From Rhodobacterales bacterium 32-67-9 (lineage in GTDB: Bacteria; Pseudomonadota; Alphaproteobacteria; Rhodobacterales; Rhodobacteraceae): a DNA stretch of 64,000 nucleotides. Positions 1 through 64,000 of the stretch are shown here, in pieces. Below the pieces are notes generated by a model. It worked only from the letters and a program-made list of their open reading frames with translations, was not told the DNA's origin and did no database searches. Location: assembly GCA_002280515.1 (NCBI GenBank), contig NCEA01000008.1, forward strand, positions 43,866-107,865, written 5' to 3'. The translations under genes and the position numbers were made by a program. Positions within the stretch are counted from its first letter, which is position 1. Each line of letters starts with the position of its first letter.

Positions 1-610
1 AGACGAAGGACGGGTTGAGGCGAAGTAGCTCTGCCACCTTCCCCGGATGGCGCGCGCACCAGTCACGGATGGCACCCGCCGACATCTCCGCCTCGGTGAC
101 CTCACCCCGTCGGATCAGTTCGGCGCCGATGGAGCGGTAGTCGTGCCCGTTCCTGCCGGCAAAGCCGAAGCGCTGGACCGATCCGTCCGGCAGACGCACC
201 CGGACGGAGCCCTGAACCTGCGCAAAGAACGCCTCAACCGGGCTTTCCAGCCAGATCAGTTCCAGGCCAGCCAGAAGGTTGCCCGCCTCGATCTCGGCGC
301 GGCTGTGCCAGGGACGGCCGGCAGGAAGGTTGGGGGGCGCGGCATAGAGTGGATGGCGGAACCCGCCGTCGGCCGCCTCCGCCCCGGCGATCTCGGGCTC
401 GAAATATCCGGTCAGAAGGGCGGGTGGTGTGCCGATCGCAACCGGGTAGAAGCGATCCTCGAAAAAGGCCCTGGCATGGCCCGAAGCCGGACGGGGCCAG
501 TCCGGGCCAAGAAGATCGGCGGTGACGGCATAGGTGGCCAACGCGGCCGCGTGATCGTCCTCAGCCCAGCCGGCCAGCCGGGAAAATGCCAGCCGCCGCG
601 CCGTCTGCAT
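1..610 (-). CDS. mltA: Membrane-bound lytic murein transglycosylase A, N-terminal part (cut by window edge)
   Basis: Lytic transglycosylase that cleaves the MurNAc-GlcNAc bond of peptidoglycan to form 1,6-anhydromuropeptides. The minus-strand reading runs open to base 1, giving about 203 residues. It contains the MltA-domain signature LTGYFEP around residues 65-71 and the downstream segment VQGSVRVRLPDG typical of the family. The chosen ATG shares its A with the stop of the upstream Tim44-like gene (TGATG), so the two are translationally coupled. No signal peptide is visible from this start, and the frame stays open upstream (GTG immediately before), so an earlier start inside the Tim44 gene is possible. 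The catalytic C-terminal part lies outside the window. Confidence 0.85.
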   Translation of the reverse strand, partial: MQTARRLAFSRLAGWAEDDHAAALATYAVTADLLGPDWPRPASGHARAFFEDRFYPVAIGTPPALLTGYFEPEIAGAEAADGGFRHPLYAAPPNLPAGRPWHSRAEIEAGNLLAGLELIWLESPVEAFFAQVQGSVRVRLPDGSVQRFGFAGRNGHDYRSIGAELIRRGEVTEAEMSAGAIRDWCARHPGKVAELLRLNPSFV

Positions 611-1266
611 CACTCGCCGGTGGCGACGAGCTGCCAGTTCGGATCGTTCGATCCCATCTTGCGCGCGAAGGTCCAGACATCGCGCTGGCGGCGGACCTCT
701 TTCGGATTGCCTTCGACAACCTCGCCCTCGGCGTTGCGGGCGGAGGAGACAAGCTCGCTCGCGAAGCGGACGGTCACTTCGCCGTCGCGGCTCGCCGGAT
801 CGAAATCGGCACCTTGCAGCGACAACTCGCGGATGCCCATGAATTCGGCCGTGACCGACAGGCCCCGGGCGGCGCGCGCGGCCACGACCTCGGCGAAGGT
901 GTCGTAGACCTCGTCTGACAGGAACGGCTTCACTTTCGCAAGATCGCCCTTCTCGAAGGCCATCAGGATCATCTCGTAGGCGCCGCGCGCGCCGCCGAGG
1001 AATTCCGAGACCGAAAAGCTCGGCTCCGCCAGTTTCATCGCGGCCAGCGCCCGCGCGGCATCGCTGCCTTCGGCGACGTGGTCGGTGATGTCGCGGTCCG
1101 GGCCGCCGTCGATCACCTCGAACTTGCCTTTCCGGGCATCGGGAAGCCGGGTCGGCACCGGCGGCTTTTCAAAACCTTCGCGGGTGCCCAGAACGCTTTT
1201 CAGCCGCAGGATCAGGAAAATCGCGATCCCGGCAAGGACAAGCAGCTGGATAACGGCATTGGACAT
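610..1266 (-). CDS. Tim44-like domain membrane protein
   Basis: 218-residue protein with an N-terminal hydrophobic anchor (residues about 3-20, VIQLLVLAGIAIFLILRL) followed by a charged linker and a Tim44-like domain over roughly residues 75-215. The Tim44-like fold is shared with the mitochondrial import motor subunit and with alphaproteobacterial inner-membrane proteins. A chaperone-like or membrane-tether role is inferred, not shown. The start is at MSNAVI because the membrane anchor follows directly. An upstream in-frame start would add 21 residues of non-membrane sequence. It is divergent from fxsA and coupled to mltA. Confidence 0.8.
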   Translation of the reverse strand: MSNAVIQLLVLAGIAIFLILRLKSVLGTREGFEKPPVPTRLPDARKGKFEVIDGGPDRDITDHVAEGSDAARALAAMKLAEPSFSVSEFLGGARGAYEMILMAFEKGDLAKVKPFLSDEVYDTFAEVVAARAARGLSVTAEFMGIRELSLQGADFDPASRDGEVTVRFASELVSSARNAEGEVVEGNPKEVRRQRDVWTFARKMGSNDPNWQLVATGE

Positions 1267-1384
1267 GTGTCTGGGCCTTTGATGCCGCGAGCGGATCGCG
1301 GCAGGGTTGGTAACTTTCTCACTCTCCACTTATGTAAGTCACGGGTGGGGTCAAGTCCACTCCACGACCCGGAAAGGAGATGCC

Positions 1385-1864
1385 ATGTGGCTTCTGATCG
1401 CGTTCATCGCGGTTCCCCTGATCGAAATCGGCCTCTTCATCAAGGTGGGAGGGCTGATCGGCCTATGGCCGACGCTGGCAATCGTGCTCTTGACCGCCAT
1501 TGCCGGAAGCTGGCTGGTGCGGATGCAGGGCGCGCAGGCGATGGCAGAGCTTCGCGGGTCGCTGAACGAGCTTCGTGATCCGACCGAACCCATTGCTCAT
1601 GGTGCTATGATCCTGCTCGCCGGTGCCCTTCTTCTGACGCCTGGCTTTTTCACCGATGCGATGGGCATCCTCCTGCTGATTCCACCGGTCCGGGCCGCCG
1701 TCCTGCGCTATCTGGCCGCACGGGTCCGGGTGGAGCGGTTCACGGTTGGCGGCACGCCCCCGCGCCGGGTGCCCTACCGGCCCGACGTCATCGACGGTGA
1801 GTTTCACGAGGTCGATCCGGACGAATCCCTGCCGCGACCGCCATCTGGCTGGACGCGGCATTGA
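1385..1864 (+). CDS. fxsA: FxsA family membrane protein
   Basis: 159-residue inner-membrane protein of the FxsA family. In E. coli its overproduction relieves exclusion of phage T7 by the F plasmid; its native role is unclear. The N-terminus MWLLIAFIAVPLIEIGLFI is the characteristic first membrane segment, with further hydrophobic segments near residues 27-45 and 70-100 and a polar C-terminal tail. The start is set by a strong ribosome-binding site, GGAAAGGAGA, about 4 nt upstream. It is divergent from the Tim44-like gene and followed by secB, as in many Rhodobacteraceae. Confidence 0.88.
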   Translation: MWLLIAFIAVPLIEIGLFIKVGGLIGLWPTLAIVLLTAIAGSWLVRMQGAQAMAELRGSLNELRDPTEPIAHGAMILLAGALLLTPGFFTDAMGILLLIPPVRAAVLRYLAARVRVERFTVGGTPPRRVPYRPDVIDGEFHEVDPDESLPRPPSGWTRH

Positions 1865-1924
1865 GGCGCCCGCCGCAAGGTGCTACACCCCTCGCCGATC
1901 TGAGTCACCTTGGGAGAGTATGAA

Positions 1925-2425
1925 ATGGCCGAGAACGGCAACGGGGCCGCGCCCGAACAGGCGCAGCAGGTGAAGATGCAGGTGTTGGGGCAATTCATCC
2001 GCGACCTGTCCTTCGAAAACATCGTGGCGCAGAAGGGCATTTCGAATGCCGAGGTCCAGCCGGATATCCAGGTGCAGGTCAGCCTCGATGCGCGCAAGCG
2101 CGCGGTCGACAATCAGTACGAGGTGATCAGCAAGTTCAAGGTCACGTCGAACAACAGCGCCGACAAGGCGCCGCTTTTCCTGCTGGAGCTCGATTACGGC
2201 GCGATCTTTCACATCGAGGGCGTGCCGGAGGAGCAGTTGCATCCGTTCCTGCTGATCGAATGCCCGCGCATGGTGTTCCCCTTCGTGCGGCGGATCATCT
2301 CGGACGTGACGCGCGACGGCGGCTTCCCGCCGCTGAACATCGACACCGTCGATTTCCTCGCGCTCTACCGTCAGGAACTCGCCCGCCGCGCATCGGCGCA
2401 GAAGCCGGCTGAACAGGTGTCGTGA
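1925..2425 (+). CDS. secB: Protein-export chaperone SecB
   Basis: 166-residue cytosolic chaperone that holds preproteins unfolded and delivers them to SecA. The sequence has the conserved start of the fold (QVLGQFIRDLSFENI), a central LELDYGAIFHIEGVPEEQL strand region and the C-terminal GGFPPLNIDTVDF motif. Length is normal for the family. The start MAENG is preferred over an ATG-less extension because GGGAGAG lies 7 nt upstream. The stop overlaps the GTG start of idi by 4 nt, suggesting one transcript. Confidence 0.95.
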   Translation: MAENGNGAAPEQAQQVKMQVLGQFIRDLSFENIVAQKGISNAEVQPDIQVQVSLDARKRAVDNQYEVISKFKVTSNNSADKAPLFLLELDYGAIFHIEGVPEEQLHPFLLIECPRMVFPFVRRIISDVTRDGGFPPLNIDTVDFLALYRQELARRASAQKPAEQVS

Positions 2426-2952
2426 CGGCGGCCGCGGATCTCATCCCGGTCTGGATCGAGGGGCGCCTTGCGCCCTTCGACAAGCTCGCCGCGCATCTCG
2501 AGGGGCACCGCCACAAGGCGGTGTCGGTCTTCGTGATGGAGGGCGAGAAGGTGCTTATCCAGCGCCGGGCTCTGGAAAAGTACCACACACCCGGTCTTTG
2601 GGCGAATACCTGCTGCACGCATCCGCATTGGGACGAAGCGCCCGGGGCCTGCGCACTTCGTCGGCTGCGCGAAGAACTGGGGATCGAAGCATTGACGCCG
2701 GTCTTTGCCGGACAGGTCGAATACCGCGCCGGTGTCGGCGGCGGCATGACCGAGCACGAGGTGGTGGACATCTTCACTGCCCGCGCCCCGTCCGGCCTGA
2801 AGGTCGTGCCGAACCCCGCCGAAGTGATGGAGGTGCGCTGGATCACGCTGCCCGCCCTTCTGGACGAGGTCGCGGCGACGCCGGAACGGTTCACGCCCTG
2901 GCTGCGGATTTACCTCGCCGATCACCGTCAGAGTATTTTCAAGGCCGCCTGA
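2422..2952 (+). CDS. idi: Isopentenyl-diphosphate delta-isomerase, type 1
   Basis: 176-residue Nudix-fold enzyme interconverting IPP and DMAPP for isoprenoid (carotenoid, quinone) synthesis. Key features are NTCCTHPHW (residues 62-70) with the catalytic Cys and metal-binding His, the REELGIE Nudix helix (83-89), and TEHEVVD (110-116) supplying metal and acid residues. It starts with GTG overlapping the secB stop. In purple phototrophic relatives idi is often near photosynthesis genes. Here it follows secB, and no photosynthesis gene is in the window. Confidence 0.92.
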   Translation: MTAAADLIPVWIEGRLAPFDKLAAHLEGHRHKAVSVFVMEGEKVLIQRRALEKYHTPGLWANTCCTHPHWDEAPGACALRRLREELGIEALTPVFAGQVEYRAGVGGGMTEHEVVDIFTARAPSGLKVVPNPAEVMEVRWITLPALLDEVAATPERFTPWLRIYLADHRQSIFKAA

Positions 2953-2955
2953 CCG

Positions 2956-3004
2956 CCGGGGGCACTGCCCCCGGACCCCCGGGATATTTTGCCCAAGTGG
3001 AAGA
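2956..3004. terminator. Hairpin plus conserved tail between convergent genes, copy 1
   Basis: Perfect inverted repeat CCGGGGGC-act-GCCCCCGG (2956-2974) followed by ACCCCCGGGATATTTTGCCC and an AAG-rich stretch. It lies between idi (+) and the DUF4387 gene (-), so it probably terminates both. The same architecture (G5/C5 hairpin, second C5 run, ATATTT-like tail, AAGAtgAA) recurs at 43857-43912, again between convergent genes, so this is a small repeat family as well as a terminator. Confidence 0.65.
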
Positions 3005-3307
3005 TCAGTCGATCCGAAATTCTTCCAGGAGCACCGCCCAGGCGGCGCCGTGCATGTCGCGGTCGGCCCGGGTTCCCTGCACGGCGGGGCGGGGCAGGGA
3101 GAATTTCACCACGTTCAGGTCGGCGATGTCGAAGCGTTTGATCTGATCCGGGTCGGTGCGGAACAGGCTGGCGACGCGGGGGGTGTCGAGATTGGCTGAA
3201 ATCCGGTCAAAAACGGCTCTGCCGCCGCAGAAAATGTCGATGGTCAGCCAGAACGGCCCGGCATTCTTTGAGCGGATCTTTTCGGCGATCTGTCCCAGTT
3301 CAACCAT
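3005..3307 (-). CDS. DUF4387 family protein
   Basis: 100-residue small protein of the DUF4387 type, recognised from its length, its motif NAGPFWLTIDIFC (residues 15-27) and its position directly after an AtuA-like (DUF1446) gene. The start MVELGQ overlaps the end of the AtuA-like gene by 8 nt, so the two are translationally coupled. No function is established; a small-subunit or partner role for the AtuA-like protein is inferred from this recurrent pairing. It is the last gene of the leftward operon, and the hairpin beyond its stop is a likely terminator. Confidence 0.72.
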   Translation of the reverse strand: MVELGQIAEKIRSKNAGPFWLTIDIFCGGRAVFDRISANLDTPRVASLFRTDPDQIKRFDIADLNVVKFSLPRPAVQGTRADRDMHGAAWAVLLEEFRID

Positions 3308-4658
3308 GACCGACCTCATCGGTGACCAGCCGGAAGGCGTCCATCGGATCGGCGAGGGTCAAGACGTGGTGCAGGCAGAATTCGTAGAGCGCGCCGCGAT
3401 TCATCTCGGCGGGCGAGAAGGGGAATGCGAAGGTCGGCATCGGCTCCTCTTCGGTGAGGGCATGGTGCAGGAGATAGGGGTTGAGGATCTTGCCGATCTC
3501 GCCCGCCTGCGCTTCGCTTGGCGCAGTGGCGATGGCGAGGACGCCGACCTCGGCCGGCAGCGCGCCGCCGGTCTCAAGATCCCCGAGCGTCGCGTCGACC
3601 CCGACGAGGCGCAGTTCGATCGCGTAATCTCCCTCGGACAGTCCCAGGCGCGCCGCAACATCGGCGCGGGCCCTTCTCTCGATACCGGCGGTCCAGTCGC
3701 GGATTTGGGCGACATAGCGGCGGTCGCGCACCAGGGTCAGGCTGACTGACTGATAGCCGGCGACCCGCGCGCCCTCGAGCTTGACGGTGTAGGGCGCGGG
3801 TCGCCAGACCGAGCCTTCGACCCGCACCCGGCGATCATCGAGCGCCTCGTAGCGGGCGCCGGACACATCGAGCGCGCCGCCCGGTTCGTGGAGCAGGAAC
3901 GGGTCCGAGTTCTCATAAAGCATGTGGGCGGAGACGGTGTAGGGCGTCGCCCGTGCCGTGGCGGCCATCGGCTCCATGGTGAAGCCGGTCTCGTCGAAGT
4001 CGATCTGGATCGTGCCGGTGGCGGGATTGGTGGTCGCCAGCGCCCCGCATTCGCCGATCTTGGCGCCGTGCCAGGCGGCGCCCGCGTGGCAGCCCCGGGC
4101 AATCGGCAGGGCGGCGATGATCGCGGTATCGGTCGTGCGGCCAGCGATGACGATATCGGCGCCGGTGGCAAGGGCGGCCTGCACCTGTTCGACGCCGGCC
4201 AGCGCCACGATATTGGTGCAGGCGCGAATCGTCTCGGCGTCGATTTCGGGCGCGGCGGGCAGGGCGGCGATCCGGCCGGCGGCGAAAGCCTCGGCGATTT
4301 GAGAGGGATTCTGGCCGGAATAGAGCCGTGTCACGCGCAATTTCTGACCCAGTTCCACCGCCAGTTCGCAGGTGATGTCGTAGAGCCAGTCGACCACCGC
4401 GTCCGCGCCGCAGGTGCCTGCGGTGCCGATCACCAAGGGCACTCCGGCCTCGGCCCGCGCCAGCATCAGGTCGCGCCACTCCGCCCGCGTGGTCGCGCGC
4501 GAATATTTCGACACGCCGCGACCGAGATAGGCCGGCCCGCTGTCGGTCGAGCCACCGTCGACGGCGATGATGTCGGGCCGGGCCGCGACCCCGCGCGCCA
4601 GGGCCGCCCGGTCATATCCGAGACCGAGCGCCCCGGTAGGGATCAGGACGCGTATCAT
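3300..4658 (-). CDS. AtuA-like protein (DUF1446, acyclic terpene utilisation family)
   Basis: 452-residue cytosolic protein of the DUF1446/AtuA family. AtuA was named from the Pseudomonas acyclic-terpene (citronellol) catabolic cluster; the reaction of the family is not established. Visible family features are the N-terminal GALGLGYD, the glycine-rich DGGSTDSGPAYLG (residues about 34-46), VIGTAGTCGAD, IVIAGRTTD and the C-terminal MNRGALYEFCLHHV. No atuB-H genes are present, so terpene use is not implied. It lies 1 nt downstream of tctA and overlaps DUF4387, suggesting it acts on whatever TctCBA imports. Confidence 0.8.
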   Translation of the reverse strand: MIRVLIPTGALGLGYDRAALARGVAARPDIIAVDGGSTDSGPAYLGRGVSKYSRATTRAEWRDLMLARAEAGVPLVIGTAGTCGADAVVDWLYDITCELAVELGQKLRVTRLYSGQNPSQIAEAFAAGRIAALPAAPEIDAETIRACTNIVALAGVEQVQAALATGADIVIAGRTTDTAIIAALPIARGCHAGAAWHGAKIGECGALATTNPATGTIQIDFDETGFTMEPMAATARATPYTVSAHMLYENSDPFLLHEPGGALDVSGARYEALDDRRVRVEGSVWRPAPYTVKLEGARVAGYQSVSLTLVRDRRYVAQIRDWTAGIERRARADVAARLGLSEGDYAIELRLVGVDATLGDLETGGALPAEVGVLAIATAPSEAQAGEIGKILNPYLLHHALTEEEPMPTFAFPFSPAEMNRGALYEFCLHHVLTLADPMDAFRLVTDEVGHG

Positions 4659-4659
4659 C

Positions 4660-6165
4660 TCAGTCCTCGATCAGTTGCGGCTTCTTCAGGTACCGCCTGA
4701 GGAAGACCGGCGCGAAGAAGCCGAGGAATGCGGCGATCCAGAGAACCGCGGCGATCGGCGACGAGAAGAGATAGGTCCATTCGCCGCCCGACAGCGTCAT
4801 CGCATGGCGCAGGTTGTTCTCCATCTGGTAGCCGAGAAGGATGCCGAGGATCACCGGCACGGTCGGAATGTCCATCTTGCGGAACGCGTAGCCCATGACC
4901 CCGAAGGCGATCATCAGGACGAGGTCGAAGTAGCTGCCGGAGAGCGAATAGATCCCGACGAACGAAATCATCGTGACGGCTGGCAGGAGGACAGCCGGCG
5001 GCACCATCAGGATCTTCACGAAGACCTTGACCATCGGCACGTTCATCGCAAGGAGCACGAAATTGGCGATGAGGAGCGAGGCGATCAGGCCCCAGACAAC
5101 GTCGGGCCGGTCGGAGAAGAGCGTCGGGCCGGGGGTGATGTTCAGCGTCATCAGCACCGCGAGCAAGACTGCCGTCGTTCCTGAACCCGGCACGCCGAGC
5201 GTCAGCATCGGCACCAGCGCCCCGCCGGCGGCGGCGTTGTTGCCGGCCTCGGGGGCTGCCACGCCCTTGATGGCGCCGGAGCCGAAGCCGCCGTTCTCCC
5301 CGGCGATGCCCTTTTCCATCATGTAGGTCATGAACGAGCCGAGCGAGGCCCCGGCGCCCGGCAGGACGCCCGCGATGAACCCGACGGCGGAAGAGCGCAG
5401 CATGGTCCAGCGCGTCTCCCACAGGTCTTTCCACGGCACCGTGACCTTGCCAAGCTTGACCCCCACGGCGCTCGACTTGCCATGCGTCTCGATGAAGACG
5501 AAGACCTCCGACACCGCGAAAAGCCCGACGATGGCAACGAGGAAGTCGACGCCGTCGCTCAGATGCAGGTTGCCGCCGGTGAACCGGGTGAAGCCGGAAT
5601 TGTTGTCGAGCCCGATCAGCGCGATACCAAGCCCGATGAAGGAGGCCAGCGCCGCCTTGGCCTGGTTGTTCGACGCCATGCCGCCAAGCGTGGCGAAGGC
5701 GAGCGCGTAGAGGGCGAAGTACTCCGCCGGTCCGAACTTGTAGGCGATGCGGGCGAGGTAGGGCGCGACCAGCGCCAGCGCCAGCGTGGCCAGCAGCGCG
5801 CCGACGAAGGACGCGACGCCCGAGATCACCAGTGCGTCGCCGGCCCGGCCGTTCTTCGCCATCGGGTAGCCGTCGAGCGTCGTCATCATCGCCGGCTCGT
5901 CGCCGGGAATGTTCAGCAGGATCGAACTGATCCGCCCGCCATACATCGCGCCGTAATAGACCGATGTCAGCAGCACCAGCGCCGCGGTCGCATCGAGGCC
6001 GAGCGAGAAGGTGATCGGGATCAGGATCGCGACGCCGTTCGACGGGCCAAGGCCTGGCAGCGCACCGATGATCGTGCCGAGAAAGCACCCCACGACCGCG
6101 AGGAAGAGGGTGAGCGGCGACAGCGCGACGCCGAAGCCGAGCGCGAGGTTCGAGAAGAGTTCCAT
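4660..6165 (-). CDS. tctA: Tripartite tricarboxylate transporter, large permease TctA
   Basis: 501-residue inner-membrane protein, about 11-12 hydrophobic segments, family-typical length. TctA is the main channel-forming subunit of TTT importers, which move (tri)carboxylates and related acids using an ion gradient and a periplasmic receptor. Recognisable motifs are GALPGLGPSNGVAILIP (residues 34-50) and GVLPGAGASLGSFMTYMMEK (around 263-282), the two internal repeat signatures. The order tctC-tctB-tctA on the minus strand is standard. It is followed almost without gap by the AtuA-like gene. Confidence 0.93.
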   Translation of the reverse strand: MELFSNLALGFGVALSPLTLFLAVVGCFLGTIIGALPGLGPSNGVAILIPITFSLGLDATAALVLLTSVYYGAMYGGRISSILLNIPGDEPAMMTTLDGYPMAKNGRAGDALVISGVASFVGALLATLALALVAPYLARIAYKFGPAEYFALYALAFATLGGMASNNQAKAALASFIGLGIALIGLDNNSGFTRFTGGNLHLSDGVDFLVAIVGLFAVSEVFVFIETHGKSSAVGVKLGKVTVPWKDLWETRWTMLRSSAVGFIAGVLPGAGASLGSFMTYMMEKGIAGENGGFGSGAIKGVAAPEAGNNAAAGGALVPMLTLGVPGSGTTAVLLAVLMTLNITPGPTLFSDRPDVVWGLIASLLIANFVLLAMNVPMVKVFVKILMVPPAVLLPAVTMISFVGIYSLSGSYFDLVLMIAFGVMGYAFRKMDIPTVPVILGILLGYQMENNLRHAMTLSGGEWTYLFSSPIAAVLWIAAFLGFFAPVFLRRYLKKPQLIED

Positions 6166-6175
6166 GATGCGTTCC

Positions 6176-6616
6176 TCAGCCCATCAGGCCGCGCGGAAGG
6201 GCGAAAAGGCTGAGCCCGAGCGCAAATTTGAAGATGACGAACAGTCCGACCGAGAGGCCAAGGCCGGTCAGCACCGCAGGCATCGGTTTCGGGCTGATCT
6301 GGTAACTCAGCACCGCCGCCGCGATCGCCGTCGGCACAAGAAACCCAAGCGGTTTCAGCGCGTAGGCGTAGCCCACCAGCACCACGGTCGCGAGCGCGAG
6401 GGCGAGCAGCGTGGGTATCGCCGGCCAGTCCGGCTCCGTGTCAGGCTTGAAGACCAGCATCGCAGCGCTCAGGATCATGCCGACGCCGACAATGATGGGA
6501 AAGGCCTTCGGGCCAAGCTTGTCGAAGACGTTTCCGGCCGGAAGGTTGTAGGCGCTCACGATAAACGTGAGCGCCACAAGAATCACGACCACTCCGAAGA
6601 TGCGGTCGGTCTTCAT
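6176..6616 (-). CDS. tctB: Tripartite tricarboxylate transporter, small permease TctB
   Basis: 146-residue membrane protein with four hydrophobic segments, the usual size and topology of the small TTT subunit. TctB sequences are poorly conserved, so the call rests mainly on topology and position between tctC and tctA. The ATG shares a base with the tctC stop (TGATG); a GTG one codon upstream is an alternative start. Ten nt separate it from tctA. Confidence 0.85.
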   Translation of the reverse strand: MKTDRIFGVVVILVALTFIVSAYNLPAGNVFDKLGPKAFPIIVGVGMILSAAMLVFKPDTEPDWPAIPTLLALALATVVLVGYAYALKPLGFLVPTAIAAAVLSYQISPKPMPAVLTGLGLSVGLFVIFKFALGLSLFALPRGLMG

Positions 6617-7584
6617 CACTGGATCACACCGATTTCACGGCTGAGGTCCGCGGTCTCGGCGATGACGCCGTCGATCCAGGTCTGGAAGTCGCCGCCGACC
6701 TTGGTGAAGGGGGCAAGACCGTTGGCGGCCATGGCTTCCTTCCACTCGTCGCTGTCGGCCACGGCCTGAAGCCGGTCGGCCCATTTCTGGAAGTCGGCGT
6801 CCGAGATGCCACCGGGCACGTAGAGCCCGCGCCAGTTCACCGCGACGACGTCATAGCCCTGCTCTTTCGCGGTCGGGATATCCTCGAAGCCCGGCACCCG
6901 CTCCTCGGTCAGGACGGCAAGCGCGCGCACTTCGCCCGACTTGATGAAACCGACGATTTCCGACATGTCGCCGGTCATGGCTTGCGTGAAGCCGCCGACG
7001 GTCTGGGTGATCGCATCCGCCCCGCCATCGACACCGATGTATTTCACCGCCGTGATGTCGTTGAAGCCGGCGGCTTTCAGGACCTGCAGCGGCTTCATGT
7101 GGTCAAAGCCACCGGCGGCGGAGCCACCCGCGAAGGCAACCGATGCCGGGTCGGCCTTGATCGCCTCGACCATGTCGGTGAGGCTCTGGAACGGGCTGTC
7201 CTTGGCCACCACGATCACGCCGGGATCGCCACCGATCGCGCCGACGAAGCGGACCTGATCCGCCGTCGCGTCACCGAAGGCCTTCTGCGCAAGACGGGTC
7301 GTGGTCGCGGAAGAGGCCGCAACGATCAGGTCGGCGTCCTCGTTACGCTCGGCCACGACGGTCGAGAAGGCGAGGCCACCGCCGGCACCGGCCATGTTGG
7401 TGACCTGAACCGGGGCGTCGACTTGCCCGATATCGAACAGGATCTTGCCGATCTGGCGGCAGGTAAAGTCCCATCCGCCGCCCGGATTGGCCGGCGCGAT
7501 GCATTCGGTCGCCCAAACCGACGAAGCTGCCATAAGGCTGATCGCGGCGCTGGTTCCCAGCGCCTTCAGAAAGGTGAGTTTCAT
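6616..7584 (-). CDS. tctC: TctC-type periplasmic substrate-binding protein
   Basis: 322-residue periplasmic receptor of the TctC/Bug family. A Sec signal peptide covers residues 1-25 (cleavage after SSVWA), followed by the family start CIAPANPGGGWD and the NMAGAGGGLAF motif that lines the carboxylate pocket. The start MKLTFLK places the signal peptide at the N-terminus; an ORF extension upstream of it is not supported. First gene of the tctCBA-AtuA-DUF4387 operon, divergent from the two-component regulator. The substrate is unknown. Confidence 0.9.
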   Translation of the reverse strand: MKLTFLKALGTSAAISLMAASSVWATECIAPANPGGGWDFTCRQIGKILFDIGQVDAPVQVTNMAGAGGGLAFSTVVAERNEDADLIVAASSATTTRLAQKAFGDATADQVRFVGAIGGDPGVIVVAKDSPFQSLTDMVEAIKADPASVAFAGGSAAGGFDHMKPLQVLKAAGFNDITAVKYIGVDGGADAITQTVGGFTQAMTGDMSEIVGFIKSGEVRALAVLTEERVPGFEDIPTAKEQGYDVVAVNWRGLYVPGGISDADFQKWADRLQAVADSDEWKEAMAANGLAPFTKVGGDFQTWIDGVIAETADLSREIGVIQ

Positions 7585-7681
7585 TGGTGTCCTCCCAGAC
7601 ATCTTTTCGTGCCAGGCAGCCCCCGACGGCACGCGCCGCCGCGACCGACCCCCTTGCATGCGCCACGATTAGCGGGAAAGC

Positions 7682-7697
7682 TGACAGGAACCTGTCA
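7682..7697. promoter_or_regulatory. Perfect 7-2-7 palindrome, candidate operator
   Basis: TGACAGGaaCCTGTCA is a perfect inverted repeat in the 135-bp gap between divergent tctC and the TctD-like regulator gene, 13-22 nt upstream of the candidate regulator starts (TTG 7711, GTG 7720). Its position fits a regulator site controlling one or both directions. OmpR-type regulators usually bind direct repeats, so a different DNA-binding protein or a fortuitous palindrome remains possible. Confidence 0.45.
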
Positions 7698-7719
7698 CAG
7701 ATACGCGGTTTTGAGTCTC

Positions 7720-8385
7720 GTGCGATACCTTCTCGTGGAGGATAATCCCGATCTGGCGCAGTCGGTCGCCGACCGGCTCAGGCTTGACGGTCACGCGGTC
7801 GATCCGGCCGCCTCGCTCGCCGAGGCGCGAGACTGCCTAGCGGCCGCGCCTTACGACTTGATCCTGCTCGATATTTCCCTTCCCGACGGCGATGGCCGCA
7901 ACTTTCTCGCGGCCGAGAGGCGCTCGGGCCGTGACACGCCGATCATCGTCATGACCGCGCGGGCCGAAGTCTCCGACCGGGTCGATGTGCTCGACCTCGG
8001 CGCGGACGACTATGTGACCAAGCCTTTCGATTTCGCCGAACTCGAGGCGCGCTGCCGCGCCGTGTTGCGCCGCCGGGGCTCAGCACTTCAGACCGTGCAG
8101 CATTTCGCCGGGCTCACCTTCAACCCGCTGAACGCCAGCCTGTCGGTCGACGGGGAGTTGCGCGAACTTCGCAACCGCGAGCTTCGGCTTCTAGAAATCC
8201 TGCTCGCCGCGCCCGAGCGGATCTTTTCCAAGGGACAGATCTGCGACCGGCTGTTTTCCTATGCGGAAAGCGTCACCGACAATGCGATCGAGGTCTATGT
8301 GGCGCGGCTTCGCAAGAAGCTCGAAGGCTCTGGTGCACGGATCGAGACGGTGCGCGGCATCGGCTACCGGCTGACCTCGGGATGA
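7720..8385 (+). CDS. tctD: TctD-like response regulator (OmpR family)
   Basis: 221-residue two-component regulator. The receiver domain covers residues 1-115 with acidic pair E7-D8, phospho-acceptor D51 (LILLDISLPDGDG), the T in MTAR and K in TKPFDF. A winged-helix Trans_reg_C domain follows at 125-220 (ends TVRGIGYRL). Start is GTG giving MRYLLVEDN; a TTG three codons upstream is an alternative. Its stop overlaps the kinase start (ATGA). Adjacent to a divergent tctCBA operon, as in classical TctDE control of tricarboxylate uptake. Confidence 0.9.
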   Translation: MRYLLVEDNPDLAQSVADRLRLDGHAVDPAASLAEARDCLAAAPYDLILLDISLPDGDGRNFLAAERRSGRDTPIIVMTARAEVSDRVDVLDLGADDYVTKPFDFAELEARCRAVLRRRGSALQTVQHFAGLTFNPLNASLSVDGELRELRNRELRLLEILLAAPERIFSKGQICDRLFSYAESVTDNAIEVYVARLRKKLEGSGARIETVRGIGYRLTSG

Positions 8386-9755
8386 GGCGCGCGCCGCTGT
8401 CCCTGCGGCTCCGGCTGGTGCTTCAACTGCTCGGGATCGCGGCGGTCCTGGCGATCGTGCTTTACTTTACCGTGCGGACCGTGGCCGATCAGGCGGCGGA
8501 GGCGACGCAGGACGGCGTTCTGGGTGCTGCGACGCTGGCCATCGCCGAGAGCCTTCAGGGTGGCGAGGACGGGGTCGGCGTCGATCTGCCCTACGAAGCG
8601 TTCTCGATCCTCGGTTCGATCTCGGCCGACCGTGTCTTCTACCGGATCGAGGCGGGCGGGCAGACGCTGACCGGCTACGAGGACCTGCCGCTGCCGGAGG
8701 CGGCCGGCGCGGCAGTGGCGCCGGTCTTCTACTCGCGGGCCTACCGCGATACCGAAGTGCGCATCGCCGCCGTCAACCGCATGGTCCTCGTGGCGCGGAA
8801 ACCGGTGCCGGTGCTCGTCCTCGTGGCCCAGACCCGGCAGGGACAGGAGGCCATCGCCCAGCGCGTCGCCCAGCGCGCCGCGGCACTTGGCCTCGGCTCG
8901 TTCGCGCTGGCCGCCGTCCTGTCGCTTCTGACCGCCGGCAATGTGCTGCGTCCGATCAACCGGCTCGCCGATGCGGTTGGCCGGCGCGGGCCGCACGATC
9001 TGCGCTCCGTCGATCAGCCGACGCCGGCCGAACTGCGCCCGCTCATCTTCGCCCTCAACGGTTTCATCGCGCGGCTGCGCGGCGCACTCAGCCGGACCGA
9101 AACCTTCATCGCCGAGGCCGCGCACCATATCCGGACACCCCTGGCCACGGTGCGGGCACGGGCCGAGATCGCGATGCGGCAAAGCAATTCCGAAGAGACC
9201 CGCGAAACGCTCCGCGCCGTGATCCGCGCGGTGGAGGAAAGCAGCCGCTCCGCCGGCCAGCTTCTCGACCATGCGACGGTCGTCTATCGTTCAGACCGGA
9301 TGGCGGACGAGGCGCTCGACCTTGCGAAGCTCGTCGAGGCACAGGCCGAGGCGTTCCGGCCGACCGCCGACCTGAAGGACCTGACGATCCGCGTCACGGG
9401 CACCGACCAGCCGGTGACGGTGCGGGGCGACCGGCCACTGATCGAGGCGGCGCTCCGCAACCTTCTCGACAACGCAATCAAGTATTCGCCCGACGAAACC
9501 ACGGTCGACTTGTCGCTGGCCACCGGAACCGAAGCGCGGATCGAGGTTTCCGACCGCGGGCGCGGCCTGTCGGGGCAAGCGCAGGCGCGGCTCGCCAAGC
9601 GCTTTGCCCGGGGCAAGAATGCCGGCGACATCATTGGTTCCGGCCTGGGCCTGACCATCGTCGAGGAGGTGGCGGCGGCACATGGCGGGCGCTTCGAACT
9701 GACGGAACGGGATGGAGGCGGCGCATGCGCGCGATTGTTCTTGCCCTTGGGCTGA
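8382..9755 (+). CDS. tctE: TctE-like sensor histidine kinase
   Basis: 457-residue membrane kinase. Membrane segments lie at about residues 12-31 and 168-188 and enclose a periplasmic sensor region of about 135 residues. HAMP-like segment, then HisKA with the phospho-His H248 (AAHHIRTPLATV), and HATPase_c with the N box DNAIKYSPD, G1 DRGRGLSG and G2 GSGLGLTIVEEVAAAHGG. It overlaps the response regulator upstream and the binding-protein gene downstream (31 nt), so the three form one translationally coupled unit. Confidence 0.92.
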   Translation: MRRAPLSLRLRLVLQLLGIAAVLAIVLYFTVRTVADQAAEATQDGVLGAATLAIAESLQGGEDGVGVDLPYEAFSILGSISADRVFYRIEAGGQTLTGYEDLPLPEAAGAAVAPVFYSRAYRDTEVRIAAVNRMVLVARKPVPVLVLVAQTRQGQEAIAQRVAQRAAALGLGSFALAAVLSLLTAGNVLRPINRLADAVGRRGPHDLRSVDQPTPAELRPLIFALNGFIARLRGALSRTETFIAEAAHHIRTPLATVRARAEIAMRQSNSEETRETLRAVIRAVEESSRSAGQLLDHATVVYRSDRMADEALDLAKLVEAQAEAFRPTADLKDLTIRVTGTDQPVTVRGDRPLIEAALRNLLDNAIKYSPDETTVDLSLATGTEARIEVSDRGRGLSGQAQARLAKRFARGKNAGDIIGSGLGLTIVEEVAAAHGGRFELTERDGGGACARLFLPLG

Positions 9756-10756
9756 TCCTTCACGCCTGTCTCGCCGCCGGCTTTCCGGTGGAGGAGGAAA
9801 TGCTGTTTCCGGCACCGGAAACCGAACGCCGGGAACTGTCGATCCTGTCGACGACCGACACCGGGGTCCTGCGGCCGCTGATCGCCGCCTTTCAGGTGCG
9901 CGAACCTGACGTGGCGGTGCGTTACACCGTGGCGAGCTCCCAGGCGGTCTATGCCGCCATCCACGACGAGGGGCTCAGCTTCGACCTTGTCATCTCGTCG
10001 GCGATGGACCTGCAGATGAAGCTCGCCAACGACGGGTTCTCCGCCCCCCACGATTCCACCGCGACCGACCGGCTGCCGGCCTGGGCGCACTGGCAGGACC
10101 GGCTTTATGCCTTCGCGCAGGAGAACGTCGTTCTGATCGCCTCGCGATCCGGTCTTGGCGGCCTGCCGCTGCCGCAGACGCGGCGCGACCTCATCGAGCT
10201 TCTGCGCGGCCATCCCGACCGGTTCCGCGGACGCATCGGCACCTACGATCCGGAACTGTCCGGCGCCGGCTATCTCTTTGCGACGCAGGATGCCCGCCAG
10301 TCCGACAGTTTCTGGCGTCTGGCCGAGGTGATGGGTGGTCTCGCGCCGCGACTTTACACCTCGTCGAATGAAATGATTACCGATCTGAAACAGGGGCGGC
10401 TCGTCCTCGCCTACAATGTCCTTGGCAGCTATGCCGAGCCACGACTCGCTGGCGATGACGATGCCGTGGTGATCGAGTTGGAGGATCACACGCTGACGCT
10501 GCTGCGCACCGGCCTCATTCCGGTTACGGCGCGGGCGCCCGATCTTGGCGGCCAGTTCCTTGATTTCCTGCTTGCGCCCGAAGGTCAAAGGCTGCTCCGC
10601 GACGAGGCCGGCCTGCCGCGCATCGACGAAGCGGCGCTTTCGCGCGGGCCACATCTTCGCCCGATGCGGTTGGAGCCGGGCCTTCTGGTCTTTCTCGACG
10701 GGCTGAAGCGGCGCGGTTTTCTCGACGAGTGGGCAGCCGCCCTCAGCCAGGACTGA
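9725..10756 (+). CDS. Orphan periplasmic substrate-binding protein of the two-component operon
   Basis: 343-residue extracellular solute-binding protein, type 1/Fe3+-type fold by appearance (ELSILSTTDTGVLRPLIAAF near the mature N-terminus, then VRYTVASSQAVY, DLVISSAMDLQ). Residues 1-18 form a signal peptide; LHAC at 12-15 resembles a lipobox but His at -2 is unusual. No permease or ATPase of an ABC importer is adjacent. Coupled to the TctE-like kinase, so a ligand-presenting co-sensor role is inferred. It could alternatively be an importer receptor working with a distant transporter. Confidence 0.75.
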   Translation: MRAIVLALGLILHACLAAGFPVEEEMLFPAPETERRELSILSTTDTGVLRPLIAAFQVREPDVAVRYTVASSQAVYAAIHDEGLSFDLVISSAMDLQMKLANDGFSAPHDSTATDRLPAWAHWQDRLYAFAQENVVLIASRSGLGGLPLPQTRRDLIELLRGHPDRFRGRIGTYDPELSGAGYLFATQDARQSDSFWRLAEVMGGLAPRLYTSSNEMITDLKQGRLVLAYNVLGSYAEPRLAGDDDAVVIELEDHTLTLLRTGLIPVTARAPDLGGQFLDFLLAPEGQRLLRDEAGLPRIDEAALSRGPHLRPMRLEPGLLVFLDGLKRRGFLDEWAAALSQD

Positions 10757-10878
10757 CATCACAATTTCGCAGGTTATCGGCCAAATGACGCGTGAGGCGT
10801 TGGCCAACTCTGGAATTCGGGACGATTTGCTGCGAGTTAGGAAACGGTGCAGTTTATCGGTCAGGGGCAGTCGTTCGT

Positions 10879-12702
10879 ATGGCACAATCGGGACTTTGGA
10901 AGGCAGGCTGCGCAGCGTTGCTTTGTCCGTTTTTGGTCATGCCGCCTGTGCCTGCACGGGCGCTTGACCGCCTGGTCCTGACCGCGCCCGGCGCCGATCA
11001 GGACCTGACCGACCGTCTGCGCGCCGCCTCGCTGGTCGCCGACGCGGAAGCAAGCGGCCAGACCGATAGCCAGAGTGTCTTCGCCGCCGCCCGCGCCGAC
11101 TATGCCCGGCTGATCGGAGCGCTTTATGCCGAGGGCTATTATTCCGGCGTGATCCGGATCCGCATCGACGGGCGCGAGGTGGCCGATATCCCGCCCCTAG
11201 ACGCACCAACGACGATCCGCGATGTCGAGATCAACGTAACCCCCGGCCCTCAATTCACTTTCTCGAAGGCGCGGATGAAGACCTATGCGAAAGGCACGAA
11301 ACTGCCGCCCGCCTACGGTGACACCAAAGTCGCCAAGTCGGGCGCGATCGTCGACGCCGCCGATGCCGGGGTCGAGGGCTGGCGCAATATCGGCCACGCG
11401 AAGGCAGATGTTGCCGACCAGATCATCGTCGCCGACCACCGAGGCGCCACCCTGTCGTCCGAGATCATACTCGATCCCGGCCCCCGCCTGCGCTTCGGCC
11501 GGTTGTCGATGTCCGGCCAGGAGCGGATGCGGCCAGAGCGGATTGCCAAGATCGCCGGGTTCCCGACCGGAGAGGTCTTTGACCCAAAGATGCTCGACAA
11601 GGTCGCGACACGGCTTCGGCGCACCGGCGCTTTCCGTTCCGTCGCGCTGACCGAAGCGGAGGAACCGGGCGCCGATGGCACGCTCGACATCAACCTCGTG
11701 GTGGCCGAGGAAAAGCTCCGCCGGTTCGGCGTGGGTGCGGAAGTGTCAAGCTCGGAGGGCCTGAGCGTGTCCGGCTACTGGCTGCACCGCAATCTCCTTG
11801 GCGGGGCGGAGCGGCTACGCGTCGACGGCGCGTTCGAGCGGATCGGCGGGCAGGATGTCGATGGCATCGGCTATGACTTCGGCGTCCGTGTCGACCGTCC
11901 GGCAACGCCGGTCACCGATGCCTCGGCCTTTGTCGAGGTGCGGGCGGCGCGCACCGAAATCGTCGACCTGACGGTTGACGAAATCGAATTGAGCTTCGGC
12001 CTGACCCGGCAATTCGGAGACTACATCACCGCCGAAGCGGGGATCTCCTACATCAACGCGACGGCGAAGGATTCCGCCGGCAGCGTCGATTACGACCTTC
12101 TGGCGCTGCCGCTGTCCGTCACCTGGGACAATCGCGACCAGCCGCTCGACACGCGCAAGGGCTACTATCTCGATGCCGACGTGACGCCGTTCTACGGCTT
12201 CGGCACCACCGGGTCCGGCGGACAGATCAAGGCGGACGCCCGCGTCTACCGCGCCTTCGGCGCCGACGACCGCTTTGTCCTTGCCGGCAGGCTTCAGCTT
12301 GGCACCGTGATCGGATCGTCCCTGGCCGAGACGCCGCCGGAATACCTGTTCTGGTCCGGTGGCGGCGGCACCGTCAGGGGCCAGCCCTACCAGTCACTCG
12401 GTGTGCCGCTGGCGCGGACCGCCACGATCACGGTCGATACCGGCGGGCTGAGCTTTGCCGGGCTGTCGGCCGAATTGCGCGCCGACATTACCGAGAAGAT
12501 CGGCGCCGTCGCCTTCTACGACGCCGGTTTTGTCAGCGACGAGGAGCTCTTTGATGGCAACGGCGAATGGCATGCCGGCGCCGGCCTTGGCCTTCGCTAC
12601 CGAACAGGGATCGGGCCGATCCGCGTCGATCTTGGCATGCCGGTGTCGGGTTCGACGAACGACGGCGTTCAGCTATACGTCGGCATCGGGCAGGCCTTCT
12701 GA
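10879..12702 (+). CDS. tamA: Translocation and assembly module TamA (Omp85 family)
   Basis: 607-residue outer-membrane protein. A signal peptide ends near residue 27 (PVPARA), POTRA-type domains cover about residues 30-270, and a C-terminal beta-barrel (bacterial surface antigen domain) runs to the final aromatic (GIGQAF). With TamB it forms the TAM system, which helps insert outer-membrane proteins and has been linked to lipid transport. The start MAQSGLWK is chosen because a signal peptide follows and AGGGG lies upstream; a longer reading would put about 30 non-signal residues ahead. TGATG coupling to tamB. Confidence 0.9.
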   Translation: MAQSGLWKAGCAALLCPFLVMPPVPARALDRLVLTAPGADQDLTDRLRAASLVADAEASGQTDSQSVFAAARADYARLIGALYAEGYYSGVIRIRIDGREVADIPPLDAPTTIRDVEINVTPGPQFTFSKARMKTYAKGTKLPPAYGDTKVAKSGAIVDAADAGVEGWRNIGHAKADVADQIIVADHRGATLSSEIILDPGPRLRFGRLSMSGQERMRPERIAKIAGFPTGEVFDPKMLDKVATRLRRTGAFRSVALTEAEEPGADGTLDINLVVAEEKLRRFGVGAEVSSSEGLSVSGYWLHRNLLGGAERLRVDGAFERIGGQDVDGIGYDFGVRVDRPATPVTDASAFVEVRAARTEIVDLTVDEIELSFGLTRQFGDYITAEAGISYINATAKDSAGSVDYDLLALPLSVTWDNRDQPLDTRKGYYLDADVTPFYGFGTTGSGGQIKADARVYRAFGADDRFVLAGRLQLGTVIGSSLAETPPEYLFWSGGGGTVRGQPYQSLGVPLARTATITVDTGGLSFAGLSAELRADITEKIGAVAFYDAGFVSDEELFDGNGEWHAGAGLGLRYRTGIGPIRVDLGMPVSGSTNDGVQLYVGIGQAF

Positions 12703-15700
12703 TGCGGCGCTTGTTTCTTCTGATCTTCCTGATGCTTCTGCCGTTCGCCGCATTCGCGCAAGCCGAGACGGAGGAGGAGCGCGACCGCGATTTCCTGACC
12801 GCGTTTCTTGAGGACAATCTTTCCGGCCTTGGCCGCACCATCCGGATCGACGGCTTCGCCGGTGCGCTGTCGTCCCGCGCGACCTTCGACACGATGACCA
12901 TTGCCGATGCCGACGGCGTCTGGCTGACGATCCGCGACGGCGCCATCGGCTGGAATCGCAGGGCGCTCCTGTCCGGCCGGGTCGAGATCAGCGAGATGAC
13001 GGCGGCCGAGATCGACCTGCCGCGCCGGCCGACCGCCGGCAAGCCGACCGCCGAAGCGTCTGGCTTCAGCCTGCCGGAACTGCCGGTCGCTATCCAGATC
13101 GGCACGATCCGGGCCGACCGAGTCGTCCTTGGCGAGGCGCTCTTCGGGGCGGCGGCCGAAGTCAGCCTCGAAGGAACCTTGGAGCTCGAAGGCGGCGAGG
13201 GTTCCGCCAACCTTTCGGTCTCTCGCATCGACGGGCGCGACGGCACGGTATCGCTGACGGGGAACTACGCCAACGCGACCCGCAAGGCCACGCTCGATCT
13301 TCTTGTCGCCGAAGAAGCCGACGGAATCGCGGCCAATCTGATCGGCTTGCCCGGCACCCCCTCGGTCGAACTTGCGATCCACGGCAGCGGCATTATCGAC
13401 GACTTCCAGACCGACATCGCGCTGATGACGGACGGCGCGCCGCGCCTGACAGGCAGGGTCACGCTGCTCAGCACCGCGAACGGCGACGGGGCGCCCGAAC
13501 GCAGCTTCAACGCCGTTCTCGGCGGCGATATCGCGCCGCTTTTGCTGCCGGAGTACCAGGATTTCTTCGGCACCGACGTGACCCTTGAGGCCGAGGGGCG
13601 GCGGATGCCGTCGGGCCAGCTTGACCTCACCCGGCTGGTTCTCGGCTCCAAGGGGGTCGATATCACCGGCCGGCTCAGCCTCGCGCCGGGCGGGTTGCCG
13701 ATGCAGGCGGCGCTGACAACACGGATCGGCCTTGCCGACGGGACCGATGTGCTGCTGCCGCTGCCGGGGGAAAAGACCTATCTGCGGGCGGCGGACCTGA
13801 CGTTTCGCTTCGATCAGGCGCGCGGCGATGGCTGGAAGCTTGCGGGGACCATGCATGGTCTCCGGCGCGCCGAGATTGCCATCGGCGCGGTGACGCTCGA
13901 CGGGTCAGGGCGCATCGCCCGCCCCGGCCAGCAGGGTGTCGAGGGCGCGCGGGTCGGCGGCACGGTTACCTTCGCGACCAACGGGCTTCAGCCCAGCGAT
14001 CCGGCACTGGCCGAGGCGCTTGGCCCGGAGCTTTCCGGACGCGCGGTCTTTCATTGGCAGCAGGGGGCGCCTTTGCGGGTGCCGGTCTTTGACGTCACCG
14101 GACAGGGATACGGCGCGAAGGGCGGGCTGACGCTGTCCGGCCCCGACGAAGGCGCCGAACTCGGTGGCCGGCTGGAGGCCGACGTCGCCGACATGGGCCG
14201 GTTCTCCGGCCTTGCGGGCCGGCAGCTTGGCGGCAGCGCGGCGCTTTCGATGTCGGGGTCCGGCGGCCTTCTTTCGGGCCTTTTCGACATTGACGCCACG
14301 GTTCTCGGGCGCGATCTGACCGCCGACCAGCCGGAGCTTGACCGGCTTCTGCGCGACGAGACGCGCATCGTCGCCTCGGTTAACCGCGATACCGATGGGA
14401 TCGAGATCCGCCAGCTTGACCTCACGGCGGCGATGCTTGGTATCTCGGCCACCGGGCGGCTCCGCACCGGTGCCAGCGACTTGACCGCGACGCTCGACTT
14501 TGGCGATCTCTCCGTTCTCGGCGACCGCTACAAAGGCGCGCTGACCGGCGAAGCGCGGCTTCAAGAAGCCGTTGGCTCCCGGCACATCACGCTCAGCGCC
14601 GATGCGCGCGGGCTGGGCATCGGCCAGGCCGAGGCCGACCGCCTGCTTGCCGGAACTTCCGAGCTTCGCATGACCGCCGAAGAACGAGACGGTCGGGTGC
14701 GGGTCGATACGTTCCGGCTTTCGAATCCGCAGCTTTCGCTCGCTGCCGAGGCGCTGCTCGAGGACGGGGTGCGGCGCATCGACCTGTCCGCGCGCCTCGC
14801 CGACATGGCGCTGCTGGCGCCGGGTTTCCCCGGGCCGCTGACGGCGAAGGGCCGCGTGACCGAGACTGCCGACGGCTACACCCTTGACCTGAATGGCGAA
14901 GGACCGGGCGCGACTTCGGCCCGTGTCGCTGGTACGGTGGCGTCCGATTTCGGCAGCGCGGACCTTTCGATCACCGGCGGCGCGCAGTCGGCCATCATCA
15001 ATCCCTTCATCGCGCCCCGGAATATCGAGGGGCCGCTGTCTTTAGACCTGCGTCTCAACGGCCCATTGCGGCTCGGCTCGCTCTCCGGCCGGGTCGGGCT
15101 CGACGAGGCGCGGCTTGTGGCACCGACCTTCGGGTTCGAGTTCGAGGCGATGCGCTTGGCCGCAGATATGTCGGGCGGCCGGGCGACGCTGTCGGGTGGT
15201 GCCGACGTGCGCGGTGGTGGACGGGTGGACCTTTCCGGCCCGGTCGCGCTTGCGGCGCCCTATGACGGCGATCTCTCGATCCGGCTTGCCGAGGTGCGCC
15301 TGCGCGATCCCGATCTTTACGACAGTACCGTCAACGGCACGGTGACCGTGCGCGGCCCGTTCCGCGGCGGCGCGCTGATTTCCGGCGCCGTGGCCCTGGG
15401 CCGGACCGAAGTGCGCGTGCCCTCGACCGGGCTTGGCGGCAACGCCACCGTCTCGGGCGTGACCCATCTCAACGAACCTGCCGCCGTCCATCGGACCCGG
15501 ATCCGCGCCGGGCTGGTCAAGCCCGACGGGAACGCCCGCGAACGCGGGCCGGCCTACGGAATTGACCTGTCGATTGCCGCACCCGGCCGCATTTTCGTGC
15601 GCGGGCGTGGACTTGACGCCGAAATGGGTGGCGCGCTTCGTCTGACCGGCACGACGGCAAGCATCGTACCCGCAGGCCAGTTCAACCTGATCCGTGGCCG

Positions 15701-16247
15701 GCTCGATATCCTTGGCAAGCGCCTGACAATCGACGAGGGTCTGATCGAACTTCAAGGCGCGCTCACACCCTATATCCGGTTCTCCGCTTCGACCGAGGCC
15801 GACGGCATCACCGCGACCATCCTGATCGAGGGCGAGGCCTCGGCCCCGGAAATCCGCTTCCTCTCCTCGCCCGAACTGCCCGAGGAAGAGGTGATCGCCC
15901 ACCTCCTCTTTGGCCGCAGCCTGACCAGTCTTTCGCCGTTCCAGGCGGCGCAACTCGCCTCTGCCGTCGCCACGCTTGCCGGCAAGGGCGGCGAGGGGAT
16001 CGTGTCGAAGCTGCGTCGGGGCATTGGCCTCGACGATCTCGACGTGACGACCGGAGAAGACGGAACGGCCGGGCTCAGAGCCGGGAAGTATCTGTCCGAG
16101 AAGGTCTATTCCGACGTCACCATCGGGTCGGACGGCAAGAGCGAAATCAACCTCAACCTCGACATCCGCCCCGGGGTCAAGGCACGCGGCACCGTCGGGT
16201 CGGACGGCGATACCGGCATCGGCATCTACTACGAACGTGATTACTGA
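12702..16247 (+). CDS. tamB: Translocation and assembly module TamB (DUF490)
   Basis: 1181-residue inner-membrane-anchored periplasmic protein. N-terminal hydrophobic segment at residues 1-20 (LFLLIFLMLLPFAAFAQA), long beta-rich repetitive body expected to form a hydrophobic groove, and the conserved C-terminal TamB/DUF490 domain over about the last 350 residues, ending with an aromatic-rich tail (GIYYERDY). Length fits the family. The body has many short repeats of the type LTGRVTL/LSGR typical of AsmA-like bridge proteins. Its 3-prime end overlaps the convergent YihY gene by 7 nt. Confidence 0.92.
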   Translation: MRRLFLLIFLMLLPFAAFAQAETEEERDRDFLTAFLEDNLSGLGRTIRIDGFAGALSSRATFDTMTIADADGVWLTIRDGAIGWNRRALLSGRVEISEMTAAEIDLPRRPTAGKPTAEASGFSLPELPVAIQIGTIRADRVVLGEALFGAAAEVSLEGTLELEGGEGSANLSVSRIDGRDGTVSLTGNYANATRKATLDLLVAEEADGIAANLIGLPGTPSVELAIHGSGIIDDFQTDIALMTDGAPRLTGRVTLLSTANGDGAPERSFNAVLGGDIAPLLLPEYQDFFGTDVTLEAEGRRMPSGQLDLTRLVLGSKGVDITGRLSLAPGGLPMQAALTTRIGLADGTDVLLPLPGEKTYLRAADLTFRFDQARGDGWKLAGTMHGLRRAEIAIGAVTLDGSGRIARPGQQGVEGARVGGTVTFATNGLQPSDPALAEALGPELSGRAVFHWQQGAPLRVPVFDVTGQGYGAKGGLTLSGPDEGAELGGRLEADVADMGRFSGLAGRQLGGSAALSMSGSGGLLSGLFDIDATVLGRDLTADQPELDRLLRDETRIVASVNRDTDGIEIRQLDLTAAMLGISATGRLRTGASDLTATLDFGDLSVLGDRYKGALTGEARLQEAVGSRHITLSADARGLGIGQAEADRLLAGTSELRMTAEERDGRVRVDTFRLSNPQLSLAAEALLEDGVRRIDLSARLADMALLAPGFPGPLTAKGRVTETADGYTLDLNGEGPGATSARVAGTVASDFGSADLSITGGAQSAIINPFIAPRNIEGPLSLDLRLNGPLRLGSLSGRVGLDEARLVAPTFGFEFEAMRLAADMSGGRATLSGGADVRGGGRVDLSGPVALAAPYDGDLSIRLAEVRLRDPDLYDSTVNGTVTVRGPFRGGALISGAVALGRTEVRVPSTGLGGNATVSGVTHLNEPAAVHRTRIRAGLVKPDGNARERGPAYGIDLSIAAPGRIFVRGRGLDAEMGGALRLTGTTASIVPAGQFNLIRGRLDILGKRLTIDEGLIELQGALTPYIRFSASTEADGITATILIEGEASAPEIRFLSSPELPEEEVIAHLLFGRSLTSLSPFQAAQLASAVATLAGKGGEGIVSKLRRGIGLDDLDVTTGEDGTAGLRAGKYLSEKVYSDVTIGSDGKSEINLNLDIRPGVKARGTVGSDGDTGIGIYYERDY

Positions 16248-17095
16248 CTGCACGCGAGCCTGCTCCGCTCGGCGTTCACTACGGCCCCCAGAAGCACGAT
16301 ATAGGCCGAGATATAGAGCCACATCAGCAACGCGATCACCGCGCCGATGGACCCGTAGATCTGGTTATAGCGGCCGAAATTCGTGAGGTAGGCGGAGAAC
16401 GCCATCGACGCGGCGGCCCAGAGGAAAGCGGCGAGAAATGCGCCCAAGGTCAACCAGGAATGCCGGTCGCCGTCCATGTTCGGTCCCCATCGGTAGAACA
16501 GGCCAAGGACGAGCATCAGCACCAGGAACATCACGATCCACGGTAGGTAAAGCAGGATGAATCCCCCGACCGGCCCCAGCTTCAGCACGTTCAGCACAAT
16601 CGGTACGACCACGACGACAACCAGCGCCGAAAGGACCAGCGCGATGAGCGTCGCCGTCAGAAGGATGGAGCCGATGACCCGCGCCAGTCCGGGCCTGTGC
16701 CGCCGCGCATGGATCGCGTTCAGCCCGGTCACGAGCGCCACCACCCCGTTGTGAACCGAATAAAGCGCCACGGCGAGCGACACCGCAGTGGTCCAGCCAA
16801 GCGTGCTTGTATTCGTGGCGAGAAGCGTGGTCAGCTGCCCCTCGATCACGCCGAAGGCGGCGTCGGGGATCACGCCGTGGATCTGGTCGAGATAATTGCG
16901 CATCACCACCGGATCGGCGAAAAATCCCCAGATCGCGATTGTCGCCGCCATCCCGGGAAAGATCGCGAACATCGTGTAGAACGCGACCCCCGCCGCGATC
17001 AGCCCGAGATTGCGCTCATCCATCGCGTGCCAGACCGCGCGGGCGAGGCGCAGGAGGTAGACGGGGTTCAGCATCGTATCCTGGCGCTGGTTCAT
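16241..17095 (-). CDS. YihY/virulence factor BrkB family membrane protein
   Basis: 284-residue polytopic membrane protein with about six membrane segments, once called RNase BN but now regarded as an inner-membrane protein of unknown function. Diagnostic motifs are LIAAGVAFYTMFAIFPG near residues 33-49 and WLYISAYIVLLGAVVNAE near the C-terminus. The start MNQRQDTML is preferred; an upstream in-frame ATG would add 51 polar residues that overlap the promoter of the divergent peroxidase gene. Confidence 0.88.
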   Translation of the reverse strand: MNQRQDTMLNPVYLLRLARAVWHAMDERNLGLIAAGVAFYTMFAIFPGMAATIAIWGFFADPVVMRNYLDQIHGVIPDAAFGVIEGQLTTLLATNTSTLGWTTAVSLAVALYSVHNGVVALVTGLNAIHARRHRPGLARVIGSILLTATLIALVLSALVVVVVVPIVLNVLKLGPVGGFILLYLPWIVMFLVLMLVLGLFYRWGPNMDGDRHSWLTLGAFLAAFLWAAASMAFSAYLTNFGRYNQIYGSIGAVIALLMWLYISAYIVLLGAVVNAERSRLACSQ

Positions 17096-17189
17096 GGTGG
17101 TATGTTCACCCGGCCGCTTTCCGTCCGCAATCCGTTTGTGGCCTTGCGGCATCCGGACCGCTATCACTCTTTGCAGGGGGGATTCGACG

Positions 17190-18500
17190 TTGCGTCTTGC
17201 ACTCATTCTCGTGCTGGTGGCCGGGGCTGCCCGGTCGGAGGTGCCCACGCCGGTGACTGATGCCGACTACATGCCGGTTTCGCAGGCCGAGGCGCGACTG
17301 GGCCAGCTTCTCTTCTACGATCCGATCCTCTCGGGGAACCGCAATATCGCTTGCGCGACCTGCCATCATCCGCGCTTCGCGACGTCTGACGGCCTTTCTC
17401 TTGGGATCGGCGAGGGCGGGATCGGCCTTGGCCCCGACCGCAAACCCAACCCGGCGAACCCGCCTGAACAGCGGATCCCACGTAACGCAACAGCGCTTTT
17501 CAACCTTGGCGCCCGTGAATTCACCATCCTGTTCCACGACGGCCGGATCGAGGCGGACCCGTCGCGGCCGTCGGGTCTGCGTTCCCCTCTGGAAGACGAC
17601 ATGGTGATGGGGTTCGCCTCCGTGCTCTCGGCCCAGACCATGTTCCCGGTTCTGTCGCCTGACGAGATGGCAGGGCACTATCAGGAGAACGATGTGTCGA
17701 CGGCGGTGCGCGAGGGGCTGATTACTGGCCCCGGCGGCGCCTGGAGCCTGCTGGCCGAACGGGTCGGTGCGATTCCGGAGTACAAGGCAATGTTCGACGC
17801 CGCCTATCCCGAGATTGCGGCGGGGCGTCCCATTGCGTTTACCGATCTCTCCAACGCCATCGCCGCATTCATCGCCTTCGAATGGCGCGCCGACCGATCC
17901 GCCTTTGACGCCATGTTGCGCGGCGGGCCGCCGCTTCCAGAATTGGCGCGGGAAGGGATGGATCTCTTTTACGGCGAGGCCGGTTGCGCCGCCTGTCATT
18001 CCGGCAGGTTCCAGACCGATCACGGATTTCATGCCATGGGCGAACCGCAGATCGGCCCCGGCAAGGCGGAGCGGTTCGAAAGCCATTCCCGCGATGTGGG
18101 CCGGATGCGGGTAACGAACCGGGAAGAGGATGCCTTTGCCTTCCGCACACCGTCGCTTCGTAATGTCACCGCGACAGGGCCTTGGGGACATGACGGCGCC
18201 TGGTCCGATCTGTCGGCATTCCTTACACATCATTCCGATCCGTCGGTCGGCCTTGCCGGCTATGATCGCGGCCTTGCCGTGCTGCCTTCGCTGGATGTCG
18301 CAAAGTCCGACTGGGAAATTCTCGACACGCCGGATGAGGTGGGCGCGATCGAGGCCGCCGCTGTTCCCGGGCGGCCGCTCAACCCGGCTGAGGTTGCCGC
18401 GATCATCGCATTTCTGGAGAGCTTGCGCGATCAGGGCGCCATCGACGGCCGGCTTGGAATCCCGCAAAGTGTGCCGAGTGGCCTGCCCATCGACCGCTAG
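17190..18500 (+). CDS. Di-haem cytochrome c peroxidase / MauG-like protein
   Basis: 436-residue periplasmic protein with a signal peptide (residues 1-16, cut after GAARS) and two c-type haem motifs, CATCH (55-59) and CAACH (266-270), each opening one cytochrome domain as in CcpA/MauG proteins. These enzymes reduce peroxide or oxidise a partner protein. The start is a TTG with GGGGGGA about 7 nt upstream; no ATG or GTG gives a signal peptide. The gene ends 4 bp inside the convergent FG-GAP gene (CTAG shared), suggesting a functional or evolutionary link. Confidence 0.85.
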   Translation: MRLALILVLVAGAARSEVPTPVTDADYMPVSQAEARLGQLLFYDPILSGNRNIACATCHHPRFATSDGLSLGIGEGGIGLGPDRKPNPANPPEQRIPRNATALFNLGAREFTILFHDGRIEADPSRPSGLRSPLEDDMVMGFASVLSAQTMFPVLSPDEMAGHYQENDVSTAVREGLITGPGGAWSLLAERVGAIPEYKAMFDAAYPEIAAGRPIAFTDLSNAIAAFIAFEWRADRSAFDAMLRGGPPLPELAREGMDLFYGEAGCAACHSGRFQTDHGFHAMGEPQIGPGKAERFESHSRDVGRMRVTNREEDAFAFRTPSLRNVTATGPWGHDGAWSDLSAFLTHHSDPSVGLAGYDRGLAVLPSLDVAKSDWEILDTPDEVGAIEAAAVPGRPLNPAEVAAIIAFLESLRDQGAIDGRLGIPQSVPSGLPIDR

Positions 18501-20017
18501 GGGTTGAGCCTGAGCGCCGATCCCGCCCGGCTGACGTTGCTGACCCGGTCGATGGGAACCGGCGCCCAGTCGGACACCGTGCCATCCGGCCAGATCACGC
18601 GGACATCTGCCTCGGTCGTGGACCCGAGGCCGAAATGCAACGGCCCGGCCTGACCCCCGGCGTGGCCGCCGCCGACGGTCACCTCGCGCGCCATGATCCC
18701 TCCGGCGGATCTCAGTTCCACCCAGGCGCCGACTGCGCGGGTGTTTCCTGTCATATGCGGCTCTATTCCGGCCCAATGACCGGTTTCCGGTGTCTGGTTC
18801 TGCCAGACCTCCATCGGTGCCCGTCGGTTGATCACTACGATGTCGAGCCGCCCGTCGCCGTCGAGATCGGCAAGGGCGGCGCCGCGCGACCGTTCGGTTG
18901 TGGCAATCCCCGCCACGTCGGCCTTTTCGACGAAGGTTCCGTCCGGCTGCTGCATCAGGAGGTTATTCGGATCGTGGATTGCATTCGACGGCATCTGGTC
19001 GACATTGCCCTTGGCGATGAAGAGATCGGCCAGCCCGTCATTGTCGATATCCCCGAATTCCGCGTGCCAGCCTGTCGAGGGCCGACCATCGTCGCCAAGG
19101 AAGGGGCGCTGGGCGTAGGTTCCGATCGAGAAGGGCGCGTTGACGAAGCCGGCGCCGGTGTTGAACTGCAGAAGCTGATCGCCCATCGAGGTCATCATCA
19201 CCTCCGGCAACCCGTCGCCGGTGATGTCCTGGCTGGCTATGCCCATGCCCCAGAGCGAGACATGCGGCCAGTCCTCGACCCGTTCGGCCAGCGGGTTCAG
19301 GCGGAACATCTGCTCATAACCGCCGCGCACGTAGTAGTGGCGGTCGTTCGAAACCCGTAGCCCCGGCTCTCCCTTCCGCTGCCAGTCGGTGATCAGCATC
19401 GACAGGGCGCAGTAGCCGGGGGCGATCACTTCTGCGGCGCCGTAGCCACGGCCGGTCGGGCGGAAGAGGTCGGAGGTATCGCAGGCCTCGAACGGCCCCT
19501 CGGGGTCGGCGCGGTCGACGTAGTGGCCGAAGGCGAGCGTCGGGAAATCCTGCCCGCGCTCCCATGTTGCGGAGAAGGCAGTGGTCCAGGCGTCGCGGGG
19601 ATGAAACCCCCAGTCGTCGGAGGCGTCGCGGAAGGCGCAATCCGGCCCGCCCCGCAACAAGAGGTCCGGCCCGACCCGCAGCACCGCGAGATCGAGCAGT
19701 CCGTCGCCGTCGATGTCGAGCGGGTAGGCCCCGGTGACATGGGTCAGCGGCGGCAGGGCGCCCTCGATAAAGTGGATCGGTGCGCCCGGCGCTTCGGTTG
19801 CGTTGACGAAAAGACGGGCGGGATTCTCGCCGCCGGCGGCGAACAGGTCGGGCCTGCGGTCACCATTGCAGTCGAAGGCCGCGACGCCGCCACCGACGAA
19901 ATGTTCCCAACCGCCGGCATAGACATGTGGGGCCGGCAACCCGTCCGCGCGATCGACAAATACCGGGTCTGCGCCGGCTGGATTCGCCAGAAATGCGAGA
20001 GCGATCACGGCCTTCAT
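18497..20017 (-). CDS. Secreted CRTAC1/FG-GAP repeat protein with ASPIC/UnbV C-terminus
   Basis: 506-residue exported protein. Signal peptide residues 1-16 (MKAVIALAFLANPAGA). Several FG-GAP/VCBS calcium-binding-type repeats are visible: DCNGDRRPDLF, DIDGDGLLDLA, DITGDGLPEVM, DIDNDGLADLF, DLDGDGRLDIV, consistent with a beta-propeller. The C-terminal part (GAWVELRSAGG, GGGHAGGQAGPLHFGLG, VIWPDG) is ASPIC/UnbV-like. The role is unknown in bacteria. The start lies in a 4-nt ATGA overlap with the end of the ROK regulator gene. Convergent with the di-haem peroxidase gene. Confidence 0.85.
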   Translation of the reverse strand: MKAVIALAFLANPAGADPVFVDRADGLPAPHVYAGGWEHFVGGGVAAFDCNGDRRPDLFAAGGENPARLFVNATEAPGAPIHFIEGALPPLTHVTGAYPLDIDGDGLLDLAVLRVGPDLLLRGGPDCAFRDASDDWGFHPRDAWTTAFSATWERGQDFPTLAFGHYVDRADPEGPFEACDTSDLFRPTGRGYGAAEVIAPGYCALSMLITDWQRKGEPGLRVSNDRHYYVRGGYEQMFRLNPLAERVEDWPHVSLWGMGIASQDITGDGLPEVMMTSMGDQLLQFNTGAGFVNAPFSIGTYAQRPFLGDDGRPSTGWHAEFGDIDNDGLADLFIAKGNVDQMPSNAIHDPNNLLMQQPDGTFVEKADVAGIATTERSRGAALADLDGDGRLDIVVINRRAPMEVWQNQTPETGHWAGIEPHMTGNTRAVGAWVELRSAGGIMAREVTVGGGHAGGQAGPLHFGLGSTTEADVRVIWPDGTVSDWAPVPIDRVSNVSRAGSALRLNP

Positions 20018-21300
20018 TGCGCCGCCATTTCGCGCGTGGTACCGAGGATTCCTTCCGTCACTTCCGACAGCGCAAGGGCGGCCGCGCCATGCGCCCAGAG
20101 AAGATCGCCCCAGGCGTGGATCTCGATCTTCGGTACCGGTCGGCCAGTGTTGAGCGCAAGGGCCTTGATCTCGGCCAGCGTCTCGTTTGCGTAGAGATAA
20201 TCGTAGCGCATCCGCTCGCCCGACAGGATGATAAGTTCGGGGTCGAAGAGGTTGACGACATTGGCAAGGCCCAGCGCCAGATAGCGCCCGGCGCGGTGAA
20301 AGATCGACCGTGCAGCCGAATTGCCGGCCTTGGCGTGGTCGAAAAGACTTTCCAGGAGGACATTCACAGACTGCGTCTCGCGGCTGGTCCAATTGAGCGC
20401 GGTCGTCGCCTCGCGCACCAGCGCGTAATCGGCGACATAAGCCTCAAGGCAGCCACGCTGGCCGCAGCGGCATAGCGCGCCATCGAGCTGCACCTTGGTA
20501 TGGCCAAGCTCCATCCCCAACCCCTGCGCACCGCGAAAGATCCGGTGGTTGAGGACAAAGCCCATGCCGACGCCGTGCTCGATGGTGACGACGGCGAAGT
20601 CCGACAGGCCGCGCCCGGCGCCGAACCAGAGTTCCGCCAGGGTGACCAGGTTGGCATCGTTGTCGATATGGACCGGAGCCCCCAGCCGCTCGGACGCGAC
20701 GGCGGCCAGCGGCGCATGTCGGGACGAAAGAACCGGCGACCAGTGGACGATGCCGCTCAGGGAATCGACAAATCCCGGGACGCCGAGGCCGATGGCGCTC
20801 AATTGCGCCACCGTGATGCCGGCCTTGGCACAAACGCTTTCGACCAGCGCCTGTGTCGCGCCGACCAATCCCGCCAACTCCATTGCCCCGGGGGTGCGCG
20901 GAATGGCCTCGTCGGCAACGAGGTTACCGGCGAAATCCACGATCACCGCGGTATGTTCGCGGTCCGACAGCTTGATCCCCGCGACCAGCTGCGCATCCGC
21001 CCGAACCCCGAGCGCGACAGCGGGGCGGCCGCGCCCGGTATCGGCGATGTCGCGCTGGGCGGAAACCTCGACCAGCAGGCCCATCTCGATCAGCTCGGAG
21101 GTGAGCGTGGTGACGGAGGCGGGACTCACCCCCAACTCTTTCGCGACCTGCACCCGCGGCATCGTTCCGGCAGCCCGCACGCGTTCGAATATCTGCTGGC
21201 GCAGCGGTCGCGACGCTTCCGAGAGCGACGGAATCAACGGACCGCAGCCGCGTGATGCTGCGCCCATTCGCTGTATGTTGCCCCGTCGCCGATCGTTCAT
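20014..21300 (-). CDS. xylR: ROK family transcriptional regulator (XylR type)
   Basis: 428-residue ROK repressor: N-terminal winged helix-turn-helix at about residues 35-85 (VQVAKELGVSPASVTTLTSELIEMGLL) and a sugar-kinase-like ROK domain with the zinc motif CRCGQRGCLE and the hydrophobic loop GVPGFVDS. It is divergent from xylF, so it most likely represses the xyl operon and responds to xylose or a related sugar. The name is by position and domain. The ATG lies inside an inverted repeat that could be its own operator. Coupled to the downstream secreted FG-GAP gene. Confidence 0.85.
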   Translation of the reverse strand: MNDRRRGNIQRMGAASRGCGPLIPSLSEASRPLRQQIFERVRAAGTMPRVQVAKELGVSPASVTTLTSELIEMGLLVEVSAQRDIADTGRGRPAVALGVRADAQLVAGIKLSDREHTAVIVDFAGNLVADEAIPRTPGAMELAGLVGATQALVESVCAKAGITVAQLSAIGLGVPGFVDSLSGIVHWSPVLSSRHAPLAAVASERLGAPVHIDNDANLVTLAELWFGAGRGLSDFAVVTIEHGVGMGFVLNHRIFRGAQGLGMELGHTKVQLDGALCRCGQRGCLEAYVADYALVREATTALNWTSRETQSVNVLLESLFDHAKAGNSAARSIFHRAGRYLALGLANVVNLFDPELIILSGERMRYDYLYANETLAEIKALALNTGRPVPKIEIHAWGDLLWAHGAAALALSEVTEGILGTTREMAAQ

Positions 21301-21324
21301 TATTTAGCCAGCCAAACAAATAAT
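21299..21324. promoter_or_regulatory. Inverted repeat over the ROK regulator start, candidate operator
   Basis: ATTATTT (21299-21305) and AAATAAT (21318-21324) form a 7-bp inverted repeat with a 12-bp spacer that covers the start codon of the ROK gene in the divergent xylR-xylF region. ROK/XylR operators are AT-rich palindromes containing A and T runs, which fits. The region up to 21508 also has a TTGACA (21421-21426) without a convincing -10 at 17 bp. Confidence 0.4.
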
Positions 21325-21508
21325 ACCGCAAAATCTTGCATTTCAGCTTGGTCATGCATCTCTGTATGCCAATTTTCGCAAGTTTCTTGCGCTTTGCCAG
21401 TCTGGTCCGGTCTTTTTAATTTGACAAGCGAATTTATTATCGGCAGCTTTGAAACAGTTCGGCGAATCCGCCGATCCGGGCTCAACGGCCCACTAACGGG
21501 AGGAACAC

Positions 21509-22528
21509 ATGAACAAGTCCATTCTGGCGGCCGTCGCGCTGGCGGCCGGCTTCGCATCGACCGCGGCATGGTCGCAGACCGTCGGCGTCAGCTGGTCCAA
21601 CTTCCAGGAAGAGCGCTGGAAAACCGACGAGGCGGCGATGAAGGCCGCGCTCGAAGCGGCCGGCGCCACCTATATCTCGTCCGACGCGCAGAACTCCGCC
21701 GCAAAGCAGCTGACCGATGTCGAGGCGTTGATCGCCCAGGGCGCCGAGGCGCTGGTGATCCTGTCGGTCGACAAGGACGCGATCGGGCCGGCGATCGACA
21801 AGGCCGCCGCAGAGGGCATTCCGGTTGTCGGCTATGACCGCCTGATCGAAGACGATCGCGCCTTCTACCTGACGTTCGACAACAAGGGTGTCGGCCGGAT
21901 CATCGCCGAAACCGTGAAGGCGGCGCAGCCCGAGGGCAACTATGCCATCATCAAGGGCGACAAGGGTGATCCGAACGCGGCCTTCCTGCTGGAAGGCATG
22001 ATGGAAGTGATCGGCGCCGACGTTGATGCCGGCAAGATCAAGATCGTCGGTGAAAGCTTCACCGATGGCTGGAAGCCGGACAATGCCCAGAAGAACATGG
22101 AGCAGATCCTGACCGCCGCCAACAACGAGGTGGACGCGGTACTGGCCGAGAACGACGGCATGGCTGGCGGCGTCATCGCGGCGCTTTCGGCGCAGGGCCT
22201 CAACGTTCCGGTCGGCGGACAGGACGGCGACCTTGCGGCGCTGAACCGCGTGGCGCGCGGAACCCAGACCGTTTCGGTCTGGAAGGACTCGCGCCAGCTT
22301 GGCAAGGCGGCAGCCGACATCGCTGTTGCCCTCGCGGGCGGCACCGCCATGGATGCCGTCGACGGGGCGGTCAAATGGTCGGGCGGCGAGAAGGGTGTCG
22401 AGATGAACGCGATCTTCCTCGCGCCGACGCCGGTGACCAAGGACAACCTGAACGTCGCGATCGACGCGGGCCACATCTCGAAAGAGCAGGCTTGCGAAGG
22501 CGCGATGGACGGCGTGGCCGGCTGCTGA
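21509..22528 (+). CDS. xylF: D-xylose ABC transporter, periplasmic binding protein XylF
   Basis: 339-residue periplasmic sugar receptor (Peripla_BP_4/LacI-like fold). Signal peptide residues 1-22 (cut after AAWS). The mature protein starts TVGVSWSNFQEERWKTDEAAM, near-diagnostic for XylF, and carries LSVDKDAIGPAIDKA, PVVGYDRLI and the C-terminal PTPVTKDNLN. It binds xylose for the XylGH importer. A TTCG hairpin terminator follows directly, so xylF should be transcribed in excess of the downstream genes. Confidence 0.95.
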   Translation: MNKSILAAVALAAGFASTAAWSQTVGVSWSNFQEERWKTDEAAMKAALEAAGATYISSDAQNSAAKQLTDVEALIAQGAEALVILSVDKDAIGPAIDKAAAEGIPVVGYDRLIEDDRAFYLTFDNKGVGRIIAETVKAAQPEGNYAIIKGDKGDPNAAFLLEGMMEVIGADVDAGKIKIVGESFTDGWKPDNAQKNMEQILTAANNEVDAVLAENDGMAGGVIAALSAQGLNVPVGGQDGDLAALNRVARGTQTVSVWKDSRQLGKAAADIAVALAGGTAMDAVDGAVKWSGGEKGVEMNAIFLAPTPVTKDNLNVAIDAGHISKEQACEGAMDGVAGC

Positions 22529-22542
22529 TCCGAGGCTTTGAG

Positions 22543-22568
22543 CCCGGCGCCTTCGGGCGCCGGGTTTT
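22543..22568 (+). terminator. TTCG-loop intrinsic terminator/attenuator after xylF
   Basis: Perfect 9-bp stem CCCGGCGCC / GGCGCCGGG closing a TTCG tetraloop, followed by TTTT. It lies inside the operon between xylF and xylH, where partial termination would give the usual excess of binding protein over membrane components. Confidence 0.8.
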
Positions 22569-22688
22569 CCCGTCGTGGGCCGGGGCCGATCCGACGGCCC
22601 GCGTCACCCCCGAGCGCCGCAACCGATGCCAAACTTGTCGTCGCGGCGTCGGTTCCCCGCATCCCCATGCCTGCAGATGGATGAGGAC

Positions 22689-23993
22689 ATGACCCAATCA
22701 ACAACATCCGATAAGGCCGGCGCGTCCGGCGCGGCGTCGCCGCACGAAGGCCCGGTGACCCGGTTCCTCCGCGCGACCGAACTGGATACCCGTCTCATCG
22801 GCATGATCGGTGCGCTGCTGCTGATCTGGATCGGCTTTCACGCCTACGGCTATTTCGTCAACGGGTTCGGCGCGTTCCTGACGCCGCGCAACCTGTGGAA
22901 CCTGTCGGTGCAGACCTCCTCGATCGGGATCATGGCGACCGGCATGGTTCTTGTCATCGTGACCCGGCACATCGACCTCTCGGTCGGCTCGATCCTCGGG
23001 TTCTGTGCCATCGTCATGGGCATGATGCAGGTCTATGTGCTGCCGAAATACCTTGGCCTCGGCCATCCGCTGATTTGGATCATCGCTGTCCTCAGCGGCC
23101 TGGCCATCGGCACGCTGGTCGGCGCGTTTCATGGCTGGCTGATCGCCTATCGCGGCCTTCTGGTCTGGCGCGGCGCCGCCTTCCTCGTAGCGCGGGGCGA
23201 GACGATTTCTCCGGTCGATTCCACCTTCGCGCTGCTGGGCGGCGGACCCTATGGCGCGGTTGGGGCGACCGGCAGCTGGATCGTCGGGCTGCTGGCCTGC
23301 GCCGGCATCGTCTTCATGATCTTTCACGGCCGGTCGCAGCGGCGCAAGTTCGAGTTCCCGCTGCGCCCGGTGTGGGCCGAGGTCTTCCTCGGTATCGTCG
23401 GCTGTGGGATCGTGATCGGCGCGGTCCTCCTGGTGAACGCCTATCCCTGGCCGAAGGGCATCGTGAAGCAATACGCCGAGCGCAATGCGATCGACATTCC
23501 CGAAGGCGGGCTCTTCATCAGCCACGGCTTCGCGATCCCGGTGCTGATCCTGATCGGCGTCGGCATCGTCATGACCTTCCTCATGACGCGAACCCGCTTT
23601 GGCCGCTACGTGTTCGCCATCGGCGGCAATCCCGAAGCAGCAGAGTTGGCCGGCATCAATACCCGCTGGATGACCGTGAAGATCTTCGCGCTCATGGGGT
23701 TCCTGACCGGCCTTTCCTCGGTCGTCGCCTCGGCGCGTCTGAACTCCGCCACGAACGCGCTCGGCACGCTCGACGAGCTTTACGTCATCGCGTCGGCGGT
23801 GATCGGCGGCACCTCGCTCGGCGGCGGGATCGGCACGATCTACGGCGCGATCATCGGCGCCCTGGTGATGCAGAGCCTTCAAACCGGGATGGTGCTGATC
23901 GGTTTTGATGCGGCGATCCAGCAGGTTGTCGTGGGCTCGGTTCTCGTCCTCGCCGTCTATCTCGACAAACTCTATCGCAGCACATCGAAGTGA
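22689..23993 (+). CDS. xylH: D-xylose ABC transporter, permease XylH
   Basis: 434-residue inner-membrane permease of the BPD_transp_2 (sugar) family with about 10 or more hydrophobic segments. Motifs are [20 protein letters not shown] (residues 98-117) and [15 protein letters not shown] near 312-326, typical of XylH. It is longer than RbsC-type permeases because of an insert around residues 150-255, normal for XylH. Start uncertain: ATG 22689 has GAGG only 2 nt away, while ATG 22677 (four codons earlier) lacks a clear site. Confidence 0.92.
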
Positions 23994-24003
23994 GGGCAAA
24001 GAC

Positions 24004-24762
24004 ATGACAGATCGTGGAACACCCCTCGTCGAGATGCGGGACATCTCCATCGCTTTCGGCGGCATCAAGGCGGTCGATCACGTCACGATCGACCTTTTTC
24101 CCGGAGAGGTTGTCGGCCTTCTCGGCCATAACGGCGCCGGCAAATCGACGCTGATCAAGTGCCTCTCGGGCGCTTATCACGCCGACGCGGGCGACATCTT
24201 CATCAACGGCGAAAAAGCGGTCATCGCCAATCCGCGCGACGCACGCGACTATAATATCGAGACGATCTACCAGACGCTGGCGCTGGCCGACAATCTCGAT
24301 GCCGCCTCGAACCTGTTTTTGGGGCGAGAGCTGGTCACCCCGATGGGTCTCGTCGATGACGTGCGGATGGAGGCCGAGGCGCGCAAGATCATGGCCCGGC
24401 TCAACCCCAATTTCCGCAAGTTCAAGGTGCCAGTCTCGGCACTTTCCGGCGGTCAGCGCCAGTCGGTCGCCATTGCCCGCGCGGTCTATTTCAATGCGCG
24501 GATCCTGATCATGGACGAACCCACCGCCGCGCTTGGCCCGCATGAGACCCAGATGGTCGCGGAGCTGATCGAAGAGCTGAAGCGCCAGGGCCTCGGCATT
24601 TTCCTGATCGAGCATGACATCCACAACGTGATGAAGCTCTGCGATCGGGCAAGCGTGATGAAGAACGGTCAGCTTGTCGGAACGGTGAACGTGAACGAGG
24701 TGACCGACGATGACATCCTCGGCATGATCATCCTTGGCAAGACGCCGGAAAAGGTGGCCTGA
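24004..24762 (+). CDS. xylG: D-xylose ABC transporter, single-domain ATPase XylG
   Basis: 252-residue ATPase energising XylFH. Walker [10 protein letters not shown] (residues 41-49), signature ALSGGQRQ (146-153), Walker B ILIMDEP (167-173) and switch His in IEHDIH are all present. It holds one nucleotide-binding domain, whereas E. coli XylG has two fused domains of about 510 residues. Two copies presumably assemble as a homodimer; this short form is familiar in alphaproteobacteria. Start chosen at MTDRGTP with GAGGGCAAAG upstream. One nt separates its stop from xylB. Confidence 0.9.
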
Positions 24763-24763
24763 A

Positions 24764-26200
24764 ATGTACCTCGGGCTCGACCTTGGCACCTCTGGCCTGA
24801 AGGGTGTTCTGATCGACGACGATCAGCGCGTCGTGGCGGAGGCGACGGCGCCGCTGTCGGTGTCGCGGCCCGAGGATGGCTGGTCGGAGCAATTCCCCGC
24901 TGACTGGATCGCGGCGGCGGAGGCGGTGATCGGCGGGTTGCCCGTTGCGGGACGGGCGGCGATCAAGGGTATCGGCCTTTCGGGCCAGATGCACGGCGCA
25001 ACCCTGCTTGACACCTCCGACAACGTGCTGCGTCCGTGCATCCTCTGGAACGACACCCGATCGCATCTGGAGGCGGCAGAGCTTGACGCCAATCCGCGTT
25101 TTCGCGCCATCACCGGCAATATCGTCTTTCCGGGCTTTACCGCGCCAAAGCTCGTCTGGCTAAAGCGCCATGAACCGCAGGTCTTCGGACGCGTCGCGAA
25201 GGTGCTTTTGCCGAAAGACTACCTGCGGCTCTGGCTGACTGGCGAGCATGTGGCGGAAATGTCGGACGCGGCAGGAACAAGTTGGTTCGATACCGGGCGC
25301 CGCGCGTGGTCGGAAGAGCTTCTGGCGGCGACGGGGATGGGGCCCGGCACGATGCCGCGCCTTGTCGAGGGGTCAGAGGTTTCAGGACTGCTCCGGCCCG
25401 AGATCGCCGGACGCTTCGGGATTCCCGCGTCGGCCGTCGTCGCGGGCGGCGCCGGCGACAACGCGGCCGCCGGGATCGGGGTCGGCGTGGTGTCGGCCGG
25501 GCAGGCCTTCGTTTCGCTCGGCACCTCGGGCGTCCTCTTCGCCGCGAATGACGGCTATCGGCCCGATCCGGCGACGGCGGTCCACACCTTCTGCCACGCG
25601 CTGCCCGGCAAATGGCACCAGATGGGCGTGATCCTTGCCGCGACCGACGCGCTCAACTGGTTTGCCGGCATCGCCGGGACAGGGGCGGGCGCGCTGACCG
25701 AGGACCTCGGCCCGCTTCGCGCGCCCGGAAAGACCCGTTTCCTGCCCTATCTCGGGGGCGAGCGCACGCCGCTCAACGATGCCGCGATCCGTGGCGCCTT
25801 CATCGGGCTCGAACACGCGACCGACCGGCAGGCGGCGACCCGTGCCGTCCTTGAAGGCGTCGCCTTTGCGATCCGCGATTGCCGCGATGCTCTGGCTGCG
25901 ACCGGAACGCGGATTGACCGGCTTCTTGCTGTCGGCGGCGGATCGAAATCCGCCTACTGGCTTTCGGCCATCGCGACAGCTCTCGGCACACCGGTCTCGG
26001 TTCCTGTCGCCGGCGATTTCGGCGGCGCCTTCGGGGCCGCGCGCCTCGGCCTGATGGCCGCGACCGGCGCGGGGGCCGAGATTGCCACGCCCCCCGCCAT
26101 CGCACAAACCTTTACACCGGATCCGACGCTGACGGCGGCCTTCGACGATGGCCACGCCCGGTTTCGCGCCGCCCAAACCGCCATCAAGGGACTGACATGA
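24764..26200 (+). CDS. xylB: Xylulokinase
   Basis: 478-residue FGGY-family kinase phosphorylating D-xylulose to xylulose 5-phosphate. N-terminal phosphate motif [15 protein letters not shown] (residues 4-18), substrate-side GLSGQMHG near 76-83, and the C-terminal ATP motif GGGSKSAYW. Length is normal. The stop overlaps the xylA start by ATGA. It remains apparently intact although its usual substrate source, XylA, is broken in this sequence. Confidence 0.94.
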
Positions 26201-27410
26201 CCGACTTCTTCAAAGGCATTCCGCAACTTCGTTACGAAGGGCCGCAGAGCAGCAACGACTTCGCCTTCCGCCACTACAATCCCGACGAGGTCGTGATGGG
26301 CAAGCGGATGCAGGATCACCTCCGCTTTGCCGTTGCCTACTGGCACAGCTTCGCCTGGCCCGGTGGCGACCCCTTCGGCGGCCAGACGTTCGACCGGCCG
26401 TGGTTCGGCGACACGATGGCGCTGGCGAAACTGAAGGCCGATGTGGCGTTCGAGATGTTCGACATCCTCAACGTGCCCTTCTTCTGCTTCCACGATGCCG
26501 ATATCCGGCCCGAGGGCGCGAGTTTCGCGGAAAGCCTGAAGAACCTCGAAGGCATCGTCGACCACCTTGGGGCCAAGATGGAAACGCACCGCACCCGGCT
26601 TCTCTGGGGCACCGCGAACCTCTTCTCGCACCGCCGCTTCATGTCCGGCGCGGCCACCAACCCCGACCCGGACGTCTTTGCCTGGTCGGCGGCGACGGTG
26701 AAGGCCTGCATGGACGCGACACAAAAACTCGGCGGGCAGAACTACGTCCTTTGGGGCGGGCGCGAAGGGTATGAAACGCTGCTCAACACCGATCTCGGGC
26801 GCGAGGCCGAACAGGCCGGCCGCTTCCTTCAGATGGTTGTCGACTACAAGCACAAGATTGGCTTCAAAGGCGGCTGGAGAACGAGGTCAAGCTGAACATC
26901 GAACAGGGCCACGCGATCCTTGCCGGCCATTCCTTCGAACACGAGCTGGCGCTGGCCGCCTCGCTCGGGCTTTTCGGGTCGATCGACATGAACCGGAACG
27001 ACTATCAATCCGGCTGGGATACCGACCAGTTCCCCGACAACGTGCCGGAAATGGCGCGGGCCTATTACGAGGTCATCCGGGCGGGCGGCTTCACCACGGG
27101 CGGCACCAACTTCGATGCCAAGCTACGGCGCCAGTCGCTCGACCCCGAGGATCTGATCCTCGCCCATGCCGGCGCGATGGATATCTGCGCCCGCGCCTTC
27201 AAGGCGGCCGCTGCGCTGATAGAGGACGGAGCGCTGGAACGGGCGCGGGCGGAGCGTTACGCGGGCTGGGACGAGCCGCAAAATGCCGCGATGCTGACAT
27301 CTGGAACGCTCGAGTCGATCTCGGCCCGGGTGCTGGCCTCCGGCCTTGATCCACAGCCGAGGTCGGGTCGTCAGGAACGGCTGGAAAACCTTTGGGGTCG
27401 CTTCGTCTGA
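26197..27410 (+). pseudogene. xylA: Xylose isomerase, disrupted by an internal deletion and frameshift
   Basis: Class II xylose isomerase in two frames. Residues 1-225 (to 26871, HKIGFKG) and a downstream part from 26874 ([16 protein letters not shown]) to the stop at 27410 both match XylA closely. The segment normally joining them, about 31 residues in E. coli XylA starting LLIEPKPQEPTKHQYDYD, is absent. Only 2 nt remain in its place, a net loss of about 91 nt that also shifts frame, so translation stops at 26893-26895 after 232 residues. The lost part carries the metal ligand Glu and catalytic Lys (E232, K234 in E. coli). First-half FHDAD and second-half DMNRND/DTDQF sites remain. No plausible way to make active enzyme is visible; an assembly error is the main alternative. 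Confidence 0.9.
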
Positions 27411-27441
27411 GTGCGAATCGGATTTCGCAGCCAAATGTCCG

Positions 27442-27476
27442 ACCGGGCCGCGCCCTTCGTGGCCCGGTGATTTTTT
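27442..27476 (+). terminator. Intrinsic terminator after the xyl operon
   Basis: ACCGGGCC (27442-27449) pairs with GGCCCGGT (27461-27468) around an 11-nt loop, followed by GA and six T. It is placed 32 nt beyond the xylA stop. The rest of the gap to 27692 is relatively AT-rich and probably holds the promoter of the sugar transferase. Confidence 0.85.
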
Positions 27477-27601
27477 ACGCATGTTTCTGGCGGTTTAGGC
27501 TCCTGGTGCTGAAAAGCGGCATTTCTTCACCGATTCCGGATTCGACGCCGGCATTAATCCGCCGCTTTTTCGCAATCGCGGCTCGTCGGAAGAAATTTTG
27601 C

Positions 27602-27616
27602 TTAACGAATCCGTAA
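27602..27616. promoter_or_regulatory. CtrA-like site upstream of the sugar transferase
   Basis: TTAA-cgaatcc-GTAA matches the CtrA box TTAA-N7-TTAA except for one base. It lies about 77 nt upstream of the sugar transferase start. A single one-mismatch 8-base motif in AT-rich DNA has a high chance rate, so this is only a candidate. Confidence 0.25.
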
Positions 27617-27692
27617 CAATTCAACTCATAGTTTAGCCAATGTCGCCGGAGAGTGGGGGTTTTCCGGATCGGTCTGGCAAGGAGAATCCGGC

Positions 27693-28364
27693 ATGGCTGC
27701 CCCCCACTTCGAGTTTCACGACGAGGTCGTGCCCGTTTCGCAGCAACGGTTCTATCCGGGTCTTGGCAAGCGGCTCGTCGATCTCGTCCTTCTTGGGCTG
27801 ATGCTGCCGGTGGTGCTTCCCCTCGTCGGAACGGTCCTTCTGCTGACCGCCTTGGGCGGCAGGCAGCCTCTCTATTCCCAGCTTCGTGTCGGCCGGGACG
27901 GACGGCTTTTCCGGTGTTGGAAAGTGCGCACGATGATCCCAGACGCCGACGCGGCACTGTCGCGGATCCTGCGCGACAATCCCGCTCTCGCGGAAGAATG
28001 GCGAACAGCCCAGAAACTGGTCCGCGATCCGCGTGTGACGCGGTTCGGGGCGCTGCTTCGGCGGACAAGCCTTGATGAGTTGCCACAGCTCTGGAATGTC
28101 CTGAACGGCACGATGAGCCTTGTCGGGCCGCGTCCCTTTACGCCGGAACAGCAGGGACTTTACCGCAACGGTCATATCGACGCCGATTATTACCGGCTGC
28201 GTCCCGGGATTACCGGCCTCTGGCAGGTCAGCCGCCGCAACCGTGGTTCCTTTGCCGAACGGGCAACTTACGACAGCGCCTATTCGACCAACATGGGAAT
28301 TTGGACCGACCTGTCGATCCTTGCCCGCACCGTCACCGTGGTTCTGCGCGCGACCGGCGTCTGA
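27693..28364 (+). CDS. Polyprenyl-phosphate sugar-1-phosphate transferase (exopolysaccharide priming)
   Basis: 223-residue bacterial sugar transferase (PF02397 type). One membrane/re-entrant segment at residues about 27-53 (RLVDLVLLGLMLPVVLPLVG), then the catalytic core WKVRTM, LRRTSLDELPQLWNVLNGTMSLVGPRP and the C-terminal LRPGITGLWQVSRRN. These enzymes load the first sugar phosphate onto undecaprenyl phosphate. No other polysaccharide genes are adjacent, so it is either a solitary priming enzyme or works with a distant cluster. AAGGAGAA 10 nt upstream fixes the start. Convergent with dnaQ, stops abutting. Confidence 0.88.
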   Translation: MAAPHFEFHDEVVPVSQQRFYPGLGKRLVDLVLLGLMLPVVLPLVGTVLLLTALGGRQPLYSQLRVGRDGRLFRCWKVRTMIPDADAALSRILRDNPALAEEWRTAQKLVRDPRVTRFGALLRRTSLDELPQLWNVLNGTMSLVGPRPFTPEQQGLYRNGHIDADYYRLRPGITGLWQVSRRNRGSFAERATYDSAYSTNMGIWTDLSILARTVTVVLRATGV

Positions 28365-29057
28365 TCAGGCGAAACGCTTCCAGATCGCAGTCTCGCCCAG
28401 GCTTTCGATAAGGCGCGCGTGGGCGTCCGCTTCATCGGCGCTCAGCCTCGGAGGCAACGGGGCGGGGCGCAGGCCTGGGCGCCAAGCTTCGGTAGAGGTC
28501 TGACCGGTGCCGCCGCCCGCCACCGACAGTCCGAAATCCGGCTGACGGCCGCCGATCAGCTCGAGATACACTTCCGCCAGAAGCTCGCTGTCGAGAAGTG
28601 CCCCGTGTTTCTCACGCGCCGAATTGTCGATCGCGAAGCGCCGGCAGAGCGCGTCAAGCGAAGCGGGCGAGCCGGGAAACTTGCGCCGAGCAATCGCGAC
28701 GGTATCCAGCGCACGGTCCATCGCGATGATCGGCAGGTTGGCCCAGCCGAGTTCGGCATTGAGGAATTTCATGTCGAAGGCGGCGTTGTGGATCACGAGC
28801 CGCGAGTCCACGCCGATGAAATCGAGAAACGCCATGCCGACCGCCGCAAAGGGCGGCTTGTCGCGGAGGAAATCGTCGCCGAGGCCATGCACCTCGAACG
28901 CTTCCTTCGGCATCGCCCGCTCCGGATTGATATACTGGTGATAAACCCGCCCGGTCGGCATGTGGTTCAGAAGCTCGATTGCGCCGATCTCGACGATGCG
29001 ATGGCCTTCGGCCGGCTCGAATCCGGTGGTCTCGGTATCGAGTACTATTTCACGCAT
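28365..29057 (-). CDS. dnaQ: DNA polymerase III epsilon subunit
   Basis: 230-residue 3-5 proofreading exonuclease. DEDDh motifs visible: ExoI DTETTG (residues 7-12), ExoII HNAAFDMKFL (90-99), ExoIII HGALLDSELLAEVYL with the catalytic His (about 151-165). The C-terminal tail after residue 170 is the region that binds DnaE. Overlaps the coaE end by 8 nt and ends the maf-aroE-coaE-dnaQ operon pointing away from the putative origin. Confidence 0.95.
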   Translation of the reverse strand: MREIVLDTETTGFEPAEGHRIVEIGAIELLNHMPTGRVYHQYINPERAMPKEAFEVHGLGDDFLRDKPPFAAVGMAFLDFIGVDSRLVIHNAAFDMKFLNAELGWANLPIIAMDRALDTVAIARRKFPGSPASLDALCRRFAIDNSAREKHGALLDSELLAEVYLELIGGRQPDFGLSVAGGGTGQTSTEAWRPGLRPAPLPPRLSADEADAHARLIESLGETAIWKRFA

Positions 29058-29652
29058 GGTCGGCTCCGATCCTTTGGATCAGGTCTCGCACGGCGGCGCG
29101 GGTGGCATCAAGGGTGAGGGTCTCGATGACCCAGGTGGCACGCGCGCGCTTTTCGGCGTCGGGCATCTGGCGCGCGAGGATCGTGGCAAATTGCTCTCTG
29201 GTCATGTCGGGGCGCTCCAGTACCCGCGCGCGCTGGACCGCTGCCGGGGCAGTGACGACAAGTGTCGCGTCCATTCCCGCCTCGGCGCCGGTTTCGAACA
29301 GAAGCGGGATGTCGAGCACGACAAGCCGGGCACCCTCGGCCGTCGCGGTCGCGATGAACGCGGCGCGATCGGCGGCGACGAGGGGATGGATGACCGCTTC
29401 GATCCGCGAAAGGGCGCGAGGATCGGCGGCGATCCATTCTTTCAGTCGCGTGCGGTCGACGGTGCCTTCGTGGACCGCCTCGGGGCGCAGCGACATCATC
29501 GCGTCGACGCCGGCGCCGCCTGGTCCGTAAACCCGGTGGACGGCGGCGTCCGCGTCCCAGACCGGCACGCCTTCTGCGGCAAACATCGCTGCGGTCGTCG
29601 ATTTTCCCATGCCGATGGAGCCCGTCAGGCCGAGCAGGAACGGACGGTTCAT
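29050..29652 (-). CDS. coaE: Dephospho-CoA kinase
   Basis: 200-residue P-loop kinase for the last step of CoA synthesis. Walker A GLTGSIGMGKST (residues 8-19), then DADAAVHRVYGPGG and the LDIPLLFETG motif (about 119-128). Normal length. Start overlaps the aroE stop by ATGA. Part of the conserved maf-aroE-coaE-dnaQ run. Confidence 0.95.
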   Translation of the reverse strand: MNRPFLLGLTGSIGMGKSTTAAMFAAEGVPVWDADAAVHRVYGPGGAGVDAMMSLRPEAVHEGTVDRTRLKEWIAADPRALSRIEAVIHPLVAADRAAFIATATAEGARLVVLDIPLLFETGAEAGMDATLVVTAPAAVQRARVLERPDMTREQFATILARQMPDAEKRARATWVIETLTLDATRAAVRDLIQRIGADHA

Positions 29653-30488
29653 TCCGCCAGAACCGCGTCGCGCACCGCCTGGTCGACTTCGGGCCGGACC
29701 CCGAACCAGCGTTCGAACGCAGGCGCCGCCTGATGGATCAGCATGCCAAGCCCATCAACGGTGACACAACCGATCTCGGCCGCCTCTTCCAGAAGCCTGG
29801 TGCGGAGCGGGGTGTAGACCAGATCGGTCACGACAGCGTTCGGCGACAATGCGTCGAGCGGGACGCGGAAATCCGGCTTTCCGACCATGCCGAGCGAGGA
29901 GGTGTTCACGATGGTCGTCGCGCCCTCCATCATGTTGCCGGCCTGAACCCAGTCATGGACCACGACCTTTGCGCCGAATTCCTGCCGGAGCGCCTCGGCC
30001 CGGGTGCGGGTGCGGTTGGCCAGCCGGATCTCCGGGACGCCGACCTCGATCAGCGAGGCGATGACGGCGCGCGCGGCCCCACCCGCGCCGATCACCGCTG
30101 CCGGCCCGGCAGTTGGGGCCCAGCCCGGCGCGTTCTGGCGCAGGTTGGCGATGAAGCCGTAGCCGTCGGTGTTATCGGCATGGATCCGGCCGTCCTTGCG
30201 GAAAATCAGCGTATTCGCCGCCCCGATCAGCGCCGCGCGGTCGGTCACGACATCGGCGAGCGCGAGCACGGTTTCCTTGTGCGGAATGGTGACGTTGACG
30301 CCGACGAACCCGGCCTTCGGCAAGGCCGCGATCACCTCGCGCAGCTCGGACTGGGCGACATCCATCGGAATGTAATAGCCGGCGATGCCATAGGCTTTCA
30401 GCCAATGACCATGCAACCGCGGCGATTTCGAATGCGCGATCGGGGAACCTATGACACCGGCAAGCGGAATACGGGGATGTTCGGTCAT
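29649..30488 (-). CDS. aroE: Shikimate dehydrogenase
   Basis: 279-residue NADP-dependent enzyme of the shikimate pathway. Substrate motif GSPIAHSKSPRLHG (residues 14-27), catalytic Lys in NVTIPHKETVL and NTD in HADNTDGYGF, dinucleotide motif GAGGAARAV, NADP-binding NRTRTRAE. Overlaps maf and coaE by 4 nt each. Confidence 0.95.
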   Translation of the reverse strand: MTEHPRIPLAGVIGSPIAHSKSPRLHGHWLKAYGIAGYYIPMDVAQSELREVIAALPKAGFVGVNVTIPHKETVLALADVVTDRAALIGAANTLIFRKDGRIHADNTDGYGFIANLRQNAPGWAPTAGPAAVIGAGGAARAVIASLIEVGVPEIRLANRTRTRAEALRQEFGAKVVVHDWVQAGNMMEGATTIVNTSSLGMVGKPDFRVPLDALSPNAVVTDLVYTPLRTRLLEEAAEIGCVTVDGLGMLIHQAAPAFERWFGVRPEVDQAVRDAVLAE

Positions 30489-31093
30489 GAGGCGATGTCG
30501 CCCCGAACTGCGAGCCAGGTCAAGAGTTCGATCAGCGGCAGACCGAGAACAGTGAAGTAATCACCCTCGATGCGGGCAAAAAGTCGCACACCTTCCTCTT
30601 CCAGCTTGTAGCAGCCAACACTGTGACGGATGCTGTCCCAGTTTCGCTCGACATAGTAATTCACATAGCCGTCCGATATGGCGCGCATCGTCAGCCTGGC
30701 CTCGCCGACATGTCTCCAGAGCGGTTGGCCGGCACGACAGATTACCAATGCGGAATGGAGCCGATGGGTCTGTCCTGAGAGCGCGCGAAGCTGGGCGCGG
30801 GCCTCGTCGCGGTCGGCTGGTTTTGAGAAGACGGCGCCACCGCAATCGAGGATCTGATCACATCCGAGAACCAGCGCCTCGGGAAAGCGATCGCTGACGC
30901 GGCGCGCTTTCATCTCGGCCAGGGCGTCGGCAAGATCGCGCGGCGTGGCATCTTCCGCCGCGAGTGAAGCGCGGATCGCATCCTCGTCGATGCGGGCCGG
31001 ACGCACGTCGGGCGATAGCCCTGCGTTCCGCAGCAGCCGGGCGCGGATGTCAGATCCGGAGGCGAGGATCAGTGGAGGGGTCGGGGTGGCCAT
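30485..31093 (-). CDS. maf: Maf family nucleotide pyrophosphatase (YceF-like)
   Basis: 202-residue Maf/HAM1-superfamily hydrolase that removes modified or canonical nucleotides (YceF type acts on m7GTP). Features are ILASGSDIRARLLRNAGL at the N-terminus with S-x-R, the conserved DEDAIR and LGCDQIL catalytic acidic motifs, and GCYKLEEEG. Start MATPTPP is preferred over an upstream ATG because the family begins just before ILASxS. First gene leftward from the candidate origin. Confidence 0.92.
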   Translation of the reverse strand: MATPTPPLILASGSDIRARLLRNAGLSPDVRPARIDEDAIRASLAAEDATPRDLADALAEMKARRVSDRFPEALVLGCDQILDCGGAVFSKPADRDEARAQLRALSGQTHRLHSALVICRAGQPLWRHVGEARLTMRAISDGYVNYYVERNWDSIRHSVGCYKLEEEGVRLFARIEGDYFTVLGLPLIELLTWLAVRGDIAS

Positions 31094-31516
31094 GGACGAC
31101 TCTGTGGGTAAGTTGGCGTGAGGGCAGCGGATCAAACGCGGGATGGAATGCGGATGGCGGGAAGTGGGGACAGATCGGCTGGTCTGTCAAGAACCGGGGA
31201 GATTTCTGCGCATGTGTATGGCGATTTTTGCCCGATGTGGAAAAGTGGGGTTCCCTAGAGGATTTCCCGTGAAGCGTTCACAACCAAGATGCGGATTCGC
31301 ATTTCCTAAGCCTTTGAAAACGTACAAATAAATTGTCTATTTCCAAGACATCCCGGGATTATCCCGTGTTCATCCACAAGCGTCCGGATCTGTGTGGCAC
31401 CCGCCGGAAAAACCGGCAATCCACATCATCCACAGGGTCTAAAACATCAACTTCCCTTTATCTTTATCTTTTCTTTTATAAGAAGACGTCGTGGAACCGT
31501 CGTGAAAGGAGCATCC
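31094..31516. other. Candidate chromosomal replication origin (oriC)
   Basis: 423-bp non-coding gap between maf (-) and hemJ (+). DnaA-box-like 9-mers (consensus TTATCCACA): TTACCCACA (31103-31111, minus), TTTTCCACA (31236-31244, minus), TCATCCACA (31370-31378), CAATCCACA (31417-31425) and TCATCCACA (31426-31434), the last two in tandem, plus TTATCCCGT (31359-31367). An AT-rich pyrimidine tract follows at about 31441-31483 with repeats CTTTATCTTTATCTTTTCTT, suitable as an unwinding element. A second AT-rich patch lies at 31313-31343. Gene direction switches here, and the flanks (maf-aroE-coaE-dnaQ; rho-mnmE-mnmG-rsmG-parAB) are classical alphaproteobacterial origin neighbours. None of the boxes is a perfect consensus. 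Confidence 0.65.
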
Positions 31517-31969
31517 GTGATCGGTGATTTTCTGGCTTCGGTCTATCCTTGGACAAAAGCGCTTCATGTCATATCGGTAATCACATGGATGGCGGGGATC
31601 TTCTATCTGCCGAGGCTGTTCGTCTATCACGTCGAGGTTGTCGGGCAGGGTTCCGAGACCGACAAGCTCTTTCAGGTGATGGAGCGCAAGCTCCTCCGGC
31701 TGATCATGAACCCGGCGATGACGGCGACCTGGACCTTTGGCCTCGCCTTGGTGTTCACGCCGGGGATCGTGGACTGGTCAGAGGTCTGGCCATGGACCAA
31801 GGCGGCGTCGGTTCTGGCAATGACCTGGTTTCACCACTGGCTAGGGTATCGCCGGAAGGATTTCGTGAATGGCACCAACAGTCGCACGGGTCGAACCTAT
31901 CGAATGATGAACGAGGTGCCGACGGTTCTGATGATCGTGATCGTCCTGTCGGTGATCTTGAAATACTGA
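31517..31969 (+). CDS. hemJ: Protoporphyrinogen oxidase HemJ
   Basis: 150-residue inner-membrane haem-pathway enzyme (formerly UPF0093) with four membrane segments. The conserved KALHVISVITWMAGIFYLPRLFVYH (residues about 14-38) includes the essential His, and HHWLGYRRKDF is the second conserved block. GTG start with GAAAGGAGC at a good distance. In Caulobacter-type arrangements hemE sits beside the origin; here hemJ occupies that position and hemE is not in the window. Confidence 0.92.
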   Translation: MIGDFLASVYPWTKALHVISVITWMAGIFYLPRLFVYHVEVVGQGSETDKLFQVMERKLLRLIMNPAMTATWTFGLALVFTPGIVDWSEVWPWTKAASVLAMTWFHHWLGYRRKDFVNGTNSRTGRTYRMMNEVPTVLMIVIVLSVILKY

Positions 31970-32100
31970 CGCTTGGTTGACTCAGGTCGGTACGCGGGTG
32001 TATTGGCGCTGCAGGCCCCGCCGTCCGGATTGGGGTCTTTCCCCTGATGATACATCGCGCCGGCGGTTCGCCCGCGCCTGACCCGAGTGGTTTTTCCAAG

Positions 32101-33372
32101 ATGACCCAAGACCGTCTGAACCTTGCCGATCTCAAGGCAAAAAGCCCGGCCGACCTTCTGTCGATGGCGGAGGAGCTGGAGATCGAGAACGCCTCGACGA
32201 TGCGTAAGGGCGAGATGATGTTCTCGATCCTCAAGGAGCATGCGGAGGAAGGCTGGGACATCGGCGGCGACGGCGTGCTGGAAGTGCTCCAGGACGGGTT
32301 CGGGTTTCTGCGTTCACCGGAAGCGAACTATCTTCCGGGGCCGGACGACATCTATGTCAGCCCGGAAATGCTGCGGCAATATTCGCTGCGGACCGGTGAC
32401 ACGATTGAAGGCGTGATCCGCGCGCCGGGCGAGAATGAGCGGTATTTTGCGCTGACCAAGGTCACGAAGATCAATTTCGAGGATCCGGAGAAAGCCCGGC
32501 ACAAGGTGGCCTTCGACAACCTGACGCCGCTTTACCCGGATGAGCGGCTGAAGATGGAGATCGAGGATCCGACGATCCGCGACCGATCCGCGCGAATCAT
32601 CGACCTCGTGGCACCGATCGGAAAGGGCCAGCGGGGCCTGATCGTGGCACCGCCGCGCACAGGCAAGACGGTGCTCTTGCAGAACATCGCGCATTCGATT
32701 GCGTCGAACCATCCGGAATGCTACCTCATCGTTCTCTTGATCGACGAACGCCCGGAAGAGGTCACCGACATGCAGCGGAGCGTGAAGGGCGAGGTCGTGT
32801 CCTCGACTTTCGACGAACCGGCGACGCGACATGTCGCGGTGGCCGAGATGGTGATCGAGAAGGCCAAGCGCCTTGTCGAGCACAAGCGCGACGTGGTGAT
32901 CCTGCTGGACTCGATCACCCGCCTAGGCCGGGCGTTCAACACGGTGGTGCCGTCATCGGGCAAGGTATTGACCGGCGGCGTCGATGCCAACGCATTGCAG
33001 CGGCCGAAGCGCTTCTTCGGTGCGGCGCGGAATATCGAGGAAGGCGGATCGCTGACGATCATCGCCACGGCGCTGATCGATACCGGCAGCCGGATGGACG
33101 AGGTGATCTTCGAGGAATTCAAGGGCACCGGCAACTCGGAGATCGTTCTCGACCGCAAGGTTGCGGACAAGCGGGTGTTCCCGGCGATGGATATTCTCAA
33201 GTCCGGAACCCGGAAGGAAGACCTGCTGGTCGACAAGAACGACCTGCAGAAGACCTACGTTCTTCGCCGCATCCTGAACCCGATGGGCACCACGGATGCG
33301 ATCGAGTTCCTGATCTCCAAGCTCAAGCAGACGAAGACGAATTCCGAGTTCTTCGATTCGATGAACGCCTGA
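32101..33372 (+). CDS. rho: Transcription termination factor Rho
   Basis: 423-residue hexameric RNA helicase. N-terminal Rho domain and cold-shock RNA-binding domain (residues about 50-125, DGFGFLRS and PDDIYVSP), Walker A APPRTGKT near 180-187, Walker [12 protein letters not shown], and the Q-loop/R-loop segments. Start MTQDRLN chosen over an upstream in-frame ATG. A possible promoter (TTGACT at 31977-31982) lies in the 131-bp gap after hemJ. Confidence 0.96.
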
Positions 33373-33376
33373 CTTG

Positions 33377-33390
33377 TTGTTTTAAAACAA
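33377..33390. repeat. 14-bp AT-rich perfect palindrome between rho and mnmE
   Basis: TTGTTTTAAAACAA starts 5 nt after the rho stop and lies 12 nt before mnmE. It is a perfect palindrome in an otherwise GC-rich region. It could be a protein-binding site or part of a weak terminator; there is no following T-run. Confidence 0.4.
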
Positions 33391-33402
33391 TAGGTTATCA
33401 AA

Positions 33403-34698
33403 ATGGACACTATTTTTGCCCTGGCGTCGGCGCGGGGAAAAGCGGGTATTGGTGTCATCCGGATCTCGGGCCCGCGGGCGTGGGAGGCGGTGGGGTATCT
33501 GGCCGGGACGCTCCCGAAACCGCGCCGCGCTGCATTGCGGCGACTGCGGCTTGAGGGTGAGGCGCTGGACGACGCCCTGGTTCTGACGTTCGCCGCCGGC
33601 GCCAGCTTTACCGGCGAGGAGTCCGCCGAACTGCATGTGCATGGTGCCACCGCGACGGAACGGGTGGTTCTGGCGGCTTTGGGTGGCCTGCCGGGGTTGC
33701 GGTTGGCCGAAGCGGGCGAATTCACCCGCCGTGCGCTGGAGAACGGGCGGCTCGATCTTGCCCAGGTCGAGGGTCTTGCCGATTTGATCGAGGCGGAGAC
33801 CGAGGCGCAGCGTCGGCAGGCCCTGAAGGTTCTCTCCGGCGCAATCGGCGCATGTGCCGAAGCCTGGCGCCGCGACCTCATCCGGGCTGCGGCGTTGCTG
33901 GAGGCAACCATCGATTTCTCCGACGAAGACGTGCCGATGGATGTGACGCCGGAGGTTCTGGACCTCATCGGGAACGTCACCGGGGGGCTGGAGCGCGAGG
34001 TGCGCGGGATCGGAGCGGCGGAACGGATTCGCGACGGATTCGAGGTAGCGATCGTCGGGCGCCCGAATGCCGGAAAATCTATGCTGCTTAATGCGCTTGC
34101 CGGTCGGGAGGTGGCGATCACTTCGGACGTCGCCGGCACCACTCGGGACGTGATCGAAGTCCGGATGGACCTGGGCGGCTTGTCGGTGACGCTTCTCGAT
34201 ACGGCGGGCTTGAGGGTGGCGCAGGATCGTGTGGAGGAAATCGGGGTGAAGCGGGCCGTCGAGCGGGCAAAATCCGCCGACCTTCGGATCTTCCTCCTTG
34301 AATCGGATGACGCGGTCCCGATGCTTGAACCGCAACCGGGGGATATTCTGGCGCGCAGCAAGGCGGACCTCGGGGTGGTCGGTCGCGACGACCTGCTGCA
34401 ACTTTCGGGCGTCACCGGCTTCGGGTTGTCGGAATTGATTGCCCGGGTGACGGAGGAGCTCAGCTCACGCGCCGCCGGCGCTGGCGTGATGACGCGGGAA
34501 CGGCATCTTCAGGCCATGACCTCTGCCATTTCGGCTATGGAATCAGCCCGCGATGAGGTAAGGAGCGGCTCAAGCCGGACGGAGTTCGCCGCAGAGCATT
34601 TGCGCCGGGCCATCCGGGACCTTGATTCGCTGGTTGGCCGTGTCGATGTAGAGCACCTTCTGGACGATATCTTCGCCAGCTTCTGCATCGGAAAGTGA
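33403..34698 (+). CDS. mnmE: tRNA uridine-5-carboxymethylaminomethyl modification GTPase MnmE
   Basis: 431-residue GTPase that works with MnmG to modify U34 of certain tRNAs. N-terminal formyl-THF-binding domain ([23 protein letters not shown]), central helical domain, inserted G domain with GRPNAGKS (residues about 219-226), G3 DTAGL and the C-terminal CIGK box with the conserved Cys. Slightly shorter than E. coli MnmE. Directly upstream of mnmG. Confidence 0.95.
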
Positions 34699-34701
34699 GG
34701 A

Positions 34702-36576
34702 GTGTTTCACGTGAAACATTTTGACGTCATCGTCGTCGGAGGAGGCCATGCGGGAACCGAGGCGGCGCATGCCGCTGCCCGTCTGGGTGCGCGGACGGTG
34801 CTGGTTACGCTCCGCCGCGATGCCATTGGCGTCATGTCCTGCAATCCAGCGATCGGCGGTTTGGGGAAGGGGCACCTTGTTCGGGAGATTGACGCTCTGG
34901 ATGGGGTCATCGGGCGGATCGCCGACCTAGCCGGGATCCAGTTTCGACTTCTCAACAGGCGGAAAGGGCCGGCGGTCCAGGGCCCGCGGGCGCAGATCGA
35001 CCGCCAGATCTATCGCGATGCGATGCGGGCGGTGACCGAAGCAGAAGAGAACTTGACGATCCTTGAGGGGGAGGCAGTTGATTTCGTCATGGACGGGCGA
35101 CGCGTTGCGGGCGTGCGCCTTGCTGACGGCGCCGAAGCCCGTGCCCTTGCCGTCGTCCTGACCTCCGGCACCTTCTTGCGCGGGGTCATTCATATTGGCG
35201 ATGCGCGCCAGCCCGGCGGCCGCATGGGGGATCGCCCTTCCGTCGCCCTGGCGGAGCGCATCGAGAGTTTCGGCCTCCCGCTTGGGCGGCTGAAAACCGG
35301 CACGCCGCCCCGGCTCGATGGCCGGACGATCAATTGGGATGGGTTGGATCAGCAACCGGGCGATGACGATCCGGCGCTTTTTTCCTTCCTCAATGACCGC
35401 CCCTTCGTTCGGCAGATCAGTTGCGGCATAACCCATACCAATGAACGGACCCACGCGCTGATCCGCGAGAATCTCGCCCGATCGGCGATGTATGGCGGCC
35501 ATATCGACGGCGTCGGGCCGCGCTATTGTCCCTCGATCGAGGACAAGGTGGTGCGGTTCGCGGATAAGTCGTCACATCAGGTTTTTCTCGAGCCTGAAGG
35601 GCTGAACGACCCGACGATCTATCCCAACGGGATTTCCACATCGCTTCCGCAGGATGTGCAGGAGGCCTATGTTCGATCGATTGCCGGACTGGAGAGCGTG
35701 ACGATCACCCAGCCCGGCTATGCCATCGAATACGACTATGTCGATCCACGCGCGCTTCGACCAACGTTGGAGTTGAAGGATGTTCCGGGCCTCTATCTTG
35801 CGGGCCAAATCAACGGAACTACAGGATATGAGGAGGCGGCAGCACAGGGACTCGTCGCCGGCCTCAATGCGGCACAGTCTGCGCGGGGCGGGGCGGATGT
35901 CAAGTTCAGCCGGTCTCAAAGCTATATTGGCGTTATGATCGACGATCTCGTGACGCGCGGCGTTTCTGAGCCGTACCGTATGTTCACCTCGCGGGCCGAG
36001 TTCCGGCTGTCGCTACGTGCCGATAACGCGGACCAGCGTTTGACCGGGCTCGGTATTGACCTCGGATGCGTCGGGCTACAGAGGCGCCGGGTTTTCGATG
36101 CGAAGATGGAGGCGCTGACGGCTGGTCGCGCGGCGCTGGAGTCCCTGTCGCTGACACCGCGCGAGGCCGCGGCGTATGACATCAACATAGGACAGGATGG
36201 CCAGAGGCGGTCAGGCTTCCGGCTTCTCTCGTTTCCGGGGATTGCCTTCGCCGATCTAGAACGGGCCGCGCCGGAACTGTCGGCAATCCCCGACGGGATC
36301 AAAGAGCAGCTCGCCCGAGACGCGACATATGCGACCTATATCGACAGGCAGACCGCGGATGTGCAGGCGATGCGGCGGGAAGAGGCGCACGAGATTCCCG
36401 ATGGCTTTGATTATTCAGGTCTCGCTGGCCTGTCGAACGAACTGAAAGGCAAGCTGGGACAGGCCCGCCCCCGCACGCTTGCGCAAGCTGGACGGATCGA
36501 CGGCATGACCCCTGCCGCGCTCACCTTGATTCTCGCCTCACTCCGTCGCAGCGAAAGGCAGCGGTCGTCGGGATGA
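34702..36576 (+). CDS. mnmG: tRNA uridine-5-carboxymethylaminomethyl modification enzyme MnmG
   Basis: 624-residue FAD enzyme, partner of MnmE. FAD motif [20 protein letters not shown] (residues about 11-30), conserved [24 protein letters not shown], the GTPPR loop and the C-terminal GidA-associated domain. The GTG start reading MFHVKH runs through a parS palindrome. A second GTG three codons on (34711) is better spaced from GTGAGGAG and is a real alternative. Coupled to rsmG by ATGA. Confidence 0.95.
34703..34718. promoter_or_regulatory. parS centromere site 1
   Basis: TGTTTCACGTGAAACA, the canonical 16-bp palindromic ParB-binding site, without mismatch. It overlaps the start of mnmG and encodes its first residues. 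About 3.3 kb from parB, as usual for chromosomal parS near the origin. Confidence 0.95.
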
Positions 36577-37196
36577 AGGAATCGGGAGCTTTCCTGGCGG
36601 GGCGCAATGTTTCACGTGAAACAGAAGATCGCCTGACCCGGTTCGAATTGCTGATCAAAAAGTGGAATCCGGCGATTAACCTCGTTGCCCGCTCCACGCT
36701 CGACACTCTCCGTAGACGTCACTTCCTTGATTCAGCACAGATTTTCGACCTGACCGACACCACTTCCGGCCATTGGGCGGACCTCGGAAGTGGTGGCGGA
36801 TTCCCCGGCATCGTCATCGCGATTCTTGCTGCCAATGAGCGGCCCGGCCTGAAGGTAACGCTGGTTGAGAGCGATCAGAGGAAGGCCGCGTTCCTTTCCA
36901 CCGTAACGCGCGAACTGGGTCTCTCTGTCCAGATCCTTTCCGAACGGATCGAAGCCGTCCCGCCACTCGCCGCCGATATTCTTTCCGCGCGCGCCCTCGC
37001 GCCGCTCACCACGCTCCTCGCTTATGCCGAACGCCATCTCGCCCCTGGCGGCACCGCGATGTTCCCGAAAGGCGGCAATCATCAGGCTGAGATCGATCAG
37101 GCGCTTGAACATTGGACATTCTCCTATCAAAAGGAGCCCAGCAAGTCCGACGCTGCCGGCGTCGTCCTGATCATCGGAGGTATCTCGCGTGTCTGA
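36573..37196 (+). CDS. rsmG: 16S rRNA (guanine-527-N7) methyltransferase RsmG
   Basis: 207-residue SAM-dependent methyltransferase acting on G527 of 16S rRNA. SAM motif [16 protein letters not shown] (residues about 69-84), [12 protein letters not shown] and the LSARALAPL catalytic-side motif. The start overlaps mnmG by 4 nt, and its end overlaps parA by 8 nt. Residues 12-18 (NVSRET) are encoded by a parS palindrome. Confidence 0.95.
36608..36623. promoter_or_regulatory. parS centromere site 2
   Basis: Second perfect copy of TGTTTCACGTGAAACA, inside rsmG codons 12-17, 1905 bp from the first copy and about 570 bp before parA. Both copies sit in 5-prime coding ends, a conserved placement in many bacteria. 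Confidence 0.95.
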
Positions 37197-37992
37197 CCCG
37201 ACCCGTCCGCCGGGCCCGAGAATCATCGCCGTCGCCAACCAGAAGGGCGGCGTCGGCAAGACCACGACCGCGATCAACCTCGCCGCCGCGCTCGCCGAAG
37301 ACGGTTTGAGCGTCCTCCTTGTCGACCTCGACCCGCAGGGAAATGCCTCCACCGGACTTGGGGTGGAGCCGGCGCAGCGCGAGAAGACGACCTACGATCT
37401 CCTGATCGAGGATGCGGCACTTCTCGACGTGATCCGCCCGACCCAGGTCGAAGGTCTCTGGCTTTGCCCGGCGACGACCGACCTCTCCTCTGCGGATATC
37501 GAGCTTGTCGCCAATGAAAAGCGCAGCTTTCTCCTTCATGATGCGCTTCGGCAGCCCGCCATCGACAGCTTTGACTTCGACTACGTCCTGATCGACTGCC
37601 CGCCTTCGCTCAGCCTCTTGACGGTCAACGCGATGGTGGCCGCGCATTCGATCCTCGTCCCGCTCCAGGCCGAATTCTATGCCCTGGAGGGGTTGTCGCA
37701 GCTCATGCTGACCATCCGCGAGGTCCGGCAAACCGCCAATCCCGACCTCCGGATCGAAGGCATCATCCTCACCATGTATGACAGCCGTAACAACCTTTCG
37801 CAGCAGGTCGAGGCGGATGCGCGCGCCAATCTGGGCGACCTCGTCTACAGGACGGTTGTGCCGCGCAACGTGCGGCTCTCCGAGGCGCCGTCCTATGCGG
37901 TGCCGGTTCTTACCTATGATACGATGTCGAAGGGCAGCATCGCCTATCGCGCGCTCGCGCAGGAAATCCTCGCGCAGCACAAACGGAGCTAA
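37189..37992 (+). CDS. parA: Chromosome partitioning ATPase ParA
   Basis: 267-residue Walker-type ATPase that moves ParB-parS complexes after origin duplication. Deviant Walker [15 protein letters not shown] (residues about 18-31), Walker A-prime [13 protein letters not shown], Walker [17 protein letters not shown] start overlapping the rsmG end. Ten nt before parB, one operon. Confidence 0.96.
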
Positions 37993-38002
37993 GGGGGCAT
38001 TC

Positions 38003-38893
38003 ATGGCCGACAGAAAGACCGAACGGCGCGGGCTCGGGCGCGGATTGTCCGCCCTCATGGCAGATGTCCGCCTTGGCGATGAAGATCGGGGCAGCGACGC
38101 GTCTCGCCGCCCCGATATCCGCCTTCCAGTCGAAAAGATCGAACCGAATCCCGATCAGCCTCGCCGCGATTTCGCCCCCGAAGCCCTGGAGGAGCTAGCC
38201 GAATCGATCCGCGCCAAAGGCATCATCCAGCCCCTGATCGTCCGGGAAAATCCCAGAAAATCAGGAAGTTACGAAATCGTGGCGGGCGAACGCCGCTGGC
38301 GCGCCGCGCAGATGGCGCAAATCCACGAAGTGCCCGTCCTGATCCGCGATTTCAACGATACCGAGGTTCTCGAAGTCGCGATCATCGAAAACATCCAGCG
38401 CGCCGATCTCAACGCGATCGAAGAGGCGCTCGGATACCGCCAGCTCATGGACCGCTTCGGGCACACTCAGGAGAAACTCGCCGAAGGACTGTCGAAAAGC
38501 CGCAGCCACATCGCCAACCTCCTCCGCCTCCTGACGCTGCCGGACGAAGTCCAGACCTGGCTTCGCCAAGGCCAGATATCCGCCGGCCATGCCCGCGCCT
38601 TGATCACCACGGCCGACCCGGTGGCGCTCGCCCGCCAGGTGATCGCCAAAGGGCTTTCGGTCCGCGAGACCGAGCGGCTCGCCAAGGCGCCGGCGAAAGC
38701 GGCGACGCCGCGGCCGGACCGCCGGCATGAAAAGGATGCGGACACACGCGTTCTCGAGCAGGATCTCTCGGCCAATCTGAAGATGAAGGTGGTCATCGAC
38801 CACAAGGGCCACGATGGTGGCCATCTCGTCATCACCTACAAGACCCTCGAGCAACTCGACGAGCTCTGCCAGCTTCTCTCGCAAACCAACTGA
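38003..38893 (+). CDS. parB: Chromosome partitioning protein ParB
   Basis: 296-residue parS-binding CTPase. N-terminal ParA-interaction box RRGLGRGLSALMAD, ParB/Srx CTP-binding domain (residues about 38-130) with the Arg patch GERRWRAA, helix-turn-helix KSRSHIANLLRLL, and a C-terminal dimerisation segment. AAGGGGG precedes the ATG. Its targets, two parS sites, are within 3.3 kb upstream. Confidence 0.96.
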   Translation: MADRKTERRGLGRGLSALMADVRLGDEDRGSDASRRPDIRLPVEKIEPNPDQPRRDFAPEALEELAESIRAKGIIQPLIVRENPRKSGSYEIVAGERRWRAAQMAQIHEVPVLIRDFNDTEVLEVAIIENIQRADLNAIEEALGYRQLMDRFGHTQEKLAEGLSKSRSHIANLLRLLTLPDEVQTWLRQGQISAGHARALITTADPVALARQVIAKGLSVRETERLAKAPAKAATPRPDRRHEKDADTRVLEQDLSANLKMKVVIDHKGHDGGHLVITYKTLEQLDELCQLLSQTN

Positions 38894-38896
38894 GGG

Positions 38897-39253
38897 TCAG
38901 GCGTTCGGCCGCGTCCAGATAAAGACCGACACCGCAACCAGCACTAACGCCTGCGCCGCCAGAATCCAGTGCGTCACCCCCAGGGCGACGGAAATCAGGA
39001 ACGCTGCCACAATGGAGACGGAAGCAAGCCGTTTGGCCCGTCGCCCGATCGCCCGCCGTTCGCGCCATTCAGAGATCGGCGGGCCAAAGACCGGATGCGC
39101 GAGAAGCCAGTGATGCAGCCGTTCGGACGACCGGCTGAAGGCGAAGGCGGACAGCAGGAGGAATGGCACCGTCGGCAACAGCGGCAGAAAGACCCCCGCG
39201 GCCCCCAGCGCCAGAGTCGTCGACCCAAGCAGAAGCCAGAGCGATCGCATCAC
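38897..39253 (-). CDS. DUF454 (YbaN family) membrane protein
   Basis: 118-residue membrane protein with two or three hydrophobic segments. Characteristic N-terminal run ALGAAGVFLPLLPTVPFLLLSAFAFSRSS contains the LPTxPFLLLAAxxFxRSS family motif. Function unknown. It is the last gene of the rph-rdgB-ridA-hemW operon (start overlaps the hemW end by 4 nt) and converges on parB with a 3-nt gap. Confidence 0.82.
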   Translation of the reverse strand: MMRSLWLLLGSTTLALGAAGVFLPLLPTVPFLLLSAFAFSRSSERLHHWLLAHPVFGPPISEWRERRAIGRRAKRLASVSIVAAFLISVALGVTHWILAAQALVLVAVSVFIWTRPNA

Positions 39254-40404
39254 GCCATCAACTCCCGGATCACCGCGTTAAGAACCGCGCGCCCTTCGCG
39301 GGTGGCCGCCAGCCTCGATCCGCGCCGCTGAACCACCCCGATCTCTTCCAGCCCCGACACGGCGGCCTCCGATAGCGGCCGGCCTGCCAGCGTCGCATAG
39401 CGCGCCATGTCGAGGCCTTCGGCGAGCCGCAGGCACATCAGCAGATACTCATTCGCCTGATCGGCCGAAGTCAGCGTCTCTCGCGGCGCCTCGCCATGTC
39501 CGCTTGTTTCAACCTGCTGCAGCCACAGGGACGGCGCCCTTGGCGCTTCTGTCGCAACCCGCGCCCCGCCGAGCGTCAGCCGCCCATGTGCGCCCGGCCC
39601 GATCCCGGCGTAATCGCCATAGCGCCAGTAGATCAGGTTGTGCCGGCTCTCCGCCCCCTCGCGGGCATGGTTCGACACCTCATAGGCCGGCATTCCGAAA
39701 TCACTCAAAATCTCGTTTGTTTTCAGATACATATCCGCCGCGAGATCGTCTTCCGGCAACCCCTTCAGCCCACCTGCCGCCTGCCGCGCGCCAAAGGCAG
39801 TGCCGTCCTCGATGGTCAGTTGGTAAAGCGAGAGGTGATCCACGGCCATCGACAGCGCCTCGCGAAGTTCCGCCTCCCAACTGGTCAGGGTCTGATCCTG
39901 CCGGGCATAGATCAGGTCAAAGCTCACCCGGTCGAAGGCGTTTCGCGCGATGTCAAACGCCGCCCGCGCCTCGGCCACCGAGTGCAGTCGCCCGAGTCGC
40001 CGAAGATCACTATCGTTCAGCGCCTGAATCCCCATCGACACGCGGTTCACGCCGGCCTCGGCATAACCCTCGAACCGGCCCGCCTCGACGCTGCCGGGGT
40101 TGGCCTCCAGCGTGATCTCGGCATCGTTCGCCATCGGCCAGGTCGCGCGAATTTGCTCGATGATCGCGGCCACGAGGTCGGGATCCATCAGCGAGGGCGT
40201 GCCACCCCCGAAGAACACCGTATTGAGAATGCGACCCTGCGTCTCGGCGCCCACCCGCTCGATCTCGGCCAGATAGGCGCGACGCCAACGGGTCTGGTCG
40301 ATCTCGGCCGCGACATGCGAATTGAAGTCGCAATAGGGGCATTTGGAGGCACAGAAGGGCCAGTGGAGATAAAGCCCGAATCCGCCGTGCCGCCAGTCCT
40401 CCAC
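39250..40404 (-). CDS. hemW: Radical SAM haem chaperone HemW
   Basis: 384-residue radical-SAM protein related to HemN that binds and transfers haem rather than oxidising coproporphyrinogen. The iron-sulfur motif CASKCPYC (residues about 18-25) sits in GLYLHWPFCASK, followed by FFGGGTPSLMDP and NPGSVE. GTG start. Downstream of the RidA-like gene by 2 nt. Confidence 0.92.
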   Translation of the reverse strand: MEDWRHGGFGLYLHWPFCASKCPYCDFNSHVAAEIDQTRWRRAYLAEIERVGAETQGRILNTVFFGGGTPSLMDPDLVAAIIEQIRATWPMANDAEITLEANPGSVEAGRFEGYAEAGVNRVSMGIQALNDSDLRRLGRLHSVAEARAAFDIARNAFDRVSFDLIYARQDQTLTSWEAELREALSMAVDHLSLYQLTIEDGTAFGARQAAGGLKGLPEDDLAADMYLKTNEILSDFGMPAYEVSNHAREGAESRHNLIYWRYGDYAGIGPGAHGRLTLGGARVATEAPRAPSLWLQQVETSGHGEAPRETLTSADQANEYLLMCLRLAEGLDMARYATLAGRPLSEAAVSGLEEIGVVQRRGSRLAATREGRAVLNAVIRELMA

Positions 40405-40406
40405 GC

Positions 40407-40781
40407 TCAGCCCTTGAACGCCGTGACTTCGATCTCGACCTTCATTTCCGGCTTGATCAGACCCGCAATCACCATCGTCGCAGCCGGGCGGATTTCGCCG
40501 AACGACGCGCCCAAAACAGGGATCAGATTATCGACCTGGGCCACATCCGTAACGGTGTACTGGACCCGCACGACATCTTCCATGGCGAAGCCCGCCTCGA
40601 CCAGAACGCCGCGGATCGTGGCGAAGCAATTGCGTGCCTGATCGGCGATCCCCGCTGGAATGACCATGGTCTCGTAGTCGTAGCCGGTGACGCCGGAAAC
40701 GAAGCACCAGCCGCCCTTAACGATGGCCCGGCTGTAGCCCATCGTCGCCTCGAACGGCGATCCCGTCGAAATCCGCTTCAT
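40407..40781 (-). CDS. RidA family protein
   Basis: 124-residue YjgF/YER057c/UK114-fold protein. Family members deaminate reactive enamine/imine intermediates; some members lack that activity. The conserved central VRVQYTVTDVAQVDN and C-terminal RPAATMVIAGLIKPEMKVEIEVTA are present. In place of the catalytic Arg in RidA proper (typically xxxRP) there is an Arg in the IRPAAT segment, consistent with the family. Overlaps rdgB by 4 nt. Confidence 0.85.
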   Translation of the reverse strand: MKRISTGSPFEATMGYSRAIVKGGWCFVSGVTGYDYETMVIPAGIADQARNCFATIRGVLVEAGFAMEDVVRVQYTVTDVAQVDNLIPVLGASFGEIRPAATMVIAGLIKPEMKVEIEVTAFKG

Positions 40782-41395
40782 GCTTCCGCTCCTTCGAAAC
40801 AGGCCACCAGTTTACCGAATGCGTCGGCGCGGTGGCTGATCCGGTTCTTTTCCCCGGAACCCATCTCGGCAAAGGTAATCGCATAGCCCGCCGGCTGGAA
40901 CATCGGATCGAAGCCGTGACCCTGCGCGCCGCGCATCGGCCAGACGACCTGCCCCTCGACCTTGCCTTCGAACACCTCGTCATGCCCGTCGGGCCAGGCG
41001 AGAACCATGGTCGCGCAAAACCGCGCGGTGCGCGGATAGGGGGCATTCACCGCCTCGAGCGCCTCCCACGTCCGGGTCATTGCCAGGACAAAGTCCCGCC
41101 CCTGCGGCGTCATCGCCCAGTCGGCGGTATAGACCCCGGGCGCGCCGCCCAACCCATCGACCTCGATGCCGCTGTCGTCGGCCAGCGCCGGCAGGCCGGT
41201 GGCCTTCGCGGCGGCGTGGGCCTTGATCCGGGCATTGCCGACAAAGTTGTCCTCGGTCTCCTCCGGTTCCGGCAGGCCCATGTCGGCGGCGCTTACGCAA
41301 GCTATGCCATAGGGCTTCAGCAGATCGGCGATCTCCTCGAGCTTGCCCTTGTTGTGGGTCGCCACCAGAAGCCGCTTGCCGGAGAATCGCCGCAT
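40778..41395 (-). CDS. rdgB: dITP/XTP pyrophosphatase RdgB
   Basis: 205-residue HAM1-type house-cleaning enzyme removing dITP, XTP and related nucleotides. N-terminal LLVATHNKGKLEEI (residues 9-22), ADDSGIEVDGLGGAPGVY (about 72-89) and C-terminal ISHRADAFGKL are the expected motifs. Shares one base with the rph stop and overlaps the RidA-like gene, so it is within the rph operon. Confidence 0.95.
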   Translation of the reverse strand: MRRFSGKRLLVATHNKGKLEEIADLLKPYGIACVSAADMGLPEPEETEDNFVGNARIKAHAAAKATGLPALADDSGIEVDGLGGAPGVYTADWAMTPQGRDFVLAMTRTWEALEAVNAPYPRTARFCATMVLAWPDGHDEVFEGKVEGQVVWPMRGAQGHGFDPMFQPAGYAITFAEMGSGEKNRISHRADAFGKLVACFEGAEA

Positions 41396-42105
41396 CAGAT
41401 CGCCGCCCTCTGCGCCTCAACCAGGGTTGCGATGCCGCTTTCCGCAAGGTCGAGAAGCTTGCCCATCTCGTCGCGCGAGAAGGTCGCACCTTCCGCCGAC
41501 ATCTGGACCTCGATCAGCCGGCCGCGTCCTGTCAGGATGAAATTGCCGTCCGTGCCAGCCTCGCTGTCCTCGGCATAGTCGAGGTCGAGGACCGGCTGCC
41601 CGGCATAGATACCGCAGGACACGGCGGCGACGTGATCGACAAGCGGATCGCTGATCACCGCCCCGGCCTTGATCAGCTTGTTCACGGCCAGACGCAAGGC
41701 GACCCAGCCCCCGGTGATCGAGGCGCAGCGGGTGCCGCCATCGGCCTGGATGACGTCGCAGTCAACGACGATCTGGCGTTCACCCAGGGCCACCCGGTCC
41801 ACGCCGGCACGCAGCGCGCGCCCAATAAGCCTTTGGATTTCCTGTGTTCTTCCCGACTGTTTGCCCGCCGCCGCTTCGCGCCGGTTGCGCGTGTTGGTGG
41901 CGCGCGGCAGCATCCCGTATTCCGCAGTCACCCAGCCCAGCCCGGTGCCCTTCAGGAACGACGGCGCCTTGTCTTCCACTGTCGCGGTGCAGAGGACATG
42001 CGTATCCCCGCAGCGGATCAGGCAAGACCCTTCGGCGTGCTTCGTCACACCCGTTTCAATCGAGATCGCCCGCATTGCGTCGAGTTTCCGGCCAGAGGGT
42101 CGCAT
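41395..42105 (-). CDS. rph: Ribonuclease PH
   Basis: 236-residue phosphorolytic 3-prime exoribonuclease for tRNA 3-end maturation. [12 protein letters not shown] start, [15 protein letters not shown] (phosphate-binding Arg), [19 protein letters not shown] and [13 protein letters not shown] motifs, all at expected spacing and full length. First gene of a five-gene leftward operon, divergent from hrcA across 115 bp. Confidence 0.95.
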
Positions 42106-42220
42106 GTCATGTCCTTTCGTCGGTTCGCCGCCAATTACAGGCCGGGCGCGCACCGACGCAACCCCGATTGACGCGGCTGGCGCTGGCTCTTTAACTGGCA
42201 AAGGCCATATAGATAGGGCG

Positions 42221-43288
42221 ATGACCGACAGACCGAACATCCTCGCCGACCTCAACGACCGCTCGCGGGAGGTATTCCGCCGGGTTGTCGAGGGTTACCT
42301 CGACAGCGGCGGCCCGGTCGGGTCGCGCAGCCTCACCCGGACGATGAGTGAACAGATCTCGGCCGCAACGATCCGTAATGTCATGCAGGATCTCGAGTTC
42401 CTCGGCCTTCTTGACAGCCCGCACACCTCGGCCGGACGGATCCCGACCCAGCTTGGTCTCAGGATGTTCGTCGACGGGTTGATGGAGGTGTCCACTCTCT
42501 CGCTCGAAGACCGGGAGGCGATCGACGCCACAACCGGTGGCAATGAGCCCGGCGTCGCGACGATGCTCGACCGCATCGGTCAAGCGCTCTCCGGCATCAC
42601 TCATGGCGCGAGCCTCGTCCTCACCCCGAAGCACGAGGCGCCCATACGCCACATCGAGTTCATCAGCCTCGCGCCGGAACGGGCGCTCGTCGTGCTTGTC
42701 TTTGCAGATGGCCAAGTGGAGAATCGCGTATTCTCGCCCCCGGCAGGCCAGACGCCGTCCTCCATGCGCGAGGCGGCAAATTTCCTCAACGCGCTTGCCG
42801 AAGGGCGTACGCTGTCCGAGCTTCGCGCCCATATGACGCGCGATATCGCCCGTCGCCGGCAGGAACTTGACAGCGCCGCCCAAGCCCTCGTCGAAAGCGG
42901 GCTTGCGGTCTGGGAAAATCCCGGCGAATCCCATGAGCGGCTGATCGTTCGCGGTCGCGCCAACCTCATCGATCAGACCGACGAGGCCGACCTCGAGCGT
43001 ATCCGCACCCTCTTCGACGACCTCGAGCGCAAGCGCGATATCGCCGAATTCCTCGAACTCGCCGAGGCAGGCGAGGGGGTGCGCATATTTATCGGCTCGG
43101 AGAACAAGTTATTCTCACTTTCGGGTTCCTCTCTGGTGGTGTCTCCCTATATGAACGCTGACCGTAAGATCATCGGCGCCGTGGGCGTGATCGGTCCGAC
43201 GCGGCTCAATTACGGGCGCATCGTGCCGATCGTCGACTACACGGCGCAGCTTGTCGGGCGGATGCTGTCCGGCGAGCGCAAGGGATAG
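42221..43288 (+). CDS. hrcA: Heat-inducible transcription repressor HrcA
   Basis: 355-residue repressor of groESL-type genes via CIRCE operators. N-terminal winged helix ([41 protein letters not shown]), conserved [11 protein letters not shown] hinge and a C-terminal GAF-like domain ending [12 protein letters not shown] did not find a CIRCE inverted repeat in its 115-bp upstream gap. Five nt before grpE, one heat-shock operon. Confidence 0.94.
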
Positions 43289-43293
43289 AACCT

Positions 43294-43842
43294 ATGAGTG
43301 ACATGAAGAAAGACGAGATTGCCGAGGATCAGGCGCAGATCGGCCCCGAAGCGATCGAGACCGACGCGGTGGCAAGTGAACTCGAGGCGTTGCGCGCCGA
43401 ACGGGACGAAATGCGCGACCGCTTCATGCGGGCGCTGGCGGACGCGGAAAACATCCGCAAGCGCGGTGAGCGTGACCGACGCGAAGCGGAGCAATATGGC
43501 GGATCGAAGCTCGCCCGTGACATGCTGCCGGTCTACGACAACCTCAAGCGCGCGTTGGATGCGGCGGGGGAAGAGCAACGTCAGGCCGCCAAGGCGCTGA
43601 TCGAGGGCGTCGAACTGACGATGCGCGAATTGATTTCCGTCCTCGGAAAGCACGGGGTGGAACCGATCGTTCCGGCGGTCGGCGAGGTGTTCGATCCGCA
43701 GCTTCACCAGGCGATGTTCGAGGCGCCGCTGCCCGGCACGAAGGCCGGCGACATCATCCAGGTGATGACCGAGGGCTTCATGCTGCACGAACGGCTCTTG
43801 CGCCCTGCGCAGGTCGGCGTGAGTTCGACGCCGAAGTCCTGA
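43294..43842 (+). CDS. grpE: Nucleotide exchange factor GrpE
   Basis: 182-residue DnaK co-chaperone. Long N-terminal coiled coil (residues about 20-75, acidic/basic heptads ending in ADAENIRKRGERDRREAEQY), helical bundle, and C-terminal beta wing FDPQLHQAMFEAP...GFMLHERLLRPAQVGV. Normal length. dnaK/dnaJ are not in the window. Confidence 0.95.
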   Translation: MSDMKKDEIAEDQAQIGPEAIETDAVASELEALRAERDEMRDRFMRALADAENIRKRGERDRREAEQYGGSKLARDMLPVYDNLKRALDAAGEEQRQAAKALIEGVELTMRELISVLGKHGVEPIVPAVGEVFDPQLHQAMFEAPLPGTKAGDIIQVMTEGFMLHERLLRPAQVGVSSTPKS

Positions 43843-43856
43843 CCCTGCTGTCGGAC

Positions 43857-43912
43857 GCGGGGGTTTCACACCCCCGCACCCCCCGTGAGGTATTTCCGGC
43901 AAGATGAAAAGG
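43857..43912. terminator. Hairpin plus conserved tail between convergent genes, copy 2
   Basis: GCGGGGG-tttcaca-CCCCCGC (43857-43877) followed by ACCCCCCGTGAGGTATTTCC and GGCAAGATGAAAAGG. Same layout as the element at 2956-3004, and again between convergent genes (grpE and mutS). Likely bidirectional terminator and member of a dispersed intergenic family. Confidence 0.65.
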
Positions 43913-43917
43913 CGATG

Positions 43918-46566
43918 TCAGTCGCCGAGGACTGCCTTCAGATCGTAGATCGCGGCGAGCGCATCGAGTGGCGTCATCTCGTCGGGGTGAAGCGCGGCGA
44001 GACGTTGTTCGAGTTTCGACGGGCCCTTGGGCGTGCGCGGCGCGGCGGCAGGCGCCGCGCTGAAGAGCGGCAGGTCGTCGATCAGCGTGTGCTTGCGCGT
44101 CCCGCCTTCGCGCTCACCCTTTTCCAGCGCGTCGAGGACGACCTTCGCCCGTTCGACGACGGCCGGCGGCAGTCCGGCAAGGCGGGCGACCTGCACGCCG
44201 TAGCTGCGATCCGCCGCGCCCTTGCGCACCTCGTGCAGGAAAATCACCTCGCCTTCCCATTCCTTCACCGCCACGGTCGCGTTTTCCACGCCGTCCAGCT
44301 TGTGCGCCAGCGCCGTCATCTCGTGATAATGGGTGGCGAAGAGGGCCCGCGCCCGGTTCGTCTCATGCAGGTGTTCGAGCGTGGCCCAGGCGATGGACAA
44401 CCCATCATAGGTGGCGGTGCCGCGCCCGATCTCGTCGAGAATCACCAGCGCCCGGTCGTCGGCCTGATTGAGAATGGCGGCGGTCTCGACCATCTCGACC
44501 ATGAAGGTCGAACGTCCCCGCGCGAGGTCGTCGGCCGCACCGACGCGGCTGAAAAGCTGGCTGACAAGGCCGATATGGGCGCGCCGCGCCGGCACGAAGC
44601 TGCCGGACTGGGCCAGAAGCGCGATCAGGGCGTTCTGCCGGAGGAAGGTCGATTTGCCGGCCATGTTCGGCCCGGTCAAAAGCCAGATTGCCGGGGTATC
44701 CCCCGCAGTCAGCAGGCAGTCGTTGGCTATGAAGGTCTCGCCGGTCCGTTTCAGCGCCCGCTCCACGACCGGGTGGCGGCCGCCCTCGACCTCGAAGGCG
44801 CGGCTGTCGTCGACCTGCGGTTCGGCCCAGTCTTCGCCGCGTGCCAGATCGGCTAAGGCGGCAGTGAGGTCGATCTCGGCGAGCGCCCGGGCGGCTTCGG
44901 AAATCACTGCGGAGGCGTCGAGAATCATCGCTTTCAGGCCGTCATAGAGCCGCTTTTCAATCTCCAGCGCCCGGTTGCCGGCGTTGAGGATCTTCGTCTC
45001 CATCTCGGACAGCGGCACCGTGGTGAACCGCACCTGGTTGGCCGTCGTCTGGCGGTGTATGAAGGTTTCGTTCAGGGGGGCGGAGAGCATCCGTTCGGCA
45101 TGGGTTGCGGTCGTTTCGATGAAATATCCCAGCACATTGTTGTGCTTGATCTTCAGGCTCTGGACGCCGGTCTGGGTCACATAATCCGCCTGCATCCGCG
45201 CGATGACCCCGCGCCCTTCGTCGCGTAACTGCCGCGCTTCGTCGAGATCCGCGTCATGGCCTGCCGCGATGAACCCGCCGTCGCGGGCCAGGAGCGGTGG
45301 CTCGGCAACGAGCGCCGCGTCGAGAAAGGCGACGAGGTCGTCATGGCCGACGAGCGCTCTTGCCGCCTCACCCAAACGCGCGGGTGCGTCGCCGGTGAGC
45401 CGCCCGGCGATCCGCCCGGCCTCGGCCAGCCCGCCCCGGATCGCCGCGAGATCGCGGGGCCCGCCCCGGTCGAGCGCGAGGCGCGACAGGGCCCGGTCAA
45501 TGTCGGGCACCTTTTTCAGGTCGGCGCGCAGCGCCTCGGCCAGACGTGTCTCGCCGGCAAGGAACCGTACCGCGTCGAGCCGCGAGCGGATTTCGGCCAG
45601 ATCGCGCGACGGCGCCGAAAGCCGCCGCTCCAGCAGCCGGCCGCCGGCGGCTGTCACGGTTCTGTCGATGGCCGCGATCAGCGAGCCTTCGCGGCCACCG
45701 GACAGGGATTGCGTGATCTCGAGGTTGCGCCGGGTCGAGGCGTCGATCTGGACGCTGCCCCCTAGCGCTTCCTTCACTGGCGGACGTAGAAGTGGCAGCT
45801 TGCCGCGCTGGGTCAGGTCGAGATACTCGACGATGGCCCCCATCGCGGAGACCTCGGCGCGGTCGAAGGTTCCGAACGCGTCGAGCGTGGCGACTTCAAA
45901 GAGCGCGGAGAGCCGCTTTTCGCCCCCCATGCTGTCGAAGGAACCACGTGACAGCGGCGTCATCGCCGCCCCGGACTCAGACACTATTCCGGCACAATCT
46001 GCTTCTTTCGTGTCGCTGACGAGAACCTCGCGCGGGGCAAGCCGTGCAAGCTCTGGCGCCAGCCGCAGCATCGGGCAGGCGATCACCCGGAACTCGCCGG
46101 TAGAGATGTCGACCCAGGCCAATGCCGCCTCGTCCCTGACCTCGGACCAGGCGGCGAGGAAGTTGTGGCGCCGCGCCTCGAGCAGGCTTTCCTCGGTCAG
46201 CGTGCCGGGCGTCACCAGCCGCACCACATCGCGGGCCACGACTGATTTCGAGCCGCGTTTCTTCGCCTCTGCCGGGTCTTCCATCTGTTCGGCGATGGCG
46301 ACGCGAAAGCCCTTGCGGATCAGCGCGAGAAGGTAGCCCTCGGCGGAATGCACCGGGACGCCGCACATCGGGATATCCTGCCCCAGATGCTGGCCGCGTT
46401 TCGTCAGCGCGATATCCAGCGCCGCCGCAGCCGCCTCGGCATCGGCAAAGAACATCTCGTAGAAATCACCCATCCGGTAGAAGAGGAGCGCGTCCGGGTA
46501 GCGCCCCTTGATCTCCAGATACTGCGCCATCATCGGCGTCACATTGGCGTCGGCAGACACGCGCAC
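43918..46566 (-). CDS. mutS: DNA mismatch repair protein MutS
   Basis: 882-residue mismatch-recognition ATPase. Mismatch-reading GDFYEMF (residues about 33-39), core and clamp domains, Walker [10 protein letters not shown] and Walker [26 protein letters not shown], and a C-terminal tail with the tetramer/MutL region. The first residues MRVSADANV come from a GTG start; a start nearer [12 protein letters not shown] is possible. Divergent from maeB. Confidence 0.95.
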
Positions 46567-46690
46567 CCCCTCGGACCTTCCGGGCGACCCTACAAAACCG
46601 GTCCGGCGGGGAAAAGCGGCAAATCCTTTGGATTGTGACGATGCGGAAGGAACGATATGACGGCAAGGCTGCGAGGAGGATCAGGGCCCA

Positions 46691-48952
46691 ATGTCGTCGA
46701 AGAACCGTGTCACGCCGGAAGAGGCGCTCGCCTATCACCTGAACCCCACGCCGGGGAAGTATGAGATCACCGCCTCGAAGCCGATGGCAACGCAGCGCGA
46801 CCTGTCGCTGGCCTATTCACCGGGCGTCGCGGTTCCGGTCCAGGCCATCGCCGATGCGCCGGAGACCGCCTACGACTACACGACGAAGGGCAACATGGTC
46901 GCCGTGATTACCAACGGCACCGCGATCCTCGGCATGGGCAACCTCGGCGCGCTGGCCGCCAAGCCGGTGATGGAGGGCAAGGCCGTGCTCTTCAAGCGGT
47001 TCGCCGATGTGAACGCCATCGACATCGAACTGGATACCGAAGACCCGGAGGAGATCATCAAGGCGGTCAGCCTGATGGGCCCGACCTTCGGCGGCATCAA
47101 CCTCGAGGACATCAAGGCGCCCGAGTGCTTCATCATCGAGAGCCGGCTGAAGGAGATCATGGATATCCCGGTCTTCCATGACGACCAGCACGGCACGGCG
47201 GTGATCTGCGCCGCCGGTCTCATCAATGCGCTGGAGATCTCCGGCAAGAAGCTTGCCGATTGCAAGGTCGTGCTCAACGGGGCGGGGGCGGCCGGTATCG
47301 CCTGTCTCGAACTGATCAAGGCGATGGGGGCGAAACACGACAACTGCATCATGTGCGACACCAAGGGCGTGATCTGGCAGGGCCGCACCGAGGGCATGAA
47401 CCAGTGGAAATCGGCCCACGCGGTGAAGACCGAGGCGCGCAGCCTTCAAGATGCAATGCGGGGCGCGGATGTCTTCCTCGGCGTTTCGGCCAAGGGGGCG
47501 GTGACGCCGGACATGGTGGCGTCGATGGCGCCCAACCCGGTGATCTTCGCGATGGCCAACCCCGATCCCGAGATCACGCCGGAAGAGGCCCATGCGGTGC
47601 GCGAGGACGCGATCGTCGCGACGGGCCGCTCGGACTACCCGAACCAGGTCAACAACGTCCTCGGCTTTCCCTATCTCTTTCGCGGCGCGCTCGACATCCA
47701 CGCCCGCGCCATCAACGACGAAATGAAGATCGCCTGCGCCGAGGCGCTGGCCAAATTGGCGCGCAAGGATGTGCCGGACGAGGTGGCGATGGCCTATGGC
47801 CGCAAGCTGACATTCGGGCGCGACTACATCATCCCGACACCGTTCGACCCGCGTCTGATCCACGTCATCCCGCCCGCGGTGGCGAAGGCCGGGATGAAGA
47901 CCGGGGTTGCCCGCCGGCCGATCATCGACATGACGGCCTATGAGCTCAGCCTCAAGTCCCGCATGGACCCGACCGCCTCGATCCTTCAGGGCATCCATGC
48001 CCGCGCCCGACAGGCGCAGGCGCGGATGATCTTTGCCGAGGGCGACGACCCGCGCGTGCTGCGCGCCGCGGTGGCCTATCAGCGCGCCGGCCTTGGCAAG
48101 GCGATTGTCGTCGGGCGTGAACCGGACGTGAAGGAAAAGCTCTCTGCCGAGGGGCTCGGCGACGCCGTGAAGGAGCTTGAGGTGGTGAACGCGGCGAACA
48201 CCGCCCACCTCAATGTCTACAAGGAGTTCCTTTATAAGCGGCTGCAGCGCAAGGGCTTCGACCGGCACGACATTCACCGGCTGGCGGCCCGCGACCGGCA
48301 CGTTTTTCCCGCCCTGCTGCTCGCCCACGGTCATGGCGACGGGTTGGTGACCGGAGCAACGCGGAAATCCGCGCATGTCCTCGGTCTCATAAACCACGTC
48401 TTCGATGCGCGGGCCGAAGATGGGGCGGTCGGCATAACGGCTGTCCTGCACCGGGGGCGCATCGTCTTCATCGGCGATACGCTGGTGCACGAATGGCCCG
48501 ACGAGAACGACCTTGCCGACATCGCCGAACGCGGCGCCGCCGTGGCGCGCGGTCTCGGGATCGAACCGCGCGTGGCGTTCCTGTCGTTCTCGACCTTCGG
48601 CTATCCGGTCTCCGAACGCGCGACCAAGATGTACGAGGCCGCGACGGTCCTCGACCAGCGCGGCGTCGATTTCGAATACGAAGGCGAGATGACCGTCGAT
48701 GTCGCGCTCAACCCGGTGCAGATGGCACATTACCCGTTCTGCCGGCTGACCGGTCCGGCCAACGTGCTTGTGGTTCCGGCGCGACATTCCGCGTCGATCT
48801 CGGTGAAGCTGATGCAGGAAATGGCCGGGGCGACGGTGATCGGGCCGATCCTGACCGGCATCGACAAGCCGATCCAGATTTGTTCGATGGGATCGACCGT
48901 CAACGACATCCTCAACATGGCGGTGATCGCCGCCTGCAAGATCGGGCGATAG
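46691..48952 (+). CDS. maeB: NADP-dependent malic enzyme (MaeB type)
   Basis: 753-residue enzyme converting malate to pyruvate and CO2. Malic N-terminal domain (AYSPGVAVPVQAI, the catalytic Tyr/Lys region), NAD(P)-binding domain with LNGAGAAGIACLEL (residues about 193-206), and a C-terminal phosphotransacetylase-like domain (residues about 430-750) that is regulatory in MaeB enzymes and usually lacks acetyltransfer activity. Strong GAGGAGG precedes the ATG. Length is normal. Confidence 0.95.
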   Translation: MSSKNRVTPEEALAYHLNPTPGKYEITASKPMATQRDLSLAYSPGVAVPVQAIADAPETAYDYTTKGNMVAVITNGTAILGMGNLGALAAKPVMEGKAVLFKRFADVNAIDIELDTEDPEEIIKAVSLMGPTFGGINLEDIKAPECFIIESRLKEIMDIPVFHDDQHGTAVICAAGLINALEISGKKLADCKVVLNGAGAAGIACLELIKAMGAKHDNCIMCDTKGVIWQGRTEGMNQWKSAHAVKTEARSLQDAMRGADVFLGVSAKGAVTPDMVASMAPNPVIFAMANPDPEITPEEAHAVREDAIVATGRSDYPNQVNNVLGFPYLFRGALDIHARAINDEMKIACAEALAKLARKDVPDEVAMAYGRKLTFGRDYIIPTPFDPRLIHVIPPAVAKAGMKTGVARRPIIDMTAYELSLKSRMDPTASILQGIHARARQAQARMIFAEGDDPRVLRAAVAYQRAGLGKAIVVGREPDVKEKLSAEGLGDAVKELEVVNAANTAHLNVYKEFLYKRLQRKGFDRHDIHRLAARDRHVFPALLLAHGHGDGLVTGATRKSAHVLGLINHVFDARAEDGAVGITAVLHRGRIVFIGDTLVHEWPDENDLADIAERGAAVARGLGIEPRVAFLSFSTFGYPVSERATKMYEAATVLDQRGVDFEYEGEMTVDVALNPVQMAHYPFCRLTGPANVLVVPARHSASISVKLMQEMAGATVIGPILTGIDKPIQICSMGSTVNDILNMAVIAACKIGR

Positions 48953-48970
48953 CCGCGCGGTTCGCCGCCC

Positions 48971-49591
48971 TCAATGGGCGAAGGCCGCCTTGTCGCCCCA
49001 AAGCTCGCGCACGCGCTTGTCGCGGCCGCAGCCGGCGCGGTAAAACTTGTAGGCGGACGACTGCTTTTTCGGCCCCGCGCGGGTCAGGACGATATTGCTG
49101 CCCTTGTAGTAGTCCTGATGATAGTCCTCGGCCTTCCAGAAGGTGGAGGCTGGCAGGATCGGTGTCACGATCTTCTTGCCGAGCGCCTGGGCTGCTTCCT
49201 TCTTCGCAAGCTCGGCGACCCGCTGCTGTTCGGCGTCCTGGACGAAAATCGCGGTGCGGTAGGTGTCGCCCCGATCGCAGAACTGCCCTCCCGCATCGGT
49301 CGGATTGACCGAGCGGAAGAAGAAGTAGAGCAGCATGTCATAGCTGACCTTTCTGTCGTCGAAGGTAATCTTGACCGCCTCGTAATGCCCGGTCCTGCCG
49401 GAGCTGACCTGCTTGTAAGTCGGGTTCTCCGTTTTGCCTCCGGTATAGCCCGAGACGACCGATTTCACGCCCGGCACGGATTCGAAGTCCGACTCCACGC
49501 ACCAGAAACAGCCGCCGGCAAGTATTGCGGTCTTGGTGGCGGCCATGGCGGGCCCGGCAAGAAGCAACAAGGCGAGGATCAGTCTGAACAT
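48971..49591 (-). CDS. msrA: Peptide methionine-(S)-S-oxide reductase MsrA, exported
   Basis: 206-residue repair enzyme for oxidised methionine. A signal peptide (MFRLILALLLLAGPAMA, residues 1-17) predicts a periplasmic form. Active-site GCFWCVE with C28 and C31, then SGYTGG, YEAVKITFDD and the C-terminal KFYRAGCGRDKR with a resolving Cys. Convergent with maeB. Confidence 0.93.
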   Translation of the reverse strand: MFRLILALLLLAGPAMAATKTAILAGGCFWCVESDFESVPGVKSVVSGYTGGKTENPTYKQVSSGRTGHYEAVKITFDDRKVSYDMLLYFFFRSVNPTDAGGQFCDRGDTYRTAIFVQDAEQQRVAELAKKEAAQALGKKIVTPILPASTFWKAEDYHQDYYKGSNIVLTRAGPKKQSSAYKFYRAGCGRDKRVRELWGDKAAFAH

Positions 49592-49687
49592 GGCGGCTCT
49601 CCGTTTTGCGCGAGAAAACGGAGAAGTGACGCGCAGGACAACTCATCTTAGCGTGAGGTCACGCAATTGTGGTCTGCGTGCCAGCCG

Positions 49688-49710
49688 CGCGCCGCGCCTG
49701 ACGCGGCGCG
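49688..49710 (-). terminator. GC-rich hairpin after argG
   Basis: CGCGCCGCG-cctga-CGCGGCGCG, a perfect 9-bp stem 5 nt beyond the argG stop. No T-run follows on either strand, so intrinsic termination is uncertain. Confidence 0.5.
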
Positions 49711-49714
49711 AGCC

Positions 49715-50941
49715 TTACCGCGCCCGACGGGCGTTCCGCGTCGCGATCAGCTTCAGGCGCAGCGCGTTCAGTCGGATGAAGCCCTCGGCGTCCTTCTGGT
49801 CGTAGGCGCCGGCATCTTCCTCGAAGGTGACGTGGGCCTCGGAATAAAGCGACTCATCCGACCAGCGGGCGACGGTACGCGCCGAGCCCTTGTAAAGCTT
49901 CACCCGAACGGTGCCGGAGACGTGTTCCTGCGACTTGTCGATCAGCGCCTGAAGCATCTCGCGCTCAGGGCTGAACCAGAAACCGTTGTAGATCAGCTCC
50001 GCATAGCGCGGCATGATGCTGTCCTTCAGGTGCCCGGCGCCGGCGTCGAGCGTGATCTGCTCGATCCCGCGGTGAGCCTCGAGAAGGATGGTGCCGCCCG
50101 GCGTTTCGTAGACGCCCCGGGATTTCATGCCGACGAACCGGTTCTCGACGAGATCGAGCCGCCCGACGCCGTGCTTGCCGCCCAGCTCATTCAGCCGGGT
50201 GAGGATCGTGGCCGGCGACATCGCCTCGCCGTTGATCGCGACGGCGTCGCCCTTCTCGAAGGTGATCTCCACCATTTCCGGTTGATCGGGCGCGGCTTCG
50301 GGGTGGACGGTGCGCTGATAGACGTAGTCGGGGGCTTCCTGGCCGGGGTTCTCCAGAACCTTGCCCTCGGACGAGGTGTGCAGGAGGTTCGCGTCGACCG
50401 AGAACGGCGCCTCGCCGCGCTTGTCCTTGGCGATCGGGATCTGGTTTTCCTCGGCGAACTGCAAAAGCCGTGTGCGGCTTGTCAGATCCCATTCGCGCCA
50501 CGGCGCGATCACCCGGATGTGCGGGTTGAGCGCATAGGCCGAAAGCTCGAACCGTACCTGATCGTTGCCCTTGCCGGTGGCGCCGTGGGCGACGGCATCG
50601 GCGCCGGTCTTTGCCGCAATCTCGACCAGCCGCTTGGAAATCAGCGGCCGCGCAATGGAGGTGCCGAGCAGGTAGAGCCCTTCATAAAGCGCATTCGCCC
50701 GGAACATCGGAAAGACGAAGTCGCTCACGAATTCCTCGCGCACGTCCTCGATATAGATGTTCTCGGGCTTGATCCCCAGCAGTTCCGCCTTCTTGCGCGC
50801 CGGATCCAGTTCTTCCCCCTGGCCGAGATCGGCGGTGAAGGTCACGACCTCGCAGCCGTATTCGGTCTGCAGCCACTTGAGGATGATCGAGGTATCGAGG
50901 CCGCCGGAATAGGCGAGAACGACTTTCTTCGGGGCGGTCAT
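49715..50941 (-). CDS. argG: Argininosuccinate synthase
   Basis: 408-residue enzyme joining citrulline and aspartate in arginine synthesis. PP-loop [14 protein letters not shown] near residues 10-23, [13 protein letters not shown] (about 117-129), then [21 protein letters not shown] and the C-terminal [21 protein letters not shown]. The start MTAPKKVV is chosen because GGAG lies 7 nt upstream; a start four codons earlier also exists. Single-gene unit between two hairpins. Confidence 0.95.
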
Positions 50942-51029
50942 CGGAAACTCCATCTGCCAGAGGCAATCGCGCCGCGATTAACGGAGTTTCAGGCCAAGGG
51001 CAAGAAGCGCCCGAGGCTGGGTCACGGTC

Positions 51030-51055
51030 GGCGCGCGGGGTGAAACCCGCGCGCC
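51030..51055 (-). terminator. 10-bp perfect hairpin after the low-complexity secreted-protein gene
   Basis: GGCGCGCGGG-gtgaaa-CCCGCGCGCC, a 10-bp perfect stem with a GTGAAA loop, 10 nt beyond the stop of the upstream minus-strand gene and before argG. No T-run. Confidence 0.55.
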
Positions 51056-51064
51056 GCGCTGGGG

Positions 51065-51886
51065 TCAAAGGCCGAGTTCGCTGCGAAGGTAGTCGAGCGC
51101 CGGTTCCGAAAGGACGCGCCCGTTCGACGCGCTCAGAAGCGCGTCCTCCTCAAGCGTCTCGGCATCGGCGAGCGCGGTCTCCGCATCGGTCAGGGCGGAT
51201 TCGGCGTCGGTGACGGCATCGGTCGCGTCGGTGACCTCGGATTCGAGCGTCGCGCGTTCGGTCTCGAAGGTTTCTGCCGCAACCCGCTCATCGTTCAGTG
51301 CATTGACCTGATCCTGGTAATCGGGAGCGGCCGAATCGAGGCCGGCGATTTCCGCGTCGATTTCCGCCGTGGTGCGGCCGGCATATCCGTCCTCGAGCGC
51401 CTGAAGCTCCGCTTCTTTCGCCGCGAGCGCGTCGGTCGCATCGGTAAGCGCACCGCTCGCCGCTTCCAGCTCGTCCGCCGCAACGATGGTGCCGAGCGCG
51501 GCATCGCGATAGGTCGCGATGCGCCCGACCTGACTTTCCGGGTTCGCATTGGCAAAGGCGGTCTCGCTTGCGTGGTATGCGTTGAGGCCCTTCAGTTCCG
51601 ACGAGAGCTTGCCGTGCGCGTTCGGCGGCGGGACGGCCGTATCGGTCAGGCTTGCCTTCTTCGCCGAAGCCGCGCCCTTCGCACTGCCGCCGGATTTGCC
51701 GGATTTGCCCCCGCCTTTTCCTTTACCGCCCTTTTGGTCGCTGTCGTGCCCACCGCCGTTGCCGCCGCCGTTCCCGCCCTTCGCAAAGGCCGGGGACGCG
51801 CCGAAGTCGGGCACGATCGGGGCGAGCGGGCCAAGGATAAGCGCCGAAACGCCCAAGGCCGCGAGAAATGTGTTTTTCCGTATCAT
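51065..51886 (-). CDS. Secreted low-complexity/coiled-coil protein of unknown function
   Basis: 273 residues; not assigned to a named family. Residues 1-35 look like a signal peptide (MIRKNTFLAALGVSALILG; possible cut after ASPAFA). Residues 36-75 are Gly/Lys/Ser-rich (KGGNGGGNGGGHDSDQKGG, KGKGGGKSGKSGG). Residues about 125-255 are an Ala/Glu/Asp-rich coiled coil with a degenerate TDAxxALADAE repeat (TDATDAVTDAESALTDAETA). A conserved-looking globular end follows (SNGRVLSEPALDYLRSELGL). The start at MIRKN is set by the signal peptide. Possibly surface- or envelope-associated; the role is unknown. Confidence 0.7.
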   Translation of the reverse strand: MIRKNTFLAALGVSALILGPLAPIVPDFGASPAFAKGGNGGGNGGGHDSDQKGGKGKGGGKSGKSGGSAKGAASAKKASLTDTAVPPPNAHGKLSSELKGLNAYHASETAFANANPESQVGRIATYRDAALGTIVAADELEAASGALTDATDALAAKEAELQALEDGYAGRTTAEIDAEIAGLDSAAPDYQDQVNALNDERVAAETFETERATLESEVTDATDAVTDAESALTDAETALADAETLEEDALLSASNGRVLSEPALDYLRSELGL

Positions 51887-52145
51887 GTTCCAAACCCTCC
51901 GATACGCCGCACCCATGGGTGCCGCAAAAGTCGGGTACAATTTGTCCGCATTTTCATGGCGTAAGTAAGGCAGGCCGGAAGTTTCGGTCTTGAACGGCAT
52001 GTTGCCGCCCGACGGCTGAGTGCGGGGCCGTTGCACAGCAGTGCCTGCCTGGCACCGTCTTGGCCGGGGAGGGCGGCTCGCCCATTTGGTTTGAACATTC
52101 CGCAAATCTACCTACTCTCGCCGGGACAGGCAGGGGAGGTCAGAC

Positions 52146-53297
52146 ATGCCCGTTATCGAACGCATCGCGCACTACGGCGCGGACCTTTCGGCGATCCGGC
52201 AGGATTTTCACGCGCATCCCGAGATCGGCTTTCAGGAGGTACGGACTTCGGCCAAGGTCGCCGCTTATCTTGAAAGCTGGGGGATCACGGTGACGCGCGG
52301 CATCGGCGGCACCGGTGTCGTCGGGGTGCTGGAGGGTGCGCGGCCGGGTCGGTCGATCGGGCTCCGGGCGGACATGGACGCCTTGCCGATGGACGAAGAA
52401 ACGAACCTGCCCTACCGCTCGACGACTCCGGGCGTGTTCCACGGCTGCGGCCACGACGGCCACATGACGATGCTGCTCGGTGCCGCGCGCTATCTGGCCG
52501 AGACGCGGGACTTCGCCGGCCGCGTCGTCTTCATCTTCCAGCCGGCCGAGGAAGGTCTTGGTGGCGCGCGGGCGATGCTGGCCGACGGGCTTTTCGAGCG
52601 GTTTCCCTGCGACGAGATCTACGGTCTGCACAATTCGCCCTACAGCGCCCATTCGCGGGTCAGCGTCCGGCCCGGCCGGGCGCAGGCGGGCGCGGCGTTC
52701 TTCGATATCGTGGTCGTGGGGCGGGGCAGTCACGGCGCGATGCCGCACATGGGCGCCGATCCCGTCGCGATCGGCGCGGCGCTGGTTGGCGAGGTGCAGA
52801 AGATCGTGTCGCGCAATGTCGATCCGACCCATGCCGCAGTCGTCTCGGTGACGGAATTCCACGCCGGGTCGGCCTACAACGTCATCCCCGCGCAGGCGAC
52901 GCTGCGCGGCACGTTCCGGTTCATGGAAACCGCCGCCGGCGACCTGATCGAGGCGCGGCTGCGCCAGGTTTGCGCGGGGCTCGCCGTTACGCATGAGGTT
53001 CGGATCGACGTCGATGTGCGGCGGGTCTTCGACGTGCTGGTTAATGATCCCGACCGCGCCGAAGACGCCATCCGGGCGGCGCGCGACATCGTCGGCGACC
53101 GGGCCGCGACGGATGCCGAAGTGACCATGGGGTCCGAAGATATGGCCGACCTGCTGCGGGTGGTTCCGGGCGCCTTCTTCAACCTCGGCCACGACGGCGG
53201 CGTGCCGCTGCACAATCCGGGCTTCCTCTTCGACGACACGATCCTTCCTGTCGGGGCGAGCATTTTCGCGCGCATCGTGGAAACCCGCAGCGGCTGA
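52146..53297 (+). CDS. M20 family amidohydrolase (hippuricase-like)
   Basis: 383-residue zinc amidohydrolase of the AbgB/HipO/aminoacylase-like M20D group. Metal and catalytic residues are in LRADMDALPM (residues about 77-86), GCGHDGHMTMLLGAA (103-117) and FQPAEEGLGGA, with the lid-domain GRGSHGAMPHMGADP. Members cleave N-acyl amino acids or related amides. GGGGAGG 8 nt upstream. It stands just before the IclR-hyu-dpp island and may process the same class of amides, but it has its own promoter region. Confidence 0.88.
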   Translation: MPVIERIAHYGADLSAIRQDFHAHPEIGFQEVRTSAKVAAYLESWGITVTRGIGGTGVVGVLEGARPGRSIGLRADMDALPMDEETNLPYRSTTPGVFHGCGHDGHMTMLLGAARYLAETRDFAGRVVFIFQPAEEGLGGARAMLADGLFERFPCDEIYGLHNSPYSAHSRVSVRPGRAQAGAAFFDIVVVGRGSHGAMPHMGADPVAIGAALVGEVQKIVSRNVDPTHAAVVSVTEFHAGSAYNVIPAQATLRGTFRFMETAAGDLIEARLRQVCAGLAVTHEVRIDVDVRRVFDVLVNDPDRAEDAIRAARDIVGDRAATDAEVTMGSEDMADLLRVVPGAFFNLGHDGGVPLHNPGFLFDDTILPVGASIFARIVETRSG

Positions 53298-53375
53298 CCC
53301 CGCCGTTTCCTGCATCGAAATTTCCCGCGCTGATCCGGGGCCGGACGCCTGTGCGCGCCGGCGTCGAGATTTTTG

Positions 53376-53403
53376 TTGACAGAATCGTCGCCTTAAACAT
53401 AGT
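53376..53403 (+). promoter_or_regulatory. Candidate promoter of the IclR-hyu operon
   Basis: TTGACA (53376-53381) and CATAGT (53398-53403) with a 16-bp spacer, resembling a sigma-70 promoter with a perfect -35. The -10 runs directly into the tandem operator-like repeats. Confidence 0.5.
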
Positions 53404-53439
53404 TCCATAAATCGGAACAGTTGATCCATAAAATGGAAC
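53402..53439. promoter_or_regulatory. Tandem operator-like repeats before the IclR gene
   Basis: Two related 20-bp units 21 bp apart: GTTCCATAAATCGGAACAG (from 53402) and GATCCATAAAATGGAACAG (from 53423). Each holds an inverted repeat, GTTCC-N7-GGAAC and TCCAT-aaa-ATGGA. The 21-bp period equals two helical turns, as expected for two dimers on one face. They lie between the -10 and the IclR start codon, so bound regulator would block its own transcription. Confidence 0.65.
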
Positions 53440-53449
53440 AGCGCTGGCA

Positions 53450-54187
53450 ATGACGATCCTTCAGAACGCGGCAGATGTTCTCAGGCTCTTCGGGGCCGGA
53501 TGCACCGAACTCACGGTTTCCGAAGTGACGACGCGCCTCGACATGCCGAAGGCCAACGCCTCGCGGCTGATGAAGGCGATGCGCGAGGCCGGTATTCTCG
53601 AGACGATCGGCGATACCCGGCGCCACCGGCCGGGCCGGCTGATGCTCGACCTCTCCGCGGCTTTCCGCCGGTCCTCCGGCGTGATCGGCAAGGCGTCCGA
53701 AGTGGTCGCCGGAGTGACGCAGCGGTTCGGCCATACCGGCTACGTGACCCTGCGAGAAGGGCTTGAGGTCACCGCAGTCGCGGACTTCCCCGGAACCAAC
53801 GCGCTGCGCGTGGTCAGTAACATCGGCCGCCGTCTTCCGGCCGCAAAAAGCGCCACCGGCCGGTCGCTGCTGGCGCGGTTGCCGGAGGCGGAGGTGCGGG
53901 CGCTTTACGCCGGCCAAGCCGACCTCGACGTGTTGCTTGTCAATCTCGCGGCGGTGCGCCGCCAAGGCTACGCCTATTCCAGCCAGGAGGCGACGCCCGG
54001 CGTCGATTCCATCGCCATCGCGGTCGCGGACCCCGCCACCGACGAAGCGGTCAGCCTTTGCATCGTCTACCCCCATGCGGTGGTCGACAAGGCCGGCCAT
54101 GCCGAAATGCTCGACGCGCTCGCCTCCGGGGCGGCGCGGATCGCCGAAGAACTGGGTGACACGGCGTTTGTCACCCCGAAGACTTGA
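53450..54187 (+). CDS. IclR family transcriptional regulator
   Basis: 245-residue IclR-type regulator: winged helix at residues 1-60 (LTVSEVTTRLDMPKANASRLMKAM) and an effector-binding IclR domain (about 70-240) with GRSLLARLPEAEVRALY and GVDSIAIAVAD. IclR proteins bind small organic acids or aromatics. Sixteen nt upstream of the fused hydantoinase, so it very likely controls that operon and itself through the repeats at 53402-53439. Confidence 0.88.
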   Translation: MTILQNAADVLRLFGAGCTELTVSEVTTRLDMPKANASRLMKAMREAGILETIGDTRRHRPGRLMLDLSAAFRRSSGVIGKASEVVAGVTQRFGHTGYVTLREGLEVTAVADFPGTNALRVVSNIGRRLPAAKSATGRSLLARLPEAEVRALYAGQADLDVLLVNLAAVRRQGYAYSSQEATPGVDSIAIAVADPATDEAVSLCIVYPHAVVDKAGHAEMLDALASGAARIAEELGDTAFVTPKT

Positions 54188-54203
54188 AGAAAGGACGATT
54201 CGA

Positions 54204-57200
54204 ATGACCACTTCCGAACCCCGCTGGCGCGTCGGTTTCGACATTGGCGGGACCTTCACCGACTTCGTGCTCTACGACCGGGAGACGGCCAGTGTCACGC
54301 TGCACAAGAGCCTGACGACCCCGCACGATCCGTCGGAGGCGGCGTTGAAGGGGCTCGGAGAAATCCTGTCGATGCGCGGCATCACCCATGCCGACCTGTC
54401 CGAGATCATCCACGGCACCACTCTGGTCACCAATGCGATGATCGAGAGGAAGGGCGCGCCCGTCGGGCTGATCACGACGCGGGGGTTCCGCGACATTCTC
54501 GAAATGGGGACAGAGCAGCGCTACGACATCTATGATCTCTTCGTCGCCTTCCCCGATCCGATCGTCAGCCGCGACCTGCGGCTGGAAGTTGACGAGCGGG
54601 TGACCGCCGCCGGAAAGGTGGTGATTCCGCTTGATGAAGCGGCGGTACTCGCCGCAGCCAAGGCTCTGGTAGCGCAGGGCTGCGAGGCCGTCGCGATCGT
54701 CTTCATGCATTCCTACGCCAATACCACGCACGAACGTCGCGCGGCCGAGATCGTGCGGAAGGCCTTCCCCCGCCTCGCCGTGTCAATCTCCTCCGATGTC
54801 GTCGCCGAGATGGGAGAGTTCCAGCGCACGGTTACGACCTGCGCGAACGCCTATGTGCAGCCGCTTACCCATCGCTACCTGACCAAGCTCGAAAAGGCGC
54901 TGACCGCGCAGGGCTTTGCCGGCCCGCTGCGGCTGATGCACTCGGCGGGCGGCCTCGTCTCGCTCGAGACGGCGCGCGATTTTCCGATCCGGCTCCTGGA
55001 AAGCGGCCCGGCCGGCGGCGGACTTGCCACCGCGCTTTTCGCCAAGGAGGCGGGGCTGAAGGATGTGATTTCCTTCGACATGGGCGGCACCACGGCCAAG
55101 GCTTGCATGATCGAGGACGGCCGCGCCGAAGTGGCCCCGATGATGGAGGCGGCGCGGGTGCACCGCTTCACCAAGGGGTCCGGCCTGCCGATCAAGGCGC
55201 CGGTGATCGAGATGATCGAGATCGGTGCCGGTGGCGGGTCGATCGCCGCGATCGACGAGGTCGGTCTTCTCAAGGTCGGCCCGCATTCGGCCGGGTCCGA
55301 CCCGGGACCGGCCTGTTACGGGCTTGGCGGCCGGGAACCGACGGTTACCGATGCCAATCTCGTGCTCGGCTACTACGATCCGGGGTTCTTCCTCGGTGGG
55401 CGCATGACGCTCGATCTTGCCGCCGCGCGCACGGCCATCGAACGTGTCGCGGCACCCCTCGGCCTTACGGTCGAACAGGCGGCGCTCGGCATCCACAAGG
55501 TCGTGGTCGAAAGCATGGCCTCGGCCGCGCGCGTCCACCTCGTGGAGCGTGGCAAGGATCCGCGCGACTACGCGATGGTGGGCTTCGGCGGCGCCGGCCC
55601 CGCCCATGCCGTCGACGTCGCGCGGGTGATGGGTGTGCGCTCCGTCCTCATCCCGCCAGCCTCGGGCGCGGCCTCGGCGCTCGGCTTCCTTGCCGCGCCC
55701 TTGTCGTTCGAGGATGTGCGCTCGCTCCGTGTCGGGCTGGCGCCGGGCTTCGACGCGGCGTCGGTCAACACGCTGCTGCGCACGCTGGAGGAGGAGGGCC
55801 TGCGCCACCTGCAACGCGCCGGAACCCGCCGAGCGGATGCAATCGTCGAACGCAGCGCCGACATGCGGCTGGTGGGCCAGATGCACGACATCTCGGTGCC
55901 GCTGCCGGGTAACGACCTTGGCGAGGCCGACCTGCCGGCGATCCGCGCCGCCTTCGTTCGCGCCTATTCCGCCCGCTACGCCGAGCCCTTCGAAGGGGCA
56001 CGGTTCGAGGCGGTCAACTTCCGCGTCCGCGTCGCCGGGCCGACCCCGAAACTGGCACTGACCGGTGCCGCGGGGGGCGGCGATACCGCGGCGAAGATCA
56101 AAGGGCACCGTCAGTGCTGGTTCGAGGAGGGCGAATTCAGGACCGCCGTCTACGACCGCTACGCGCTTCAGTCGGGCGACAGGATCCAGGGGCCGGCGAT
56201 CATCGAGGAACGGGAATCGACGACGGTCATCGGCCCCAGCGACAGCGTCGCCATCGACGACAGCCTGAACCTCTGCGTCACGCTCGGCGCGATCCGGGCG
56301 GCCGAGGCGCTGGTGACGGCCGAGATGTCGCGCACCGACGCGGTGGCGCGGATCCAGTCCGATCCGATCGGGCTCGAGATCATGTGGTCGCGCCTTGTCA
56401 ACGTAGTCGAGGAGATGTGGCTAACCGTGTGCCGCACCGCTTTTTCGCTGGTCATCGCCGAGGCGCAGGACTTTGCCTGCGAGTTGCTCGACAAGGACGG
56501 CGAGACGCTGGCCCACAGCCCCCGCGCGATGCCGGTCTTCAACCTGACCCTGCCGCGCGCGGTGAAGGCGCTGCTGGAGATCTATCCGGCCGAAACACTG
56601 AAGCCCGGCGACGTTCTCATCACCAACGATCCGTGGCTGTGTGCCGGGCACCTCTTCGACATCGCCATCGTGACGCCGGCCTTCCGCGACGGGCGGCTTG
56701 TCGGATTGATGGGCACCGTCGGCCATGTCTCGGATATCGGCGGCACCAAGGATTCTCTCCATGCCCGCGAGATCTACGAAGAGGGACTGCAGATTCCGCC
56801 GATGAAGCTCTTCGACGCGGGCGTGCCGAACGAAACCCTGATTAGTCTGATCCGCCAGAACGTGCGGAACGGCGAGCAGGTTCTGGGCGATGTCTTTTCC
56901 TTCGTCGCGGCGAACAAGCTCGGCGCAGAGCGGCTGCGCGCTTTCATGCACGACTACGGGATGCACGACCTCGGCGCGCTGGCCGAAGTGGTGCAGGGTC
57001 TGTCGGAAAAGGCGATGCGCGATGCGATCCGGGCGCTTCCCGACGGTGACTACCGCTCGACCATCACCAACAACCCGCTGGGCGAGACGATCACCTATCC
57101 GGTGCTGGTAAAGGTCGAGGGCGACAGCATCACCGTCGATTTCGACGGCGCACCGCCGCAACTGCCGCAGGGCGGTCTGAACGCGACCCTGAACTACACC

Positions 57201-58058
57201 GCCGCGCACGCGACCTATCCGCTGAAATGCATGCTGACACCGGCGGTGCGGGGCAATGCGGGCTGCTACCGGCCGTTCACGGTGAAGGCGCCGGAAGGCT
57301 CGATCCTTAACCCGGCCTATCCGGCATCGGTAAACCTCAGGACCCGAACCGGCTGGTATATCGCGCCGAACATCTTCCGCGCCCTGGCCAAGGCCGCGCC
57401 GGACAAGGTGCAATCCTTCACCGGACTGGCGGTCGCCGCCAACATCTACGGACAGGACCGCAACGGACAGTTCTATTCCGACATGCTCTTCTGCGGCGGT
57501 GGCCAGGGCGGGGCCGACCGCAAGGATGGGCATTCCTCGCTCCTGTGGCCGACTTCGGCCGCCAACACATCGGTTGAGTTGATGGAAAGCCGGGTGCCGG
57601 TGCTGGTGATCGAAAAGGCCTTCCTTGCCGACAGCGGCGGCGCCGGCAAGTGCCGTGGCGGCCTTGGCCAGGTGGTCCGGTTCCGCAAACGTGACGAGGA
57701 CGGGCTGGAAATGCTGGTCTCGGTCTATCCCGAAGGCGTCGACAACCCGATACCCGGCCTCTTCGGCGGTGAGGCGGGAGGTGGCGCGCGCGGGCTGGTG
57801 CAAAGCGCCGACGGACGGCTTCTGCGCGATTGCGGCACCGGGGCGCTTGTCTCGCTCTATACGACGGATCAGGTCGTGGAGCTGGTCCTCGGCGGGGGCG
57901 CGGGTTTTGGCTGCCCGGACGAGCGCGATCCCGAAGCGGTTGCCCGCGACCTCACCCGGGGTTACGTGACGCCCGATCACGTTCAGCGCCACTATTGCAA
58001 TACCGCCGTCCCTGCGGGAACACCGGCGGAACCGGAACCAACCACGGTGTGGGCCTAG
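54204..58058 (+). CDS. Fused HyuA-HyuB hydantoinase/5-oxoprolinase-type enzyme
   Basis: 1284-residue ATP-dependent amide-ring hydrolase. HyuA half: residues 1-700, phosphate motif GFDIGGTFTDFVLYD (10-24), then HGTTLVTNAMIERKG, SGPAGGG, FDMGGTTAKA, AGSDPGPACYG. HyuB half: from about 710 (AVARIQSDPIGLEIMWSRL) with the LAHSPRAMP, ITNDPW, GHVSDIGG, FDGAPPQ and GVRGG-type segments. Most bacteria encode A and B separately; the one-chain form resembles eukaryotic 5-oxoprolinase (about 1288 residues). Cytosolic, Mg-ATP-dependent. Substrate (oxoproline, hydantoin, N-methylhydantoin or similar) unknown. Weak AAAGGA upstream; dppA follows after 52 nt. Confidence 0.9.
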   Translation: MTTSEPRWRVGFDIGGTFTDFVLYDRETASVTLHKSLTTPHDPSEAALKGLGEILSMRGITHADLSEIIHGTTLVTNAMIERKGAPVGLITTRGFRDILEMGTEQRYDIYDLFVAFPDPIVSRDLRLEVDERVTAAGKVVIPLDEAAVLAAAKALVAQGCEAVAIVFMHSYANTTHERRAAEIVRKAFPRLAVSISSDVVAEMGEFQRTVTTCANAYVQPLTHRYLTKLEKALTAQGFAGPLRLMHSAGGLVSLETARDFPIRLLESGPAGGGLATALFAKEAGLKDVISFDMGGTTAKACMIEDGRAEVAPMMEAARVHRFTKGSGLPIKAPVIEMIEIGAGGGSIAAIDEVGLLKVGPHSAGSDPGPACYGLGGREPTVTDANLVLGYYDPGFFLGGRMTLDLAAARTAIERVAAPLGLTVEQAALGIHKVVVESMASAARVHLVERGKDPRDYAMVGFGGAGPAHAVDVARVMGVRSVLIPPASGAASALGFLAAPLSFEDVRSLRVGLAPGFDAASVNTLLRTLEEEGLRHLQRAGTRRADAIVERSADMRLVGQMHDISVPLPGNDLGEADLPAIRAAFVRAYSARYAEPFEGARFEAVNFRVRVAGPTPKLALTGAAGGGDTAAKIKGHRQCWFEEGEFRTAVYDRYALQSGDRIQGPAIIEERESTTVIGPSDSVAIDDSLNLCVTLGAIRAAEALVTAEMSRTDAVARIQSDPIGLEIMWSRLVNVVEEMWLTVCRTAFSLVIAEAQDFACELLDKDGETLAHSPRAMPVFNLTLPRAVKALLEIYPAETLKPGDVLITNDPWLCAGHLFDIAIVTPAFRDGRLVGLMGTVGHVSDIGGTKDSLHAREIYEEGLQIPPMKLFDAGVPNETLISLIRQNVRNGEQVLGDVFSFVAANKLGAERLRAFMHDYGMHDLGALAEVVQGLSEKAMRDAIRALPDGDYRSTITNNPLGETITYPVLVKVEGDSITVDFDGAPPQLPQGGLNATLNYTAAHATYPLKCMLTPAVRGNAGCYRPFTVKAPEGSILNPAYPASVNLRTRTGWYIAPNIFRALAKAAPDKVQSFTGLAVAANIYGQDRNGQFYSDMLFCGGGQGGADRKDGHSSLLWPTSAANTSVELMESRVPVLVIEKAFLADSGGAGKCRGGLGQVVRFRKRDEDGLEMLVSVYPEGVDNPIPGLFGGEAGGGARGLVQSADGRLLRDCGTGALVSLYTTDQVVELVLGGGAGFGCPDERDPEAVARDLTRGYVTPDHVQRHYCNTAVPAGTPAEPEPTTVWA

Positions 58059-58110
58059 GCCCGCGCCGGCCAATAATGACAAACGAAGATATCCAGCGAG
58101 GAGTAATCAC

Positions 58111-59685
58111 ATGACAACCAGCACACAGTTCACCATCTCCCGGCGCGGGCTTCTGGCCATGGCAGGGGCGGGACTTGCCGCGACGAGTTTCCCGAACCGC
58201 CTTTTCGCGCAGTCGGGCAGCAACATTCTGATCATCGCCTCGGGGCAGGATATCCCGAACTTCGACCCGCATACCGCGACGGGCTATTCCGCCTCGTTTT
58301 TCATGCGCAACATCTACGATCCGCTGGTGCGCGTCGCCGGCAACCCGCCAGAGCCGGTGCCTGCGCTCGCCGAAAGCTGGACGATGAGCGCCGATGGCCT
58401 GACCTATACGTTCAAGCTGAATGCCGGGGCGAAGTTCCACAGCGGCAACCCGGTCACGGCCGACGACGTGGTCTATTCCTTCGGCCGCGCGCTGGCGCTG
58501 GCCAAGGGGAATTCCTGGATGATCCGCGGCATCGTCACGCCCGAAGGCGTCACTGCCGTCGATGCGGGCACGGTCGAGTTCAAGCTGGCGACGCCCTTTG
58601 CCGCCTTCCTTCAGGTGCTGCCGTGGATCTTCGTGGTCGAGAAGTCCGCGGTCGAGGCCAATCTTGGCGCCGATCAGGGCGAAGGCTGGCTGATGACGAA
58701 CACCGCCGGCTCCGGCCCCTTTCAGGTCGTGCGGTTCGAGGTTGGCACTCTCTACCACCTTGCCCGCGTGGCCGATGCCTGGCAGCCGGGCGGCGGCAAC
58801 CTCGACGGCGTGATCTGGCAGATCGTGCGCGAGACGGCGACCCAGCGGCTGATGCTGCAACGGGGCGAGGCGCATATCGCCGTGGACCTCACATCGGAGG
58901 ACATGGATGCGCTGAAAGACGCGCCGGGCGTGGTGCGGGTGATCGAGCCCGAATACCGCACCTTCTCGATCAAGATGAACACCGAGAAGGGGCCGCTTGC
59001 CGACGTCAACCTGCGCAAGGCGATTTCCTACGTTACCAACTACCAGTCGATCCTCGACGCGGCGGGTTATGCCGACCTGATGACCGGCCCCCTGCCGAAC
59101 GGCATCCTCGGCTTCAACCCGGATCTGGAGGTCTACCGGACCGATCTGGAGAAGGCCAAGGAATACATGGCCAAGACCGACAAGCCCGAGGGTGGTTTCA
59201 CGCTGAAGATGGTCCATGTCTCGGGGCTGGAACAGCAGCGGCGCTGGGCGCTGATCATGCTCGACAGCCTCAAGCAGTTGAACATCGACCTTGAAATCCA
59301 GCCGCTGAAATGGCCGGACATGGTTGCCGCCTGCCAGTCGCCGGAAACCTTCCCCGACCTCTTCCCGGTCTACCAGACCGCCAACTACGGTGACCCGGAC
59401 AACATCGCCTTCGCGGCCTATCATTCGTCGCGCAATGGCGGCTGGCAGAACGCGGTCTACCACAACCCCGAAGTCGACGCCCTGATCGAGGCCGGCCGTG
59501 CCGAGATCGACCCGGCGAAGCGGGTGGAGATCTACGGCGAGTTCCAGAAGAAGGTGGTCGCGGATGCGCCCGATATCTTCGGCCTCCTGGAACGCCGCAA
59601 GCTCGGGATGCGGGACAGCGTGAAGGATTACCACTTCACGCCCGTGGCCTCGAACGCGATCGAGGCCTGGCCGCTCTCGCTCTGA
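58111..59685 (+). CDS. ABC transporter substrate-binding protein, DppA/OppA family, Tat-exported
   Basis: 524-residue family 5 extracellular binding protein for peptides, nickel or small amides. The N-terminus has a twin-Arg signal: SRRGLLAMAGAGLAATSF at residues 10-27. Family motif YDPLVRVAGNPPEPVPALAESW near residues 70-91, and PNGILGFNPDLEVYRTD. Tat export implies folding or cofactor loading before secretion, unusual for this family, which mostly uses Sec. First gene of dppABCDF, GAGGAG upstream. Confidence 0.92.
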   Translation: MTTSTQFTISRRGLLAMAGAGLAATSFPNRLFAQSGSNILIIASGQDIPNFDPHTATGYSASFFMRNIYDPLVRVAGNPPEPVPALAESWTMSADGLTYTFKLNAGAKFHSGNPVTADDVVYSFGRALALAKGNSWMIRGIVTPEGVTAVDAGTVEFKLATPFAAFLQVLPWIFVVEKSAVEANLGADQGEGWLMTNTAGSGPFQVVRFEVGTLYHLARVADAWQPGGGNLDGVIWQIVRETATQRLMLQRGEAHIAVDLTSEDMDALKDAPGVVRVIEPEYRTFSIKMNTEKGPLADVNLRKAISYVTNYQSILDAAGYADLMTGPLPNGILGFNPDLEVYRTDLEKAKEYMAKTDKPEGGFTLKMVHVSGLEQQRRWALIMLDSLKQLNIDLEIQPLKWPDMVAACQSPETFPDLFPVYQTANYGDPDNIAFAAYHSSRNGGWQNAVYHNPEVDALIEAGRAEIDPAKRVEIYGEFQKKVVADAPDIFGLLERRKLGMRDSVKDYHFTPVASNAIEAWPLSL

Positions 59686-59751
59686 GCGGCCGGAATGGGC
59701 CGGACGCAATGCTCCCTGCGTCCGGCCGTTCTTTGAGGGAAAGCGCCTGAC

Positions 59752-60759
59752 ATGCTCTACTTCATCCTGCGGCGGATCGTCCTGCTTGTCCCGGTGGTGA
59801 TCGGGCTGACGGTGATCATGTTCGCCATCGCGCGCCTTCTGCCGGGCGATCCGGTCGCGCTGGCGGCGGGGCCGAACGCGACGCAAGGTGAGATCGAGGC
59901 GCTAGCGCACGAGTTCGGATTGGACCGGCCGGTCTGGACGCAGTATTTCACTTATGTCGGCGGTCTTCTGCACGGCGATCTCGGCACCTCGCTGTTGACT
60001 CGGCGCCCGGTTGCGGCGGATATCGCCGCCTATCTGCCGGCGACGCTGGAACTGGTGATTGCCGCGATGCTGATCGCCGTCGCCATCGGCATTCCGCTGG
60101 GCCTTGCCACCGCCGTGTGGCGCAACCGCTGGCCGGACTACCTGAGCCAGGTGGTCGCCATCGGCGCGATCTCCATGCCGCGGTTCTTCCTTGGCCTTCT
60201 CTTGCAACTCTGTTTCGCGATGTGGCTGATGTGGCTACCGCTCGGTGGGCGATTGCCGATCATCGTCATTCCGCCACCGAGCGTCACCGGGTTTCTGACA
60301 ATCGACACGCTGATCGCTGGCGACATGCATGCCTTTTCCATGGCGATGCGCCACCTTGCCATGCCAGCCATCGCCATGTCGCTGTCGCCCCTGGCCACGA
60401 TCATGCGGATGATGCGGGCCTCGACGATCGAAGTGATGAACCAGGATTACGTCACGACCGCGCGCGCCCTCGGTTTGCCACGCGGCAAGATCATCCTGAA
60501 GTATGTCGCCCGCAACGCCATTTCGGCAACGCTCACGGTGATCGGCCTCTATTTCGGCTGGCTCCTCGGCGGCACGGTCCTTGTCGAGACGGTGTTCGAC
60601 TGGCCGGGGCTGGGGCTTTACGCGACCAAGGCGATCATCTCGCAGGACATGATGCCGGTGATCGGCGTCGCCCTTGTCATCGGCCTGCTGTTCGTCGCCG
60701 CCAATCTTGTCATCGACCTGCTCTACGGGGTCATCAACCCGAAGGTGCGCTACTCATGA
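59752..60759 (+). CDS. ABC transporter permease, DppB type
   Basis: 335-residue permease with six membrane segments. N-terminus FILRRIVLLVPVVIGLTVIMFAIARLLPGDP is diagnostic for DppB/OppB, and the EAA loop DYVTTARALGLPRGKIILKYVARN is near residues 231-254. Overlaps dppC by 4 nt (ATGA). Confidence 0.93.
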   Translation: MLYFILRRIVLLVPVVIGLTVIMFAIARLLPGDPVALAAGPNATQGEIEALAHEFGLDRPVWTQYFTYVGGLLHGDLGTSLLTRRPVAADIAAYLPATLELVIAAMLIAVAIGIPLGLATAVWRNRWPDYLSQVVAIGAISMPRFFLGLLLQLCFAMWLMWLPLGGRLPIIVIPPPSVTGFLTIDTLIAGDMHAFSMAMRHLAMPAIAMSLSPLATIMRMMRASTIEVMNQDYVTTARALGLPRGKIILKYVARNAISATLTVIGLYFGWLLGGTVLVETVFDWPGLGLYATKAIISQDMMPVIGVALVIGLLFVAANLVIDLLYGVINPKVRYS

Positions 60760-61652
60760 CCGAGACCGTGCAGACACCGCAGACCGAACCGGCGCGGCAG
60801 GGTAACGACCGGATGCGCCGCGCGTTCTTCCGGTTCCGCCAGAGCACGCTGTCGATGGTCGGCGCGGGCATGGTTGCCGTGGTCCTTTTCTTCACCGTCT
60901 TCGGGACCATGCTCGCGCCCTATCCGGACCATGTGGCGGGCGGGGTGGAGACTGCCGCGCGGTTTCAGCCGCCGTCGGCCGGGCATCCTTTCGGCACCAA
61001 TGAGCTTGGGCAGGACGTGCTGTCGCTCGTCATGGCGGGCACCACGGTCTCGGTGCTCGCCGGCTTCGGCGTTGTGCTGATCGGCTCGGTCATCGGCACG
61101 CTCGTCGGCTCGGTGGCGGGGTTCGTCGGCGGCTGGGCTGACGAGGTGCTGATGCGCCTGACCGATCTCACCTTGACAATCCCAAGCCTGATCCTCGCCA
61201 TGGCGATCGCGGCGGCCCTTGGACCCGGCTTCGCCAACATGGTGATCGCGATCTCGCTGTCGTGGTGGCCGGGGTACGCCCGACTGGTGAGGGGCGAGGT
61301 GCTGGCGGCGCGCGAAGAGGTCTACGTGACCGCTGCCCGCGCGATCGGCGCGAATCCGGCACGCATCCTCTTCCGCCACATCCTTCCCAACGTCGTCTCG
61401 CCGATCATCGTGAAGATGTCGCTCGACATGGGGTTCGCGATCCTGACGGTGGCGGGCCTTGGCTTCATCGGCATCGGGGTGCGCCCACCGACGCCGGAAT
61501 GGGGTACGCTCCTGTCGCTGTCGCGGTCCTACATGCCCGACTACTGGTGGACTGCGATGGCACCCGGCATGGCGATGTTCCTCGCGGTTTTCGGCTTCAA
61601 CCTGCTCGGCGACGGGCTGCGCGACATTCTCGACCCGAAGGCGAGGCGCTGA
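60756..61652 (+). CDS. ABC transporter permease, DppC type
   Basis: 298-residue permease. N-terminal membrane segment around residues 32-55, ABC permease core with the EAA loop EEVYVTAARAIGANPARILFRHILPN and the DppC end LNLLGDGLRDILDPKARR-like tail. One nt separates it from dppD. Confidence 0.93.
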   Translation: MTETVQTPQTEPARQGNDRMRRAFFRFRQSTLSMVGAGMVAVVLFFTVFGTMLAPYPDHVAGGVETAARFQPPSAGHPFGTNELGQDVLSLVMAGTTVSVLAGFGVVLIGSVIGTLVGSVAGFVGGWADEVLMRLTDLTLTIPSLILAMAIAAALGPGFANMVIAISLSWWPGYARLVRGEVLAAREEVYVTAARAIGANPARILFRHILPNVVSPIIVKMSLDMGFAILTVAGLGFIGIGVRPPTPEWGTLLSLSRSYMPDYWWTAMAPGMAMFLAVFGFNLLGDGLRDILDPKARR

Positions 61653-61653
61653 C

Positions 61654-62691
61654 ATGGCCGGGCCATTGCTCCGCATTCGCGATCTGCACCTGACGATGAC
61701 CAGTTTCGACGGCGCGGCGCATGTCCTGAACGGCATCGACCTGACTGTGCAGCGCGGCGAGATCTGGGGCCTTGTCGGTGAATCGGGCTGCGGCAAGTCG
61801 CTGACGGGCCTGTCGATCTCGCGCCTCGTGCCGACGCCGCCGGCGCGCTACATCAGGGGCGAGATCCGATTCGAGGGGCGCGACCTCCTGCAGCTGCCAA
61901 TGCGCGAGGTGCAGACCCTGCGCGGCAAGCGGATCGGGATGATCTTCCAGGACCCGACCACCAATCTCAACCCCGCCTACCGGATCGGCGAACAGCTTGT
62001 CGACGTGGCGCTGGCGGCGGCCAGCCACGATGCCTCGGTGCTCGACTGTCCGGCGGACGCAAGCCGGCGCGAGAAGCGCCGCGCCGCGCGGCGGCTGGCG
62101 GGCGACATGCTGGACCGCGTCGGCATCCCCAACGCCAAGGCGCGTCTTGACAACTATCCGCACGAGTTCTCGGGCGGGATGCGCCAGCGGGTGCTGATCG
62201 CCATGGCGCTGATCGGCCGGCCCGACCTGCTGATCGCCGACGAACCGACGACGGCGCTCGATGTCTCGGTGCAGGCGCAGATCCTGAAGCTCCTCAAGGG
62301 CACGGTGGCCGACCACGATATCGGCATCATACTCATCACCCACAACCTCGGCGTGGTGGCCGAGACCTGTTCGCATGTCGCGGTGATGTACGCCGGCAAT
62401 ATCGTCGAAAGCGGCCCGGTCGAAGAGGTGATCGAGCGGCCCGCCCATCCCTATACGCAGGCGCTGATGGCGGCAATCCCGACCAAGCAGTCGAAGCGCG
62501 GGACGCTCAAGGGGCTTGGCGGATCGGTTCCGAACCTCGTCTCTCCGCCGCCCGGCTGCCGTTTCGCGCCGCGCTGTCCACTCGCTGTCGCCGAATGCAC
62601 GCAGGCGCTGCCGTCGGCGGTCGAGGTCGGCACCGCGCATCACGCGGCGTGCATCCGCGTCACCGGGACGGAGGTAGCAAGCGATGTCTGA
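61654..62691 (+). CDS. ABC transporter ATPase, DppD type
   Basis: 345-residue ATPase. Walker [14 protein letters not shown] (Lys-Ser present), Q-loop [10 protein letters not shown], signature [15 protein letters not shown], Walker [15 protein letters not shown]-loop ITHNLG. The C-terminal oligopeptide extension CRFAPRCP has the four-Cys-like motif seen in DppD. Overlaps dppF by 8 nt. Confidence 0.94.
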
Positions 62692-63499
62692 ACCGATCCT
62701 CCAGATCGAGAATGTCTCCAAGACCTATGGCGCGCGGCGGACGCTTTTTGGCCGCACGGCAGAGGTGCAGGCGCTGAAGGACGTGACCATCGCCGTCCAC
62801 AAGGGCGAAAGCTTCGGACTTGTCGGCGAAAGCGGGTCGGGCAAGACGACGCTGACCCGGTCGATCCTGCATCTGGAGACGCCGAGCGCCGGGCGCATCC
62901 TGTTCGAGGGGCAGGACCTTGCCCGGCTGTCACCCGCCGACCTTCGGCGGCTCAGGGCGCGGGTGCAGATCGTGTTTCAGGATCCCTATGCCTCGCTCAA
63001 TCCGCGCATGTCGGTGCGCGATATCGTGACCGAACCGATGCTGGTCCATCACGACATCCTTGGCCTCAGCCGGACCCAACGCACCGACCGCGCGGCCGAA
63101 CTTCTGTCGCTTGTCGGTCTCGGCCCGCAGCACCTTTCGCGCTATCCGCACGAATTCTCGGGCGGTCAACGCCAGCGGATCTGCATCGCGCGTGCGCTCG
63201 CCTCGGGGCCGGAACTTCTCCTGCTGGACGAGCCGACTTCGGCGCTCGACGTGTCGGTACAGGCGCAAGTCCTCAATCTGCTCTGCGAGCTTCAGGACCG
63301 GCTCGGGCTGACCTATGTCTTCATCAGCCATGACCTCGCGGTGGTGCGCTATCTCTGCAACCGCGTGGCGCTGATCTACCGCGGTGAACTGGTGGAGGAG
63401 GGGGCGACCGACGCGATCTTCGACGCCCCGAAAAGCGCCTATGCCCGGATGCTGATCGGGGCGATGCCGGAAGCGAGGGTGCGCCGCGAGGTCTCGTGA
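62684..63499 (+). CDS. ABC transporter ATPase, DppF type
   Basis: 271-residue ATPase completing the importer. Walker A GESGSGKTTLTRSIL, Q-loop FQDPYASLNPRMSV, signature FSGGQRQRICIARAL, Walker B LLLDEPTSALDVS, H-loop ISHDLAVVRYL. It is about 50 residues shorter than many DppF proteins because it lacks the C-terminal oligopeptide extension, which in the pair is carried by DppD. Confidence 0.93.
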   Translation: MSEPILQIENVSKTYGARRTLFGRTAEVQALKDVTIAVHKGESFGLVGESGSGKTTLTRSILHLETPSAGRILFEGQDLARLSPADLRRLRARVQIVFQDPYASLNPRMSVRDIVTEPMLVHHDILGLSRTQRTDRAAELLSLVGLGPQHLSRYPHEFSGGQRQRICIARALASGPELLLLDEPTSALDVSVQAQVLNLLCELQDRLGLTYVFISHDLAVVRYLCNRVALIYRGELVEEGATDAIFDAPKSAYARMLIGAMPEARVRREVS

Positions 63500-63628
63500 A
63501 CGGAGCGGCTGAGGGTCGGGATCATGCCTGCCATTCCCCGAGCCATTGAAATTGACTGCCGACGAAACTCGGCTGTGGTAGAGTTAGGAGCAGGTTCTTC
63601 GGGGCCGTACCTGCCTGCCCGCGTCGGA

Positions 63629-63877
63629 ATGGAAGAGTCCGAATTCGTTGCGAATACCCTCGAGCGGAAAATTCGCCGCGGCCGCTTCGCCAACGGCGAT
63701 CAGCTTGACAGCGAAGGCGGACTGATGCGGCGCTTTTCCGTCAGCAGCAATACCGTCCGGCGCGGGCTGGAGATGCTCGCGGGGCAGGGTCTGTTCACGA
63801 CGCGGGCCGGCATAGGTTCCTTCGTGACCTATGACGGAACGACGATCGACAGCAATCTCGGCCGAACCGGATGCTGA
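63629..63877 (+). CDS. GntR-type regulator reduced to its DNA-binding domain
   Basis: 82 residues from the ATG MEESEFV. The winged helix-turn-helix of a GntR protein is complete (LERKIRRGRFANGDQL, LMRRFSVSSNTVRRGLEMLAGQGLF, RAGIGSFVTYD). The chain then ends at TGC TGA just where the ligand-binding domain would begin. A start further upstream (63524) is open but lacks homology. The sequence after the stop shows no continuation in any frame, so this is a truncated, possibly defunct regulator. The 3-prime 120 bp of the window hold no other recognisable gene. Confidence 0.7.
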   Translation: MEESEFVANTLERKIRRGRFANGDQLDSEGGLMRRFSVSSNTVRRGLEMLAGQGLFTTRAGIGSFVTYDGTTIDSNLGRTGC

Positions 63878-64000
63878 CTGATCTGCACCTCGTCCCGGCG
63901 AGGATCGTGTCCCACGGCGTGGTGTAGCTGGCCATGAAGATCGCCGCCATTTCGGGCGCGGGCCTGCTTGATCAGCGCGCCACGACGGGCAGGCTGATGA

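Follow-up and report, generated by a model that had tools for sequence, protein, structure and literature searches.

The maf-hemJ intergenic gap as the probable chromosomal replication origin of Rhodobacterales bacterium 32-67-9

We analysed a 64,000-nucleotide stretch of contig NCEA01000008.1 of Rhodobacterales bacterium 32-67-9 (the window), in which a 423 bp non-coding gap (31094..31516) separates maf on the minus strand (30485..31093, start codon at 31093) from hemJ on the plus strand (31517..31969, GTG start at 31517). The two genes are matched above cut-off by the NCBIfam models TIGR00172 (maf) and TIGR00701 (hemJ), and models above cut-off also back the names dnaQ, coaE, aroE, rho, mnmE and rsmG. 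parA and parB lie at 37189..38893 on the plus strand, with parB starting at 38003 and named from its domain model. The divergent flanks and the outer genes had been proposed in an earlier reading of the window's letters (the sequence-only reading), and their names are now backed by models, the exceptions being ParA, which has matches to the ParA superfamily below their cut-offs only, and mnmG, which was named by eye. A plasmid search with the locus returned three partial matches, to hemJ, to maf and to one unannotated place. Elsewhere in the window, a xylose-isomerase-like frame at 26197-27410 appears split, with an ORF ending at 26895 and an apparent continuation in another frame at 26988-27410. 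Its neighbours are a sugar ABC transporter, a kinase and a ROK-like regulator (all names by eye), and the split is either an assembly error or a broken gene.

The gap contains the five DnaA-box-like 9-mers claimed for it, two of them in tandem; four differ from the perfect box by one mismatch, one by two, and none is perfect. On the minus strand are TTACCCACA (31103..31111, one mismatch, a conserved position at the maf end) and TTTTCCACA (31236..31244, one mismatch). On the plus strand, TCATCCACA (31370..31378, one mismatch) is followed by the tandem pair, which consists of CAATCCACA (31417..31425, two mismatches, ATCC(C/A)C in many relatives) and a second TCATCCACA (31426..31434, one mismatch). 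First-order Markov shuffles of the gap averaged 0.09 boxes at ≤1 mismatch, with four reached in 0/1000, and 1.23 boxes at ≤2 mismatches, with five reached in 5/1000. The seven boxes at ≤1 mismatch in the whole window are not an unusual number (shuffle mean 3.5; 7/100 shuffles reach 7), and four of these seven fall inside the gap. At ≤2 mismatches the five of the gap stand only modestly above other places, among them one near 28771 with four boxes.

The genome assembly (3.72 Mb, 60 contigs, 93.6% complete) has 157 boxes at ≤1 mismatch. At that density, the Poisson probability of finding four in 423 bp is about 4e-9, or about 4e-5 when multiplied by the number of such windows. Among the matches listed, no other place has three boxes at ≤1 mismatch within 423 bp. 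The matches listed are complete for contigs C1-C45 up to C45:24923 and, for C46-C60, cover the three mismatch positions other than 4-9; the variants TNATCCACA (53 places), TTNTCCACA (40) and NTATCCACA (25) are listed in full. Two perfect boxes occur in the genome, each single, on contigs C23 and C51.

For comparison, we scanned public genomes with HemJ and took the best 80 of 343 relatives as loci. Most are labelled as genera of the Rhodobacteraceae, and several are metagenome-assembled genomes labelled only Proteobacteria or Alphaproteobacteria. One locus labelled Flavobacteriia (L028) matches that of a Roseobacter sp. (L029) in gap length and boxes, and one of the two was dropped from the alignment as a duplicate. 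In 80/80 loci maf faces hemJ, with rho after hemJ. aroE lies beyond maf in 80/80, and coaE and dnaQ in 79/80 (L025 is cut by a contig end); on the other side mnmE, mnmG, rsmG and parA were matched in 79, 76, 75 and 75 of the 80 loci. The gap is found in the same place, with a length of 381-466 bp, in 81/81 sequences (the window and the 80 loci). The perfect box TTATCCACA occurs 30 times in 32,768 bp of gaps and twice in 1,084,090 bp of flanks, an enrichment of about 500-fold, and boxes at ≤1 mismatch number 231 in gaps and 170 in flanks (flanks being the same loci outside the gap, with 30-bp margins dropped and the duplicate counted). Boxes at ≤1 mismatch are lacking from two gaps, those of L018 and L050.

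Alignment of the 80 distinct sequences revealed eight conserved box positions, near 31103(-), 31213(-), 31236(-), 31275(+), 31370(+), 31391(-), 31417(+) and 31426(+), of which the window retains five. The other three are decayed: at 31213..31221 (minus strand) relatives have TGTGGA and the window has CCATACACA, with three mismatches by eye; at 31275..31283 (plus strand) relatives are near the perfect box and the window has GCGTTCACA, with four mismatches by eye; and at 31391..31399 (minus strand) the alignment places TGTGGATAA of the relatives over TGTGTGGCA. Position, length and box positions thus recur in the 80 related loci, as do an IHF-like site and a pyrimidine/AT tract.

The IHF-like site, TAAGCCTTTGAAA (31307..31319), sits between the two groups of boxes and has one mismatch to YAANNNNTTGATW, which we take to be the IHF consensus. 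At this place, 13/80 loci have an exact YAANNNNTTGATW and 42/80 a match at ≤1 mismatch. Exact sites occur at 0.43/kb in gaps versus 0.022/kb in flanks, and sites at ≤1 mismatch at 2.19 versus 0.34. The CtrA pattern TTAAN7TTAA of Caulobacter-type origins is absent from the gap of the window, a difference from those origins, and is present in only 3/80 gaps of the family. The two parS sites claimed to the right of the gap were recovered at 34703 and 36608, both exact with respect to what is presumably the parS consensus. The first (34703..34718), at the start of mnmG, is kept at ≤2 mismatches in 76/76 relatives with mnmG, and the second (36608..36623), near the start of rsmG, in 74/75 relatives with rsmG. 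Both lie inside coding starts, those of mnmG (which begins VFHVKH) and rsmG (NVSRET).

The gene beside the gap is hemJ rather than hemE, as the sequence-only reading had remarked, and hemE is on another contig (C6). In a survey of the class, HemJ was found in 141/190 alphaproteobacterial genomes, and we compared 20 loci, mostly high-scoring. At the two of these from the same family, maf faces hemJ. At the other 18, hemE is upstream of hemJ in 18/18 and maf lies beyond hemE in 17; dnaQ, coaE, aroE and maf are all matched in 16 (L182 has no aroE match and L187 none of the four), and rho in 17/18 (not in L186). The stretch before hemE has no box at ≤1 mismatch in 3/18 (L180, L181 and L182). The maf-side gene was typed in two of the 18 only, L185 and L183, and is PF03618 (COG1806/ppsR) in both; L185 also has a ferrochelatase between hemE and hemJ. 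PF03618 (Kinase-PPPase, COG1806) was not found in the 93.6%-complete genome studied here, with a positive control in Caulobacter. The Caulobacter crescentus origin, Cori, is described as lying between hemE and COG1806 (PMC1914354), and in this family the inner genes of that setting seem to have disappeared, leaving the next genes out as the present flanks. On this evidence hemE would be missing beside the gap because the inner flanks of other Alphaproteobacteria (ppsR; hemE-hemH) are gone from the locus.

The locus resembles Cori in its outer neighbourhood, dnaQ-coaE-aroE-maf and hemJ-rho, as seen in other Alphaproteobacteria (the Caulobacter locus itself lay outside the comparison), and differs from it in lacking hemE, hemH and ppsR (COG1806). 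It shares with Cori, as that origin is described, DnaA boxes, an IHF site and an AT-rich stretch, which in Cori is about 40 bp (PMC1914354). Ori-Finder predictions of origins exist for 101 closed genomes of the Rhodobacteraceae (PMC6699656). Those predictions concern the same family and likewise have a low-GC location near parAB and DnaA boxes; they differ in that the accessible part of the report names neither flanking genes nor IHF sites nor triplet tracts (PMC6699656).

Downstream of the tandem boxes, a spacer (31435..31441, G+C-rich in relatives) leads into a tract of C-anchored triplets (31442..31454, here AAA CAT CAA CTT C), which resembles DnaA-trios, and then into a pyrimidine-rich AT tract (31455..31483), the presumed DNA unwinding element as judged from composition. 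The claimed AT tract is real: the 40-bp window from 31441 is 78% AT.

Taken together, the box cluster, the 80 related loci, the coarse skew of relatives and the poor box content of the competing sites make the candidate oriC at 31094..31516 the best reading, and we assign a probability of about 0.94 to the maf-hemJ gap being the chromosomal replication origin. As an origin it is ordinary, and its flanks are a family-wide variant of the Caulobacter setting. The position, composition and conservation of the gap, its enrichment in boxes and the skew change in relatives were observed in the sequences. On the model of known origins, DnaA would bind the scattered boxes of the gap, and an IHF-like protein would bend its centre and aid DnaA assembly. 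The tandem boxes (31417-31434) would load DnaA onto one strand of the period-3 tract (31442-31454), the loading would open the pyrimidine/AT tract (31455-31483) beside hemJ, and the helicase would enter there. The two parS sites lie 3-5 kb away, and ParB bound to them would segregate the new origins. Such an assignment places the origin for this genome and, by conservation, for its relatives, and it would explain why the hemE rule fails in them: the origin kept its place and the genes next to it were lost.

The period-3 tract is somewhat more likely than not an equivalent of the DnaA-trios, as its pattern across the loci suggests. C is present at 31448 in 80/80 sequences and at 31451 in 62/63, and the neighbouring base is mostly A. 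The longest run of C recurring every third base has a mean of 4.24, versus 2.53 in shuffles (the largest of 200 shuffle means was 2.81). One triplet is missing in 17/80 sequences, 16 of which fall short of the commonest length by exactly three bases. Similar triplets, such as CTA, CAA and CCA, come after boxes and before hemE in 16/18 of the other alphaproteobacterial loci by eye, the two without a visible tract being L191 and L192; automatic tract picking was misplaced in L181, L191, L192 and L194. The main alternative, which retains roughly one chance in three, is that the tract is a low-complexity part of the unwinding element with no relation to DnaA-trios. The tract merges into the T/C-rich tract, composition alone yields runs of two to three, and ten other tracts of the 80 vary in length for reasons other than triplets, seven of them by one base. 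The near-invariant C at two positions, the long C runs, the loss of exactly three bases and the recurrence outside the family all speak against such an origin by composition.

The arrangement can be set beside that of the Bacillus subtilis unwinding module BUS, which is described as tandem DnaA boxes followed by DnaA-trios, 3'-GAT-5' (PMC8287927, PMC10721633). The likeness lies in the order of a box pair, a short spacer, a period-3 tract and then the unwinding region. The difference is that most triplets here read 5'-CAW-3' on the box strand (3'-GTW-5' opposite), so that the G is kept and the adjoining A is mostly absent. Among the 283 C-anchored triplets, in a register chosen after the alignment columns had been viewed, 147 are CAT and 63 CAA, and 243 have A adjacent to C on the box strand. 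An adenine next to G (a middle T), as in the preferred 3'-GA-5' dinucleotide, occurs in only 22/283, a rarity that also favours a low-complexity tract. In a neighbouring register, a middle adenine on the strand opposite the boxes recurs in 190/300 triplets, mostly as 3'-TAG-5'. The notion that the middle adenine was lost is weakened by this: adenines recur, only not beside G.

The DnaA-trio rule is given as at least three 3'-NAN-5' in any register within 16 bp of a box (PMC8287927). A box at ≤2 mismatches lies at the tandem site within 16 bp of the tract in 74/80 sequences, the trinucleotide array being our reading of the alignment. Opposite the TTATCCACA strand, 35/74 have an any-register run of at least three 3'-NAN-5', and the window has a run of one. 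On the box strand, a middle-A run of at least three is present in 52/74 and in the window (three). Deviant trios that lack the middle adenine are raised as a possibility in the BUS paper (PMC8287927). Among the papers listed on alphaproteobacterial origins and DnaA-trios we found no description of this triplet variant, which is no proof that it is unpublished.

In the structure described for B. subtilis, the trio guanine contacts Arg202 and Glu228, the next base, adenine, contacts Asn187, and the preferred dinucleotide of DnaA is 3'-GA-5' (PMC10721633). We compared 28 alphaproteobacterial DnaA proteins, 12 of the family (including this genome) and 16 others, with residues read at fixed offsets. 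The Asn187 position has Tyr in 25/28 and Phe in 3/28, the Arg202 position has Lys in 27/28 and Arg in 1/28, and the Glu228 position has Glu in 28/28. E. coli DnaA has Gln, Lys and Glu at 187, 202 and 228, and alignments inspected by eye give Asn in Thermotoga and Gln in Aquifex at position 187. The guanine side of the pocket thus seems to be kept and the adenine-reading amide replaced, alongside a tract with G and rarely an A beside it; this is a correlation, in which the residue change spans the whole class sampled and the sequences are related.

A tentative reading is that the DnaA-trio exists in alphaproteobacterial origins as a guanine-anchored variant, in which Asn187 of DnaA changed to Tyr or Phe and the tract changed accordingly, as a co-change of initiator and origin. 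Somewhat speculatively, the tract would be 3'-GTW-5' in Rhodobacteraceae and mixed 3'-GNN-5' elsewhere, with Lys202 and Glu228 keeping the guanine contact. DnaA could instead read another register or the other strand, where A is beside C. If the triplet reading is true, it would offer a direct way to test the joint change of a bacterial initiator and its unwinding element, a question left open in the BUS paper as far as its accessible part goes (PMC8287927).

Several other accounts of the gap as a whole were weighed. DnaA regulates some promoters in other bacteria, and a divergent intergenic region could be only the promoter and leader of maf and hemJ, with boxes serving DnaA as a transcription factor. 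We consider this very improbable, given the roughly 500-fold enrichment of perfect boxes, the similar length and box order in 81 sequences, the tandem boxes abutting the triplet tract, and parS and parAB nearby. A scan of 31000-31600 found no sigma-70-like promoter, which is weak evidence for this bacterial group, an Rfam scan of 30900-31700 found no family, and a terminator scan of the gap found one terminator-like site versus 0.5 expected.

Less probable still is an origin at dnaA, with the gap as a locus for DnaA titration or regulation. dnaA lies on contig C35 in this genome, and in two complete relatives it is about 88 kb (G001) and 121 kb (G163) from the gap, within a broad minimum of GC skew. 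Since our own genome consists of 60 contigs, whole-chromosome skew was taken from two complete relatives. In CP051232.1 (60 stretches of 12 kb) mean skew is +0.0248 to the right of the locus and -0.0197 to the left, a difference reached in 0/20000 permutations, and of 60 rotations only one, a single 78-kb step away, scores better than the true locus. Its sampled cumulative minimum is at ~1.27 Mb and nearly flat up to the locus at 1.79 Mb. In the complete chromosome of G163 (40 stretches) mean skew is +0.0140 on the right and -0.0406 on the left (0/20000 permutations), and the locus is the best of 40 rotations; the sampled minimum, at ~3.9 Mb, is separated from the locus by some 0.4 Mb of the circle, and skew along the right arm is mixed. 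Both minima are broad and 0.4-0.5 Mb off the locus, and with dnaA so near, sampled skew cannot separate it from the gap. The skew of relatives agrees coarsely with an origin in this region and is too coarse to favour the gap over dnaA.

Box content speaks mostly against dnaA: the 20 kb around it hold no box at ≤1 mismatch in this genome, and the gap is enriched across the relatives as a set. At ≤2 mismatches up to four boxes near dnaA fall in 415 bp, which counts in its favour. Neither dnaA nor hemE, the places at which the sequence-only reading had allowed for a better cluster, has a cluster at ≤1 mismatch in this genome. An origin beside hemE, now on contig C6, as in Caulobacter, where Cori lies next to that gene (PMC1914354), is the least probable of all, with a single box at ≤1 mismatch (TTATCCGCA, about 7.6 kb off) and up to three at ≤2 mismatches in the 20 kb around it.

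Within the window, local GC skew shows no clean switch. It makes a strong local swing between 30000 and 43000, with a high of about +0.13 at 33-35 kb followed by a low of about -0.11 at 38-41 kb.

Elsewhere in this genome, pairs of boxes at ≤1 mismatch are found on C21 (102 bp apart) and C45 (11 bp apart). The C45 pair has no third box at ≤1 mismatch within 1.3 kb around it, and the C21 pair gives the impression of lying inside coding sequence. A homologous second DnaA locus, with pairs ~100-120 bp apart on C21 and in the relatives G007, G009 and G001, was considered and rejected for want of shared similarity: of six stretches with box pairs, none were similar by blastn (E 1e-5) or by ORF (E 1e-15). 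In G001, pairs of perfect boxes also occur away from the gap, for example at C1:90115/90128 and C1:1704124/1704234, so that boxes alone would not choose the origin in that genome. Two stretches outside oriC in two relatives, L271 (2116-2175) and L272 (2156-2177), have in common a motif with two perfect boxes, TTATCCACAGGGGTTATCCACA, in surroundings without detectable similarity, and these double boxes are possibly DnaA titration or regulatory sites.
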